A stretch of DNA of 37,297 nucleotides from the IMG/VR virus record IMGVR_UViG_3300043172_000583, positions 1-37,297 of that record; one strand, written 5' to 3'. The stretch is from a virus. The notes below the pieces were generated by a model. The model saw nothing but the letters and a program-made list of their open reading frames with translations. It ran no database searches and was not told the origin of the DNA. Both the position numbers and the translations under genes were made by a program. Position 1 is the first letter of the stretch. Each line of letters starts with the position of its first letter. This document shows, piece after piece, positions 1 through 37,297 of the stretch.

Positions 1-58
1 CGTCATTTTTTATGCAATAGTAACCTTTGCCTTGATCTTTATATTTTATAATTTTCAT
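1..58 (-). CDS. 5' fragment of the tail-fibre-assembly-like gene (duplicate copy)
   Basis: This is the first 19 codons (MKIIKYKDQGKGYY...) of the gene that is complete at 36851-37228. It is present here only because of the 127-base end overlap. The ATG is at 58-56, four bases downstream of the tailspike stop. It should be counted once when the genome is circularised. Confidence 0.9.
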   Translation of the reverse strand, partial: MKIIKYKDQGKGYYCIKND

Positions 59-127
59 GGTTTATTTATGGTGTCCGGGTTTGCTTTCTAATTCACCACC
101 GCCTGAAAAAAGATATTGTGAAGTAGA
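1..127. repeat. terminal direct repeat, left copy (circular-contig overlap)
   Basis: These 127 bases are identical to 37171-37297. A length of exactly 127 equals a common assembler k-mer size, so this is most likely the overlap of a circular or circularly permuted assembly and not a biological terminal repeat. It makes the unique genome about 37,170 bp and joins the tailspike gene to the gene at 36851-37228. Confidence 0.95.
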
Positions 128-1807
128 GAAATTAGTGTGCGAAACGCTGATTGTATTCGCGTTTTGCACTGCGAAAGAATTATTGATTGATGCAGCAGAA
201 CCCGTTGACATTCCGATGAATCCTTGCCTGTAATCAGTCACGTTTTTAAATAGTATTCCTGTCATTGCTACAGTATCACCAGTGTGTGCTCCTCCAGCGA
301 CTTTGTAGGCTATCTTAAGATCAGACAACCACCATGATCCTTTACCAGCCCAATCGTTGGCTTGTTTAATAATATAAGTAGCCCTTGCCAGGACTGTAAT
401 ACCTAGCGCTGACGAGACAATAAAATCTTCAGTTGCACCGGTAGCACCTATATAAGTTTTTTCTTTCTGAATATGCTCATAAGTTGAATCAATAAAATTC
501 CCGCCTGAATCGACTTCAACTTTCCCGACTTCAGATGTTGAATCTCCCAGGCCCGTTACATCTTTCTGCATTTTAATGAAGAAACCTTCATTATCTACAT
601 CAAAGATATCATCAGCTAATTCTATAGGATCACCGTCAATTGTTGGGGTGACTGAAATAGTTGTTTTTGTTTTTTGGGTTGTATTATAAACAATCGCGCC
701 TTCTTTAAATAAATGACTTGCTGCGTTACCAGCGGCCCAAACCAAAAATCCAGCACTTGCAATGTCTGAAGTTCCTTCGAGATATATTGCCAGTTTTTTA
801 TTTCCATCGGAATCAGTACGGCAACCATACAAATGGGAATTTTCAAGAGCTTGACCGTTCACAGTATCGGTGGCTGAATTCCATTCTATATCAGGATTTG
901 GAATGTAAGTCGGGATATTATTACTGTTTACTGTTTCGAATGAATCGGCGGTGTATCCTATGTGGGTTGTATCTATGACGTCGAAAATTGGGTTTTTTTC
1001 TGTGAAATCAGTTACTCTTTGCGGTCCTGATAAGATTGTACATTCTATTGAAGTGAGAGAAACTACCACCCCTTTTATTAGAGTAACGCCCAAAGAAAAT
1101 ATGTCACTGCTACCTATAAAATCGAAATCAGTTCCAAATGCAAGTGTCCATCCTGCCGTTGCATCCTGGGTTATTTGCCAATAGTAAGTCATACCTACTA
1201 TTTTATTTGATGGGTTGTCTAAAGTGCTATCTTGATCGATTTCAAGAGTGTGAACAGTGGCTTTTGATAGATCGGTTGTCACATTTGCGGCGGGGGTAAG
1301 TGCGATAGTTCCAATATTTGAAACAACACCTCTTTCAATATCCCAATCTGCATCAATAGCCGTAGCCCCGGCCTTATTAGCTGTTATAAAATCACCTGTT
1401 TGTAAGATATGACCACCACTTGCAGAATTAAGTGTAAACCCTGTGGATACTTTGTATTTATCCCCGGCTGAACCTAAAGCGGGATAATCCCCGGCATTCG
1501 TGCTGCTGTCAAAATCACCTTTTAAATTAACTCCTGAACCGGTTGATTGTAAGCCGTCCTTTTCCCAAACTTGTACATCGTTCTTATCATCCAAAACAGC
1601 TTTGTATAATCCAGAAATATAAATCACAGGAAAACGCCCGAATTCATCTGCAAGAACAGGGTGCGCCTGTGGTATTGTTTCTGCTGAATCTGAATAACTG
1701 GCTTTGGGCGTTGTGGTTCCTGTCTCAAAAAAGTAATACTTAGCACCGTCGAACGGTTTGACATTTTGCCCATATGCGCTTGCTATTGGGCTTACGAAAA
1801 TTGACAT
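62..1807 (-). CDS. tailspike / tail fibre protein with head-binding N-terminus
   Basis: Predicted receptor-binding protein of 581 aa. Residues about 1-90 (MSIFVSPIASAYGQ..., with a GAKYYFFETGTTTPKA stretch and DEFGRFPVIYISG) have the pattern of the P22-tailspike-type head-binding domain shared by many podovirus spikes and fibres. A middle part around 100-160 (DYPALGSAGDKYKV, GDFITANKAG) and a following segment with YYWQITQDATAGW resemble small modules common in phage fibres. I see no recognisable glycan-hydrolase motif in the C-terminal half, so depolymerase activity is not supported. The stop lies next to the tail-assembly-like gene across the circle join, and the start overlaps the upstream ejection gene by one base (TAATG). 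The receptor is unknown. Confidence 0.8.
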   Translation of the reverse strand: MSIFVSPIASAYGQNVKPFDGAKYYFFETGTTTPKASYSDSAETIPQAHPVLADEFGRFPVIYISGLYKAVLDDKNDVQVWEKDGLQSTGSGVNLKGDFDSSTNAGDYPALGSAGDKYKVSTGFTLNSASGGHILQTGDFITANKAGATAIDADWDIERGVVSNIGTIALTPAANVTTDLSKATVHTLEIDQDSTLDNPSNKIVGMTYYWQITQDATAGWTLAFGTDFDFIGSSDIFSLGVTLIKGVVVSLTSIECTILSGPQRVTDFTEKNPIFDVIDTTHIGYTADSFETVNSNNIPTYIPNPDIEWNSATDTVNGQALENSHLYGCRTDSDGNKKLAIYLEGTSDIASAGFLVWAAGNAASHLFKEGAIVYNTTQKTKTTISVTPTIDGDPIELADDIFDVDNEGFFIKMQKDVTGLGDSTSEVGKVEVDSGGNFIDSTYEHIQKEKTYIGATGATEDFIVSSALGITVLARATYIIKQANDWAGKGSWWLSDLKIAYKVAGGAHTGDTVAMTGILFKNVTDYRQGFIGMSTGSAASINNSFAVQNANTISVSHTNFSTSQYLFSGGGELESKPGHHK

Positions 1808-4011
1808 TAGTTATCCTCGGTTTTTTGTTTGTTTAATATTTCATCTTTATATTGCTGTCTTACTGCTTGTACTGCTGTTGTAAGCCTTTTAATTATTAAT
1901 TGTTCTTTCCCTGGCTTCGCTTTTGAAAGTTGTAATAAAATATTTCTGACTGTTCTTGATTCGTAGTATCTAGCGGCCAGTCCTACTCCAACCGTACCAC
2001 CAATCCCCGCAACTGGACCGCCTAACATACTAGTCAATATTGAAGCGGTTGCAATTGGCATAATTTGAACACCTGTAGGCGGCATAAAGTTTGCGGTTTC
2101 TGAACCTCTTGTTAATTTAAGGGCTTTAGTCAAGGCGCTTAAAACCTTTTTATCTTCATTATTAAAGATGATACCGGTTTGATTTTCCAGTTTTTTGATA
2201 CTGGTTAAAAACTTGGCTGTTGATAATTCCTCTAATCCACCTGACATTTTAGCAGCTCTTTGCATTACTGCAATTTTAGCATGGTTTTTGCCTTTAGGGG
2301 TTAAACTTTTATAGAGTAGTTTAATTTCACTACGGTTTTTACTAAATAAAAGTTTATCGATAACTTCGGGTTTGAATTCCCCACTTTTTAGAATCGATTT
2401 AAGTGCGGTTCCCTTCATTTCTTTCATTCCAAGAGAAAGTTTTTTATTTGCCACTTTCCATTTTGTGAAGTCTCGACGTTCCCCGTTTTCTTTTATGAAG
2501 TTTCCCATGTCTTCATTAACAGCCTTGTATATTTTATTCAGTTGTTTTTCTGCTGTATTCCTTACCGTTGCCATATCTTGACTGGCTAATTTTGAACCTA
2601 ATTCTTTTCTAAGTTCTTCAATATTTCCAAGGTTGCTATTTTGGAAAGCGTCACCGTATTCTGTAAGAACATCAATAGCCTTTTGTGCTTCCTTGGTTCT
2701 TCTTTTGGAAAGTTCTTCGATCCCTTCTTTTATCGCTTTGTTAGTATTTTTTACGGGGACTATTACGGTTGTATCTGCCATTCGCTCAATGACTTCGTTT
2801 TTCATTCCTGCATATTTCCGGACATCAGCACCATGTTTTTTTAATACGTCCTTCATCACTTCATCAGAGGCATTGGCGACGTCATCGGCTCCGAATTGAC
2901 GAAAGACATCTTTTACAGCTTCGACTCGTTGTTCTTGCTGAGCTGCTTTTTTTATTCCTGACCCAAACGGCACTTTTTCACCGATTGATTGAATATTTTT
3001 CCCGATAAAAGTTTTAGGTGGTAAAACATCAGAGGTTAGGGGCACTATACCCGCTTTTTCTGCTTCTTTTACTACTTTCTGCACTGGTGAAGGGGTCTTG
3101 TCTAATACACCTTTTACACGCCCTTTTGCACCACTTAAAGCCCTACCAGCAAATTCGGTAGCTCCTGCAATTGGTATTTGTTCAACGTCAAAATCACCAC
3201 CCATTGCCGCCTGACTTCCTTCAATTGCTGCCTGCGTCATCATTGCACTTGCTGCTGCGTAAATCATTTTTGCACCTTTGGCCGGGGCTGTGGCGGCGAA
3301 TGATAGACCAGTCAAGATTGCCCGTTTTGCGTCACTCGGTTGTAATCCTGGCTTGATAGCATATTCTTTTCCATCTTTGGCAGACTTGAAGATATAATTA
3401 CCTTTTTTATCTTGTCTAATTTCTATACCAGGACTGTTGTTTTTTAATATCTTGACTGATTCTTCAGGGGTAGTAGCCATTAAGCCAACTGCGTTTTGAA
3501 ATCCTTCCATCGATATATCATCGATTTCAGGCATATTATACCAATCTTCCATTGCATCAGTTTCTGCTGTTCTTTTATCCCCGCCAGTGACTAAATCAGA
3601 TACATATTCTCCTATACTCGGTTTTTCTTCAGGTGGTTTATAAAATGGAACTGTGATTTCTTGGAACAATCTTTCTTCGCTTTTTGGTAGTTGAATCTGT
3701 CCGGATGAAACACCACGCTTAAATAATTCTGATTGTTCCGGGGTATATTCATTTGATTTAAATTTTCTGATTGCCTCTGATATTTTCGGGTCTATTCGTT
3801 CGGACTGCTGGCCTCTTGTTAAATATTGGCTCACTGGTTGTGCTGAAAAGTCTGTTCCTGGGTCAACTTGTTGCGGTTGATCTTCCAAGCTTCTAACGCC
3901 TTGAGGCAATGCCACTGAACCCGTATTAATACCCCGTTCGTAAATGCTCTTTAGGTTGTCGGGCATTGTTCCTGATTTATATGAAGCGTACAAACTATCT
4001 TCTCTACCCAT
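1807..4011 (-). CDS. DNA ejection protein, P22 gp16-like position
   Basis: A 734-aa protein third in the ejection trio, just before the tailspike, which is where P22 gp16 (a protein released into the host at infection) lies. Two short N-terminal segments, about residues 7-38 (ASYKSG...YERGINTGSVALPQG) and 85-112 (FKSNEYTPEQSELFKRG, GQIQLPKS), look like an internal duplication. There are Ala/Gly-rich hydrophobic patches near residues 232-258 and near 650-685 (ILTSMLGGPVAGIGG), possible membrane-active segments, and long charged helical stretches between. It is longer than P22 gp16 (609 aa). Function comes mainly from position and composition, so homology is moderate. Confidence 0.7.
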   Translation of the reverse strand: MGREDSLYASYKSGTMPDNLKSIYERGINTGSVALPQGVRSLEDQPQQVDPGTDFSAQPVSQYLTRGQQSERIDPKISEAIRKFKSNEYTPEQSELFKRGVSSGQIQLPKSEERLFQEITVPFYKPPEEKPSIGEYVSDLVTGGDKRTAETDAMEDWYNMPEIDDISMEGFQNAVGLMATTPEESVKILKNNSPGIEIRQDKKGNYIFKSAKDGKEYAIKPGLQPSDAKRAILTGLSFAATAPAKGAKMIYAAASAMMTQAAIEGSQAAMGGDFDVEQIPIAGATEFAGRALSGAKGRVKGVLDKTPSPVQKVVKEAEKAGIVPLTSDVLPPKTFIGKNIQSIGEKVPFGSGIKKAAQQEQRVEAVKDVFRQFGADDVANASDEVMKDVLKKHGADVRKYAGMKNEVIERMADTTVIVPVKNTNKAIKEGIEELSKRRTKEAQKAIDVLTEYGDAFQNSNLGNIEELRKELGSKLASQDMATVRNTAEKQLNKIYKAVNEDMGNFIKENGERRDFTKWKVANKKLSLGMKEMKGTALKSILKSGEFKPEVIDKLLFSKNRSEIKLLYKSLTPKGKNHAKIAVMQRAAKMSGGLEELSTAKFLTSIKKLENQTGIIFNNEDKKVLSALTKALKLTRGSETANFMPPTGVQIMPIATASILTSMLGGPVAGIGGTVGVGLAARYYESRTVRNILLQLSKAKPGKEQLIIKRLTTAVQAVRQQYKDEILNKQKTEDN

Positions 4012-5358
4012 TTATAATCCTAAAAGATTCATTTCATCTTGACTTAATGGCTGTGTATTCGGTTGTGTTGGGGCTTCTGCAACTGGTTCAACTTGTGTTT
4101 CTGCATCCTTAGGAACTTCGTGATAGTCTTCTTCCTCGGGGACGGAATAAAAAACGCTGTCAGGATTTAATTTATATCTTTTTGCCTCTTTCATGAGTTT
4201 TTCTCTTACTGCTTTTTCCTTAATTTTTACAGCACCAAATAAATTTTTGGATTGTTTTCTAAAATCTGCCCGTTGTACTGGATTTAAAAATTTACCACTT
4301 CTAAGTTTATTATATTGGTTCATGATGATATCAGGGACACCAGCGGCATTTTTAGCGGTGGCATATTCCCCCTCTCTAACCACTGAACCAGGGTCAAGCA
4401 TTTTCATATAATTGAATACTAAAGCAATATCCCCTGCTGCTGTTGGGTCGATTGATTTTATCTTTCTATATGATTCCTGTACTTTTTGAAAATCTTCCGT
4501 TTCTCTTGAATATTCCTTTCTTAGACTCTGCTCTAATTCAAACTTTTTACTAGCGATCATTTCTGTATTTTCCGGAGGTATTGCTTCTATCTGAGCAATT
4601 AAAACGCCGTATTCTTCACCGAAATCTTTATCTGCTTTCATTACGATTGATATTTGTTTGTTTGATAAATCTAAATCCTTCAACGCTTTTATTTTGTTCA
4701 AACGTTTCATTTCTAATTCTAATTTTTGTAATTTAGTGTCTTCTATTGGTCGAGTGATTATTTTATTTAGATAACCAGTTTCTACCCTATCATTTATTAT
4801 TTCTTGGGCTTCATTTTGTAGATTTTCATCACCTTCGAGTTTATCTCTTAAGCCTCTTGTATTTGATGCGTCGCCGCCCCTGCTTTCAACGAGTTCAATT
4901 TGTCTGTTTACTATACTGATTTGCTCGTTTATTGGTTTTCCTTTTATTTTTTTTGCGAGGAAAACCGATTCTTTTAAAAATCGTGCATCTGTCTTTTGCT
5001 TTTCAGCCGTTACTTTCCGGGCTTCTTCTGAAACTTTACGCTTTTCACCAGCTTCAATATTTTTAATTTCATTAGCACCACGCCCTAAATTTTGGATTGC
5101 CAACGCTGCCTTCGGATCAATACCAGATAATTCTTGAAAGGCTACCGGATCAGATACAGCTCTTCTTTTTAAGTCTGCTAATTTTTCATCATATTCGCGT
5201 TGCTTCTGTTCATTGCTTATTTGCCTTTCCCGGTTTTCGTTCCGCTGTTCATACTGTTCAGATTGTCTTTGCATCCCTTTGACTTGACTGTATGCCTGCA
5301 AGCCCTGTTGCAATAGTTTTGAATAATCGACGCCGTAAACCGGTTGTATTCGTGCCAT
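4012..5358 (-). CDS. DNA ejection protein, P22 gp20-like position
   Basis: A 448-aa, strongly charged and helical protein. Residues 1-60 (MARIQPVYGVDYSKLLQQGL, then a Gln/Glu/Arg-rich stretch with QRQSEQYEQRNENRERQ) predict a coiled coil. The opening pattern 'yskll.qGl.ay' is frequent in phage internal virion proteins. Length is close to P22 gp20 (471 aa) and the gene lies between gp7-like and gp16-like genes with no gap (the next gene starts on the adjacent base). The C-terminus is Pro/Glu/Gln-rich. The role in the DNA-ejection conduit is inferred from order. Confidence 0.7.
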   Translation of the reverse strand: MARIQPVYGVDYSKLLQQGLQAYSQVKGMQRQSEQYEQRNENRERQISNEQKQREYDEKLADLKRRAVSDPVAFQELSGIDPKAALAIQNLGRGANEIKNIEAGEKRKVSEEARKVTAEKQKTDARFLKESVFLAKKIKGKPINEQISIVNRQIELVESRGGDASNTRGLRDKLEGDENLQNEAQEIINDRVETGYLNKIITRPIEDTKLQKLELEMKRLNKIKALKDLDLSNKQISIVMKADKDFGEEYGVLIAQIEAIPPENTEMIASKKFELEQSLRKEYSRETEDFQKVQESYRKIKSIDPTAAGDIALVFNYMKMLDPGSVVREGEYATAKNAAGVPDIIMNQYNKLRSGKFLNPVQRADFRKQSKNLFGAVKIKEKAVREKLMKEAKRYKLNPDSVFYSVPEEEDYHEVPKDAETQVEPVAEAPTQPNTQPLSQDEMNLLGL

Positions 5359-5412
5359 GGTTAAACCTTTTTATTATCATTAAAATTGCTTACTACCTTC
5401 ATCCTTGCTAAT

Positions 5413-6177
5413 TCATCTGTTACTGTCTCCGCTTATAGGGCGTTGGCCTTTAGTCCCCCCCGAGGTCACGTCACTTACCCTAATAGCTGCCTCTTTTTTT
5501 AATCTCTTGGCTTCTGCTGCTGCTGCTGCCTCTGCTTTATGCTTAGCTGCAAAGTCAATAACACCCTTATCCTGACCTGTTTGAATATATTCAGGTTGTT
5601 GACTTATTTGAGCTGCTGTTTGTGAAGCTTCTAAACCTTGACCGCTCAATCCTGATAGTCTTCTGAACTGGTTATCATAATCGGTTTGTGCCCTTCCGAA
5701 AGCCTGATCTTGAAGCGCGGTTCTGACATTACCGCCACCTAAACCACCGATTGCGGCTGAACTTCTCAACAATGCTTTTTCTTGACGATCTCTTAAAAAC
5801 TTTTGTCCTGGGGATTCTGAAAACCTTTTCATTGCCTGATTTTGCTCTTGTGATCCTGACAATCCCAATAGAGCCTGTTGTTCTTCAGATGCTCTCTGTC
5901 CGGCTGTTCCATATGGCTTTAACCTTCCAAGATTTTCTTGTCTTAATCCTTCAAACCTTCCTTGAACCTGTGCATTGATTGCGTCTTCACGGTCACGCCT
6001 TGACTGGCTTGCTACTCCGTATACATCTTCATGTTGTGATTGAGTTAACGCCCTATCTCTTGCATCTGACTTTGCATTTGCCTTGTTCGCATCCCTTTGC
6101 GCTTTTGTGTTTTGCTGTTGGGCCATATATCCAGTAACTACAGCGGCCCCACCTACTGCGACGGCTCCCCAACTCAT
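5413..6177 (-). CDS. DNA ejection protein, P22 gp7-like
   Basis: A 254-aa protein with a short hydrophobic N-terminus (MSWGAVAVGGAAVVTGYMA) followed by a charged Gln/Arg-rich helix. Residues about 120-185 carry the pattern ESPGQKFLRDRQEKAL, SSAAIGGLGGGN, then DNQFRRLSGLSGQG. This pattern is very common in phage DNA-transfer proteins of the gp7 type. It is first of three consecutive ejection genes, as in P22. The start overlaps the cupin gene stop by ATGA. The C-terminus is Ala-rich (AAAAAEAKR). P22 gp7 is 229 aa, so length fits. Confidence 0.8.
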   Translation of the reverse strand: MSWGAVAVGGAAVVTGYMAQQQNTKAQRDANKANAKSDARDRALTQSQHEDVYGVASQSRRDREDAINAQVQGRFEGLRQENLGRLKPYGTAGQRASEEQQALLGLSGSQEQNQAMKRFSESPGQKFLRDRQEKALLRSSAAIGGLGGGNVRTALQDQAFGRAQTDYDNQFRRLSGLSGQGLEASQTAAQISQQPEYIQTGQDKGVIDFAAKHKAEAAAAAEAKRLKKEAAIRVSDVTSGGTKGQRPISGDSNR

Positions 6178-6638
6178 AACAATTCCCCCACTTCCAAATT
6201 AATTAATAATCGTTCTTCTTCAAATGTTAATATTAATTCCTTTTCAAGAATATCAAGATTTGTTTCAGTGGTTGCATGTATTGTTGACCAAACCATATCC
6301 TCGAGAATCCAAAGGACTTTTTTAACACCTTCTTTGCTGACAAACATATCAGGGGCCGATATTTCCTTATATTCACCGTCAATCATGACGTTAGCCCTGC
6401 CAGAATGCACTATATTAAAGTGCTCAGTTTTATGTGTCTTGCCAATAACAAAGGTTCCTTTGGGCATAAAGATCGTCCTGACGTATATTCCAGGTGTAAA
6501 ATCATGAACAAGGGGTAAATCAATTTGATCTTCCTTTAATAAATTATCTTGCAAATTTAGAAGATACTTTCGATAACCATTTAAGAATTCTTCTTCTGTT
6601 AATTGATTTTCTTGAATTATTTGTATTGGCTTGTTCAT
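6174..6638 (-). CDS. cupin-fold phage protein of the tail module
   Basis: A 154-aa protein with a conserved double-stranded beta-helix pattern: GTFVIGKTHKTEHFNIVHSG, then a MIDGEYKEISAP turn, then DMVWSTIHATTETNLD. The HKTEH histidines and the later TIHAT histidine match cupin metal-ligand spacing. Proteins of this pattern recur among podovirus tail genes, where the role is not established (virion-associated enzyme or assembly factor are both possible). It overlaps its neighbours by ATGA at both ends, so it is translated with the tail genes. Confidence 0.7.
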   Translation of the reverse strand: MNKPIQIIQENQLTEEEFLNGYRKYLLNLQDNLLKEDQIDLPLVHDFTPGIYVRTIFMPKGTFVIGKTHKTEHFNIVHSGRANVMIDGEYKEISAPDMFVSKEGVKKVLWILEDMVWSTIHATTETNLDILEKELILTFEEERLLINLEVGELL

Positions 6639-6856
6639 ATTTTTAAAGCTCCTGAAGTTCTTAGACTTGCAAGTAATTCGTTTATTTTAGCTGTATTGTT
6701 GGCTGTACTTGATACCGTTATATCATCAATGGCTTCCATTTGATCGGGTATTAGCAATGCAACATCAACTAAAAACCTGTGATTCCTTTTTGTTAAATTT
6801 CCATCCTTATCAACATAAGGCTCTGTCCTTTTCGGAGGAATTAGATTATTGGACAA
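6635..6856 (-). CDS. small tail-module protein, unknown function
   Basis: A 73-aa protein beginning MSNNLIPPKRTEPYVDKDGN and then a helical segment (ALLIPDQMEAIDDI, KINELLASLRTSGAL). It overlaps the gp10-like gene by 11 bases and the cupin gene by ATGA. P22 has its tail needle (gp26, 233 aa, trimeric coiled coil) after gp10. This gene occupies that slot but is far too short for a needle, so only a small virion or plug role is conceivable. No family recognised. Confidence 0.65.
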   Translation of the reverse strand: MSNNLIPPKRTEPYVDKDGNLTKRNHRFLVDVALLIPDQMEAIDDITVSSTANNTAKINELLASLRTSGALKI

Positions 6857-8306
6857 TTTCTACCTCCGCTATGATTTTAATAAAAACCACCTGCACTGGA
6901 TCCGAAACTTTAAAACTCCAAACTCTATTAGCAGGTACTCTTCCCAACCTTCTCCAAACTGTTCGCCGTAAATATTCGCCAATTTTCCCTATAGGTCTCC
7001 AGAATTCACCTATCCAAGTCCGGGCGCCATCGTTTGAGAATTCCATCATTACCTGTGGGTCTGATCCTTGCCCGGTAATCAATCCTACTCCTGAGTTTAC
7101 AACCAGTTCCAACTTGCTAACAATTAATGAGCTGCTTTTTTCTGATAGCGGGCCGGTTGTTTTTAGCCTTAAAATTGTATTGCCATATTCAGTATAAGTA
7201 TCAGGATCAAGATAGCCAATACGCCCGTCAATGATGTCAGAAACGATCAATTTGTTATAAATATTATTGATGGTACTCACACGCCAAGCATTATCTGATA
7301 TCCCTGATTGTTGTTCTAACCAGATTGAACGCCCTGTTAATTTGCTTGCTGTTATATTGAATACAAATGTTTTCGGGTCAACGTTGATTGATTCCAGGGT
7401 AAAGCCAACAAATGAGAAACCATTCAATGAGTAAGTGAAAGAAAAAGACTTTGATATCTCTTCTACTGTGAATTTTTGGATTTCTTGATCAATTGCATCA
7501 GTGCTGATATTTTCCGGTTCTGCTGTTTCTCCCGCTCTCAATACTGTTGTTTTCTCGTTAACCCCACCGCCTAAAAAATAGAACGATCCTTCCCATTCGA
7601 TCGGTGAATATTTTGAATGAGTCCCTTTTTCATAACTGGCGCCTGGGATTCTTTGAAAAGGAAAACCGGAACCGCCAACATTTTGAAAAGGTTCAGTGTT
7701 ATCTATTTTTAATATGAACAATTCATCATAATTAACATGGCACCCGATAATAGGACCGGGTGCAAGCTCAGCGGTTCCAAAATCCAGGGCATCATAAGTT
7801 AATGGATCATTAAGGGCTGAATTGAAAAATACATTTGTGTTTGTTTCTGTGAAGATGTAAAAACCATCTTTAAAGCAAACACTATCAGAGGTACGAAAAT
7901 CAACATCAGTAATTTGTACTAATGTGTCCGTTGTAGCGTTATAAACATACGCATTACCACCAGGGACAAGTATAACCAGTTTTTCGCCGTTATGAGCTGT
8001 TTTGATACGAACATCACCGGTAATTGTACCGATTGAAGTTTTAACCCCGAATTGATCAATAGAATAAAGAGTCTGAGCTGATACAGCATAGTAAACCCCA
8101 GCCATTACTGCCGATCCTCTTGATTTATCGATACCAAGATCAGAAAATGAAACGATTCCAGGAGTACCAAAAAGGGCTGTTTCATTTAATGATTGTTCTC
8201 TTGCCACGGCTGCAAATAGATTAATACAGCGCTGTGCTGAGAATTGTAGCGCTGTGCTTTCGTATGATCCTAATCCTAATGGTATTTGTATTTTTTGCTG
8301 TGTCAT
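6846..8306 (-). CDS. packaged-DNA stabilisation / tail hub protein, P22 gp10-like
   Basis: A 486-aa protein matching P22 gp10 (472 aa), which closes the portal-gp4 channel and carries the needle. Features seen: N-terminal IPLGLGSYESTALQFSAQRC and LFGTPGIVSFSDLG, then repeated beta-strand motifs (LVILVPGGNAYVYNA, FYFLGGGVNEKTTVLRAGE) and a C-terminal segment on surface mechanics (MMEFSNDGARTWIGEFWRPI, RRTVWRRLGRVPANRVWSF). That C-terminal pattern is typical of gp10-type hub proteins. It follows the gp4-like and small structural genes, as expected for this module. Confidence 0.85.
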   Translation of the reverse strand: MTQQKIQIPLGLGSYESTALQFSAQRCINLFAAVAREQSLNETALFGTPGIVSFSDLGIDKSRGSAVMAGVYYAVSAQTLYSIDQFGVKTSIGTITGDVRIKTAHNGEKLVILVPGGNAYVYNATTDTLVQITDVDFRTSDSVCFKDGFYIFTETNTNVFFNSALNDPLTYDALDFGTAELAPGPIIGCHVNYDELFILKIDNTEPFQNVGGSGFPFQRIPGASYEKGTHSKYSPIEWEGSFYFLGGGVNEKTTVLRAGETAEPENISTDAIDQEIQKFTVEEISKSFSFTYSLNGFSFVGFTLESINVDPKTFVFNITASKLTGRSIWLEQQSGISDNAWRVSTINNIYNKLIVSDIIDGRIGYLDPDTYTEYGNTILRLKTTGPLSEKSSSLIVSKLELVVNSGVGLITGQGSDPQVMMEFSNDGARTWIGEFWRPIGKIGEYLRRTVWRRLGRVPANRVWSFKVSDPVQVVFIKIIAEVEIVQ

Positions 8307-8308
8307 AA

Positions 8309-8752
8309 TTAGTTATAGTGCATCATCATACGTGCAAGTTTATCGGTTCCTGCTGTCACTGATTGCATACAGTGGCCGCATTCGTGAAAGTGTGCATCTA
8401 TAGCGTTTATAGTCCCGCCCGGTGGTTCTGCGTTCGTCATGTCTACTCTTCCAGCTTGTGTTGCAGAAGCTCTACACCAATAACCCCTAGTTGAAGCTGT
8501 GGAATCCTGCAACAAAACATCTGCTATTCCTTGAAAAATTACCAGAACTTCTTCACCGTCTGGGATTCCGTCGTCATAAATAACGCCAACAATGTCAGGT
8601 TCGTCAGCGCCAACTAAATTAACCCCGAAATCAACACTTGCTTCAGTGTTTACCATTGATCCTTTAACTGATGGAGCGCCGGTTTTATTTATGAAGTATG
8701 TTCCTATTCCACCCTCTGGAGTAAACCTTATTGAATGGTTTCCTAATTTCAT
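8309..8752 (-). CDS. small structural protein, decoration-like
   Basis: A 147-aa beta-rich protein opening with MKLGNHSIRFTPEGGIGTYF, then GAPSVKGSMVNTEA, VGVIYDDGIPDGEEVLVIFQG and a C-terminal HFHECGHCMQSVTAGTDKLA. The 'vkGsvv...GViyd.Gi.dG..v.vv..G.a.vl' pattern recurs in phage structural proteins, some of them head-decoration-like. The HFHECGHC cluster contains three His and two Cys and could bind metal, but HExxH is absent. It overlaps the upstream gene by ATGA. Confidence 0.65.
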   Translation of the reverse strand: MKLGNHSIRFTPEGGIGTYFINKTGAPSVKGSMVNTEASVDFGVNLVGADEPDIVGVIYDDGIPDGEEVLVIFQGIADVLLQDSTASTRGYWCRASATQAGRVDMTNAEPPGGTINAIDAHFHECGHCMQSVTAGTDKLARMMMHYN

Positions 8753-9240
8753 AAAAACACCAATGAAGACCCTTTTCCCAAAGGAGTATATTCAAAGTAA
8801 ACGCCCATTGTAAAATCAACGGGTGCGTCCGTTGTTGTTGCATAAAATCTTAAAAATGTGTCAACACCATTTTCCTGGATAACTGTAAAAGGTCTGCCTG
8901 CAAACCTGTCATCTGTGATTTCTACCACTTTGGGAGTAGAAGCATTTACGGCTGTATAAATCTGAGCCGCAACTTTATCCTTCGCAAAATAACTACCCTT
9001 TTCAAAGCCAGATAACACAGCACCATCGGCAGTTAAATCTTCTTCCCCGTTAGCAGAGAATACAGTTGCATAAACCCCGGTTAAATTGACTAATGTTGTG
9101 ATTGCTTCCAAAATAGCATATTGTGACACAATTAAACACTGACCTTTAACCTTGGCTATATCTGCAGACAGCGCCCCGTTTCCTGTTATTCTAATAGATT
9201 TATATATTTTAATGGTTTCTTTTTCGCCGTTTATTTTCAT
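8749..9240 (-). CDS. hypothetical virion-associated protein
   Basis: A 163-aa, mostly beta-predicted protein (MKINGEKETIKIYKSI; later FAGRPFTVIQENGVDTF and TMGVYFEYTPLGKG) with no family I recognise. It sits in an unbroken run of overlapping genes between gp4-like and gp10-like proteins (ATGA overlaps on both sides), which argues for a tail or head-completion role. Confidence 0.6.
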   Translation of the reverse strand: MKINGEKETIKIYKSIRITGNGALSADIAKVKGQCLIVSQYAILEAITTLVNLTGVYATVFSANGEEDLTADGAVLSGFEKGSYFAKDKVAAQIYTAVNASTPKVVEITDDRFAGRPFTVIQENGVDTFLRFYATTTDAPVDFTMGVYFEYTPLGKGSSLVFL

Positions 9241-9542
9241 GGTCTTTCTGGTTCAGATAAAAGTACAGTTAAACTAGAAGTCCCGACACCACTCACAACT
9301 GCTCTGACCCAGCCACGACCCATAGAAAAAGGGACTATTGCGTCTGAAGTGTATGCTGAGTTTGTTGGTGATACTGCTGTTTTTGATCTATCCAGTGTTC
9401 CTTCGATTGTTACAGTTGCACCATCCCATGTACCAACAACTTGAAGCGTACCCTCTCCGGTTCCACTCCATTCTTTCCATTCACCAGTATTGTTTGCCGT
9501 CTGTTCTTCTTGGAGTCTTAATACTTTTAATGATGGTGACAT
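9237..9542 (-). CDS. small beta-rich structural protein, unknown
   Basis: A 101-aa protein. The segment TLQVVGTWDGATVTIEGTLD followed by SMGRGWVRAVVSG and TSSLTVLLSE is a compact beta-sandwich-like pattern frequently seen in small phage structural proteins. It lies 8 bases downstream of the gp4-like gene and overlaps the next gene by ATGA. Function unknown. Confidence 0.6.
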   Translation of the reverse strand: MSPSLKVLRLQEEQTANNTGEWKEWSGTGEGTLQVVGTWDGATVTIEGTLDRSKTAVSPTNSAYTSDAIVPFSMGRGWVRAVVSGVGTSSLTVLLSEPERP

Positions 9543-9550
9543 TTTGCCTC

Positions 9551-9985
9551 TTAAAAATTATCCTCGTTTTGTTCAGGAAAAAAAGTATTGTTATTATATG
9601 AATAATAATCGTCATTACCAGAACCAATGGGTAATGTTTCCGGTTTTTTTGCTTTTAGATTTAATGTTGCTCTAATAACTATTGACCGACTTCTGACAAC
9701 TTCAGCGGCCAGGGCTTGAGTAACTTGAGCGCCATAAAACGGTGCTAATTTAACAGCGACATTGCACTCTAAAAAACCGGTTGCGTATCTCGGTTCTTGC
9801 AGATCGCTGTCAAGGCTTTCAACCGGATCAATTCCTTTTAAAACACCGATTGCGTTTTCTTCAGCCAAAAAGTTATTAAGCTGATGTAGGCCATCTTGAG
9901 CTTCAGAAGGTGTTAAAGGTGTTTCTGCTGCCAGAACCCCTATCCATCCGTAAGCTGTATTAATTATCTTCTGAGGTGTTGTCAT
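9551..9985 (-). CDS. tail accessory factor / head-tail adaptor, P22 gp4-like
   Basis: A 144-aa protein matching P22 gp4 (166 aa), the adaptor that binds under the portal and closes the filled head. Seen: a helical N-terminus (TPQKIINTAYGWIGVL, then EAQDGLHQLNNFLAE), a middle part with ATGFLECNVAVKLAPFYGAQ, a basic helix (RSIVIRATLNLKAKKPETLP) and the closing GSGNDDYYSYNNNTFFP that mirrors the gp4 ending (GSGN... FP). The order coat, small genes, gp4, gp10 supports it. P22 gp4 is reported to have muramidase activity; I cannot show that here. Confidence 0.85.
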   Translation of the reverse strand: MTTPQKIINTAYGWIGVLAAETPLTPSEAQDGLHQLNNFLAEENAIGVLKGIDPVESLDSDLQEPRYATGFLECNVAVKLAPFYGAQVTQALAAEVVRSRSIVIRATLNLKAKKPETLPIGSGNDDYYSYNNNTFFPEQNEDNF

Positions 9986-10361
9986 TTTTACCGCTCATAA
10001 TTTCTGGTTCCGGGATTTTGGCCAACTCTTCTTCGATAATTATCAGCATTGCTTCTTTTTTCGCGTTCGGGTAAAACCCACGATCAGGAAAATGTTTTTT
10101 TACATATTCTTTCAGCTCTGGGGATTCCATTGCTTTAAAGTTTGCCGGTGGAAGTTCCTGTGTTTTTGTTGATTCTTCAGGATTTTCATTTTCTTGATTA
10201 TCCGGAAGTTCCGGTGTTTCTTCTTTTTTCTGTGCGTTTATGTCCGGTGTGTCAAACCATCCAGGGTGTTGGTCTATTTCATCACTGTAAACCATCATTG
10301 ATTTACCATCTTTATAAAGGATATCTCTTGACCGTGTTTTATCCGGGGCTTTGTTAATCAT
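9960..10361 (-). CDS. hypothetical protein between coat and gp4 genes
   Basis: A 133-aa protein when started at the ATG at 10361, which has GGGA 8 bases upstream; an ATG at 10373 would lie inside the T-tract of the terminator just upstream. The N-terminal part contains VYSDEIDQHPGWFDTP, the centre is Glu/Pro/Asn-rich and probably disordered, and the C-terminal helices (LKEYVKKHFPDRGFYPNAKK) resemble a small SAP/HeH-like fold. It overlaps the gp4-like gene by 26 bases. Role unknown, possibly a head-completion protein. Confidence 0.55.
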   Translation of the reverse strand: MINKAPDKTRSRDILYKDGKSMMVYSDEIDQHPGWFDTPDINAQKKEETPELPDNQENENPEESTKTQELPPANFKAMESPELKEYVKKHFPDRGFYPNAKKEAMLIIIEEELAKIPEPEIMSGKNDNTSEDN

Positions 10362-10374
10362 GTTTTTTCCCATT

Positions 10375-10397
10375 AAAAAAGGGGCTTAATTGCCCCC
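10375..10397 (-). terminator. intrinsic terminator between coat cluster and tail genes
   Basis: On the minus strand this reads GGGGC - AATTAA - GCCCC followed immediately by TTTTTT. The stem is five G/C pairs with a six-base loop and a six-U tract. It lies between the two small genes after coat and the next gene, so it may cap the abundant scaffold-coat message and leave partial read-through into the tail genes. Confidence 0.7.
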
Positions 10398-10401
10398 TTG
10401 A

Positions 10402-10623
10402 TTATTCCTCACCGGCATTGAGCGCCGCTCTCATTTCAGCCATTTGCAGCAACATTGACGCTACAGTATCATTCAAACCGTTGACCGTTGCGATCATCAG
10501 ATCCCTATTGGTTGCTGAATCATACGCACCCGCCGTGGCGCCTGAGCCTCCTGCCGGGGCGTCTGCTGTCAATGAATCCGTTACCGTTGTGCTGATCTTT
10601 TCTAATCTTGTATTAACACCCAC
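10402..10623 (-). CDS. small protein after coat, unknown
   Basis: A 73-aa protein starting with GTG at 10623, five bases after a strong GGGAGG ribosome-binding site. The N-terminal half is Ser/Thr/Ala/Gly-rich (DSLTADAPAGGSGATAG) and the C-terminal half is a helix with heptad-like spacing (NGLNDTVASMLLQMAEMRAAL), suggesting a short oligomerisation coil. Its position between coat and tail genes suggests a head-decoration or head-fibre stalk role, which is inference only. Confidence 0.6.
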   Translation of the reverse strand: MGVNTRLEKISTTVTDSLTADAPAGGSGATAGAYDSATNRDLMIATVNGLNDTVASMLLQMAEMRAALNAGEE

Positions 10624-10666
10624 AACTACCTCCCTTTAAGGATTTAAAATAAAAGCCCTAAAAGGG

Positions 10667-10861
10667 TTATGAGTTAACTTTGGCAATCAAAGCATTAACA
10701 AGAGCTGTTAAATCAGCAAATGCCTGCCCAACTTCTGCGTCTGTCATTGCTTCACCATCCGCAATAGTTTGTGGCAATGCTGCGGTCTGTGGGTTAGCTG
10801 TGTATGTCACAACTCTAGGCCCAATCGTATCCGCCGCTAATTCCCGTTTTTCATTAAACAT
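10667..10861 (-). CDS. small protein after coat, unknown
   Basis: A 64-aa protein with a strong AAGGAG ribosome-binding site before the ATG at 10861. The first half (FNEKRELAADTIGPRVVTYT) is followed by a helical tail (AFADLTALVNALIAKV). Organisation parallels the next small gene (extended first half, helical second half), so the pair may encode related short head-associated proteins. No family recognised. Confidence 0.55.
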   Translation of the reverse strand: MFNEKRELAADTIGPRVVTYTANPQTAALPQTIADGEAMTDAEVGQAFADLTALVNALIAKVNS

Positions 10862-10876
10862 AATTTTCTCCTTTTA

Positions 10877-10907
10877 TTAATTACGGACAGTAGTTGACCG
10901 CAATTAA
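10877..10907 (-). other. hairpin downstream of the coat gene
   Basis: TTAATTACGG and CCGCAATTAA form a 10-pair stem (one G-U wobble on the minus-strand RNA) around an 11-base loop, starting 16 bases after the coat stop codon. There is no U-tract, so this is more likely an mRNA 3' stabiliser or processing structure than a terminator. Confidence 0.45.
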
Positions 10908-10922
10908 CTTATTAATTAGCGA

Positions 10923-12182
10923 TTATTCGGTTAAACGGCCACCGAATAACGGATTTTGAACCTTGACACCGAAATGAACGTCAAAGCTGTAAATGGTAGA
11001 TTTGGAAAGTGTGATATCAGAACCCTTAAAGCATGTCATTGAGATACCGTCTTCAGTGATCTGCTCTGTCAAAATACCAGTTCCCTTTTCCGGTTGTGCT
11101 AATCTTGCGAAACAAAGCGTAATAGCATTAGGATGGAAGAACATATTTTGTTTATAAGAAGTTCCACCTGTACCAGTCAATACTGTAATCACAGCATTGT
11201 TAGCAGGTGCGGCGGTAACGTTCTGATAAGGTCCGGAAGTGATAATTGCAGGGCTGATTGTTAATGATGCTTCATTGTTTCCAACTGCGTCACTATCAGC
11301 ATCAGCAATCACAGCGAAGTTTTGGAGTTCGCCTGTTGACACTTTGGTTCTATCATTAACTGCATAGACATCTGCCAAGGTAATAACATCACCAGCTTTT
11401 AAGATTCCGGTTTTTGAAGCTGTCCAACCGTCAGTCAATAAAACCTGACTTTGGCTGTTCTTACTTGCTGCGTAAGTAACATTCTGATCGGCTCCATTTA
11501 CCAAAGGGGTTCCAGTTGCAACGCCAACTGTATGAGTTGGTAGTGATTGGCATTCAAAAGAATTCAAACCACCGTAACGCCCGAAACCTGCTTCTTCAAT
11601 CGCACGTTTGGAAATGGTTTCAGGAAACACACCTTTCAAACCATCGGCCAGCTTTGCTTTCGTTGTAGGAGAATAAAACGCATTTCTCATACCACCGTCA
11701 GGCACACCAAGGTTTGAGAGTCTTGTACCCTGTGCTGCTACTGCTGCCAATGTCGCGGGGATTGTGCCAGGTGTTCCAATGAGGTTTGGAAGATAAATAT
11801 ATTGCGCTGCAATTGCGCTTTCAACTTCCTGTGCAATCTGCTCCGCCGCTGGCTTAAACAATCGTTCGTTTATGTCTTTAGGGGGAAGATTCAATGTTTT
11901 TTGAAGACTGGAAAGAGAGAAGACAACTTTTTTGTAATAGTTCAGAACTACGGGAACGGTTGCTTCTTCAATGTCAGTGATTTGACCGGCTGTGATAGCC
12001 GCGCCATCTGAAGCGGTAAAATGGATAGGTCTGTTGACATATGCAGTATTTCCAATGTCTCCATTGAAAAGGTTTGCATTATCAACCTGTCGATCTACTT
12101 TTCCACTTAAAACTAAACGGTTCTTAAGAGCAAGAACCATCATTTTAGTGATTAGAGTAGTATTAATAAACGCATTAGCCAT
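10923..12182 (-). CDS. major capsid (coat) protein, P22 gp5-like
   Basis: A 419-aa protein close in length to P22 coat gp5 (430 aa), predicted HK97 fold. N-terminus MANAFINTTLITKMMVLALK; early VNRPIHFTASDGAAITAG and VVLNYYKKVVFSLSSLQKT segments fit the N-arm/E-loop region; the middle (NAFYSPTTKAKLADGLKGVF, then EEAGFGRYGGLNSFECQSLP) matches the P22-type layout. An Ig-like insertion domain is plausible around 225-330 (LLTDGWTASKTGILKAGDVI). C-terminus IYSFDVHFGVKVQNPLFGGR. Directly downstream of scaffold, with the ribosome-binding site in a hairpin loop (12188-12203). Confidence 0.85.
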   Translation of the reverse strand: MANAFINTTLITKMMVLALKNRLVLSGKVDRQVDNANLFNGDIGNTAYVNRPIHFTASDGAAITAGQITDIEEATVPVVLNYYKKVVFSLSSLQKTLNLPPKDINERLFKPAAEQIAQEVESAIAAQYIYLPNLIGTPGTIPATLAAVAAQGTRLSNLGVPDGGMRNAFYSPTTKAKLADGLKGVFPETISKRAIEEAGFGRYGGLNSFECQSLPTHTVGVATGTPLVNGADQNVTYAASKNSQSQVLLTDGWTASKTGILKAGDVITLADVYAVNDRTKVSTGELQNFAVIADADSDAVGNNEASLTISPAIITSGPYQNVTAAPANNAVITVLTGTGGTSYKQNMFFHPNAITLCFARLAQPEKGTGILTEQITEDGISMTCFKGSDITLSKSTIYSFDVHFGVKVQNPLFGGRLTE

Positions 12183-12187
12183 ATAAA

Positions 12188-12203
12188 AGCCCCTCCTTGG
12201 GCT
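12188..12203 (-). promoter_or_regulatory. coat ribosome-binding site held in a hairpin loop
   Basis: On the minus strand AGCCC - AAGGAG - GGGCT forms a perfect five-pair stem whose six-base loop is the Shine-Dalgarno sequence; the coat ATG starts five bases after the stem. The structure could set or regulate coat translation relative to scaffold. Confidence 0.55.
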
Positions 12204-12224
12204 GTATTACACCTCCCTGGCTAA

Positions 12225-13049
12225 CTAATCGTACAGAATCTTATCAAGCTCCGCGAGTGAGTGATCGGCGTCCTTATCGCCAATATCCTTAACACTTGCG
12301 GTGCCTCCGCTTCCTGCTATTTTAACCGGGGCTGGTGCTTTTGTTGTTTTTTTCGGTTTAACCGTTGAAAGTTTAACAGAGAGTTTTCCGATCTCTCTTA
12401 CTGCTGATAATGGGCTCATATTAGAGAGCTCTTCAACCTTATCGAGATTGTTTCCCAAGTATTTTGTTATAAGTGGGCCGTTTTCATCTTCATAGATGGC
12501 ATCAATTGCCTCCATTGAGATAGGTATTTTAGCATCAACTAAATTTAATGATGCTTCCTTTATTTCATCACCTATTCCTGATTCCTCGACTCTCTTATTA
12601 TACTTAATACTTGCTTCTTTTCTCTGATCTTCAATTGTCTGACTTTGACTTTTTTGATCCCTCTCGGACAATGCAGCATCAACAGAATATTTGATCAATG
12701 CTTCTTTGTGTAGGTCTTCATCAAAATCAAAATCTTCGAGCGTTGGGGCTTTTTCGGGTAGTTCTGGTTTCTTTTCAAACTCTGCCAGTTTTCTTTCGGC
12801 CTCTTCCCTTTTGGCTCTTTCTGAATAAACTCTACCAGTTAATTTATTAATTCTTTTCTGAACACCGTCTGACTTTGGTTTGTCTGGTTCAACTTCTGTC
12901 TCAATTTCGACATCTGTTTCCGTTTCAACTTCTGTCTCTGGTTCAGTTACTTCTACTTCCGAAGGGGCTGATTCCTTATTTTCACCAGTTATTTCCGCTT
13001 CAATATCAGCGTAAATTTTGGATTCTTCAGCGTTTTCTATCTCTGACAT
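12225..13049 (-). CDS. scaffolding protein, P22 gp8-like
   Basis: A 274-aa, very acidic and helical protein between portal and coat, the position of P22 gp8 (303 aa), which directs procapsid assembly and is then released. Residues about 28-60 are a low-complexity Glu/Thr/Val run (EVTEPETEVETETDVEIETE). A long coiled-coil stretch follows (VYSERAKREEAERKLAEFEK). A conserved-looking MSPLSAVREIGKLSVKLS segment and a TTKAPAPVKIAGSGG linker lie near the C-terminus, which is acidic here, unlike the basic coat-binding helix of P22 gp8. AAGGTG precedes the ATG. Confidence 0.8.
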   Translation of the reverse strand: MSEIENAEESKIYADIEAEITGENKESAPSEVEVTEPETEVETETDVEIETEVEPDKPKSDGVQKRINKLTGRVYSERAKREEAERKLAEFEKKPELPEKAPTLEDFDFDEDLHKEALIKYSVDAALSERDQKSQSQTIEDQRKEASIKYNKRVEESGIGDEIKEASLNLVDAKIPISMEAIDAIYEDENGPLITKYLGNNLDKVEELSNMSPLSAVREIGKLSVKLSTVKPKKTTKAPAPVKIAGSGGTASVKDIGDKDADHSLAELDKILYD

Positions 13050-13112
13050 GGCACCTTTTTAAGGTTGATTTTATTTCCGGGTTATAAGCAACCCGTAGCT
13101 TTATTATTTTTT

Positions 13113-13144
13113 GGGTGTTTTAACGCTCAAACATTAAAACACCC
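13113..13144. other. perfect 11-bp inverted repeat in the scaffold leader
   Basis: GGGTGTTTTAA and TTAAAACACCC are perfect complements separated by ten bases. The hairpin is in the leader of the scaffold-coat transcript, about 64 bases before the scaffold ATG. On the minus strand it is followed by A-rich, not U-rich, sequence, so it is probably an RNA stability or processing element and not a terminator. Confidence 0.6.
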
Positions 13145-13196
13145 CTTACTTAATGACATTCATATTCTGACAAATGATATTAAGCTAGCAAATTAA

Positions 13197-13226
13197 TATA
13201 TAAACTAAAAATATTAATATTGTCAA
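13197..13226 (-). promoter_or_regulatory. sigma70-like promoter for scaffold-coat
   Basis: Minus strand: TTGACA (13226-13221), an 18-base AT-rich spacer, then TATATA (13202-13197). It starts two bases after the portal stop codon and points at scaffold and coat, the proteins needed in the highest copy number. The -35 is perfect; the -10 is 4/6. Confidence 0.6.
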
Positions 13227-13227
13227 A

Positions 13228-15369
13228 TTATTGTTGCAATTCACTACCCGGATTAAGTGGTAATTCTTGCTCTTGTGGTAACTGCTGGCCTTTTGCGTCC
13301 ATAGGCAATGATCCTGCTATTTCCTGCCCTTCTAAAACGTCTATCTGTTCCTCTTGGACTAAGACTTGCTGCCCTTCTAAGACGTCCTCATCTTCTTCAC
13401 TGATCAATATTCCTGCTGCTGCTTGCTCCCTGAGTTCTTTCTTGTATTTTGTAAGTGCATCCAGAGTGGCCGCTTGTGCATCTAATATAACTTTCTGTGT
13501 CTCTGCTTCAAGTTTTTTGATTCTCTCAATTGATTCTTCAGTCTGCATATTTAGATTATCAACTAAGGCGGTATCCATTGGGTCCGGTGGTGATTCCTGA
13601 TCGAGTCCGTATTCCTTGATTTCTTCTTCTGTTGGTTCAATTAGATTTTGGTTGATCATTCGCTTACGAATCCGTTTCGTTGCAACTTCACTCTGGACTA
13701 AATCCATATTGGATACAATCAGGTCTGTCAGTGCTGCTGCATCATCAGGGGAGAATTCAGCAAGTTTTATTAGTTGATCTACGGATTGCTCTCGTTTAGT
13801 AGAGAATGCAACACCGGTTTTTGCCAGGACACTATATTTCCCTTGTGATAGATCATTGACCTTAACCATCTTTCCCGTTTCTTCGTCTTCAATCTCCTGA
13901 TTTATTTCAACATCTTCCAATTCTTCGTCATCACCCATTATTTTTACAATTCTCGCAGTGTCATAGATTCTAGGGATAAGATCAAGACAGATTTCATAAC
14001 CAAACCGCTGGGATTTTTGCAGGTTATCTCGATAGATAAACGTTCCTGTACCGCCTCTTTCATCTTCTCGCTGCTTTGCTACTCCTGATTGAATGTCCTG
14101 TATTTCTGTTATTCCGGCCGGTTCAATTCCTGTGGTTGCTATAATATCTTCTTTCGATTGTCCGATTTGCAGTAATAAAGCCTGTTGTACTGTTGGGGTT
14201 TCTAATCTGTGAGGTGGCGGCGCTATCCCGTCATTTTCATAGGTCATGACAGGGGGATTATTGATATTAAAATTCTCCCATTCTGGTTCATGTCCTGCCA
14301 TTTGATTTGTTGACATGATGACAGGAGACTTAGGGGTTAACGCTGTTGTCTCGATTGCTGTTGATGTACCATAGTTATAGATTCTCTGTGCATCTTTAGC
14401 TTTTCTTACAATTCCCCAAATATATTCTTTCCCGTTGATCATTGCAGTTTTCCCAAAGACAGGCACCATCGGAATAAACTTACCAGCCCAGGGCTGCATT
14501 TCTGTCAACATTTCAGCACCGGACATGACACCCATATCGACTTTATAAGAATTAACTTCCTTCTTCTTTACTACTGTGATTCCCTGTTCTGCTAATTCGT
14601 CAATGATTTCCTCGTTTTCATCCAGGTCAATAATCCTGCCATCGGATAATAGGCAGATTGTTTTTTTAATTGGCGTTCGTCTCCAATATTCTGCTATTCT
14701 GACGCCGTGTTCCCTGAACCAGTGCGAATATTTTCCGGTTCTGTATTCGTCAACATCGAAGTCAACCACACGAGCTTTAGGATAAGTATGTTTGTATAAT
14801 TCTTTAGACATGTAAGAGATAAGGAATTGCCATTCCGAATCGCGCTTATCGTATTTCTTTGCGTTCGGATCCCAAAAATAAGAGGAAGGGGCTGACTTGA
14901 TCGGCTCCATAATAATATTCTGTTCATCGTCGAAACTATTTTCTTCTACTTCAGTCAGATAGCGCCAACCACCGTAACCGCAAGTCAATTGTTCATCAAA
15001 GGCAGTATCATGGATATTTGAAGCTGCCTCCATTTGTTCGATGTTCCGGATTAATCCAGTGAATACTTTTGCTACTTCTTTAGTTCCACCATTTTGGGGG
15101 ATGATTCGGGGGCCGGTTCTGGTCTTTCGTTGTTCTCCGATCACTTGGTCTTTCGGTCCAGAGATTCTATCAATTGTGTATCGTGGACGTTTTGCTCTGT
15201 TTTCTTTTTGATATTCTTCCCACTGTCCATCTTCAGCTGCGAGAAACAAGAGGTCTTCTATTGCCTTGTCTCGTTGATCATCTTTTCTAACCAATTCAAA
15301 GCGTTCAAGTGCTTCTTTGTGTATCTGTTCTGCTGGTGTGCCGGTAGCTTCCTTGCTGTTTTCTTCCAT
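13228..15369 (-). CDS. portal protein, P22 gp1-like
   Basis: A 713-aa portal subunit (P22 gp1 is 725 aa), which forms the dodecameric DNA entry ring. Motifs of the P22 portal family are visible: RPRYTIDRISGPKDQVIGEQ near the N-terminus, YGGWRYLTEVE, SSYFWDPNAKKYDKRDSEW, FIPMVPVFGKTAMINGKEYI and RIYNYGTSTAIETTALTPKS, then TTGIEPAGITEIQDIQSG and a long acidic/Gln-rich C-terminal helix (QVILDAQAATLDALTKYKK region), the barrel-like tail. A GGAAT site precedes the ATG, and the upstream zinc-ribbon gene ends eight bases before it. Confidence 0.9.
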   Translation of the reverse strand: MEENSKEATGTPAEQIHKEALERFELVRKDDQRDKAIEDLLFLAAEDGQWEEYQKENRAKRPRYTIDRISGPKDQVIGEQRKTRTGPRIIPQNGGTKEVAKVFTGLIRNIEQMEAASNIHDTAFDEQLTCGYGGWRYLTEVEENSFDDEQNIIMEPIKSAPSSYFWDPNAKKYDKRDSEWQFLISYMSKELYKHTYPKARVVDFDVDEYRTGKYSHWFREHGVRIAEYWRRTPIKKTICLLSDGRIIDLDENEEIIDELAEQGITVVKKKEVNSYKVDMGVMSGAEMLTEMQPWAGKFIPMVPVFGKTAMINGKEYIWGIVRKAKDAQRIYNYGTSTAIETTALTPKSPVIMSTNQMAGHEPEWENFNINNPPVMTYENDGIAPPPHRLETPTVQQALLLQIGQSKEDIIATTGIEPAGITEIQDIQSGVAKQREDERGGTGTFIYRDNLQKSQRFGYEICLDLIPRIYDTARIVKIMGDDEELEDVEINQEIEDEETGKMVKVNDLSQGKYSVLAKTGVAFSTKREQSVDQLIKLAEFSPDDAAALTDLIVSNMDLVQSEVATKRIRKRMINQNLIEPTEEEIKEYGLDQESPPDPMDTALVDNLNMQTEESIERIKKLEAETQKVILDAQAATLDALTKYKKELREQAAAGILISEEDEDVLEGQQVLVQEEQIDVLEGQEIAGSLPMDAKGQQLPQEQELPLNPGSELQQ

Positions 15370-15377
15370 TTTATTCC

Positions 15378-15545
15378 TTATGGTACTAGTGTTGTTAAAA
15401 TTCTCTGTTTTATTGGATTAACTGAGGAGAAATAAGCTTTTCCTTTATATTTTTTAACAGCGCACTTCTCACAACGGTGTTTTTTATCCCCATTATCAAA
15501 TGGGGGATTTGCAATTTTACCACAATCACAGCATGTTGCACTCAT
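15378..15545 (-). CDS. 55-aa zinc-ribbon protein between terminase and portal
   Basis: An unlisted small gene read directly from the sequence: ATG at 15545 overlapping the large-terminase stop as ATGA, stop TAA at 15380-15378. The product begins MSATCCDCGKIANPPFDN and continues KKHRCEKCAVKKYKGK, giving a C-x2-C ... C-x2-C zinc-ribbon knuckle pair with about 16 residues between. The C-terminus is short and basic. The tight coupling between terL and portal suggests a packaging-associated or regulatory role, which is inference. Confidence 0.75.
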   Translation of the reverse strand: MSATCCDCGKIANPPFDNGDKKHRCEKCAVKKYKGKAYFSSVNPIKQRILTTLVP

Positions 15546-16966
15546 CTTACAAACTCCGAAGCAAAAACCAAAGGCTTTCTGGTTATTGTTGGTGGTGGGT
15601 TAGCAAAGCACATACATAAAGCATCAGCCATATTTGGGCTTTTAATACCTTCTTTTACAGCATCCTTTTTAGACTGAATCTGAATGAAGCTATTGTTTTT
15701 TTTATCTTTCTTGACCTTTATCAGCTCACTCTTAAGAATGTCAATATCTTCTAAATCTGGATCAATTGCAATAAGGTCTTCGGGATTAGTATAAATCCCC
15801 TTCTCTATTGCATTGTAAGTTGCCTCGAATCTATCGGCAAGTAGAATGTAATATTGTGACCGTTTGTTTCTAAATGTATCTTTGTTTGATTTTTTCTGAT
15901 CATCAGGAATCAGTTTTGTTTTTGGGTAAAGTTCATGTGGATTATCAACCGATTCAGCACCCATAAAAGGGATTACCTTGATTGATTTATTGATTGTCAC
16001 ATTGGCCAGGTAAACTTTCATAGCTGCGCCCATTCCGGTAGCATCATAGACCATAAATTCATCTTTATCTTTTTCAGCATTTTTAAAAGCGTTGTCGATC
16101 GCTTCCGGTAATTCCCCCCACTCCCATCGCTCACCGTTTGAGATATAAGAGCCGTGTCTATGCATCGTACACTTTGCGTCTCCAGTATCAGCAAGATCAA
16201 ACCCTTGAGATCTGACACCAGCCACTTTAAACCCTAGTTTCTTATGAGCATTTACTGCAGCATCAAACCATTCAGGCTTAATGATAGCATCTTGATAATC
16301 TGCATAACATTCGCCGCCGTACATCCATAGCCATTTTTTATAGTTTTCTTTCTTTAAATCTCTTGAGTGTTCTTCTAATCCGGGATTTGGGAAGGGGTTT
16401 TCTTCTAGGCTTGTTTTACAGACATAAAGCGTTTCATCTTCGTAAAATCCTTGCTTATTAATGATATCAATATGTGGTTTTACATATCGAGAATAGATAA
16501 TATCTGATTCATCTTGGGGATTAAATGAGATCCATATTTCGCCGGGGTTGTTCCGGATGATTGTGGGAATTAAATCATCCAGGCTTGTTTCCTTTGTGCT
16601 TTCTCCTTCCTCAATCCAGGCGATATTAAAATCATCATATGACTTAATTCCTTTAGTACCTCTACTCATTCCGTCAAATGCGAACAATGATTTATTTTGG
16701 ATACCTGATAGAGATTTATCAAGCACTCTAATTTTGTCTCTTGCGTTGAAAATATCTATCTCTTTAACGAGTGCCGAATGAACAGAGTTTGCTATCGATT
16801 TCATGTATTCGCGTAGGCAGAGTATTTTTAAGTTCTCTGCCATTGCCCGGAAAATTAACGCTTTGCAAATGCATGTTGTCTTGTAACCACCACGCCCACC
16901 AAAGAGTATTTTTATCTGCTTTGGTTTGAATAAGAATTCCAGCTTGTCGGGTATTTGTATGTTCAT
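15542..16966 (-). CDS. terL: terminase large subunit
   Basis: A 474-aa ATPase-nuclease that pumps DNA into the procapsid; pattern of the Terminase_3 (PBSX-like) group. Walker A is FGGRGGYKTT at residues 22-31; Walker B with catalytic acid is FNIAWIEEGE at about 113-122; a coupling-type motif WISFNPQ follows. The C-terminal RNase-H-like nuclease shows FDLADTGDA, VYDATGMGAA and the late SPNMADALCM acidic residues. Starts as ATGA overlap with the preceding 87-aa gene. P22-like headful packaging is suggested by the module but not proven by the sequence. Confidence 0.92.
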   Translation of the reverse strand: MNIQIPDKLEFLFKPKQIKILFGGRGGYKTTCICKALIFRAMAENLKILCLREYMKSIANSVHSALVKEIDIFNARDKIRVLDKSLSGIQNKSLFAFDGMSRGTKGIKSYDDFNIAWIEEGESTKETSLDDLIPTIIRNNPGEIWISFNPQDESDIIYSRYVKPHIDIINKQGFYEDETLYVCKTSLEENPFPNPGLEEHSRDLKKENYKKWLWMYGGECYADYQDAIIKPEWFDAAVNAHKKLGFKVAGVRSQGFDLADTGDAKCTMHRHGSYISNGERWEWGELPEAIDNAFKNAEKDKDEFMVYDATGMGAAMKVYLANVTINKSIKVIPFMGAESVDNPHELYPKTKLIPDDQKKSNKDTFRNKRSQYYILLADRFEATYNAIEKGIYTNPEDLIAIDPDLEDIDILKSELIKVKKDKKNNSFIQIQSKKDAVKEGIKSPNMADALCMCFANPPPTITRKPLVFASEFVR

Positions 16967-17226
16967 TTCATATGTGAATTATTAAATTCCGATGGCCCAC
17001 CAGTGGAACCTGTCTGTTTTTTAACTTTGGTTTTTTTAACAATCTCAAGTTGTGGCTCATCAACATGGAATAGATCCGGAACAACTCTCTCACCATCTTT
17101 CTTTTTAAATGACGGCTCTTGAATCCCAATACGTTCACAACCTTGAAGATATGTTATGTAACAATATGCAATTCCTTCAATACCCGTTACAGGGTCTTTT
17201 ACAATATCACCTAACTCTACTTTCAT
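16963..17226 (-). CDS. conserved phage protein upstream of terL, unknown function
   Basis: An 87-aa protein when started at the ATG at 17226, which has GAGG seven bases upstream; a further ATG at 17238 lies before that site and is less likely. N-terminus MKVELGDIVKDPVTGIEGIA, then YLQGCERIGIQEPS and a FHVDEPQLEIVKK strand. The 'lGdiVkD.vTG..G.a' opening is typical of a small family found near phage packaging genes, possibly SH3-like. The stop overlaps the terL start as ATGA. Confidence 0.65.
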   Translation of the reverse strand: MKVELGDIVKDPVTGIEGIAYCYITYLQGCERIGIQEPSFKKKDGERVVPDLFHVDEPQLEIVKKTKVKKQTGSTGGPSEFNNSHMK

Positions 17227-17322
17227 TTTATACCTCATTAATGTTTAAAATATAAGAGCAAATGCCCTTTCCTTAATTTAAGGTGTTTTGGTTGTATGCT
17301 GTTATTGTTGGTTAATTAACTA

Positions 17323-17727
17323 TTATTCTTTCAGTTCTTTGATTTGATGTTCCCACATTGCAGGATGTATTTCGTTTATATCGCTTATACTTCTCGCTGG
17401 ATTTCTTTCCAGTTTAAGAACTTCATCAATAGCAGCGTTCCAGCCTTCTTTTCTGAGCTTGTCGGCGTTCACTAAATTTGACGGTAACGAAACAACCCAC
17501 TTATGAAAAGCTGATTGTTTGGGTGGTTCGTATATCCATACTGCTGTTATCTCTGTTGGTGTAAAGACTCTTCTGCCGGTCCTTTCCCACGATACAACAA
17601 ACTCATCCTGAATTTCCATGTAATAATATTTTTCATGTTGAGGAGTCCCCCATAAATCTTTTTTGTACATGACCCCGCCATTCTTCTTACATAACTCAAT
17701 CGCTTCCTTTAATGTACATTCTTTCAT
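17323..17727 (-). CDS. hypothetical protein between terminase subunit genes
   Basis: A 134-aa protein with an AAGGAAA site before the ATG. It begins MKECTLKEAIELCKKNGGVM, a pattern like the openings of small phage proteins that start with a helix and an aromatic beta motif (YYYMEIQDEFVVSWERTGRR). C-terminal half is Trp-rich and helical (WNAAIDEVLKLERNPA). No family identified; its place between terS and terL is unexplained. Confidence 0.6.
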   Translation of the reverse strand: MKECTLKEAIELCKKNGGVMYKKDLWGTPQHEKYYYMEIQDEFVVSWERTGRRVFTPTEITAVWIYEPPKQSAFHKWVVSLPSNLVNADKLRKEGWNAAIDEVLKLERNPARSISDINEIHPAMWEHQIKELKE

Positions 17728-17736
17728 TATTTTCCT

Positions 17737-17838
17737 TTAGTTAGTGTCGGTGCTTTTATCTATTAAGCTAAATTGTCTTCTATCAGGTTCACATCTAATC
17801 CCCTGCATGAGCGACAACTACAAGTTTTTAAGTTGCAT
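17737..17838 (-). pseudogene. frame-disrupted small Cys-rich ORF
   Basis: ATG at 17838 reads MQLKNL then stops at an amber codon, and the same frame later reads an open tail (IRCEPDRRQFSLIDKS) ending TAA at 17737. Removing one A from the five-A run near 17828 would instead give MQLKTCSCRSCRGLDVNL..., a cluster of four cysteines. The segment looks like a small zinc-finger gene broken by one or two indels, or an assembly error in the A-run. The Cys-rich frame also runs open from the stop codon of the 63-aa gene just upstream. Confidence 0.3.
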
Positions 17839-17852
17839 CTTCCGACGTTCGG

Positions 17853-18044
17853 TTATTTCAATTTCTCACTAAGTTTTTTAGAATCCAGGATAGAGCATTT
17901 TACAGTATCGATAACGAATACCCTCGCTCCTTTGTTCTCTGGTTTCTTCAGGTGGGTGATAACGCTTTCAATGTCGTCTACTATTGTAGTAGGCCATTCA
18001 TTCTCTTGGTTTTCCATTAGTATTATGAATCTGTTTCCCATCAT
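17853..18044 (-). CDS. small hypothetical protein coupled to terS
   Basis: A 63-aa protein that starts as ATGA overlapping the small-terminase stop, which supports it being real. Sequence MMGNRFIILMENQENEWPTT continues with IVDDIESVITHLKKPEN and RVFVIDTVKCSILDSKKLSE, a plausible small alpha/beta fold. No family recognised. Confidence 0.6.
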   Translation of the reverse strand: MMGNRFIILMENQENEWPTTIVDDIESVITHLKKPENKGARVFVIDTVKCSILDSKKLSEKLK

Positions 18045-18634
18045 TTATCCTTTGGTTTACATTTAATAAATTCAACAGTGAAATTAGTTTCAATAGGCCC
18101 ACCGTTCGGTCCTGATACTTCCATTTTGTCGGTAAACATTCCATGGTAACGGGCAAGAGAATCAAGTGCATGATCTTTGCTGTGGGTCTTAATTGAGATA
18201 CCCTGGTTTGTTTCTCTGATTTCAGCTATGGATGCCCTTGCCCGGTCGCTCATATCTTCAAAGCGTTTTAAGTGTGCTTTGGTTACTGTGATTTTTTTAT
18301 TCTTGCCAAGTTTGGTTTTAACAGTGATCACCTGATCGTAATAATCAAAAATTTCATCAGACTGGACAAATCCGATCCTAGCCCATTCATCAGCAATCAT
18401 TTGAGGAGTAACACCGGTTCTTTCTGCTATTTCTTTTTTCAATTCTGCAATTCTGGCTCTAATTTCAGGGATTTTAAGTAAATTGTAAGCAGTCTGCCCA
18501 GCCCCATTTTTACTATACTTTGCTCTTTCTGCTGCTTTGGTTCCGTTATCATCAACTACAATTTCTTGACAAAAACGCTCCCTTTTTGGAGATAAACCTT
18601 CTTTTTTGATTGGTTTTTTATTCTTTTTAGCCAT
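18041..18634 (-). CDS. terS: terminase small subunit
   Basis: A 197-aa DNA-recognition subunit of the packaging motor, pattern of the Terminase_2 family. The N-terminal HTH region reads LSPKRERFCQEIVVDDNG then GTKAAERAKYSKNGAGQTAY, followed by the family's KIPEIRARIAELKKEIAERT helix and GVTPQMIADEWARIGF. Middle helices (DMSDRARASIAEI) precede a HALDSLARYHGMF segment typical of this family. It is separated from terL by about 1.1 kb with small genes, unlike the adjacent arrangement of P22. Confidence 0.88.
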   Translation of the reverse strand: MAKKNKKPIKKEGLSPKRERFCQEIVVDDNGTKAAERAKYSKNGAGQTAYNLLKIPEIRARIAELKKEIAERTGVTPQMIADEWARIGFVQSDEIFDYYDQVITVKTKLGKNKKITVTKAHLKRFEDMSDRARASIAEIRETNQGISIKTHSKDHALDSLARYHGMFTDKMEVSGPNGGPIETNFTVEFIKCKPKDK

Positions 18635-18636
18635 TT

Positions 18637-18948
18637 TTAAGGCATCACCCTAAATAAATGATAATTAGTTGCAATGGTATTCCCACCAATAACCGCCGTT
18701 GCTTTCACTCTCCACCGGTCTGTTTTATCTAAGAATAATCCGGCTGTAATTGTGAATTCAACGTATTCATTAGCCAAAAATTTCTTATCACCTTCGACCA
18801 CTGCCACTGTTCCTAATGTTGGGGTTAGTTCCTGGGGCTCCCCTCGTTCCGGTTCGATTGTCATGGTGTATTTGCTGGCTGATGAAATATCTTGATTGAA
18901 ATTTACTCTGATCTTTTGTCCTATTCCTGATATGTTATAGTTTATCAT
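18637..18948 (-). CDS. small beta-rich phage protein near terS, unknown
   Basis: A 103-aa protein (AAAAAAGGAAAA before the ATG) with an Ig-like strand pattern: IRVNFNQDISSASKYTMTIE, then LGTVAVVEGD, NEYVEFTITAGLFLDKTDRW and RVKATAVIGGNTIATNYHLF. Such single-domain beta proteins commonly occur near terminase genes and may be virion proteins. Stop lies two bases before the terS start. Confidence 0.6.
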   Translation of the reverse strand: MINYNISGIGQKIRVNFNQDISSASKYTMTIEPERGEPQELTPTLGTVAVVEGDKKFLANEYVEFTITAGLFLDKTDRWRVKATAVIGGNTIATNYHLFRVMP

Positions 18949-19469
18949 TTTTCCTTTTTTATTAACGATTGCGCCTCAACTAATGAAGACAGAGCAGAAT
19001 TATATATTCTTTGTTGTTCACGATGTTCTTTACACCTTAACCCATTATATACACTTAATTCATTTTCGCATGCCCTTTTTTGTGCTTCTGCCATTCTCGA
19101 TTGTTTGATTCGGGCCGTCTCTTGTCCTCTTCTATATTTATGATATTCCATAACTGCCCCCATTGCAGCTATCCCATGAGCTGAACCACCTGAACCCCTA
19201 GCAGCGGCCTGACAACGAATTTCATGAGAAGGATTTTGAAATGAAGTACCATAAAGCACATCAATCCTGATTTTATCACCTTCTTTATAACCCGGTTTCG
19301 GTTTTAATATCTCATCAACTGTTTCCTTAAACTCGTCAACCGGTTCAGGCTGTTCGATACATTCCGGTTCTTTATATCGGAAATCTCTTATCTTAATCTT
19401 AAAAAAATAGAAACAGGCAAGAGGCCACATTATCAGCTTTGAAAGAATTTTAATAATTATTGTTTCCAT
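18945..19469 (-). CDS. membrane-anchored hypothetical protein
   Basis: A 174-aa protein with one predicted membrane helix at about residues 4-26 (IIIKILSKLIMWPLACFYFF) followed by a Pro/Glu-rich linker and a charged helical C-terminal half (QETARIKQSRMAEAQKRACE). GAGG precedes the ATG. The stop overlaps the next gene by ATGA. A Gly/Ala patch (AARGSGGSAHGIAAMGAVME) is unusual. Function unknown. Confidence 0.55.
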   Translation of the reverse strand: METIIIKILSKLIMWPLACFYFFKIKIRDFRYKEPECIEQPEPVDEFKETVDEILKPKPGYKEGDKIRIDVLYGTSFQNPSHEIRCQAAARGSGGSAHGIAAMGAVMEYHKYRRGQETARIKQSRMAEAQKRACENELSVYNGLRCKEHREQQRIYNSALSSLVEAQSLIKKEK

Positions 19470-19522
19470 ATTTCCTCTTTACCTGCAATTTAAAGAATTT
19501 TCAATAAAAAAGCAAATAACAA

Positions 19523-19711
19523 TCAACCTCCATTATTTTTAATGTGTTGTTTGATTACTTCGATTCTAGAAATTGCCTCTTTCGTTCCGAGGATTGAAAA
19601 AAAATGAGCTAATACCGGGTCAATTGGTTTATCATTGATAATTTTTTTACCAAATTTCCTACGGTAGAAATGTTTTAATTTACTCCATAAGCTGCTTTTC
19701 TTTGTTTTCAT
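19523..19711 (-). CDS. small basic hypothetical protein
   Basis: A 62-aa basic protein (MKTKKSSLWSKLKHFYRRKF) with a helical C-terminus (EAISRIEVIKQHIKNNGG). It starts as ATGA overlapping the upstream gene. No family recognised. Confidence 0.5.
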   Translation of the reverse strand: MKTKKSSLWSKLKHFYRRKFGKKIINDKPIDPVLAHFFSILGTKEAISRIEVIKQHIKNNGG

Positions 19712-19902
19712 CTCTCAACTCGAATAATTTTCTCTACAGGCATACAAGTAAAATTAAATCCTTCATCTTGGTGCCTACTTGGTTCTAAATGAGTTGCGCC
19801 CATGCATTCCAAGGGCTTGCAATCTCTATCTTGATTGATGCATTTTTGCACTTCTTTGTTTATCACTATCAATCCGTCTATTGTTAATTTTGGTTTGTTC
19901 AT
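19708..19902 (-). CDS. small Cys-containing hypothetical protein
   Basis: A 64-aa protein using the ATG at 19902, which forms a TAATG overlap with the upstream gene; an ATG at 19914 four codons earlier has no ribosome-binding site. MNKPKLTIDGLIVINKEVQK is followed by CINQDRDCKPLECMGATHLE and FTCMPVEKI, four cysteines that could bind metal or form a small knot. Function unknown. Confidence 0.5.
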   Translation of the reverse strand: MNKPKLTIDGLIVINKEVQKCINQDRDCKPLECMGATHLEPSRHQDEGFNFTCMPVEKIIRVER

Positions 19903-20387
19903 TACGTATCCCATTGTTTGGCGTTTTTTAGGGCTTCATTAAATATGTTTTTTCTGTATCCATCAGCACCATTTCTTATATATGCTTCAGCTGCTTCTTT
20001 TAGTTCTTTATATTTTAATTGCCCGTTGTGTTCTGCATATTTCACTAATTCAATAGCCTGTTTTAGTGAAAAGCCATGTTCAGAGAAGTTTGTTATTTGT
20101 GTTTTCTGGTATTGCTTTACAACTTCTATGGCACTTAAAACCTTCGGCTCTGCTGGTATGATTTGCCATTTTTTTAGTAAAGTTTCTTTAAATTCAGTTC
20201 TCCATCCATCTTCAATATCTTTTTTTCTTATAAATTCGATAGCTTCCCAATTAATATTCCTGATTTTATCTTCATACTTTGATTTGTCATATGCCTCTTG
20301 CAGTGTCATTAATTCCGGTTCTACTTTTTTAAATGTAATTTGGATATCCTTGCTCCCACATCTTAAGCATTTTGTTTCTGTTATCAT
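19902..20387 (-). CDS. hypothetical protein with N-terminal Cys pair
   Basis: A 161-aa protein starting MITETKCLRCGSKDIQITFK; the single CxxC knuckle suggests a half zinc ribbon. The rest is helical and charged (FKETLLKKWQIIPAEPK, QAIELVKYAEHNGQLKYKEL) with a C-terminal NGADGYRKNIFNEALKNAKQ. The leader resembles the recurring early-gene leader (AATCCAATAAAGG). No family recognised. Confidence 0.5.
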   Translation of the reverse strand: MITETKCLRCGSKDIQITFKKVEPELMTLQEAYDKSKYEDKIRNINWEAIEFIRKKDIEDGWRTEFKETLLKKWQIIPAEPKVLSAIEVVKQYQKTQITNFSEHGFSLKQAIELVKYAEHNGQLKYKELKEAAEAYIRNGADGYRKNIFNEALKNAKQWDT

Positions 20388-20445
20388 TTCAATACCTTTA
20401 TTGGATTATGATAAAATGAGACTTTCTCTAATAAACTGTTTTAAT

Positions 20446-20610
20446 TCATTTTTCAAGTACCGTTTTCAATGGGTTTTCATCACCTTTAACTTCCGGACTG
20501 TTTAGTGAATTAGTGATTAAGAAAAGGCCGCTCATAAGTAAAGCAATGGATAAACCGATTATTATTAATATTAGCGTGAATTCGGGCAATTTTATAATAT
20601 AATCTATCAT
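20446..20610 (-). CDS. 54-aa single-span membrane protein
   Basis: A small gene read directly from the sequence: ATG at 20610 overlaps the upstream stop as ATGA, stop TGA at 20448-20446. The product starts MIDYIIKLPEFTLILIIIGL and continues through one strongly hydrophobic helix (about residues 12-33), then a polar tail (NSPEVKGDENPLKTVLEK). It could be a small inner-membrane protein of the early region; it is far from the lysis cassette so a holin role is not supported. Confidence 0.6.
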   Translation of the reverse strand: MIDYIIKLPEFTLILIIIGLSIALLMSGLFLITNSLNSPEVKGDENPLKTVLEK

Positions 20611-20984
20611 CCTGGCACCTCTGGAGGTTTGATTTCTGCGTACATTGAATGTTCAAAATATATCATTGATCCATCTCTATATTTAAAAATGCCTTTTTTG
20701 TGGTGGATACCTTCTTTAATAGAGTTATTTCTAGTGTCTAAAATCCAGTATTCTTCAGGAGAATCAGGGGGAAATAACAACGGGTCTTTCCATTCAGTTT
20801 TCTTTGCGCATTTTTCACAGGATTGAAATTCAGTGCACTCGCATTTATTCTGAATAATTCCATCATTCCAAATTTCTTTTATTGTTTCTTGGATGTCATA
20901 AACTTGCTTAATTGCGTTTTTATGTTGAAAACATTCAACTATTTTATCAGTGAAATCATAAAGCTTTTCTTTTTCCATTTTCAT
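20607..20984 (-). CDS. hypothetical early protein with Cys cluster
   Basis: A 125-aa protein with GGAG ten bases before the ATG. A helical N-terminal half (MKMEKEKLYDFTDKIVECFQ) is followed by NKCECTEFQSCEKCAKKTEW (Cys pairs, likely zinc-binding) and then EEYWILDTRNNSIKEGIHHK and an aromatic C-terminus. No family recognised. Confidence 0.55.
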   Translation of the reverse strand: MKMEKEKLYDFTDKIVECFQHKNAIKQVYDIQETIKEIWNDGIIQNKCECTEFQSCEKCAKKTEWKDPLLFPPDSPEEYWILDTRNNSIKEGIHHKKGIFKYRDGSMIYFEHSMYAEIKPPEVPG

Positions 20985-21047
20985 TTCAAAAAATCTCCAT
21001 TTTAATTTCTGTTTCTGCCTGGTCTGTATCCGATCATTACGAGTGTT

Positions 21048-21410
21048 TTAGGTTTCATATTTTGAACCGATCTTTTCAAATTGATAATCAGCAGTCATGG
21101 CAAACTTAACTATCCATCTGCTGTATTCTCCAAAATCACCCGTTATTATTCCATTTTCAAGAATTTCAACTTCCTGGGTACAGTCGCTATCGTATCGCCA
21201 AACTTTACACTTATCACCGACAGATAACTCTACCCCATAAATATCCTTTTCATTGATTGAGTAGACAGGATAAAAAGACAACTTTTCGGCCTTTTTCATT
21301 TCTCCTGACTGATTATTAAAATTCCAAAGCTCTCCTTTTTCAGAAAGAAAGAAAAAGAAACCTGGCTCAAGAAATTTTTTCCTAATGTCATCCCAAACTT
21401 TAAATTTCAT
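21048..21410 (-). CDS. YopX-like phage protein
   Basis: A 120-aa protein opening MKFKVWDDIRKKFLEP and containing VYSINEKDIYGVELSVGDKC and KVWRYDSDC. The pattern 'MKFRaWD...k.m' with a later 'D..GkeIyeGDiV' segment is the hallmark of the YopX family, small SPP1/Siphoviridae- and prophage-borne proteins of unknown function. The match is in order and spacing but divergent, and the 120-aa length fits. Role unknown. Confidence 0.6.
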   Translation of the reverse strand: MKFKVWDDIRKKFLEPGFFFFLSEKGELWNFNNQSGEMKKAEKLSFYPVYSINEKDIYGVELSVGDKCKVWRYDSDCTQEVEILENGIITGDFGEYSRWIVKFAMTADYQFEKIGSKYET

Positions 21411-21436
21411 AACTAATCCATTATTGATTTAAAAAA

Positions 21437-21601
21437 TTATTTCTTTTTCAGCTTGTCGATTTGATCACCTAGTAATTGATTAGCGTATACGCTCAGGCTT
21501 AATCGTCCTTTGTTCTTTTTTAGGTATTCAACAATATCCGGGTCGAATGCGATTGATAATTGTTGCTTTTTTTCTTTTTTTACTTCTTTTGACTTTTCCA
21601 T
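21437..21601 (-). CDS. 54-aa ribbon-helix-helix DNA-binding protein
   Basis: A gene read directly from the sequence: ATG at 21601, stop TAA at 21439-21437. After a lysine-rich N-terminus the product reads QLSIAFDPDIVEYLKKNKGR then LSLSVYANQLLGDQIDKLKK. The strand 'QLSIAFD' followed by two helices with a turn near NKGRLS is the Arc/MetJ/CopG ribbon-helix-helix pattern. It lies 29 bases downstream of a perfect 16-bp inverted repeat (21630-21669), a good candidate for its own operator. Likely a dimeric autoregulator or regulator of genes to the left. Confidence 0.7.
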   Translation of the reverse strand: MEKSKEVKKEKKQQLSIAFDPDIVEYLKKNKGRLSLSVYANQLLGDQIDKLKKK

Positions 21602-21629
21602 TTTATCTTTATTTTAGAATTAGAATTAG

Positions 21630-21669
21630 TTATAACCATCCAATTCATGTATAAATTGGATGGTTATAA
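21630..21669. promoter_or_regulatory. perfect 16-bp inverted repeat upstream of RHH gene
   Basis: TTATAACCATCCAATT and its exact complement AATTGGATGGTTATAA flank an 8-base spacer (CATGTATA). Outer bases (TAGAATT and ATTCTA) extend the symmetry with small bulges. It lies between the 71-aa gene and the RHH gene start. It can be a DNA operator or a very stable RNA hairpin; no U-tract follows on the minus strand, which argues against an ordinary terminator. Confidence 0.7.
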
Positions 21670-21681
21670 ATTCTATTTTGA

Positions 21682-21897
21682 TTAATTATTCAAATATCTG
21701 AATTGCTCAGAGTGTTCTTTTTTCGCATCTTTAGCTGAAATTTGTTTGCAATCTGAATGATCTTCAACGAAAGAATCTCTTTCTTTTTTAGAATCAAATT
21801 TATGGAGATCACAAGCGCCAGATGTATCAATATCACCAAAACCAGGAACATATTCAATATTGCTTTCTATTGTTAATTCTGCGTAAAAAGTTTTCAT
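21682..21897 (-). CDS. small hypothetical protein
   Basis: A 71-aa protein (AAAAAAGGAATCAA before the ATG): MKTFYAELTIESNIEYVPGF, then ACDLHKFDSKKERDSFVEDH and an acidic tail. It is the first gene after the candidate promoter at 21949-21976. No family recognised. Confidence 0.5.
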   Translation of the reverse strand: MKTFYAELTIESNIEYVPGFGDIDTSGACDLHKFDSKKERDSFVEDHSDCKQISAKDAKKEHSEQFRYLNN

Positions 21898-21948
21898 TTG
21901 ATTCCTTTTTTATAGAGTTTTTGATTTGTTTCGTTGTTGTTAAATATT

Positions 21949-21976
21949 AATCTACTCTCATTGAAATAAATGTCAA
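21949..21976 (-). promoter_or_regulatory. candidate leftward promoter
   Basis: Minus strand TTGACA (21976-21971), 16-base spacer, TAGATT (21954-21949). The -10 is only 4/6. The sequence just downstream shares about 25 bases of similarity with the PL leader (see findings), and upstream are two AATAAAGTG direct repeats (21977-22005 region). Confidence 0.4.
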
Positions 21977-22001
21977 TCACTTTATTAAAGTTTATTACAC
22001 T

Positions 22002-22232
22002 TTATTTAATCTTTTCCAACTCTTCCCCAATAACCCCCGCAATATTACACCCTAATTTTTCATCGAGATCCTTTGAAGCCTGAACGATTTTTTCATATTC
22101 GCTTTCGTGTACAGCTTCGTAGAGTTCGCCGAATGTATGAGAGACATCTTTATTACTTCTTGATGCATCAAGGTTATCCATCTGTACGACTCTGATTATA
22201 TTGTATATTTTCTCTTTGGTTTCTTTGTTCAT
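22002..22232 (-). CDS. small hypothetical helical protein
   Basis: A 76-aa, mostly helical acidic protein: MNKETKEKIYNIIRVVQMDN, DASRSNKDVSHTFGELYEAV, and a C-terminal KLGCNIAGVIGEELEKIK. ATG at 22232 has AGG 10 bases upstream. No family recognised. Confidence 0.5.
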   Translation of the reverse strand: MNKETKEKIYNIIRVVQMDNLDASRSNKDVSHTFGELYEAVHESEYEKIVQASKDLDEKLGCNIAGVIGEELEKIK

Positions 22233-22249
22233 TTTTAAGCCTGTATTGA

Positions 22250-22525
22250 CTAAATCTTTTTTATAAATTCATCACCAGAACTAACCAGCACCGATTCAAC
22301 CATTCCGCACATTTTGATTTTTTGATCAATTTCAGCAATTCTTTTTAGGTATTTTGTTTCTGCCTGTTTGACCATTTCGTTATTCATTCCGGGTCCGGGT
22401 TTGCCTTCAAGTGCCCCCGCTTTGATTTTGCGGGTTTCATCTGCCATTTCTTTTTGTACTTCGCATTCGAGCTTTGTGTAAAATTCAATTACTTTTCTTG
22501 ATTCAACTCTTATTGATATTGTCAT
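22250..22525 (-). CDS. small hypothetical protein
   Basis: A 91-aa protein that starts as ATGA on the VRR-NUC gene stop. MTISIRVESRKVIEFYTKLE is followed by charged helices (EVQKEMADETRKIKAGALEG, VKQAETKYLKRIAEIDQKIK), suggesting a helical, probably coiled-coil protein. No family recognised. Confidence 0.5.
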   Translation of the reverse strand: MTISIRVESRKVIEFYTKLECEVQKEMADETRKIKAGALEGKPGPGMNNEMVKQAETKYLKRIAEIDQKIKMCGMVESVLVSSGDEFIKKI

Positions 22526-22998
22526 CTTTTTATTAATCTCCTTTCAATTAATCCTTGATTTAACATCTCCGTTTCAAGCTCGTAAACTGAATGATATGTT
22601 ATAAATTTTCCACCTGCTAATAGAACTTCTTTTTTATAAGTCACTTGGTCAGGGTCTAAATTTTTACCTGGCATCTTAGCTTCAATTGCCACAAAAAGAC
22701 CACGAAAACAAATATGATGGTCTGACATGCCTGGGTTTCTAGTTGGAACTTTTCGACCATTCCCGACTCTGAGAGGCATGTTATCTGTTAATAATATTTT
22801 GCAATTGCTTAACAGTTTTAAAAAATCAACACCGGCCTTTTTCAGTTCAGTTTCATTCAGATACTTTTCATTTTTCGGATTTTCATCAAGATACTTATCC
22901 TGCCTCTTGATTCGTATACCTTTTTTAGTAAGGATTTCTTTGAATTTATCAGACTCCCCACCAGGTAGGAAGTCATAAATCGATTTACGATTATTCAT
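22522..22998 (-). CDS. VRR-NUC domain nuclease
   Basis: A 158-aa protein started at the ATG at 22998, preceded by GGAG, eight bases inside the end of the upstream gene. A 44-residue upstream extension to 23127 is possible in frame but overlaps that gene and has no ribosome-binding site. The C-terminal half carries the PD-(D/E)XK pattern of the VRR-NUC family: GMSDHHICFRGLFVAIEAK (Asp93, Glu106-Ala-Lys108), then DPDQVTYKKEVLLAGGKF (Gln118) and HSVYELE. Such phage nucleases are thought to process DNA intermediates, often near replication genes. The first third has no recognisable domain. Confidence 0.75.
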   Translation of the reverse strand: MNNRKSIYDFLPGGESDKFKEILTKKGIRIKRQDKYLDENPKNEKYLNETELKKAGVDFLKLLSNCKILLTDNMPLRVGNGRKVPTRNPGMSDHHICFRGLFVAIEAKMPGKNLDPDQVTYKKEVLLAGGKFITYHSVYELETEMLNQGLIERRLIKR

Positions 22999-23596
22999 CT
23001 TCTCCAAGTAGCGGGGGTTTTTCTTCTTCATCTGAAGGAACAAAAAACGCCTCATATTTAGAACTTTCTTGATAAAAATGAACTGTTTCACCACAAAAAG
23101 ATGTTTTAATCTGCTTTGACTTTTCAAACCCTGTCATGATGCTTGATATTTCACTTGGGTACAAAAACAAACCGTCAATCGGTTCCTTTTCTTGCTCAAA
23201 AAGCGGCTCAAGGTTTTCAAATCTACCTGATGGTTGCTCGTAGATGACATATTCTTTATTAGACCAGAGTTTTTTATCTGAAATATCAATATACAAATAT
23301 GATGGATCACCCTTGGCAAGTTTTTTACAAAGCGATTTATGTTCACCCATTAGCTTTTTAAAACATAATAAAGCGCTGTTTGTGATCATAAATTCTTGTG
23401 GGGGCAACTCTTTTGATCCGGTTAATTCTTCAATCTCGCTATGCTTTGTTAAAACCGCCTTTTTTGCAAGATTGGCGTTCCCTGCTGTGCAAATTACACT
23501 ATCGTTTTCAACTCTCACGGAAAGACCTCTATCATTTGAAATTACAGGGTCCATAAAAGTAATCATTGCTTCAAAATCTAATCTATCTATGTTCAT
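22991..23596 (-). CDS. hypothetical protein, possible sliding-clamp-like fold (weak)
   Basis: A 201-aa acidic protein (AAGG before ATG): MNIDRLDFEAMITFMDPVIS, LLCFKKLMGEHKSLCKKLAK, DGLFLYPSEISSIMTGFEK and a C-terminal KYEAFFVPSDEEEKP. The layout of short beta strands, a helix with 'YPSEISSIM', and a tail on 'aFFvPsd' only loosely recalls a single beta-clamp domain; I cannot support that call on sequence. It lies between replication and nuclease genes. No family recognised. Confidence 0.5.
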   Translation of the reverse strand: MNIDRLDFEAMITFMDPVISNDRGLSVRVENDSVICTAGNANLAKKAVLTKHSEIEELTGSKELPPQEFMITNSALLCFKKLMGEHKSLCKKLAKGDPSYLYIDISDKKLWSNKEYVIYEQPSGRFENLEPLFEQEKEPIDGLFLYPSEISSIMTGFEKSKQIKTSFCGETVHFYQESSKYEAFFVPSDEEEKPPLLGEDE

Positions 23597-23621
23597 AAAC
23601 CTTTTTTTTGTTAAAATTTAC

Positions 23622-23641
23622 TAAAAATGAGCAGTGCTCAT
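23622..23641 (-). terminator. candidate intrinsic terminator
   Basis: Minus strand: ATGAGC - ACT - GCTCAT followed by TTTT. Six-pair stem, three-base loop, short U-tract. It lies just upstream of the 201-aa gene, so it would separate it from the helicase-loader cluster. The stem is weak. Confidence 0.4.
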
Positions 23642-23660
23642 GGGTGGGTTGAAAATGGTT

Positions 23661-24002
23661 TTATTCGTTCGGTAATAATGATTTTAAAAAATTCAATTCA
23701 TCAAGTGCGAGTTGTTTTGATTTTTCGTCAAAAACTATAAATTCGTCATTAGCCTCATCAAGATTATCCTCTAGATAATTATTCCATTCAGCGTGTGGCG
23801 TTCCTGAACAACCAACTTTGTTTGTTTTTTCGAATACTGGACACCCATCACATTTTACTTTCGGGGTTGGCAATGGAATTGATACTCTAAATTCCATACA
23901 CAGGCCACAATTTCCAGGTCCGTAATCAGATCCATCTTCTTTATAAATCAATTCCCACTTCTCAATTGACGACTTTAGAGCTTTTAAAGTTTCTGTTTTC
24001 AT
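23661..24002 (-). CDS. Cys-rich conserved phage protein
   Basis: A 113-aa protein from the ATG at 24002 (AGAGG seven bases upstream). A GTG at 24008 overlaps the previous stop but is too close to the ribosome-binding site. The pattern NCGLCMEFRVSIPLP, VKCDGCPVFEKTNKVGC, then SGTPHAEW resembles a small phage family with a 'C..C...C..CP......gC.gTPy..w' signature; metal binding is likely. C-terminus is acidic and helical (DEANDEFIVFDEKSKQLALD). Confidence 0.6.
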   Translation of the reverse strand: MKTETLKALKSSIEKWELIYKEDGSDYGPGNCGLCMEFRVSIPLPTPKVKCDGCPVFEKTNKVGCSGTPHAEWNNYLEDNLDEANDEFIVFDEKSKQLALDELNFLKSLLPNE

Positions 24003-24004
24003 AA

Positions 24005-24601
24005 TCACACCTCTTTAGTTTTAAATTCAACATAATCAAACCAGCATTTTCTCAGAATATCATCTGGTTTTTTACAGAAGGAACAATGGCGCCCGATTCT
24101 GAATTTTTTATTTTCTGGGCATAGTTGAAGGTTTATTAGTATTTCTATTAGTGGGTTTGGGGTTTCGTTTTCATTGAAATCACTATTTGTTATTGCGTAT
24201 ATTTCTTTTAACAATTGATCCTGATCATAAGCGAGATTTTTCAAGATAAGTAATTCAGAGTTTACTATCATCCCGTTTATCTCTTCAATTGCTTCCTGGT
24301 ATGTTTTCATTTTTTTTGTAAATGGAATTTCACCTTTTATCAATCCATCTATCAACGGTGCCAATAATGGTTTTTTTTCATTAGGTGCTATCACATCATA
24401 CATTACCATGCAATCACAGCGAGCCCCATTTTCTTCTAAAAATTCAAACGTTTTTTCAATGTCAATATTACCCATTTCAGTAAGAACTTTTCTTGCATGT
24501 TCTTTTGTTATTTTACCACTGCAATCATTTTCTAATATTTCATCACCAATCATTTGAATAAATATTAACCAGTGGGGATGTTCAAAATTCATGATTTCCA
24601 T
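24005..24601 (-). CDS. DUF2695-like protein
   Basis: A 198-aa protein (GAGG six bases before the ATG at 24601). Residues about 25-70 read CSGKITKEHARKVLTEMG, then DIEKTFEFLEENGARCDCMV, the signature of DUF2695 ('...L...G..CDCeVl.N'). The C-terminal part ends with a Cys pair motif (RHCSFCKKPDDILRKCW), so a zinc site is plausible. It follows the helicase loader gene, so a replication or regulatory accessory role is conceivable. Function of the family is unknown. Confidence 0.6.
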   Translation of the reverse strand: MEIMNFEHPHWLIFIQMIGDEILENDCSGKITKEHARKVLTEMGNIDIEKTFEFLEENGARCDCMVMYDVIAPNEKKPLLAPLIDGLIKGEIPFTKKMKTYQEAIEEINGMIVNSELLILKNLAYDQDQLLKEIYAITNSDFNENETPNPLIEILINLQLCPENKKFRIGRHCSFCKKPDDILRKCWFDYVEFKTKEV

Positions 24602-24612
24602 AGTAACCTCAT

Positions 24613-25407
24613 TTAAAAAAGTTGAAAATTTTCATTCCTGAATGATTTACCATCCATTCCAAGAATTGCCTTTTTTGTTCTGCCTAAAATTCTGTCAAGA
24701 GTTGCTTTATAGTTCATGTCATACTTTGATTTTTCTAATAATTCCGAAATACTGTGGTTGCTTGTAATGATCACTTTCCGATTATTTCGATCAAGATAAT
24801 CAATCAATCTAAATATCTGGAGCATTTGCCATTCAGTAAAATGAACTTTGTCAAAATCATCAAGAATAATATACTTTTTAAATTGTGGAATTTCAGGAGT
24901 TTCATTATTGTCTTTTGTTTTAAAGCTATTGTATTGATCCTGAATCCAATCTCTTACTGATAGAAAAGTTGCGTATCTTTCTGGTTTAGGTTTCATCCAT
25001 TCCCATACTAAACGTTCAGCAAGGGTAGTTTTTCCGGTTCCAGGTGCTCCATAGATGAAAATCCAACTACTATTTTTAACGTCCAAACCAGTGAAACTTT
25101 TTAAAACGGATTGATAATCATATTTAAACATGAATTCTCTGTCTTTTTTTGGAAAACCGCACAAATCAAGACGTTTGTTTTTATCGTTTCCATGCTCTAA
25201 TAATGCTTTTTTATGTTTGTCATTTTCCAGCATTTGTTTGTGAATAGTAGGTTTTACGCATGTCCTGCCTTTTGAATCTAAATAATATAAGTCGTCTTCA
25301 TCGGTTTTCACTGGTTTAAAATTAGGATTTTCAGCCTTTTTTCGGTCTGCTATCCTTTTAAAGACGTTTGTTTTTACATCCGATAGCTTAGTTAATTTTT
25401 CAGTCAT
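24613..25407 (-). CDS. DnaC/IstB-type helicase loader ATPase
   Basis: A 264-aa AAA+ protein expected to load host DnaB helicase at the phage origin. Walker A is GAPGTGKTT at residues 120-128, Walker B is ILDDFD at 181-186, and a sensor-like VIITSNHS lies at 212-219; an Arg-rich end (LDRILGRTKKA) fits the sensor 2 region. The N-terminal 110 residues are charged and divergent. It starts as ATGA on the preceding initiator gene, the standard initiator plus loader layout of many phages. No phage helicase gene is visible, so host DnaB is the likely client. Confidence 0.85.
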   Translation of the reverse strand: MTEKLTKLSDVKTNVFKRIADRKKAENPNFKPVKTDEDDLYYLDSKGRTCVKPTIHKQMLENDKHKKALLEHGNDKNKRLDLCGFPKKDREFMFKYDYQSVLKSFTGLDVKNSSWIFIYGAPGTGKTTLAERLVWEWMKPKPERYATFLSVRDWIQDQYNSFKTKDNNETPEIPQFKKYIILDDFDKVHFTEWQMLQIFRLIDYLDRNNRKVIITSNHSISELLEKSKYDMNYKATLDRILGRTKKAILGMDGKSFRNENFQLF

Positions 25408-26111
25408 CCTTCTACCGTGAATGTGCGTTCTTGATTTGGTTGCTGTCGAATCGGTTTTTTATATTCAATAAGGGTTTTTAAATCATCCCTGTATTTTAAT
25501 CCTAAAACATTTGATAATTGAAAAATATAATCTCCTGATCCATCTTGTTTTTGTTTTTCAACTGAGTTCATACAAGATAAATAAATCTGATCATCAGTTA
25601 AGGAGAATAGTTTTTTACAGGTTTCATAATTTTTCAATGTTTGAGATTTTGAGCCTTTTGTATTTGGATAATCAGAAAAAAGTTTATCAAAGTGTATATT
25701 GTTCTTTTCTTTCTTTATTACTTTCTTTCTTTCTCTTATAGTGTTCACTCGCTGTTCGTTTGTTGTTCGTTTGTTGTTCGTTTGCTGTTCACTTCCTTGG
25801 TACTGCTCCCAGTTAAGCACCGTTATTAACCGGCTTTGGTTGTTCGTTTGCTGTTCAATCATCAGGCACTTTTCAAACATTTTTAATGATCTTTGAATTT
25901 TACTTTCATCGATATCAGTTTCTTTTGAAAGTTTTTTCCTGCCTGTTACAAATTGACCGGGATTAACAGTAATTTCTTCACCACCAAAAAAGGTTTTACC
26001 CTCGAAAGCATAAGCCTTTAATAGTAAATGTACCCATAGATGAACAGTTCTAGAATCATGATAAAACGAACTTTCTTCAAGCTTCCTGTACAGTTTTATC
26101 CATGTTTCCAT
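25404..26111 (-). CDS. replication initiator / replisome organiser-like protein
   Basis: A 235-aa protein with the N-terminal winged-helix pattern typical of phage replication proteins: WIKLYRKLEESSFYHDSRTV, LWVHLLLKAYAFEGKTFF, INVNPGQFVTGRKKLSKETD and QRSLKMFEKCLMIEQQTNN. This opening, followed by a Gln/Asn/Thr/Arg-rich linker (SEQQTNNKRTTNEQRVNT) and a C-terminal basic domain, is characteristic of DnaD-like or phage replisome organiser proteins. The linker DNA consists of 11-bp repeats (see 25742-25862). The gene starts with TAATG on the XRE gene stop and is followed by the helicase loader. Confidence 0.75.
   Translation of the reverse strand: METWIKLYRKLEESSFYHDSRTVHLWVHLLLKAYAFEGKTFFGGEEITVNPGQFVTGRKKLSKETDIDESKIQRSLKMFEKCLMIEQQTNNQSRLITVLNWEQYQGSEQQTNNKRTTNEQRVNTIRERKKVIKKEKNNIHFDKLFSDYPNTKGSKSQTLKNYETCKKLFSLTDDQIYLSCMNSVEKQKQDGSGDYIFQLSNVLGLKYRDDLKTLIEYKKPIRQQPNQERTFTVEG
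25742..25862. repeat. in-gene 11-bp iterons, candidate replication origin
   Basis: Five tandem units at 25742-25796 are variants of TGTTCGTTTGT (units 2, 3 and 4 nearly identical, units 1 and 5 diverged), and two more lie at 25841-25862. The second cluster keeps exact 11-bp phase (99 bp = 9 x 11 from the first unit). Eleven is not a multiple of three, so the DNA repeat, not the protein repeat, is conserved. They lie inside the initiator gene, as lambda ori lies in gene O. Confidence 0.7.
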
Positions 26112-26311
26112 TAGTCCTCATTTGTTAAATCTTCCATTGTGCAATTCAATGCTTTAGAAAGTTTAATCAAATTTGGAACGCTTGGAATCCTACGACCGCA
26201 TTCATAATGGGAAATGTGGCTTGGCTCAATACCTGACTTTTCCGCAAGTTTGGCCTGGGAAAACATGTTCCCCATCCTTATCTTTTTTAAGTTCTCTTTG
26301 AATTTTTCCAT
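26111..26311 (-). CDS. XRE-family HTH regulator
   Basis: A 66-aa Cro/C1-type repressor: MEKFKENLKKIRMGNMFSQA, then KLAEKSGIEPSHISHYECGRRIP and NLIKLSKALNCTMEDL. The Q-x-x-L-A-x-x-(S)G-I-x-x-x-x-I-S-x-x-E spacing is the canonical XRE helix-turn-helix, with a 'P..L.kLs.aL' fifth helix. It is the only domain of the protein, so dimerisation is intrinsic. It begins the replication unit, TAATG-coupled to the initiator gene, and its upstream sequence holds a palindrome (26313-26322), suggesting autoregulation. Confidence 0.85.
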   Translation of the reverse strand: MEKFKENLKKIRMGNMFSQAKLAEKSGIEPSHISHYECGRRIPSVPNLIKLSKALNCTMEDLTNED

Positions 26312-26317
26312 GACTTA

Positions 26318-26346
26318 TAAGTATTATTTATAGCTAAATATGTCAA
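26318..26346 (-). promoter_or_regulatory. promoter of the XRE/replication unit, possibly leaderless
   Basis: Minus strand TTGACA (26346-26341), 17-base spacer, TACTTA (26323-26318; a weak -10). Transcription would start at about the ATG (26311), and no Shine-Dalgarno precedes that ATG. The perfect palindrome ACTTATAAGT (26313-26322) overlaps the -10 and start, and TATTTA-GCTA-TAAATA lies in the spacer. Confidence 0.5.
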
Positions 26347-26373
26347 GTTAAATGACGAACAAGAAATATGACA

Positions 26374-26401
26374 ATAAAAAACCGGTCAAGTAAAAACCGG
26401 T
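26374..26401 (-). terminator. intrinsic terminator ending the PL recombination unit
   Basis: Minus strand ACCGGT - nine bases - ACCGGT then TTTTTT. Each arm is itself palindromic, so the stem can form in either pairing. It lies between the 95-aa gene (26407-26694) and the XRE promoter, and separates the early leftward unit from the replication unit. Confidence 0.6.
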
Positions 26402-26406
26402 ATTAA

Positions 26407-26694
26407 TTATTTATGATTAGTTAATGTATTCATGACATGTTCAATTTGTTCCTTTGAGGGCTTAAAAATAGAGCTTGTTTTCTCTGGCTTCAACTCTTCC
26501 AATCCCTCTTCAAGAAAATCTAATCTTTCTTCAACTGTCTTTTCTGCCTTAAGCGTGTCTAATTCTTCCGGCGTGCCAATATGTAAAGATTTTGGGGGGT
26601 TGTCTATCCTGTTCAATTCATCATGAAATCTTTTTACAATGCTTTCAAAATCCTGGTTTTCACTAAATGTATTATCTTTATATTGTATTGACAT
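26407..26694 (-). CDS. hypothetical helical early protein
   Basis: A 95-aa acidic helical protein: MSIQYKDNTFSENQDFESIV, then TPEELDTLKAEKTVEERLDF and a C-terminal FKPSKEQIEHVMNTLTNHK. It is the last gene before the terminator at 26374-26401. No ribosome-binding site is obvious, which suggests coupling to the micro-ORF upstream. No family recognised. Confidence 0.5.
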   Translation of the reverse strand: MSIQYKDNTFSENQDFESIVKRFHDELNRIDNPPKSLHIGTPEELDTLKAEKTVEERLDFLEEGLEELKPEKTSSIFKPSKEQIEHVMNTLTNHK

Positions 26695-26707
26695 AATAAT
26701 TTTATAA

Positions 26708-26779
26708 TTAAAGATTCAAATAAACCCACATCAGCCAAATAACGACTAACATGGGGAAAATAAAAGCGGGATAGTTCAT
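26708..26779 (-). CDS. 23-aa single-span membrane micro-ORF
   Basis: ATG at 26779 overlaps the stop of the 71-aa gene as ATGA, stop TAA at 26710-26708. The product MNYPAFIFPMLVVIWLMWVY then a short end is almost wholly hydrophobic and would be one membrane helix. Tight coupling supports it, but the ORF is too short to be certain. Confidence 0.35.
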   Translation of the reverse strand: MNYPAFIFPMLVVIWLMWVYLNL

Positions 26780-26991
26780 TTTTTTCTCTTAATAAACCAA
26801 CCTTTTGCCCAAATCTCGGACTCGGGAAGAAACCAGGGGCGTCTAATTATTTCATATTTTTTTATTATTTGTTTGCCTAATCTCTGGACTTCCCAAAAAC
26901 CGCCATTTTCAAACTCATTAACAGTGAGAAGACCGGCGAATATTTCACCTTCTTTTTTTTCTTTATGGTAGCCGTGGTCTGTTATTTTCAT
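26776..26991 (-). CDS. small hypothetical protein
   Basis: A 71-aa protein with weak AGGAT before the ATG: MKITDHGYHKEKKEGEIFAG, FENGGFWEVQRLGKQIIKKY and a basic end (WAKGWFIKRKK). Trp/Phe-rich beta-strand pattern. No family recognised. Confidence 0.5.
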   Translation of the reverse strand: MKITDHGYHKEKKEGEIFAGLLTVNEFENGGFWEVQRLGKQIIKKYEIIRRPWFLPESEIWAKGWFIKRKK

Positions 26992-27024
26992 TTTAATTAT
27001 CCTGAATGATTTTCGATTTATTTA

Positions 27025-27456
27025 TTATGACCCAAATTTTTGAATTTCCAATATTCTGGATCTTAGGAAATCACGTTCGTTTTTAAGGTTTGATTCAAAT
27101 TTTTGAGAGTCGATACCTCTTAATTTTTTGACAACCCCGATATCAGTAACAACGACCACGCCCCAACCATTAAAATCAAAATCTTTGCATTCTTCATAAA
27201 GAGACATTTCCATAAAATAATATCTTAAATCCCCAAGGCCACCGCTTTCTCTAAACGGTTTTTTTCTATCTGCGTATAAATCTGATTTTGAAGTTTTGCA
27301 TTCAACAACAATACATAAATCACATTTAAACCCGATAGCGTCAGGTATTTCTGAGAAGTTAGCGCAACCTTTTTCAGCAAAAACAGGGTTGCATTGCTTT
27401 GCATTTTTAAGCCAATTTTTAGCAAGTTCTGTTAATTTTTTATGAGTTAGTTTCAT
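27025..27456 (-). CDS. MmcB-like PD-(D/E)XK nuclease
   Basis: A 143-aa protein started at the ATG at 27456, which has AAAAGG six bases upstream; a longer frame to 27519 overlaps the 23-aa zinc ORF and lacks a site. HKKLTELAKNWLKNAKQCN is followed by EIPDAIGFKCDLCIVVECKT, giving the PD...E-x-K pattern (Glu36, Pro-Asp near 38-39, Glu52-Cys-Lys54), then SKSDLYADRKKPFRE and GLGDLRYYFMEMSLY. The 'EiPDaiGf....vvEcKtSrsDf..D.kKp' layout is that of the MmcB/putative DNA-repair nuclease family. It lies in the early nuclease-rich region. Confidence 0.65.
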   Translation of the reverse strand: MKLTHKKLTELAKNWLKNAKQCNPVFAEKGCANFSEIPDAIGFKCDLCIVVECKTSKSDLYADRKKPFRESGGLGDLRYYFMEMSLYEECKDFDFNGWGVVVVTDIGVVKKLRGIDSQKFESNLKNERDFLRSRILEIQKFGS

Positions 27457-27475
27457 TTTACCTTTTTTGGTTATC

Positions 27476-27547
27476 TTATTTGGTCCCGCAAACTGGACAA
27501 TATTTTTCATTGTGATCACAGCCGCAATATTTACATTTTCTTTTCAT
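27476..27547 (-). CDS. 23-aa zinc-ribbon micro-ORF
   Basis: ATG at 27547 begins two bases after the stop of the 103-aa gene, stop TAA at 27478-27476. The product begins MKRKCKYCGCDHNEKYCPVC and ends GTK, a minimal C-x2-C ... C-x2-C zinc knuckle pair. The cysteine spacing is too regular to be chance-like and the spacing to neighbours fits an operon, so it is reported despite its size. The downstream nuclease starts 20 bases after its stop. Confidence 0.45.
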   Translation of the reverse strand: MKRKCKYCGCDHNEKYCPVCGTK

Positions 27548-27549
27548 GA

Positions 27550-27861
27550 TTATTTATGTGAAAGTTTAATTAATTCTTTCCACTCTTCTGCATGTGATTC
27601 AAGTTGCTTCTGAGTAGCGTTTTTTGGCAGTGCATGACTGTGTTTTATGTCGCAATCGAAGCATAGCCATGCCGTTTTATCATGGGGGATACGACCGCCC
27701 ATTATCCCCCCACCTGATTTGAATTTTATCAATTTCGATTCTGCATGACACCACCGCTCTGTACCGGTTGGAATGTTGCAACTTCTGCAATGTTTTTCGA
27801 CCGGGGGCTTTGGCATTTTCTTTTTATTCTTTTTGTTTGGTCCTGGCTTTGGATAGCTCAT
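27550..27861 (-). CDS. HNH-type (YbcO/DUF1364-like) nuclease-like protein
   Basis: A 103-aa protein with a Lys/Pro-rich N-terminus (MSYPKPGPNKKNKKKMPKPP) and then EKHCRSCNIPTGTERWCHAE, GGGIMGGRIPHDKTAWLCFD and CDIKHSHALPKNATQKQLES. The order Cys pair, His, GGIMGG.iPhD.tAWlC matches the YbcO/DUF1364 HNH-nuclease family of lambdoid early regions. Key histidines are seen but the full catalytic set cannot be verified. It is in the nin-like recombination gene group. Confidence 0.6.
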   Translation of the reverse strand: MSYPKPGPNKKNKKKMPKPPVEKHCRSCNIPTGTERWCHAESKLIKFKSGGGIMGGRIPHDKTAWLCFDCDIKHSHALPKNATQKQLESHAEEWKELIKLSHK

Positions 27862-27864
27862 TTT

Positions 27865-28653
27865 TTAATTTAAATTACGCTCCAATTTTAAAAGTTCATC
27901 TCTTTTCTTTTTTATTTCATTTTTTAAATCTTCTTTCTTTTTTGACTTTTCACCTTCAAGGATTTTATTTTTTATCTTTATAAGCCTGTCTGATAAAAAT
28001 TTGTTATCAGTGCTCTTCAATCGATAATCAACCAAACTTTCGCTATCGTACATTTTATCGGATCTATCTTTTGATAATTTTAACAATTCTTCTTCTGTGA
28101 TATCTAGCATAAGGCCAAAATTTAAATCTATCTTTTCACTTGATCCCCAACTTTCGTCATAATCATAGAAGTTGTACGCAAATACTTTTTCTTGTCCATT
28201 CATAAGATTAATTTCAATCTCAATCTTAAGTTCTTTCTTCATTTTTTTTGACAATGTGCGCGGCTCAACATCACCAACAAGAAAAACAGTTATTGCTTCA
28301 GCTTCTTTAAGCTCTGACTTGTTTATGATATTGTTTTTCAAATCCGTTGTTTCTTCTTTGACTAATCTAAGTTTTCGCTCTGCTGCTTGGACTTCTTTCG
28401 CTATCAAAGAGAGCTGTTCAATTTTACCTTTCACCGCTTCAATTTTCTCAAGGTACTCTTTTTCAATTTTCTCAACTGGCGGCTTTGAAAAAATTTTACT
28501 GACAACGATTTTATCACCGTGCTCATAATCCTCATTCCCTTCATAATCATGAAATATCATGAAAGGTTCAACGATGTAATTATTTTCATCAATCTTTTTT
28601 ACAAAGTTTACTGCCTGGCCGTTTTTTAAATAAACTGTATCGTTTTCGTTCAT
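27865..28653 (-). CDS. coiled-coil hypothetical protein
   Basis: A 262-aa highly charged protein with GGGGA before the ATG: MNENDTVYLKNGQAVNFVKK, an acidic strand region, then long coiled coils (KEYLEKIEAVKGKIEQLSLI, AKEVQAAERKLRLVKEETT) and a C-terminal basic helix (KIKNKILEGEKSKKKEDLKN). A small beta domain around residues 120-190 (AITVFLVGDVEPRTLSKKM, FAYNFYDYDESWGSSEK) lies between them. No family recognised. It may tie two DNA or protein partners. Confidence 0.55.
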   Translation of the reverse strand: MNENDTVYLKNGQAVNFVKKIDENNYIVEPFMIFHDYEGNEDYEHGDKIVVSKIFSKPPVEKIEKEYLEKIEAVKGKIEQLSLIAKEVQAAERKLRLVKEETTDLKNNIINKSELKEAEAITVFLVGDVEPRTLSKKMKKELKIEIEINLMNGQEKVFAYNFYDYDESWGSSEKIDLNFGLMLDITEEELLKLSKDRSDKMYDSESLVDYRLKSTDNKFLSDRLIKIKNKILEGEKSKKKEDLKNEIKKKRDELLKLERNLN

Positions 28654-28707
28654 AAATCCCCATTAATCATATTGTGAAAGTTTTCAGTCTGGTGAATTCA
28701 GGCTGTT

Positions 28708-29088
28708 TTAATAAAGAGATAGTAGATCGTGTTCGTGTTCTTTTTCCTTCAATTCTTTTAATTCTTTTTCAGATAAATGTTTTTCATTCTCTAATTTTAT
28801 CCTATCTTTTTCAGTGTTTACCATTTTGATAAAATCATCTTGCCACGGGCCTTCGTGTAGCCATCCATATGATTCTGTCCATCCTGGGTTACCACTGACA
28901 ACCCCGTAAACTTCAACAGTGTCTTCATTAAGTGGAGCATTGCAATAGCCGTTTGGAATTGCTTCTATTCCTTCCTTAAGAACAAAAATTCTAAATGTTT
29001 TGCCCCTGGCATGATCACCACAAACTAAATATAATTTACCATACTGACCTGTTTTAAATAAATTTGAGTACTCTCTTGCACCTTTCAT
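28708..29088 (-). CDS. hypothetical early protein
   Basis: A 126-aa protein: MKGAREYSNLFKTGQYGKLY, then LVCGDHARGKTFRIFVLKEG and EVYGVVSGNPGWTESYGWLH. ATGA overlap with the NinB-like gene stop. The 'yLvCGDHArGktFrifvLkeG....aplne...VeVYGvvsGnpGWtE.YGWlh.GpWq.DF' layout is a strongly conserved phage domain I know only as unnamed. C-terminal coiled coil (ENEKHLSEKELKELKEKEHE). Confidence 0.6.
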   Translation of the reverse strand: MKGAREYSNLFKTGQYGKLYLVCGDHARGKTFRIFVLKEGIEAIPNGYCNAPLNEDTVEVYGVVSGNPGWTESYGWLHEGPWQDDFIKMVNTEKDRIKLENEKHLSEKELKELKEKEHEHDLLSLY

Positions 29089-29588
29089 GAATTACCTTTA
29101 TTAGATTGTTGTTTAACTCCCATTGCTGAATTATATCTGTCCTCGGGGTGTGGGAGAGGAATCCCCCGGTCGGTCATATCCCGTTCAATTTGCTTTAAAT
29201 ATTCCATGAACTGTTTGACTGATGCATCTGCCGTTGATGTTTGCTCGACAATGTAAGCATGCATTTTAATCGCATCTTCTACCATACCAGTATGATAGAC
29301 TTTCCTGATTGAGTTGATCATTTCAGCATACTGTTGATCGTCTCGCTCGTATATTTGACAGAGATGTTCACGCCTCAAATAAGTGTAAACCTCTTTTTTA
29401 GTCCAATATAATTTTTCCGAAATGATACCGCCCCACAATCTATAAAGGCGATTTTGGTCAACAGTCCTATCCTTTTTCTGCTCGTAAATTTCAACAACGA
29501 GAATAGGAGTATCCGGTTGAGATTTTAAGAGCGTGGATATCTGATCAACAATACGCTCTGAATTGATAATGAATGTTCTTCGTTTCAT
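29085..29588 (-). CDS. ninB: NinB-like recombination protein
   Basis: A 167-aa protein matching the lambda NinB (Orf) family by layout: RTFIINSERIVDQISTLL, then EIYEQKKDRTVDQNRLYRLW, KKEVYTYLRREHLCQIYERD and the C-terminal SVKQFMEYLKQIERDMTD followed by GIPLPHPED. The 'k..RT.eQNrlyw' motif and the 'F..Yl..Ie......G..lp.P' ending are characteristic. Lambda NinB/Orf assists RecFOR-type recombination mediators. It lies in an early recombination group with the YqaJ exonuclease. Confidence 0.75.
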   Translation of the reverse strand: MKRRTFIINSERIVDQISTLLKSQPDTPILVVEIYEQKKDRTVDQNRLYRLWGGIISEKLYWTKKEVYTYLRREHLCQIYERDDQQYAEMINSIRKVYHTGMVEDAIKMHAYIVEQTSTADASVKQFMEYLKQIERDMTDRGIPLPHPEDRYNSAMGVKQQSNKGNS

Positions 29589-29594
29589 ATCTTT

Positions 29595-29936
29595 TTAATC
29601 TTCAAATTTGTAATTGAATCCGAAATCTTTCCAATGTTCCCCGCTGATAACGTCTTTGTAAGATTTTACTCTAAAAACAAACCACTTGTCATTGTGTTTT
29701 GTGAAGTCTTCAGAAGCTAATCCCATTATAAACGGGTCACCTTTTTCAATTCTCCCGACTAATTCCGGACGGTCCTCAATTACGACTGTAATACCGTCAA
29801 AATTCCAAACGCCGTCATCGTTTTTAGTAGAAGTAGCCACAATGTCACCGACAAATAAGGGCTTTTCACTGCTGTCAATAAGTGGGGTTTTTAATCCACA
29901 TAGACCGTGTTCACATTCGCCTGAATAAATTCTCAT
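29595..29936 (-). CDS. conserved phage protein, unknown
   Basis: A 113-aa protein (AAAAAAGGAAAAA before ATG, with the recurring leader upstream): MRIYSGECEHGLCGLKTPLI, then PLFVGDIVATSTKNDDGVWN and GLASEDFTKHNDKWFVFRVK. The 'fvGDIV' segment and the ending 'WFVFRVKSYKDV' recall small phage proteins that carry an SH3-like fold. No function known. Confidence 0.5.
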   Translation of the reverse strand: MRIYSGECEHGLCGLKTPLIDSSEKPLFVGDIVATSTKNDDGVWNFDGITVVIEDRPELVGRIEKGDPFIMGLASEDFTKHNDKWFVFRVKSYKDVISGEHWKDFGFNYKFED

Positions 29937-29942
29937 TTTTCC

Positions 29943-29962
29943 TTTTTTGATTAAATTATTAT
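29943..29962 (-). repeat. recurring early-gene leader element
   Basis: In transcription sense this reads AATAATTTAATCAAAAAAGG immediately before the start of 29595-29936. Near-identical copies precede 29986-30207 (30212-30233, with TTTAATCAATAAAGG) and 30234-30425 (30428-30449, with TTTAATCAATAAAA), and related sequence lies before the plus-strand RHH gene (33013-33025). It includes the ribosome-binding site. See findings. Confidence 0.6.
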
Positions 29963-29985
29963 TTCACCCGTTAAGGTGACAGATT

Positions 29986-30207
29986 TTAAGAAATTGGGGC
30001 TTTTGGCAAAGATGCCCAGTGGGTTATTTTAGTTTTTTGGGTATTGCAAAACTCAAAGCACCAATACTTTCGTGTTTTTTGATTTGATGGTAAATAATAT
30101 CTTGATAATGAAATCCCTAAGTGTTTATTATAATGAGTATCTTTATATCTAACAACTTTCAGTTCATCATCATCAGGAAGGCTATCTTCAACCTCTGTCC
30201 ATTCCAT
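29986..30207 (-). CDS. DUF551-like small phage protein
   Basis: A 73-aa protein: MEWTEVEDSLPDDDELKVVR, then a short aromatic strand region and the ending KTKITHWASLPKAPIS. The opening 'W..v.d.LP.dd..V' and the ending 'iTHW..LP..P' are the signature of DUF551, a small phage family of unknown function. Preceded by the recurring leader. Confidence 0.7.
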   Translation of the reverse strand: MEWTEVEDSLPDDDELKVVRYKDTHYNKHLGISLSRYYLPSNQKTRKYWCFEFCNTQKTKITHWASLPKAPIS

Positions 30208-30233
30208 TTTCCCTTTATTGATTAAATTATTAT

Positions 30234-30425
30234 CTATCTTAAAAAGTAAATTCTATTAATTTGTTGAAAACCTACACCGGAAATATACCGCCTGCAAACT
30301 TTTTTACCATCAATCAGATATGGTGTATTGCTGTACGGCATATCTTTTTCAGGTTGATATCCATAAATATCTTTAAACTTCATATTTCTGGTTGATTTAA
30401 TTTCTTTAGATGATAGTTTCTTCAT
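30234..30425 (-). CDS. small hypothetical protein
   Basis: A 63-aa protein using the ATG at 30425, chosen because the recurring leader (TTTAATCAATAAAA) ends just before it; a GTG at 30449 also opens the frame but lies inside that leader. MKKLSSKEIKSTRNMKFKDI, GYQPEKDMPYSNTPYLIDGK and KVCRRYISGVGFQQINRIYF. No family recognised. Confidence 0.45.
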   Translation of the reverse strand: MKKLSSKEIKSTRNMKFKDIYGYQPEKDMPYSNTPYLIDGKKVCRRYISGVGFQQINRIYFLR

Positions 30426-30462
30426 GATTTTATTGATTAAAATATTCACTGTTTAGTATTTA

Positions 30463-30993
30463 TTACTTTTTACCAACTAACTTTCCAATAATAGAAAAAT
30501 CAGCTCCAGTAGCCAAATCAAGTTTTTTGCCAATCGATTTTTCAGCAGTTTCCAAGGTAATTTTATTATTTTTCAACCATTCACGGCATTCATCAGCTCT
30601 AGTTTTAAAAATATTAACAGTAAAAGAAGACCGCCTCCCCCTTGATACTGTTAATAAAAGTGTTAAAGGTTCAGGGATATGCGACATATGACTGATCTTA
30701 ATCCCGCCAACTTTAACCCCCGCCCATTTAACTTCTGGATCACCGAAAAGAGTCATCTGTTTTCCTACCCAATCTTTTCCCTGAACACCCCATCCAGAAA
30801 TTAAAACCCTTCTCATACCTTTACATGGTTTAAAAGGCTGAAATCCTTCAATACTAATAATAACTGGTTGCTCAGTACTACCCCGACTAACATTCGTAAT
30901 TAAGACGTTTATAGGGCCGTGCATGACATCGTCATAATTCAATTGATCTGATTTTGGAACAATTGTACTTCTGAAATTTGTGTCTTCTGTCAT
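30463..30993 (-). CDS. conserved phage DNA-metabolism protein
   Basis: A 176-aa protein: NFRSTIVPKSDQLNYDDVMH, then INVLITNVSRGSTEQPVIIS, FQPFKPCKGMRRVLISGWGV, VGKQMTLFGDPEVKWAGVKV, GGIKISHMSHIPEPLTLLLT. This strongly conserved domain ('...P.KPCKsMRRvL...WG.d...WvGk.ltLf.DP.V.wgG..vGGIRIsH') is common beside phage exonuclease and single-strand annealing genes. No function is established to my knowledge. Here it is one gene downstream of the YqaJ exonuclease, so a recombination or ssDNA role is inferred. C-terminus SIGKKLDLATGADFSIIGKL is a separate short helical domain. Confidence 0.6.
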   Translation of the reverse strand: MTEDTNFRSTIVPKSDQLNYDDVMHGPINVLITNVSRGSTEQPVIISIEGFQPFKPCKGMRRVLISGWGVQGKDWVGKQMTLFGDPEVKWAGVKVGGIKISHMSHIPEPLTLLLTVSRGRRSSFTVNIFKTRADECREWLKNNKITLETAEKSIGKKLDLATGADFSIIGKLVGKK

Positions 30994-31013
30994 GATTTGT
31001 CATTAGTTATTAG

Positions 31014-31403
31014 TTAACATCTTAAATCTTGCAGCCATTTAATTTGTTCTTTTAACTGTTCGATTTCTTTTAAATTATCCTGATCCAAATCTTTAATGAT
31101 ATCTTCACGAAATTCTTTGTAAATTTCTTGCCTGATTTCCTTAAAATCAAATTCGTTTTGAATTTTACGATTATCATAATTTCTAAAACCAGATAGCATG
31201 TCATTTCTAAAATTTGTCCATGCGTCCGATTCGACATATGGCAAAACGTCACAATAAAGTTCGCCTGCAATGTTATCAACGATATCTTTTGACGCTTCGA
31301 TTAACTGTTTTTTAAATTTATCAATCAAATTTTGCGCTTCAATCCCACCTTGTTCTGAAAGTTCAGGGAAAAGTGGATATTGTTTTTTTAATTCTGGTGT
31401 CAT
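31014..31403 (-). CDS. hypothetical protein coupled to the exonuclease
   Basis: A 129-aa protein started at the ATG at 31403, which overlaps the exonuclease stop as ATGA and has AGAGG seven bases upstream; a longer reading to 31430 lies inside the exonuclease. MTPELKKQYPLFPELSEQGG, then LIDKFKKQLIEASKDIVDNI and a C-terminal helix (LKEIEQLKEQIKWLQDLRC). The 'yPlf...' opening is typical of small proteins next to phage exonucleases. Function unknown. Confidence 0.5.
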   Translation of the reverse strand: MTPELKKQYPLFPELSEQGGIEAQNLIDKFKKQLIEASKDIVDNIAGELYCDVLPYVESDAWTNFRNDMLSGFRNYDNRKIQNEFDFKEIRQEIYKEFREDIIKDLDQDNLKEIEQLKEQIKWLQDLRC

Positions 31404-32077
31404 ATAATAACCTCTCCATTCATCATGCATTCATAATCAAGACGATCAGCAACTTGAAGACCTACGGAATTTAACTTAAATAATTCAATTTGTTCATTAA
31501 CCTGATTTTCAAAAACTTCAATCGCTTCTGTGAATTTAGCATGTAATTCAAGATCAGGAGTAACCCGTTTGACAAACATAGGCATCCCGTTTGAATAGCT
31601 GATATAATCAATCCATTCGCGTTTGGTTAAATACAGTCCAAATTGGCATTGATTTATATCACCCACTGGAACTTCATTTGCTGCGATAACTGCAACTTGT
31701 TTTTTCTGAACACGCCCTTTAATTTCAAGTAAGCCCGGTTCACCAACAAGACCATCAGGAGAATAACCCAATAGACCGCACGAAATAAAACCGCATTCAG
31801 TAACGGGGGCATAATTAGCGCTATAAATAACCTTCGCTAATCCCTCTTCAATATGCCCTCGCTCCATGTGTCCATTCGTATAAGTTTGTTCAACCGTTCC
31901 TGTTATTCTCTGCGCTGCGATTTCATAAACAAAGGCTTTCACTTTGTCATTATTTGCGATTTTACCGGTTGGGGTGACTAATTGATTCATGACACTGGCA
32001 GTCACTATGCCAATTCTGGTTTTATGCCATTCGTCGGTGCCCTGTTCTAAATCGTAGTGGTATTTAATTTCACTCAT
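31400..32077 (-). CDS. YqaJ-family exonuclease
   Basis: A 225-aa lambda-exonuclease-type recombination nuclease, YqaJ family. DLEQGTDEWHKTRIGIVTAS (residues 10-28) is the family start signature; the PD-(D/E)XK core is GYSPDGLVGEPGLLEIKGR with Asp108 and Glu118-Ile-Lys120; DINQCQFGLYLTKREW holds the conserved Gln. An N-terminal GHIEEGL contributes the extra acidic residue (Glu78). It starts inside the 88-aa gene (8-base overlap). A strand-annealing partner (RecT/Erf type) is not clearly recognisable next to it. Confidence 0.85.
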   Translation of the reverse strand: MSEIKYHYDLEQGTDEWHKTRIGIVTASVMNQLVTPTGKIANNDKVKAFVYEIAAQRITGTVEQTYTNGHMERGHIEEGLAKVIYSANYAPVTECGFISCGLLGYSPDGLVGEPGLLEIKGRVQKKQVAVIAANEVPVGDINQCQFGLYLTKREWIDYISYSNGMPMFVKRVTPDLELHAKFTEAIEVFENQVNEQIELFKLNSVGLQVADRLDYECMMNGEVII

Positions 32078-32336
32078 TTGAATATTGCTCCTTTAAATAT
32101 TCTTCCATTTTTCCCGGATATTCGTCGTTGATAGTTGTTAACATTTCATCCATATCACATCGTTCGAGATATTCTTCATCGTTGATGTGTTCGCAAATAT
32201 CATCCATGGTGTAAAAATCCATTGCTTCACGAACCGGTATTTCATTTAAAACGGCTTCTTTATCCACTAATATCGGTATTTTTAATAGTGATAATTGGCC
32301 GCTTTCCGGGTCATCTGTTTTTTTTACTTTGCACAT
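32070..32336 (-). CDS. small acidic hypothetical protein
   Basis: An 88-aa acidic protein with AGGTGG before the ATG: MCKVKKTDDPESGQLSLLKI, then LNEIPVREAMDFYTMDDICE and a C-terminal ECDMDE-type helix region (YPGKMEEYLKEQYSNE). It precedes the exonuclease with overlap. No family recognised. Confidence 0.5.
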   Translation of the reverse strand: MCKVKKTDDPESGQLSLLKIPILVDKEAVLNEIPVREAMDFYTMDDICEHINDEEYLERCDMDEMLTTINDEYPGKMEEYLKEQYSNE

Positions 32337-32378
32337 TTGCCACCTTTTAAAAGTTAATAAATAAGATGAATGAAAAGA

Positions 32379-32552
32379 TTACCTCCCGTAGATAAAGTTT
32401 ATTGCTTTTTGATCGATTTCAGAGCATGGGGCTTTTAAGACATGATTCAAAAAACGCTTTCTTCTTTTCAATTCCCCGCGCTCTTTATGATTCCTAGTGT
32501 AAACTACTTTACAATCAACCTTTTTGATTTGACTTTGAATGTCTGCTAACAT
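32379..32552 (-). CDS. 57-aa basic protein
   Basis: A small gene read directly from the sequence: ATG at 32552, stop TAA at 32381-32379. The product begins MLADIQSQIKKVDCKVVYTR and continues NHKERGELKRRKRFLNHVLK, a Lys/Arg-rich helix, with a tail PCSEIDQKAINFIYGR. It overlaps the upstream gene by seven bases. The basic charge suits DNA or RNA binding. No family recognised. Confidence 0.6.
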   Translation of the reverse strand: MLADIQSQIKKVDCKVVYTRNHKERGELKRRKRFLNHVLKAPCSEIDQKAINFIYGR

Positions 32553-32755
32553 GGTTCATTCTCCACTAGCTCGATTATTGTTTCAATTGCTTGGGACAAT
32601 ACAGCAACTGCAACATTTAATTTTTTACCCTTGAATATGCCTGAAATTTTAGACCCCAATTCCTGCGACTCTTTAATTGCATCTTTATTGGCTTCTAAAT
32701 GCTGAATCATTGACATTTTTATAACGTCTTGAAACTCATCTGTGAATATTTTCAT
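32546..32755 (-). CDS. first gene of the leftward early operon
   Basis: A 69-aa protein with weak GGAA before the ATG: MKIFTDEFQDVIKMSMIQHL, then KDAIKESQELGSKISGIFKG and KKLNVAVAVLSQAIETIIEL, mostly helical. It is the first gene after PL, about 85 bases from the predicted start. No family recognised. As the first product it could be an early regulator. Confidence 0.55.
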   Translation of the reverse strand: MKIFTDEFQDVIKMSMIQHLEANKDAIKESQELGSKISGIFKGKKLNVAVAVLSQAIETIIELVENEPC

Positions 32756-32800
32756 TTCCGAACCTGTTTAATATTAAAAAATACTCTCATTCGATACAAC

Positions 32801-32834
32801 CGAAATAACCATCAATCAAGTTGGTTGAATTTCG
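32801..32834 (-). other. hairpin in the PL leader
   Basis: CGAAATAACCA and TGGTT-GA-ATTTCG pair as an 11-bp stem with a two-base bulge around a ten-base loop, just downstream of the predicted PL start. It could be an RNA leader structure (antitermination or translation control) or a DNA operator. Confidence 0.45.
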
Positions 32835-32846
32835 AATTGTTGATCA

Positions 32847-32876
32847 ATCATAAAATATATTTAAATCATTTGTCAA
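32847..32876 (-). promoter_or_regulatory. PL: leftward early promoter
   Basis: Minus strand TTGACA (32876-32871), 18-base spacer, TATGAT (32852-32847; 5/6). Its -35 lies 15 bases from the -35 of PR, back to back. A TTGATCAA palindrome (32840-32847) overlaps the start region and TTCGAA (32831-32836) lies just downstream, both possible operator sites. Confidence 0.7.
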
Positions 32877-32891
32877 TATTTATTTTATCGT

Positions 32892-32920
32892 TTGACATAA
32901 TAAATATTATCCAATATATT
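32892..32920 (+). promoter_or_regulatory. PR: rightward promoter
   Basis: Plus strand TTGACA (32892-32897), 17-base spacer, TATATT (32915-32920; 5/6). It drives the only plus-strand genes through a leader of about 125 bases that contains a long inverted repeat and a coupled leader peptide. Confidence 0.75.
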
Positions 32921-32934
32921 TAAGCCACATTACA

Positions 32935-33025
32935 TATATTGATTAACTGTTAATTCAAATAAAGGACAAAATGCACAACCGCCCGCCATGTTGTGAAACA
33001 CACGGGCAAAGGTTTAATCAATATA
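32935..33025. promoter_or_regulatory. 12-bp inverted repeat enclosing the leader peptide start
   Basis: TATATTGATTAA (32935-32946) and its exact complement TTAATCAATATA (33014-33025) lie 67 bases apart in the PR leader. In RNA they can pair around the leader-peptide ribosome-binding site and most of its coding sequence; as DNA they would be two operators for a dimeric protein. Confidence 0.55.
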
Positions 33026-33051
33026 AAACAATAACTATAAGGGAGCTATAA
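32971..33051 (+). CDS. 26-aa leader peptide coupled to the RHH gene
   Basis: A short ORF read directly from the sequence: AAAGGA six bases before ATG (32971), stop TAA at 33049-33051, directly abutting the RHH start codon (TAAATG). The product begins MHNRPPCCETHGQRFNQYKT and ends ITIREL, with a CC...H group. The position and the abutting start strongly suggest translational coupling or attenuation-type control of the RHH and downstream genes. Confidence 0.55.
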   Translation: MHNRPPCCETHGQRFNQYKTITIREL

Positions 33052-33216
33052 ATGGTAGACAAGAAAAGAGATTTAACGAATACGCAGGTAAATATTAATA
33101 AGGCAGATTGGGCGAAATTTAAAGCGATTTGCACTATAAAAGGGGATGACAAAAACTCTGGATTTTCTGAAGCCATCAAAGATTATAATGAAAAAAATAA
33201 AGGGGTATTCAAATAA
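33052..33216 (+). CDS. 54-aa ribbon-helix-helix repressor, Arc-like
   Basis: A gene read directly from the sequence: GGGAG before the ATG, stop overlapping the next gene as TAATG. After KRDLTNT the product reads QVNINKADWAKFKAICTIKG, then DDKNSGFSEAIKDYNEKNKG. A hydrophobic strand (QVNI) followed by two helices is the ribbon-helix-helix fold. Its 54-aa size and its place before an antirepressor-like gene match P22 Arc (53 aa), the repressor of the ant operon. Sequence identity to Arc itself is not apparent. Likely represses PR and possibly PL. Confidence 0.65.
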   Translation: MVDKKRDLTNTQVNINKADWAKFKAICTIKGDDKNSGFSEAIKDYNEKNKGVFK

Positions 33217-33740
33217 TGGATATAAAACAATTATCAGAAGTTGCAGGGGTTTCGAGGTCAACATTGAGCAGAACAGCAAAATCTTTATTTCCTGGGCTTA
33301 TTGTGAAAGGAAAGAAAACATTTTTTAGTGATGAACAATCATTAAGGATAATAGAAAAGGTTAAAAAATCAAATATGGTTAGTAAAGCTGTGCAAAATGA
33401 GAATGTACCTGTTCAAAATGCACAAGTCGATTATGATGCAATAGGAAAAATGATCGCCGTTGCTGTTTCCGCTGCCTTGTCTCCCGTAGTTGAAAAACTT
33501 GGAAATTTATCAAATCAGAAGGCACTACCTGAACCGATAAAACAAGATTCTTATTCTCTGGTTGCATATTGCAAAGTCAAAAGCATCACAGTTAACCAGT
33601 CTCAATTAGCACTGCATGGAAGGTCATTAAAAAAGATGACAGTTGCTAAAAATTTGAAAGTTTCAAAGCTTCCTGATGAACGCTGGGGATTTGTAAACAG
33701 CTACCCGTTGGAAATCTTAGACGAATATTTTTCAGCTTAA
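33216..33740 (+). CDS. antirepressor-like / HTH phage regulator
   Basis: A 174-aa protein with two domains. Residues 1-52 (MDIKQLSEVAGVSRSTLSRT, then GLIVKGKKTFFSDEQSLRII) form a winged HTH of the kind found in MerR-like phage regulators. Residues about 110-174 (SYSLVAYCKVKSITVNQSQL, ALHGRSLKKMTVAKNLKVSK, DERWGFVNSYPLEILDEYF) have the layout of the C-terminal domain common in phage antirepressor and KilA-type proteins ('...G...a..lsk..g..i.kv.d.rfG.VN.Yp..vL...F'). An Ala/Val-rich hinge joins them. TAATG-coupled to the RHH gene, so they form a control pair. Confidence 0.65.
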   Translation: MDIKQLSEVAGVSRSTLSRTAKSLFPGLIVKGKKTFFSDEQSLRIIEKVKKSNMVSKAVQNENVPVQNAQVDYDAIGKMIAVAVSAALSPVVEKLGNLSNQKALPEPIKQDSYSLVAYCKVKSITVNQSQLALHGRSLKKMTVAKNLKVSKLPDERWGFVNSYPLEILDEYFSA

Positions 33741-33751
33741 TTTTAGGGGGA

Positions 33752-33958
33752 ATGATGGAACCAGAAAAGAATGCAACAGACGACGAAGAGATATATCCTT
33801 GCGCGGAGTGCGGTTTAATGAGATCAAAAAACCAAGGCGGCACCATCTTTACTTTATGTGATGAATGTTGGGATAAGCATTATAAAAAGTTGAAAGATGA
33901 AGCCAATTATCAAGAGGACAAGGACAAATGCCACCAGAAAACAAATGTGAAGAACTAA
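33752..33958 (+). CDS. small zinc-ribbon protein
   Basis: A 68-aa protein with GGGGG before the ATG: MMEPEKNATDDEEIYPCAEC, GLMRSKNQGGTIFTLCDECW, then a basic/acidic tail (DKHYKKLKDEANYQEDKDK). Two C-x2-C pairs about 17 apart form a treble-clef-like zinc ribbon. The second codon is also ATG, so the exact start is uncertain by one residue. Likely an RNA/DNA-binding or protein-contact domain of unknown role. Confidence 0.65.
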   Translation: MMEPEKNATDDEEIYPCAECGLMRSKNQGGTIFTLCDECWDKHYKKLKDEANYQEDKDKCHQKTNVKN

Positions 33959-34089
33959 AAATAATCAGGATAAAACTTGATGAATTGATTAAAATTAAAA
34001 ACAGAGGTGGTTTACTTCCTAAGTATGCGAGATATATTGATAACCGTATTTCATTGAGAAGTGGACAGCTTTTGAGGGGGAATTTGTGA
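33928..34089 (+). CDS. 53-aa hypothetical protein
   Basis: An unlisted gene read directly from the sequence: ATG at 33928 inside the end of the zinc-ribbon gene, stop TGA at 34087-34089 overlapping the next GTG start as GTGA. The product begins MPPENKCEELKIIRIKLDEL and continues IKIKNRGGLLPKYARYIDNR, a helical basic protein. The overlap arrangement at both ends supports it. No family recognised. Confidence 0.5.
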   Translation: MPPENKCEELKIIRIKLDELIKIKNRGGLLPKYARYIDNRISLRSGQLLRGNL

Positions 34090-34277
34090 TAAACCAAATA
34101 GTCAGAGATAATTTAATTAATGTAAAAGGCTATTCTCCTTACTGCGGAAATCATAAATGTTATGAAATGCCAAGAACGCATTTTGATGGTAGCCAATTTT
34201 ATTGTAATAATTGCGGGTGGGTGTCTTCTTTTCCTGTTGATTTTATAAAAAAATATACTGATAAATGGGGGATTTGA
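34086..34277 (+). CDS. small zinc-finger protein
   Basis: A 63-aa protein starting with GTG (GGGGG is eight bases upstream). MINQIVRDNLINVKGYSPYC is followed by GNHKCYEMPRTHFDGSQFYC and NNCGWVSSFP, with cysteines at C20, C25, C40 and C43, a likely zinc site of the form C-x4-C...C-x2-C. The stop overlaps the next ATG as TGATG. Function unknown. Confidence 0.55.
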   Translation: MINQIVRDNLINVKGYSPYCGNHKCYEMPRTHFDGSQFYCNNCGWVSSFPVDFIKKYTDKWGI

Positions 34278-34462
34278 TGAAAGAAAATAAAAGATATTTA
34301 TGGGGTATGGTACACATAGACCAGAATGGAAAGCCCCCGAAAACTAAAGTGGGGGATTATTTTGTGGAGTCGGATGAAGGGGAAATTAAGAAGTACAAAC
34401 CAAATCTGTTATTGGAAACCCTAAAAAATGGCTTGCCACTGAAGCAACTACCGCAACAATAG
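34277..34462 (+). CDS. last gene of the rightward operon, unknown
   Basis: A 61-aa protein from the ATG at 34277 with GGGGGA six bases upstream and TGATG coupling; an ATG at 34265 lies earlier in frame but inside the previous gene. MKENKRYLWGMVHIDQNGKP, then DYFVESDEGEIKKYKPN and NGLPLKQLPQQ. Its last 77 bases overlap the holin-like gene on the opposite strand. No family recognised. Confidence 0.45.
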   Translation: MKENKRYLWGMVHIDQNGKPPKTKVGDYFVESDEGEIKKYKPNLLLETLKNGLPLKQLPQQ

Positions 34463-34607
34463 CCGTCATGAATTTCTTGTCTTTATAAAAAGGGATAGCG
34501 TGTTTTTTTAATGTTGCTTTGACTATCTCTTCATTTTCTTCTTTGCTTTTACCCTGTGAACTCATGAGAAGCTCAACCCCGGCAATTATCAATGGAACTG
34601 GTATCAT
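34386..34607 (-). CDS. holin-like small membrane protein
   Basis: A 73-aa protein just downstream of the lysozyme gene. A weakly hydrophobic N-terminus (MIPVPLIIAGVELLMSS), a charged middle (KSKEENEEIVKATLKKHAIP) and one clear membrane helix at about residues 45-66 (FMTAIVAVVASVASHFLGFP). Size, charge layout and position in the lysis cassette fit a holin, but no holin family is recognised. The end overlaps the convergent plus-strand gene. Confidence 0.55.
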   Translation of the reverse strand: MIPVPLIIAGVELLMSSQGKSKEENEEIVKATLKKHAIPFYKDKKFMTAIVAVVASVASHFLGFPITDLVCTS

Positions 34608-34611
34608 AATA

Positions 34612-35043
34612 TTACCCTGTATGATTTGGAAAAAATGAATTAGATTGCATTGCCTCCACTAATTGCTCGGCTCTAATTCCGACTTGATGAAACCATTTTG
34701 AATCTTTCATCTGAACACCGGCCTCTAAATAGTCACCGTTTTCAAGTGCTCGAATCATCATTTTAAATCTAAGGAAAGATGAACGCCCAATATTAAAATG
34801 GAGATTTAAAAGAACTTCCTGGCGAACATCTGACAAATCCTCAAACCATGAAAACTTTCTTAACTGTTTTTCAGTGGCGTCGATGTCATTATTTAGCATG
34901 TAAATAGCTTCATCTTCTGATATCCCATTATCATCAATGTTACGGCCTACCCCTATCGTCAACTTGCCCTCAGAACATCTATAAGGCTTTAATCTTAATG
35001 CTTCATGCCTGATCAATGTATCTGTTAATCTTTTTCTATCCAT
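34612..35043 (-). CDS. GH24 (T4-type) lysozyme endolysin
   Basis: A 143-aa lysozyme, expected to hydrolyse the murein glycan at lysis. RHEALRLKPYRCSEGKLTIG carries Glu14, Cys23 and Thr29 in the E-x8-C-x5-T spacing of the T4 triad Glu11/Asp20/Thr26, so Asp is replaced by Cys. Cys at this position occurs in many phage GH24 enzymes ('YrC..GklTIGvGrN'). NIDDNGISEDEAIYMLNNDI and the VLLNLHFNIGRSSFLRFKMM region fit the rest of the fold. No signal sequence is seen, so release depends on a holin. GAGG precedes the ATG. Confidence 0.9.
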   Translation of the reverse strand: MDRKRLTDTLIRHEALRLKPYRCSEGKLTIGVGRNIDDNGISEDEAIYMLNNDIDATEKQLRKFSWFEDLSDVRQEVLLNLHFNIGRSSFLRFKMMIRALENGDYLEAGVQMKDSKWFHQVGIRAEQLVEAMQSNSFFPNHTG

Positions 35044-35454
35044 TTATTTACCTCGTTTTAATTGTTGATAAAGTGGAGGCCGATTTATATTATTAAGATC
35101 CCTTTGCATTGAATTAAGAATTTGAGTTTGAATTATTACGGCCTCTGTTATCTTCGTTAATATCCCGTTTGTTATTTTTCTATTTTCTTTTTCATCCTCT
35201 CTTAATTGTTTTAATGCCTCTTTGAATTCTCTGTGATCTCTGGATTTATCACCAAGTGAGATTGCCATGGACCGTAAAACTTCTATCTCTTCTTTTTGTA
35301 CAGCTTTTACCTCTCTTATTTCTCCCTTTACAGCTCCTATTTCGCCTCTGGCGTCTGACACATAAATTACAAGTAGGGCAAAGGTAGCCAGAAACCCTAT
35401 AAGCGCCAGAACGACACCTATATTTTTATTTATCACCGCTGCCATTTTATCCAT
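35044..35454 (-). CDS. inner-membrane spanin-like protein
   Basis: A 136-aa protein with one membrane helix at residues 12-32 (IGVVLALIGFLATFALLVIY) near the N-terminus and a long charged coiled coil after it (GEIREVKAVQKEEIEVLRSM, EALKQLREDEKENRKITNGI), ending KRGK. This N-in, periplasmic-coil topology is that of Rz-type inner spanins. No matching outer lipoprotein spanin is nested here. It abuts the lysozyme gene (stop adjacent to ATG). An alternative is an unrelated coiled-coil membrane protein. Confidence 0.5.
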   Translation of the reverse strand: MDKMAAVINKNIGVVLALIGFLATFALLVIYVSDARGEIGAVKGEIREVKAVQKEEIEVLRSMAISLGDKSRDHREFKEALKQLREDEKENRKITNGILTKITEAVIIQTQILNSMQRDLNNINRPPLYQQLKRGK

Positions 35455-35456
35455 TT

Positions 35457-36797
35457 TTAATTTATGGTGAAATATTTAATATCACGAGTGAAAAAATCAG
35501 TTGTGTTTTTTCCTATCCAGGTAATCATTTCGTCATCACTTGCTAAAACTTGACCGAAAGGAAGCGCCGAGCCTTCACTGTTTTTCGATAAAACAAAATC
35601 AGTATCTTTTCTAATTACCAAGTAATATTCAACCCCCGGAACTGGCATATTATCAGCGTCAAGCATTCCGTTATATCTCATTAAGGGTTTAATCATTATC
35701 TCTTTTAAAGCTGTTATATCCTGTCTTTTTGACAATGGCACCGGGTAAGCATCATTTGATTTTGTCCAAATCGATACTTGAGAATCAGGAGGGAAATTGA
35801 AAGCAATATAATTCGATGTTAATATCTCATCAGGGAAAACAATCGGAATTGCGAAAGTGTTGTATGTTGTCTGATCAAATGAACCATTTCTATTTAAATC
35901 CATATTATGCGATATTTGCACCACCGGATCCCGTTCTAAAATATCAGAATAATAAGAAGGATATCTTGGAACTAAATTTGAATAACTCAGATTCCATATT
36001 TTTGGAACATTGATTTCAAGCCCTAACTCTAAATAACGAGCTTTTAAATTATCTTTAATTCTGATCAGTGGTAATAGCTCATATATCCCAGCAATTTCAG
36101 CTTTTAGAGTTAAATCATTATTAATAACACCCTGAGAAATATTGCTAATACATGCCAATTGTTCTGCTGGTGTCTTTTCCCATAAAATCATTGAATTAGT
36201 TAGACATAAAACAGCATCATGAATGCCGGACGTTTCAAGGTTCATTTCAGTAAATTTTCTAATAAGCGTTTGCATATCAAGATAAGCTAAAATCAATCTT
36301 TCAGCTTCGTCTAAGCATTCGCCAACGGTTCCGAATCCTTGACTAAATAAATCCCTGGCAACTGGTGTTCTGATAGTTGTTAACGGGTTTATATTTTTTA
36401 TTGCATCGTCTACATTAACAATGGCGTCAAGTTCTTGGCTGTCTTCACTATATGTTAATTCATTATGGCAGGTACCCTCAAAAGTAACTTCAATATATTG
36501 GATATCTTCTGAAATTTCCCCCGGAACTTCAAACGCTCCGAAATCATCCGTTGTTTTTCCAAAAAAATGCTCCCCGTTTTGGTTGATGGTTCCTGGGTCA
36601 ATTGGGTACATTTCAACTTTCCCACCCTCAAAACATGGACCTTTCTGGCATAATCCAGTTATAAGCCTATTCCTGTTTTTGGGCTTTGTTCCATCACCTT
36701 CCCCGTCTTTGCCGTCTTCACCTGGGTCACCTTTACATGCAAAAAATAATAAAAATGGTGCATGTGCTATAATTTTAAGAATAATTCTTCTTTTCAT
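35457..36797 (-). CDS. phage-borne collagen-like lipoprotein
   Basis: A 446-aa predicted surface or periplasmic lipoprotein. The signal is KRRIILKIIAHAPFLLFFAC with Cys21 as the lipid-modified residue (lipobox LFFAC, unusual in Phe at -3 and -2). It is followed by four Gly-X-Y triplets (GDPGEDGKDGEG), then TGLCQKGPCFEGGKVEMYPI and GKTTDDFGAFEVPGEI, a pattern I recall from lipoproteins annotated in bacterial genomes. A second half is rich in beta strands (FNFPPDSQVSIWTKS, VEYYLVIRKDTDFVLSKN). It lies between tail and lysis genes with a candidate promoter of its own (36826-36854), a moron-like arrangement. Possible roles: superinfection exclusion, host surface change, or a virion or lysis accessory. 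Confidence 0.7.
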   Translation of the reverse strand: MKRRIILKIIAHAPFLLFFACKGDPGEDGKDGEGDGTKPKNRNRLITGLCQKGPCFEGGKVEMYPIDPGTINQNGEHFFGKTTDDFGAFEVPGEISEDIQYIEVTFEGTCHNELTYSEDSQELDAIVNVDDAIKNINPLTTIRTPVARDLFSQGFGTVGECLDEAERLILAYLDMQTLIRKFTEMNLETSGIHDAVLCLTNSMILWEKTPAEQLACISNISQGVINNDLTLKAEIAGIYELLPLIRIKDNLKARYLELGLEINVPKIWNLSYSNLVPRYPSYYSDILERDPVVQISHNMDLNRNGSFDQTTYNTFAIPIVFPDEILTSNYIAFNFPPDSQVSIWTKSNDAYPVPLSKRQDITALKEIMIKPLMRYNGMLDADNMPVPGVEYYLVIRKDTDFVLSKNSEGSALPFGQVLASDDEMITWIGKNTTDFFTRDIKYFTIN

Positions 36798-36825
36798 AAT
36801 AGATCTCGATTGAAGGTTAGATTAA

Positions 36826-36854
36826 TATATAACACAAATAACCCTTGAAATCAA
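36826..36854 (-). promoter_or_regulatory. candidate promoter of the lipoprotein gene
   Basis: Minus strand TTGATT (36854-36849; 4/6), 17-base spacer, TATATA (36831-36826; 4/6), placing a start about 22 bases before the ATG at 36797. Its -35 overlaps the stop codon of the upstream gene. An independent promoter is typical of phage morons. Confidence 0.45.
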
Positions 36855-37228
36855 GAAAATGGTTTTTTTTGTACTGCTTCTATTTCAGAACTGTTTTTTA
36901 TTCGTTTCCAATTCAATCGCTCAGCTACTATTTTCTGCTTATCTGTTTCTGAAAACTCAAAATCAGGTAAAAATACATAGTCAGTATCTTTTAGATTTTG
37001 AATACACAAAGCTTTTTGAGAAGCTAAAGCGTTTTTTGAATCATCAATTACTTTTTGCTCTTTTTCGGCTTCTGTAAATTGTGGTTCAATGGGATTATCA
37101 GGCCCGGTTTTTCTCATCATTTCAGCGTAGAATCCTGATTTTTTATCGAAAGATTGGCCTAATGTTCCATCGTCATTTTTTATGCAATAGTAACCTTTGC
37201 CTTGATCTTTATATTTTATAATTTTCAT
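36851..37228 (-). CDS. tail-fibre-assembly / tail chaperone-like protein
   Basis: A 125-aa protein immediately downstream of the tailspike gene on the circular map. Residues about 85-115 (KALCIQNLKDTDYVFLPDFE, SETDKQKIVAERLNWKRI) match the 'L..tDw..lPD......k.....yR..lr.I' pattern of the Phage_tail_APC/tail-fibre-assembly group. The N-terminus (MKIIKYKDQGKGYYCIKNDD) is a small beta region. Position and pattern favour a chaperone that helps tailspike folding; it could be a structural accessory instead. Its start lies within the end duplication. Confidence 0.6.
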   Translation of the reverse strand: MKIIKYKDQGKGYYCIKNDDGTLGQSFDKKSGFYAEMMRKTGPDNPIEPQFTEAEKEQKVIDDSKNALASQKALCIQNLKDTDYVFLPDFEFSETDKQKIVAERLNWKRIKNSSEIEAVQKKPFS

Positions 37229-37297
37229 GGTTTATTTATGGTGTCCGGGTTTGCTTTCTAATTCACCACCGCCTGAAAAAAGATATTGTGAAGTAGA
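37171..37297. repeat. terminal direct repeat, right copy
   Basis: Identical to 1-127. It includes the start of the tail-assembly-like gene (to 37228) and the last 22 codons of the tailspike gene (37232-37297). See 1-127. Confidence 0.95.
37232..37297 (-). CDS. 3' end of the tailspike gene (duplicate copy)
   Basis: The last codons of the tailspike (...GGGELESKPGHHK stop) repeated from 62-127 by the contig overlap. It shows that the tailspike and the gene at 36851-37228 are adjacent, separated by three bases, in the circular genome. Confidence 0.9.
   Translation of the reverse strand, partial: STSQYLFSGGGELESKPGHHK

Follow-up and report, generated by a model that had tools for sequence, protein, structure and literature searches.

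A gene for a 446-aa lipoprotein was found in an uncultured P22-like phage, where it directly follows the genes of the receptor-binding protein and a tail chaperone, and this gene order is present in podo-, sipho- and myo-type loci. The protein combines a lipoprotein signal with a bacterial-type domain, and such a gene is absent from the P22-like relatives checked. The explanation that we consider best, with about an even chance of being right, is that the product would sit in the outer membrane as a lipoprotein linked to the receptor-binding protein, would block re-adsorption and would thereby protect the infected cell against phages of the same kind. The location in the outer membrane, the masking of the receptor and the idea that an own promoter and a leader hairpin set the timing are what we infer. 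A phage lipoprotein beside a receptor-binding protein is an already known kind of arrangement. New, as far as the collections searched show, is the 446-aa form, which is built on a bacterial surface-lipoprotein domain and occurs alongside a fibre tip in distinct phages.

The stretch of DNA analysed here, called the window, is the IMG/VR virus record IMGVR_UViG_3300043172_000583 with 37,297 bases. The portal (5e-141) and the coat protein (2e-48) both have matches in P22 families. The closest relatives of the portal are found in marine Vibrio/Thalassomonas phages (35%), those of the terminase large subunit (15542-16966) in the APSE phages of Hamiltonella (43%). The window has an exact direct terminal repeat of 127 bases (1-127 is identical to 37171-37297), giving a circular map of 37,170 bp; this is what a complete genome with circular permutation or terminal redundancy would show. 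Since the repeat closes the genome, the tailspike, which ends at position 62, adjoins the chaperone, which begins at 37228 (circle position 58).

On the minus strand of the circle the order is tailspike, chaperone, lipoprotein, TM protein, lysozyme and TM protein. The tailspike or receptor-binding protein (62..1807, minus strand, 581 aa) has an N-terminus that matches P22-like tailspikes and tail fibres, and its residues 259-581 (65..1033, minus strand) form the fibre tip. It is followed by a tail-fibre assembly chaperone-like protein of 125 aa (36851..37228, minus strand) and by the lipoprotein gene with an ATG start (35457..36797, minus strand). Downstream are a protein of 136 aa for which hydropathy shows a single TM segment at the N-terminus (35044..35454, minus strand), the endolysin (Phage_lysozyme, 2.5e-13; 34612..35043, minus strand) and a 73-aa protein with one TM segment (34386..34607, minus strand), a possible holin whose holin PHROG match is only 0.044. 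A previous sequence-only reading had placed the lipoprotein gene between tail-assembly-like and lysis genes, which agrees with this layout.

Out of the 83 ATG ORFs of at least 60 aa in the window, only the 446-aa ORF passes the lipoprotein-signal pattern. Its signal peptide MKRRIILKIIAHAPFLLFFA-C21 ends in the lipobox FFA-C21 (36735..36797, minus strand). FFAC is atypical as a lipobox, but the corresponding site in the 45% identical relative on the locus L002 reads LSSC. The signal is followed by a Gly-X-Y linker, GDPGEDGKDGEG, at residues 23-34 (36696..36731, minus strand) with four triplets in register, a run which was reached in 0.5% of residue shuffles; the L002 relative likewise has a run of Gly-X-Y triplets after its Cys. 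Residues 46-265 (36003..36662, minus strand) hold a bacterial surface-lipoprotein domain, predicted as a beta-sandwich plus helices. The C-terminal region, residues 266-446 (35460..36002, minus strand), has 42% identity to its L002 counterpart, and no relative of it (from about residue 264/266 to 446) was found outside the L002 phage. That the ORF is coding is supported by its full-length collinear homologue in L002. Both the full lipoprotein gene with Cys21 as lipobox cysteine and the collagen-like triplets had been proposed from the bare sequence, and both are borne out.

The position next to the lysis genes brings up a spanin-like role, in which the lipoprotein would be an outer-membrane lysis accessory acting with the adjacent TM protein at 35044-35454. 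O-spanins are lipoproteins, and this neighbour combines its single N-terminal TM segment with a weak spanin PHROG match (0.048). However, the lipoprotein is 446 aa long, contains a folded bacterial domain and, by hydropathy, lacks the C-terminal TM segment of u-spanins, and the next gene in L002 encodes a DUF5675 protein and not a homologue of the TM neighbour. We therefore regard a role in lysis as quite improbable. As a candidate o- or u-spanin the protein was rejected, being neither short nor equipped with a C-terminal TM segment.

The sole full-length relative of the lipoprotein found in viral contigs is the L002 protein, encoded on a contig of 42 kb (G001) and alignable from the signal peptide to the C-terminus. 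The L002 phage is of siphovirus type, with another set of head and tail genes and a large ORF of tape-measure type. The C-terminal 318 residues of its fibre match the window tailspike (30%, 8e-24), and its chaperone, which is homologous to that of the window (31%, 3e-12), has a weak Phage_tail_APC match and a match to the tail fibre assembly PHROG. The lipoprotein is the most conserved of the three genes between the two phages, with 45% identity against 30-31%. Outside these three genes two or three small genes match and no more. Two genes common to the window and the L002 contig, outside the tail cassette, are 22991-23596 (37%, 4e-38) and 19902-20387 (27%, 2e-4) of the window.

A scan with the fibre tip detected a third locus, L025, a myovirus-like fragment with baseplate wedge genes. 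It has a fibre with the same tip (1e-21), a chaperone (35% identical to that of the window, 3e-21) and, after a gap of 104 bases, the first part of a lipoprotein gene with the lipobox FLNC. The contig ends inside this gene, so that only the first 74 residues are available and the protein is comparable in its signal only. A repeat of the scan returned the same two loci, L002 and L025. All three fibre tips found thus have a gene with a lipoprotein signal at the same place. In 198 Bacteroidota-side genomes the fibre tip gave two marginal partial matches and nothing more.

No lipoprotein signal is present behind the tailspike of four P22-like relatives that match in the tailspike head, and none was found anywhere in the phage BA3. 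The sequence-only reading had called the gene the one least expected in a P22-like map, and this is in line with the relatives examined. Its further proposal, a moron position, stands in part: the gene is absent behind the tailspike of these four phages and from BA3, but the promoter that was to go with it is at chance level in the window and strong in L002 (see below).

Searches with the lipoprotein against Pfam, PHROG, NCBIfam and PDB sequences gave no match, and neither did tblastn against the INPHARED phages and PLSDB plasmids. These results bear on a virion or fibre-associated role, in which the product would be made with the tail proteins and would enter or assist the fibre. The gene is a neighbour of the fibre and chaperone genes, and Gly-X-Y stretches, which are common in phage fibres, fit such a role as well. 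Against it, all three loci have the lipoprotein signal, the relatives are bacterial lipoproteins, and none of the PHROG families, phage families in general or virion families in particular, is matched. A virion protein is therefore improbable in our view. The profile search that had been suggested as a check found bacterial lipoproteins and no phage family, so its refuting outcome, matches to phage virion proteins only, did not occur.

The bacterial relatives were found with residues 45-175, which match chromosomal lipoproteins in two Fibrobacter MAGs and in one MAG labelled Chlorobiota (6e-10 to 5e-7). The seed alignment of that contig scan included a composite of Fibrobacter lipoproteins entered by hand, and the matches were confirmed with the window sequence alone; an earlier scan of genome contigs with the lipoprotein sequence alone had found no relative. 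Pairwise BLASTP against the lipoprotein L008 covers residues 46-265 (2e-13). We built an HMM from 12 bacterial sequences only, all chromosomal Fibrobacterota/Bacteroidota lipoproteins and none of them entered by hand, and searched it against the ORFs and 1000 shuffles. This HMM finds the window protein at 1.2e-19 (about residues 48-260) and the L002 protein at 5.3e-9, with a best shuffle of 1.2. Sequence comparison thus supports the assignment of residues 45-265 to a bacterial lipoprotein type, a segment which the sequence-only reading had recognised correctly.

The domain is abundant in Fibrobacterota, where it occurs in 34 of 81 genomes with up to 36 copies per genome, and rare on the Bacteroidota side with clear matches in 2 of 198 genomes. 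None of the Pfam models covers this QKGP lipoprotein domain. In two examined Fibrobacterota cases (L006 and L007) it is joined to Fib_succ_major. P22-type portal genes were observed in four of 41 sampled Fibrobacterota genomes (G204, G215, G223 and G238). Like the 'QKGPF...G' lipoproteins of Fibrobacterota/Bacteroidota (for example L006 and L008), the phage protein has a lipoprotein signal and then the domain, homologous over residues 46-265. It differs from them in its identity of only ~25%, in its C-terminus and in the lack of the Fib_succ_major of L006/L007. An hhalign comparison of the phage C-terminus with the Bacteroidota-side C-termini gave no match (E 0.49). This mismatch does not define the domain, because the C-termini differ among the bacterial members too.

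As the homologous domain is present in bacterial chromosomes, the gene might be a mere passenger, captured from a bacterium and of no benefit to the phage. We disfavour this as highly improbable: the full-length frame has been kept at 45% identity and at the same place in a further phage whose tail is of a different type, and the bacterial relatives are only about 25% identical, which points to an old capture with the gene kept since.

AlphaFold2, run with six sequences, is confident for roughly residues 43-262, which are predicted to fold into a beta-sandwich and then six helices, while the model of the C-terminal part, about half of the whole, is unreliable. Foldseek with the lipoprotein model found no significant match in the PDB. 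After realignment of the Foldseek list, the non-heme domain of Geobacter PgcA (PDB: 9i0d and 9i0e) came out at Z 11.1 and 9.3, followed by the next entry at 4.4. The alignment comprises model residues 44-294, with 166 residues aligned, an rmsd of 3.9 and 16% identity, and comparison by sequence profile did not link the lipoprotein to PgcA. Without Foldseek significance or a profile link, the likeness to PgcA is a fold resemblance and not evidence of function. Both proteins share the predicted fold and an N-terminal lipid anchor that precedes it (PMC11520253), whereas the phage lipoprotein is without haem domains. The best viral fold match in BFVD is A0A076FGU7, a 955-aa protein of Aureococcus anophagefferens virus (E 1.3e-4, probability 1.0), and this giant-virus protein may hold the same domain.

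The occurrence of the domain in abundant, surface-type bacterial lipoproteins and its resemblance to a part of PgcA, a protein which is transported through the outer membrane (PMC11520253), would also suit a lysogenic or infection-time conversion. The phage would then alter another surface trait of its host, such as adhesion, substrate or mineral binding or predator evasion, by mimicry of a host surface lipoprotein and not via the phage receptor. Conversion leaves the constant place behind the same fibre tip and chaperone unexplained, and the window gave no established sign of lysogeny. We consider it unlikely, if the most serious of the competing explanations.

The gap before the lipoprotein gene has 53 bases in the window, 67 in L002 and 104 in L025. 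The candidate promoter that the sequence-only reading had assigned to the gene in the window does not hold up: the weak promoter-like TTGATT-17-TATATA (36826..36854, minus strand) scores 8/12, and 90% of shuffles do as well. The L002 gap contains a strong, near-consensus promoter, TTGACA-18-TATATT (11/12), with 0 of 1000 shuffles as good, and the promoter in the L025 gap is fair (10/12, P 0.058). In L002 (4943-4984) and L025 (4485-4556), the promoter before the lipoprotein gene is overlapped by perfect inverted repeats of 13 bases. The gap palindromes of the window and L002 each occur once in their own genome, which speaks against a multi-site operator and is compatible with a single operator. 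No terminator was found behind the lipoprotein gene of the window.

In a read-through RNA of the window, a leader hairpin is predicted over the likely ribosome site, GAG (36804..36856, minus strand; -12.2 kcal/mol), and may have a role in translation. A hairpin covering the ribosome site is predicted in all three gaps, with z of -2.4 (window), -2.9 (L002) and -1.8 (L025), and in the window the SD is predicted to be unpaired only without the 5' arm of the hairpin. RNA begun at the local promoter is expected to start downstream of this 5' arm, and in such a short RNA the ribosome site would be more open. With predicted start sites, this opening in the short RNA is clear in the window and L025 and modest in L002. 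The lipoprotein leaders rank only 5/46 and 2/41 among the gene leaders of their genomes, in regions that were chosen after the fact. The leader of the T4 lysozyme gene e is alike in that an SD-covering hairpin has its 5' arm ahead of the start expected for a local promoter (PMC3014915). It is unlike in belonging to another gene, and here the promoter of the window is not above chance and the starts are predicted. A gate formed by the leader hairpin is thus a lead, not a finding.

Our main argument for receptor masking is that the coupling of a receptor-binding protein and a lipoprotein, as in T5 Llp, recurs in three tail architectures. The Llp gene of T5 adjoins the gene of the receptor-binding protein on its downstream side, and Llp blocks FhuA (PMC9586334). 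Rtp45 is a second receptor-blocking lipoprotein, which blocks LptD (PMC12685063). The window protein shares with Llp, Rtp45 and Cor that it is a phage-encoded lipoprotein, and with Llp the gene position. Unlike it, the known proteins are small (Rtp45 has about 6 kDa), and Llp and Rtp45 bind from the periplasmic side. The window lipoprotein has 446 aa and a bacterial-type domain, a chaperone gene lies in between, and no sequence similarity was found in PHROG or PDB. By size and sequence it is therefore not a member of the Llp/Cor/Rtp45 family, and the claim, at about even odds, is only that it works like them.

Under receptor masking, the infected (or lysogenic) cell would make the lipoprotein, lipidate it at Cys21 and anchor it in the outer membrane. 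The flexible Gly-X-Y linker would carry the bacterial-type beta-sandwich/helical domain and the phage-specific C-terminal domain, and the protein would bind or mask the receptor recognised by the adjacent tail fibre. Siblings would be kept from adsorbing to the infected cell, and progeny would not be caught on the debris of lysis. Since receptor and blocker would have to match, fibre tip, chaperone and lipoprotein would travel together between phages. The timing would be set by the own promoter and the leader hairpin.

Several points count against masking. A polysaccharide may be what the fibre tip recognises, and a lipoprotein could hardly mask that. There are three loci only, the third with 74 lipoprotein residues, and the known exclusion lipoproteins are small and periplasmic. 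The chance-level score of the promoter in the window also counts here. A more far-reaching version, which we hold to be rather unlikely, is that large exclusion lipoproteins on a bacterial domain form a three-gene cassette with fibre tip and chaperone across podo-, sipho- and myoviruses. They would mimic or compete with a host lipoprotein that is, or accompanies, the receptor, and the hairpin gate would let only the RNA from the own promoter be translated.

Receptor-blocking lipoproteins are characterised for a few coliphages. With the present protein, an unnamed domain of bacterial surface lipoproteins, tied to PgcA by predicted fold, gains a phage branch. If receptor masking is true, it would provide a simple genomic rule for exclusion factors, namely to look at which gene follows the fibre chaperone, and would give hints to the receptors that uncultured phages use.
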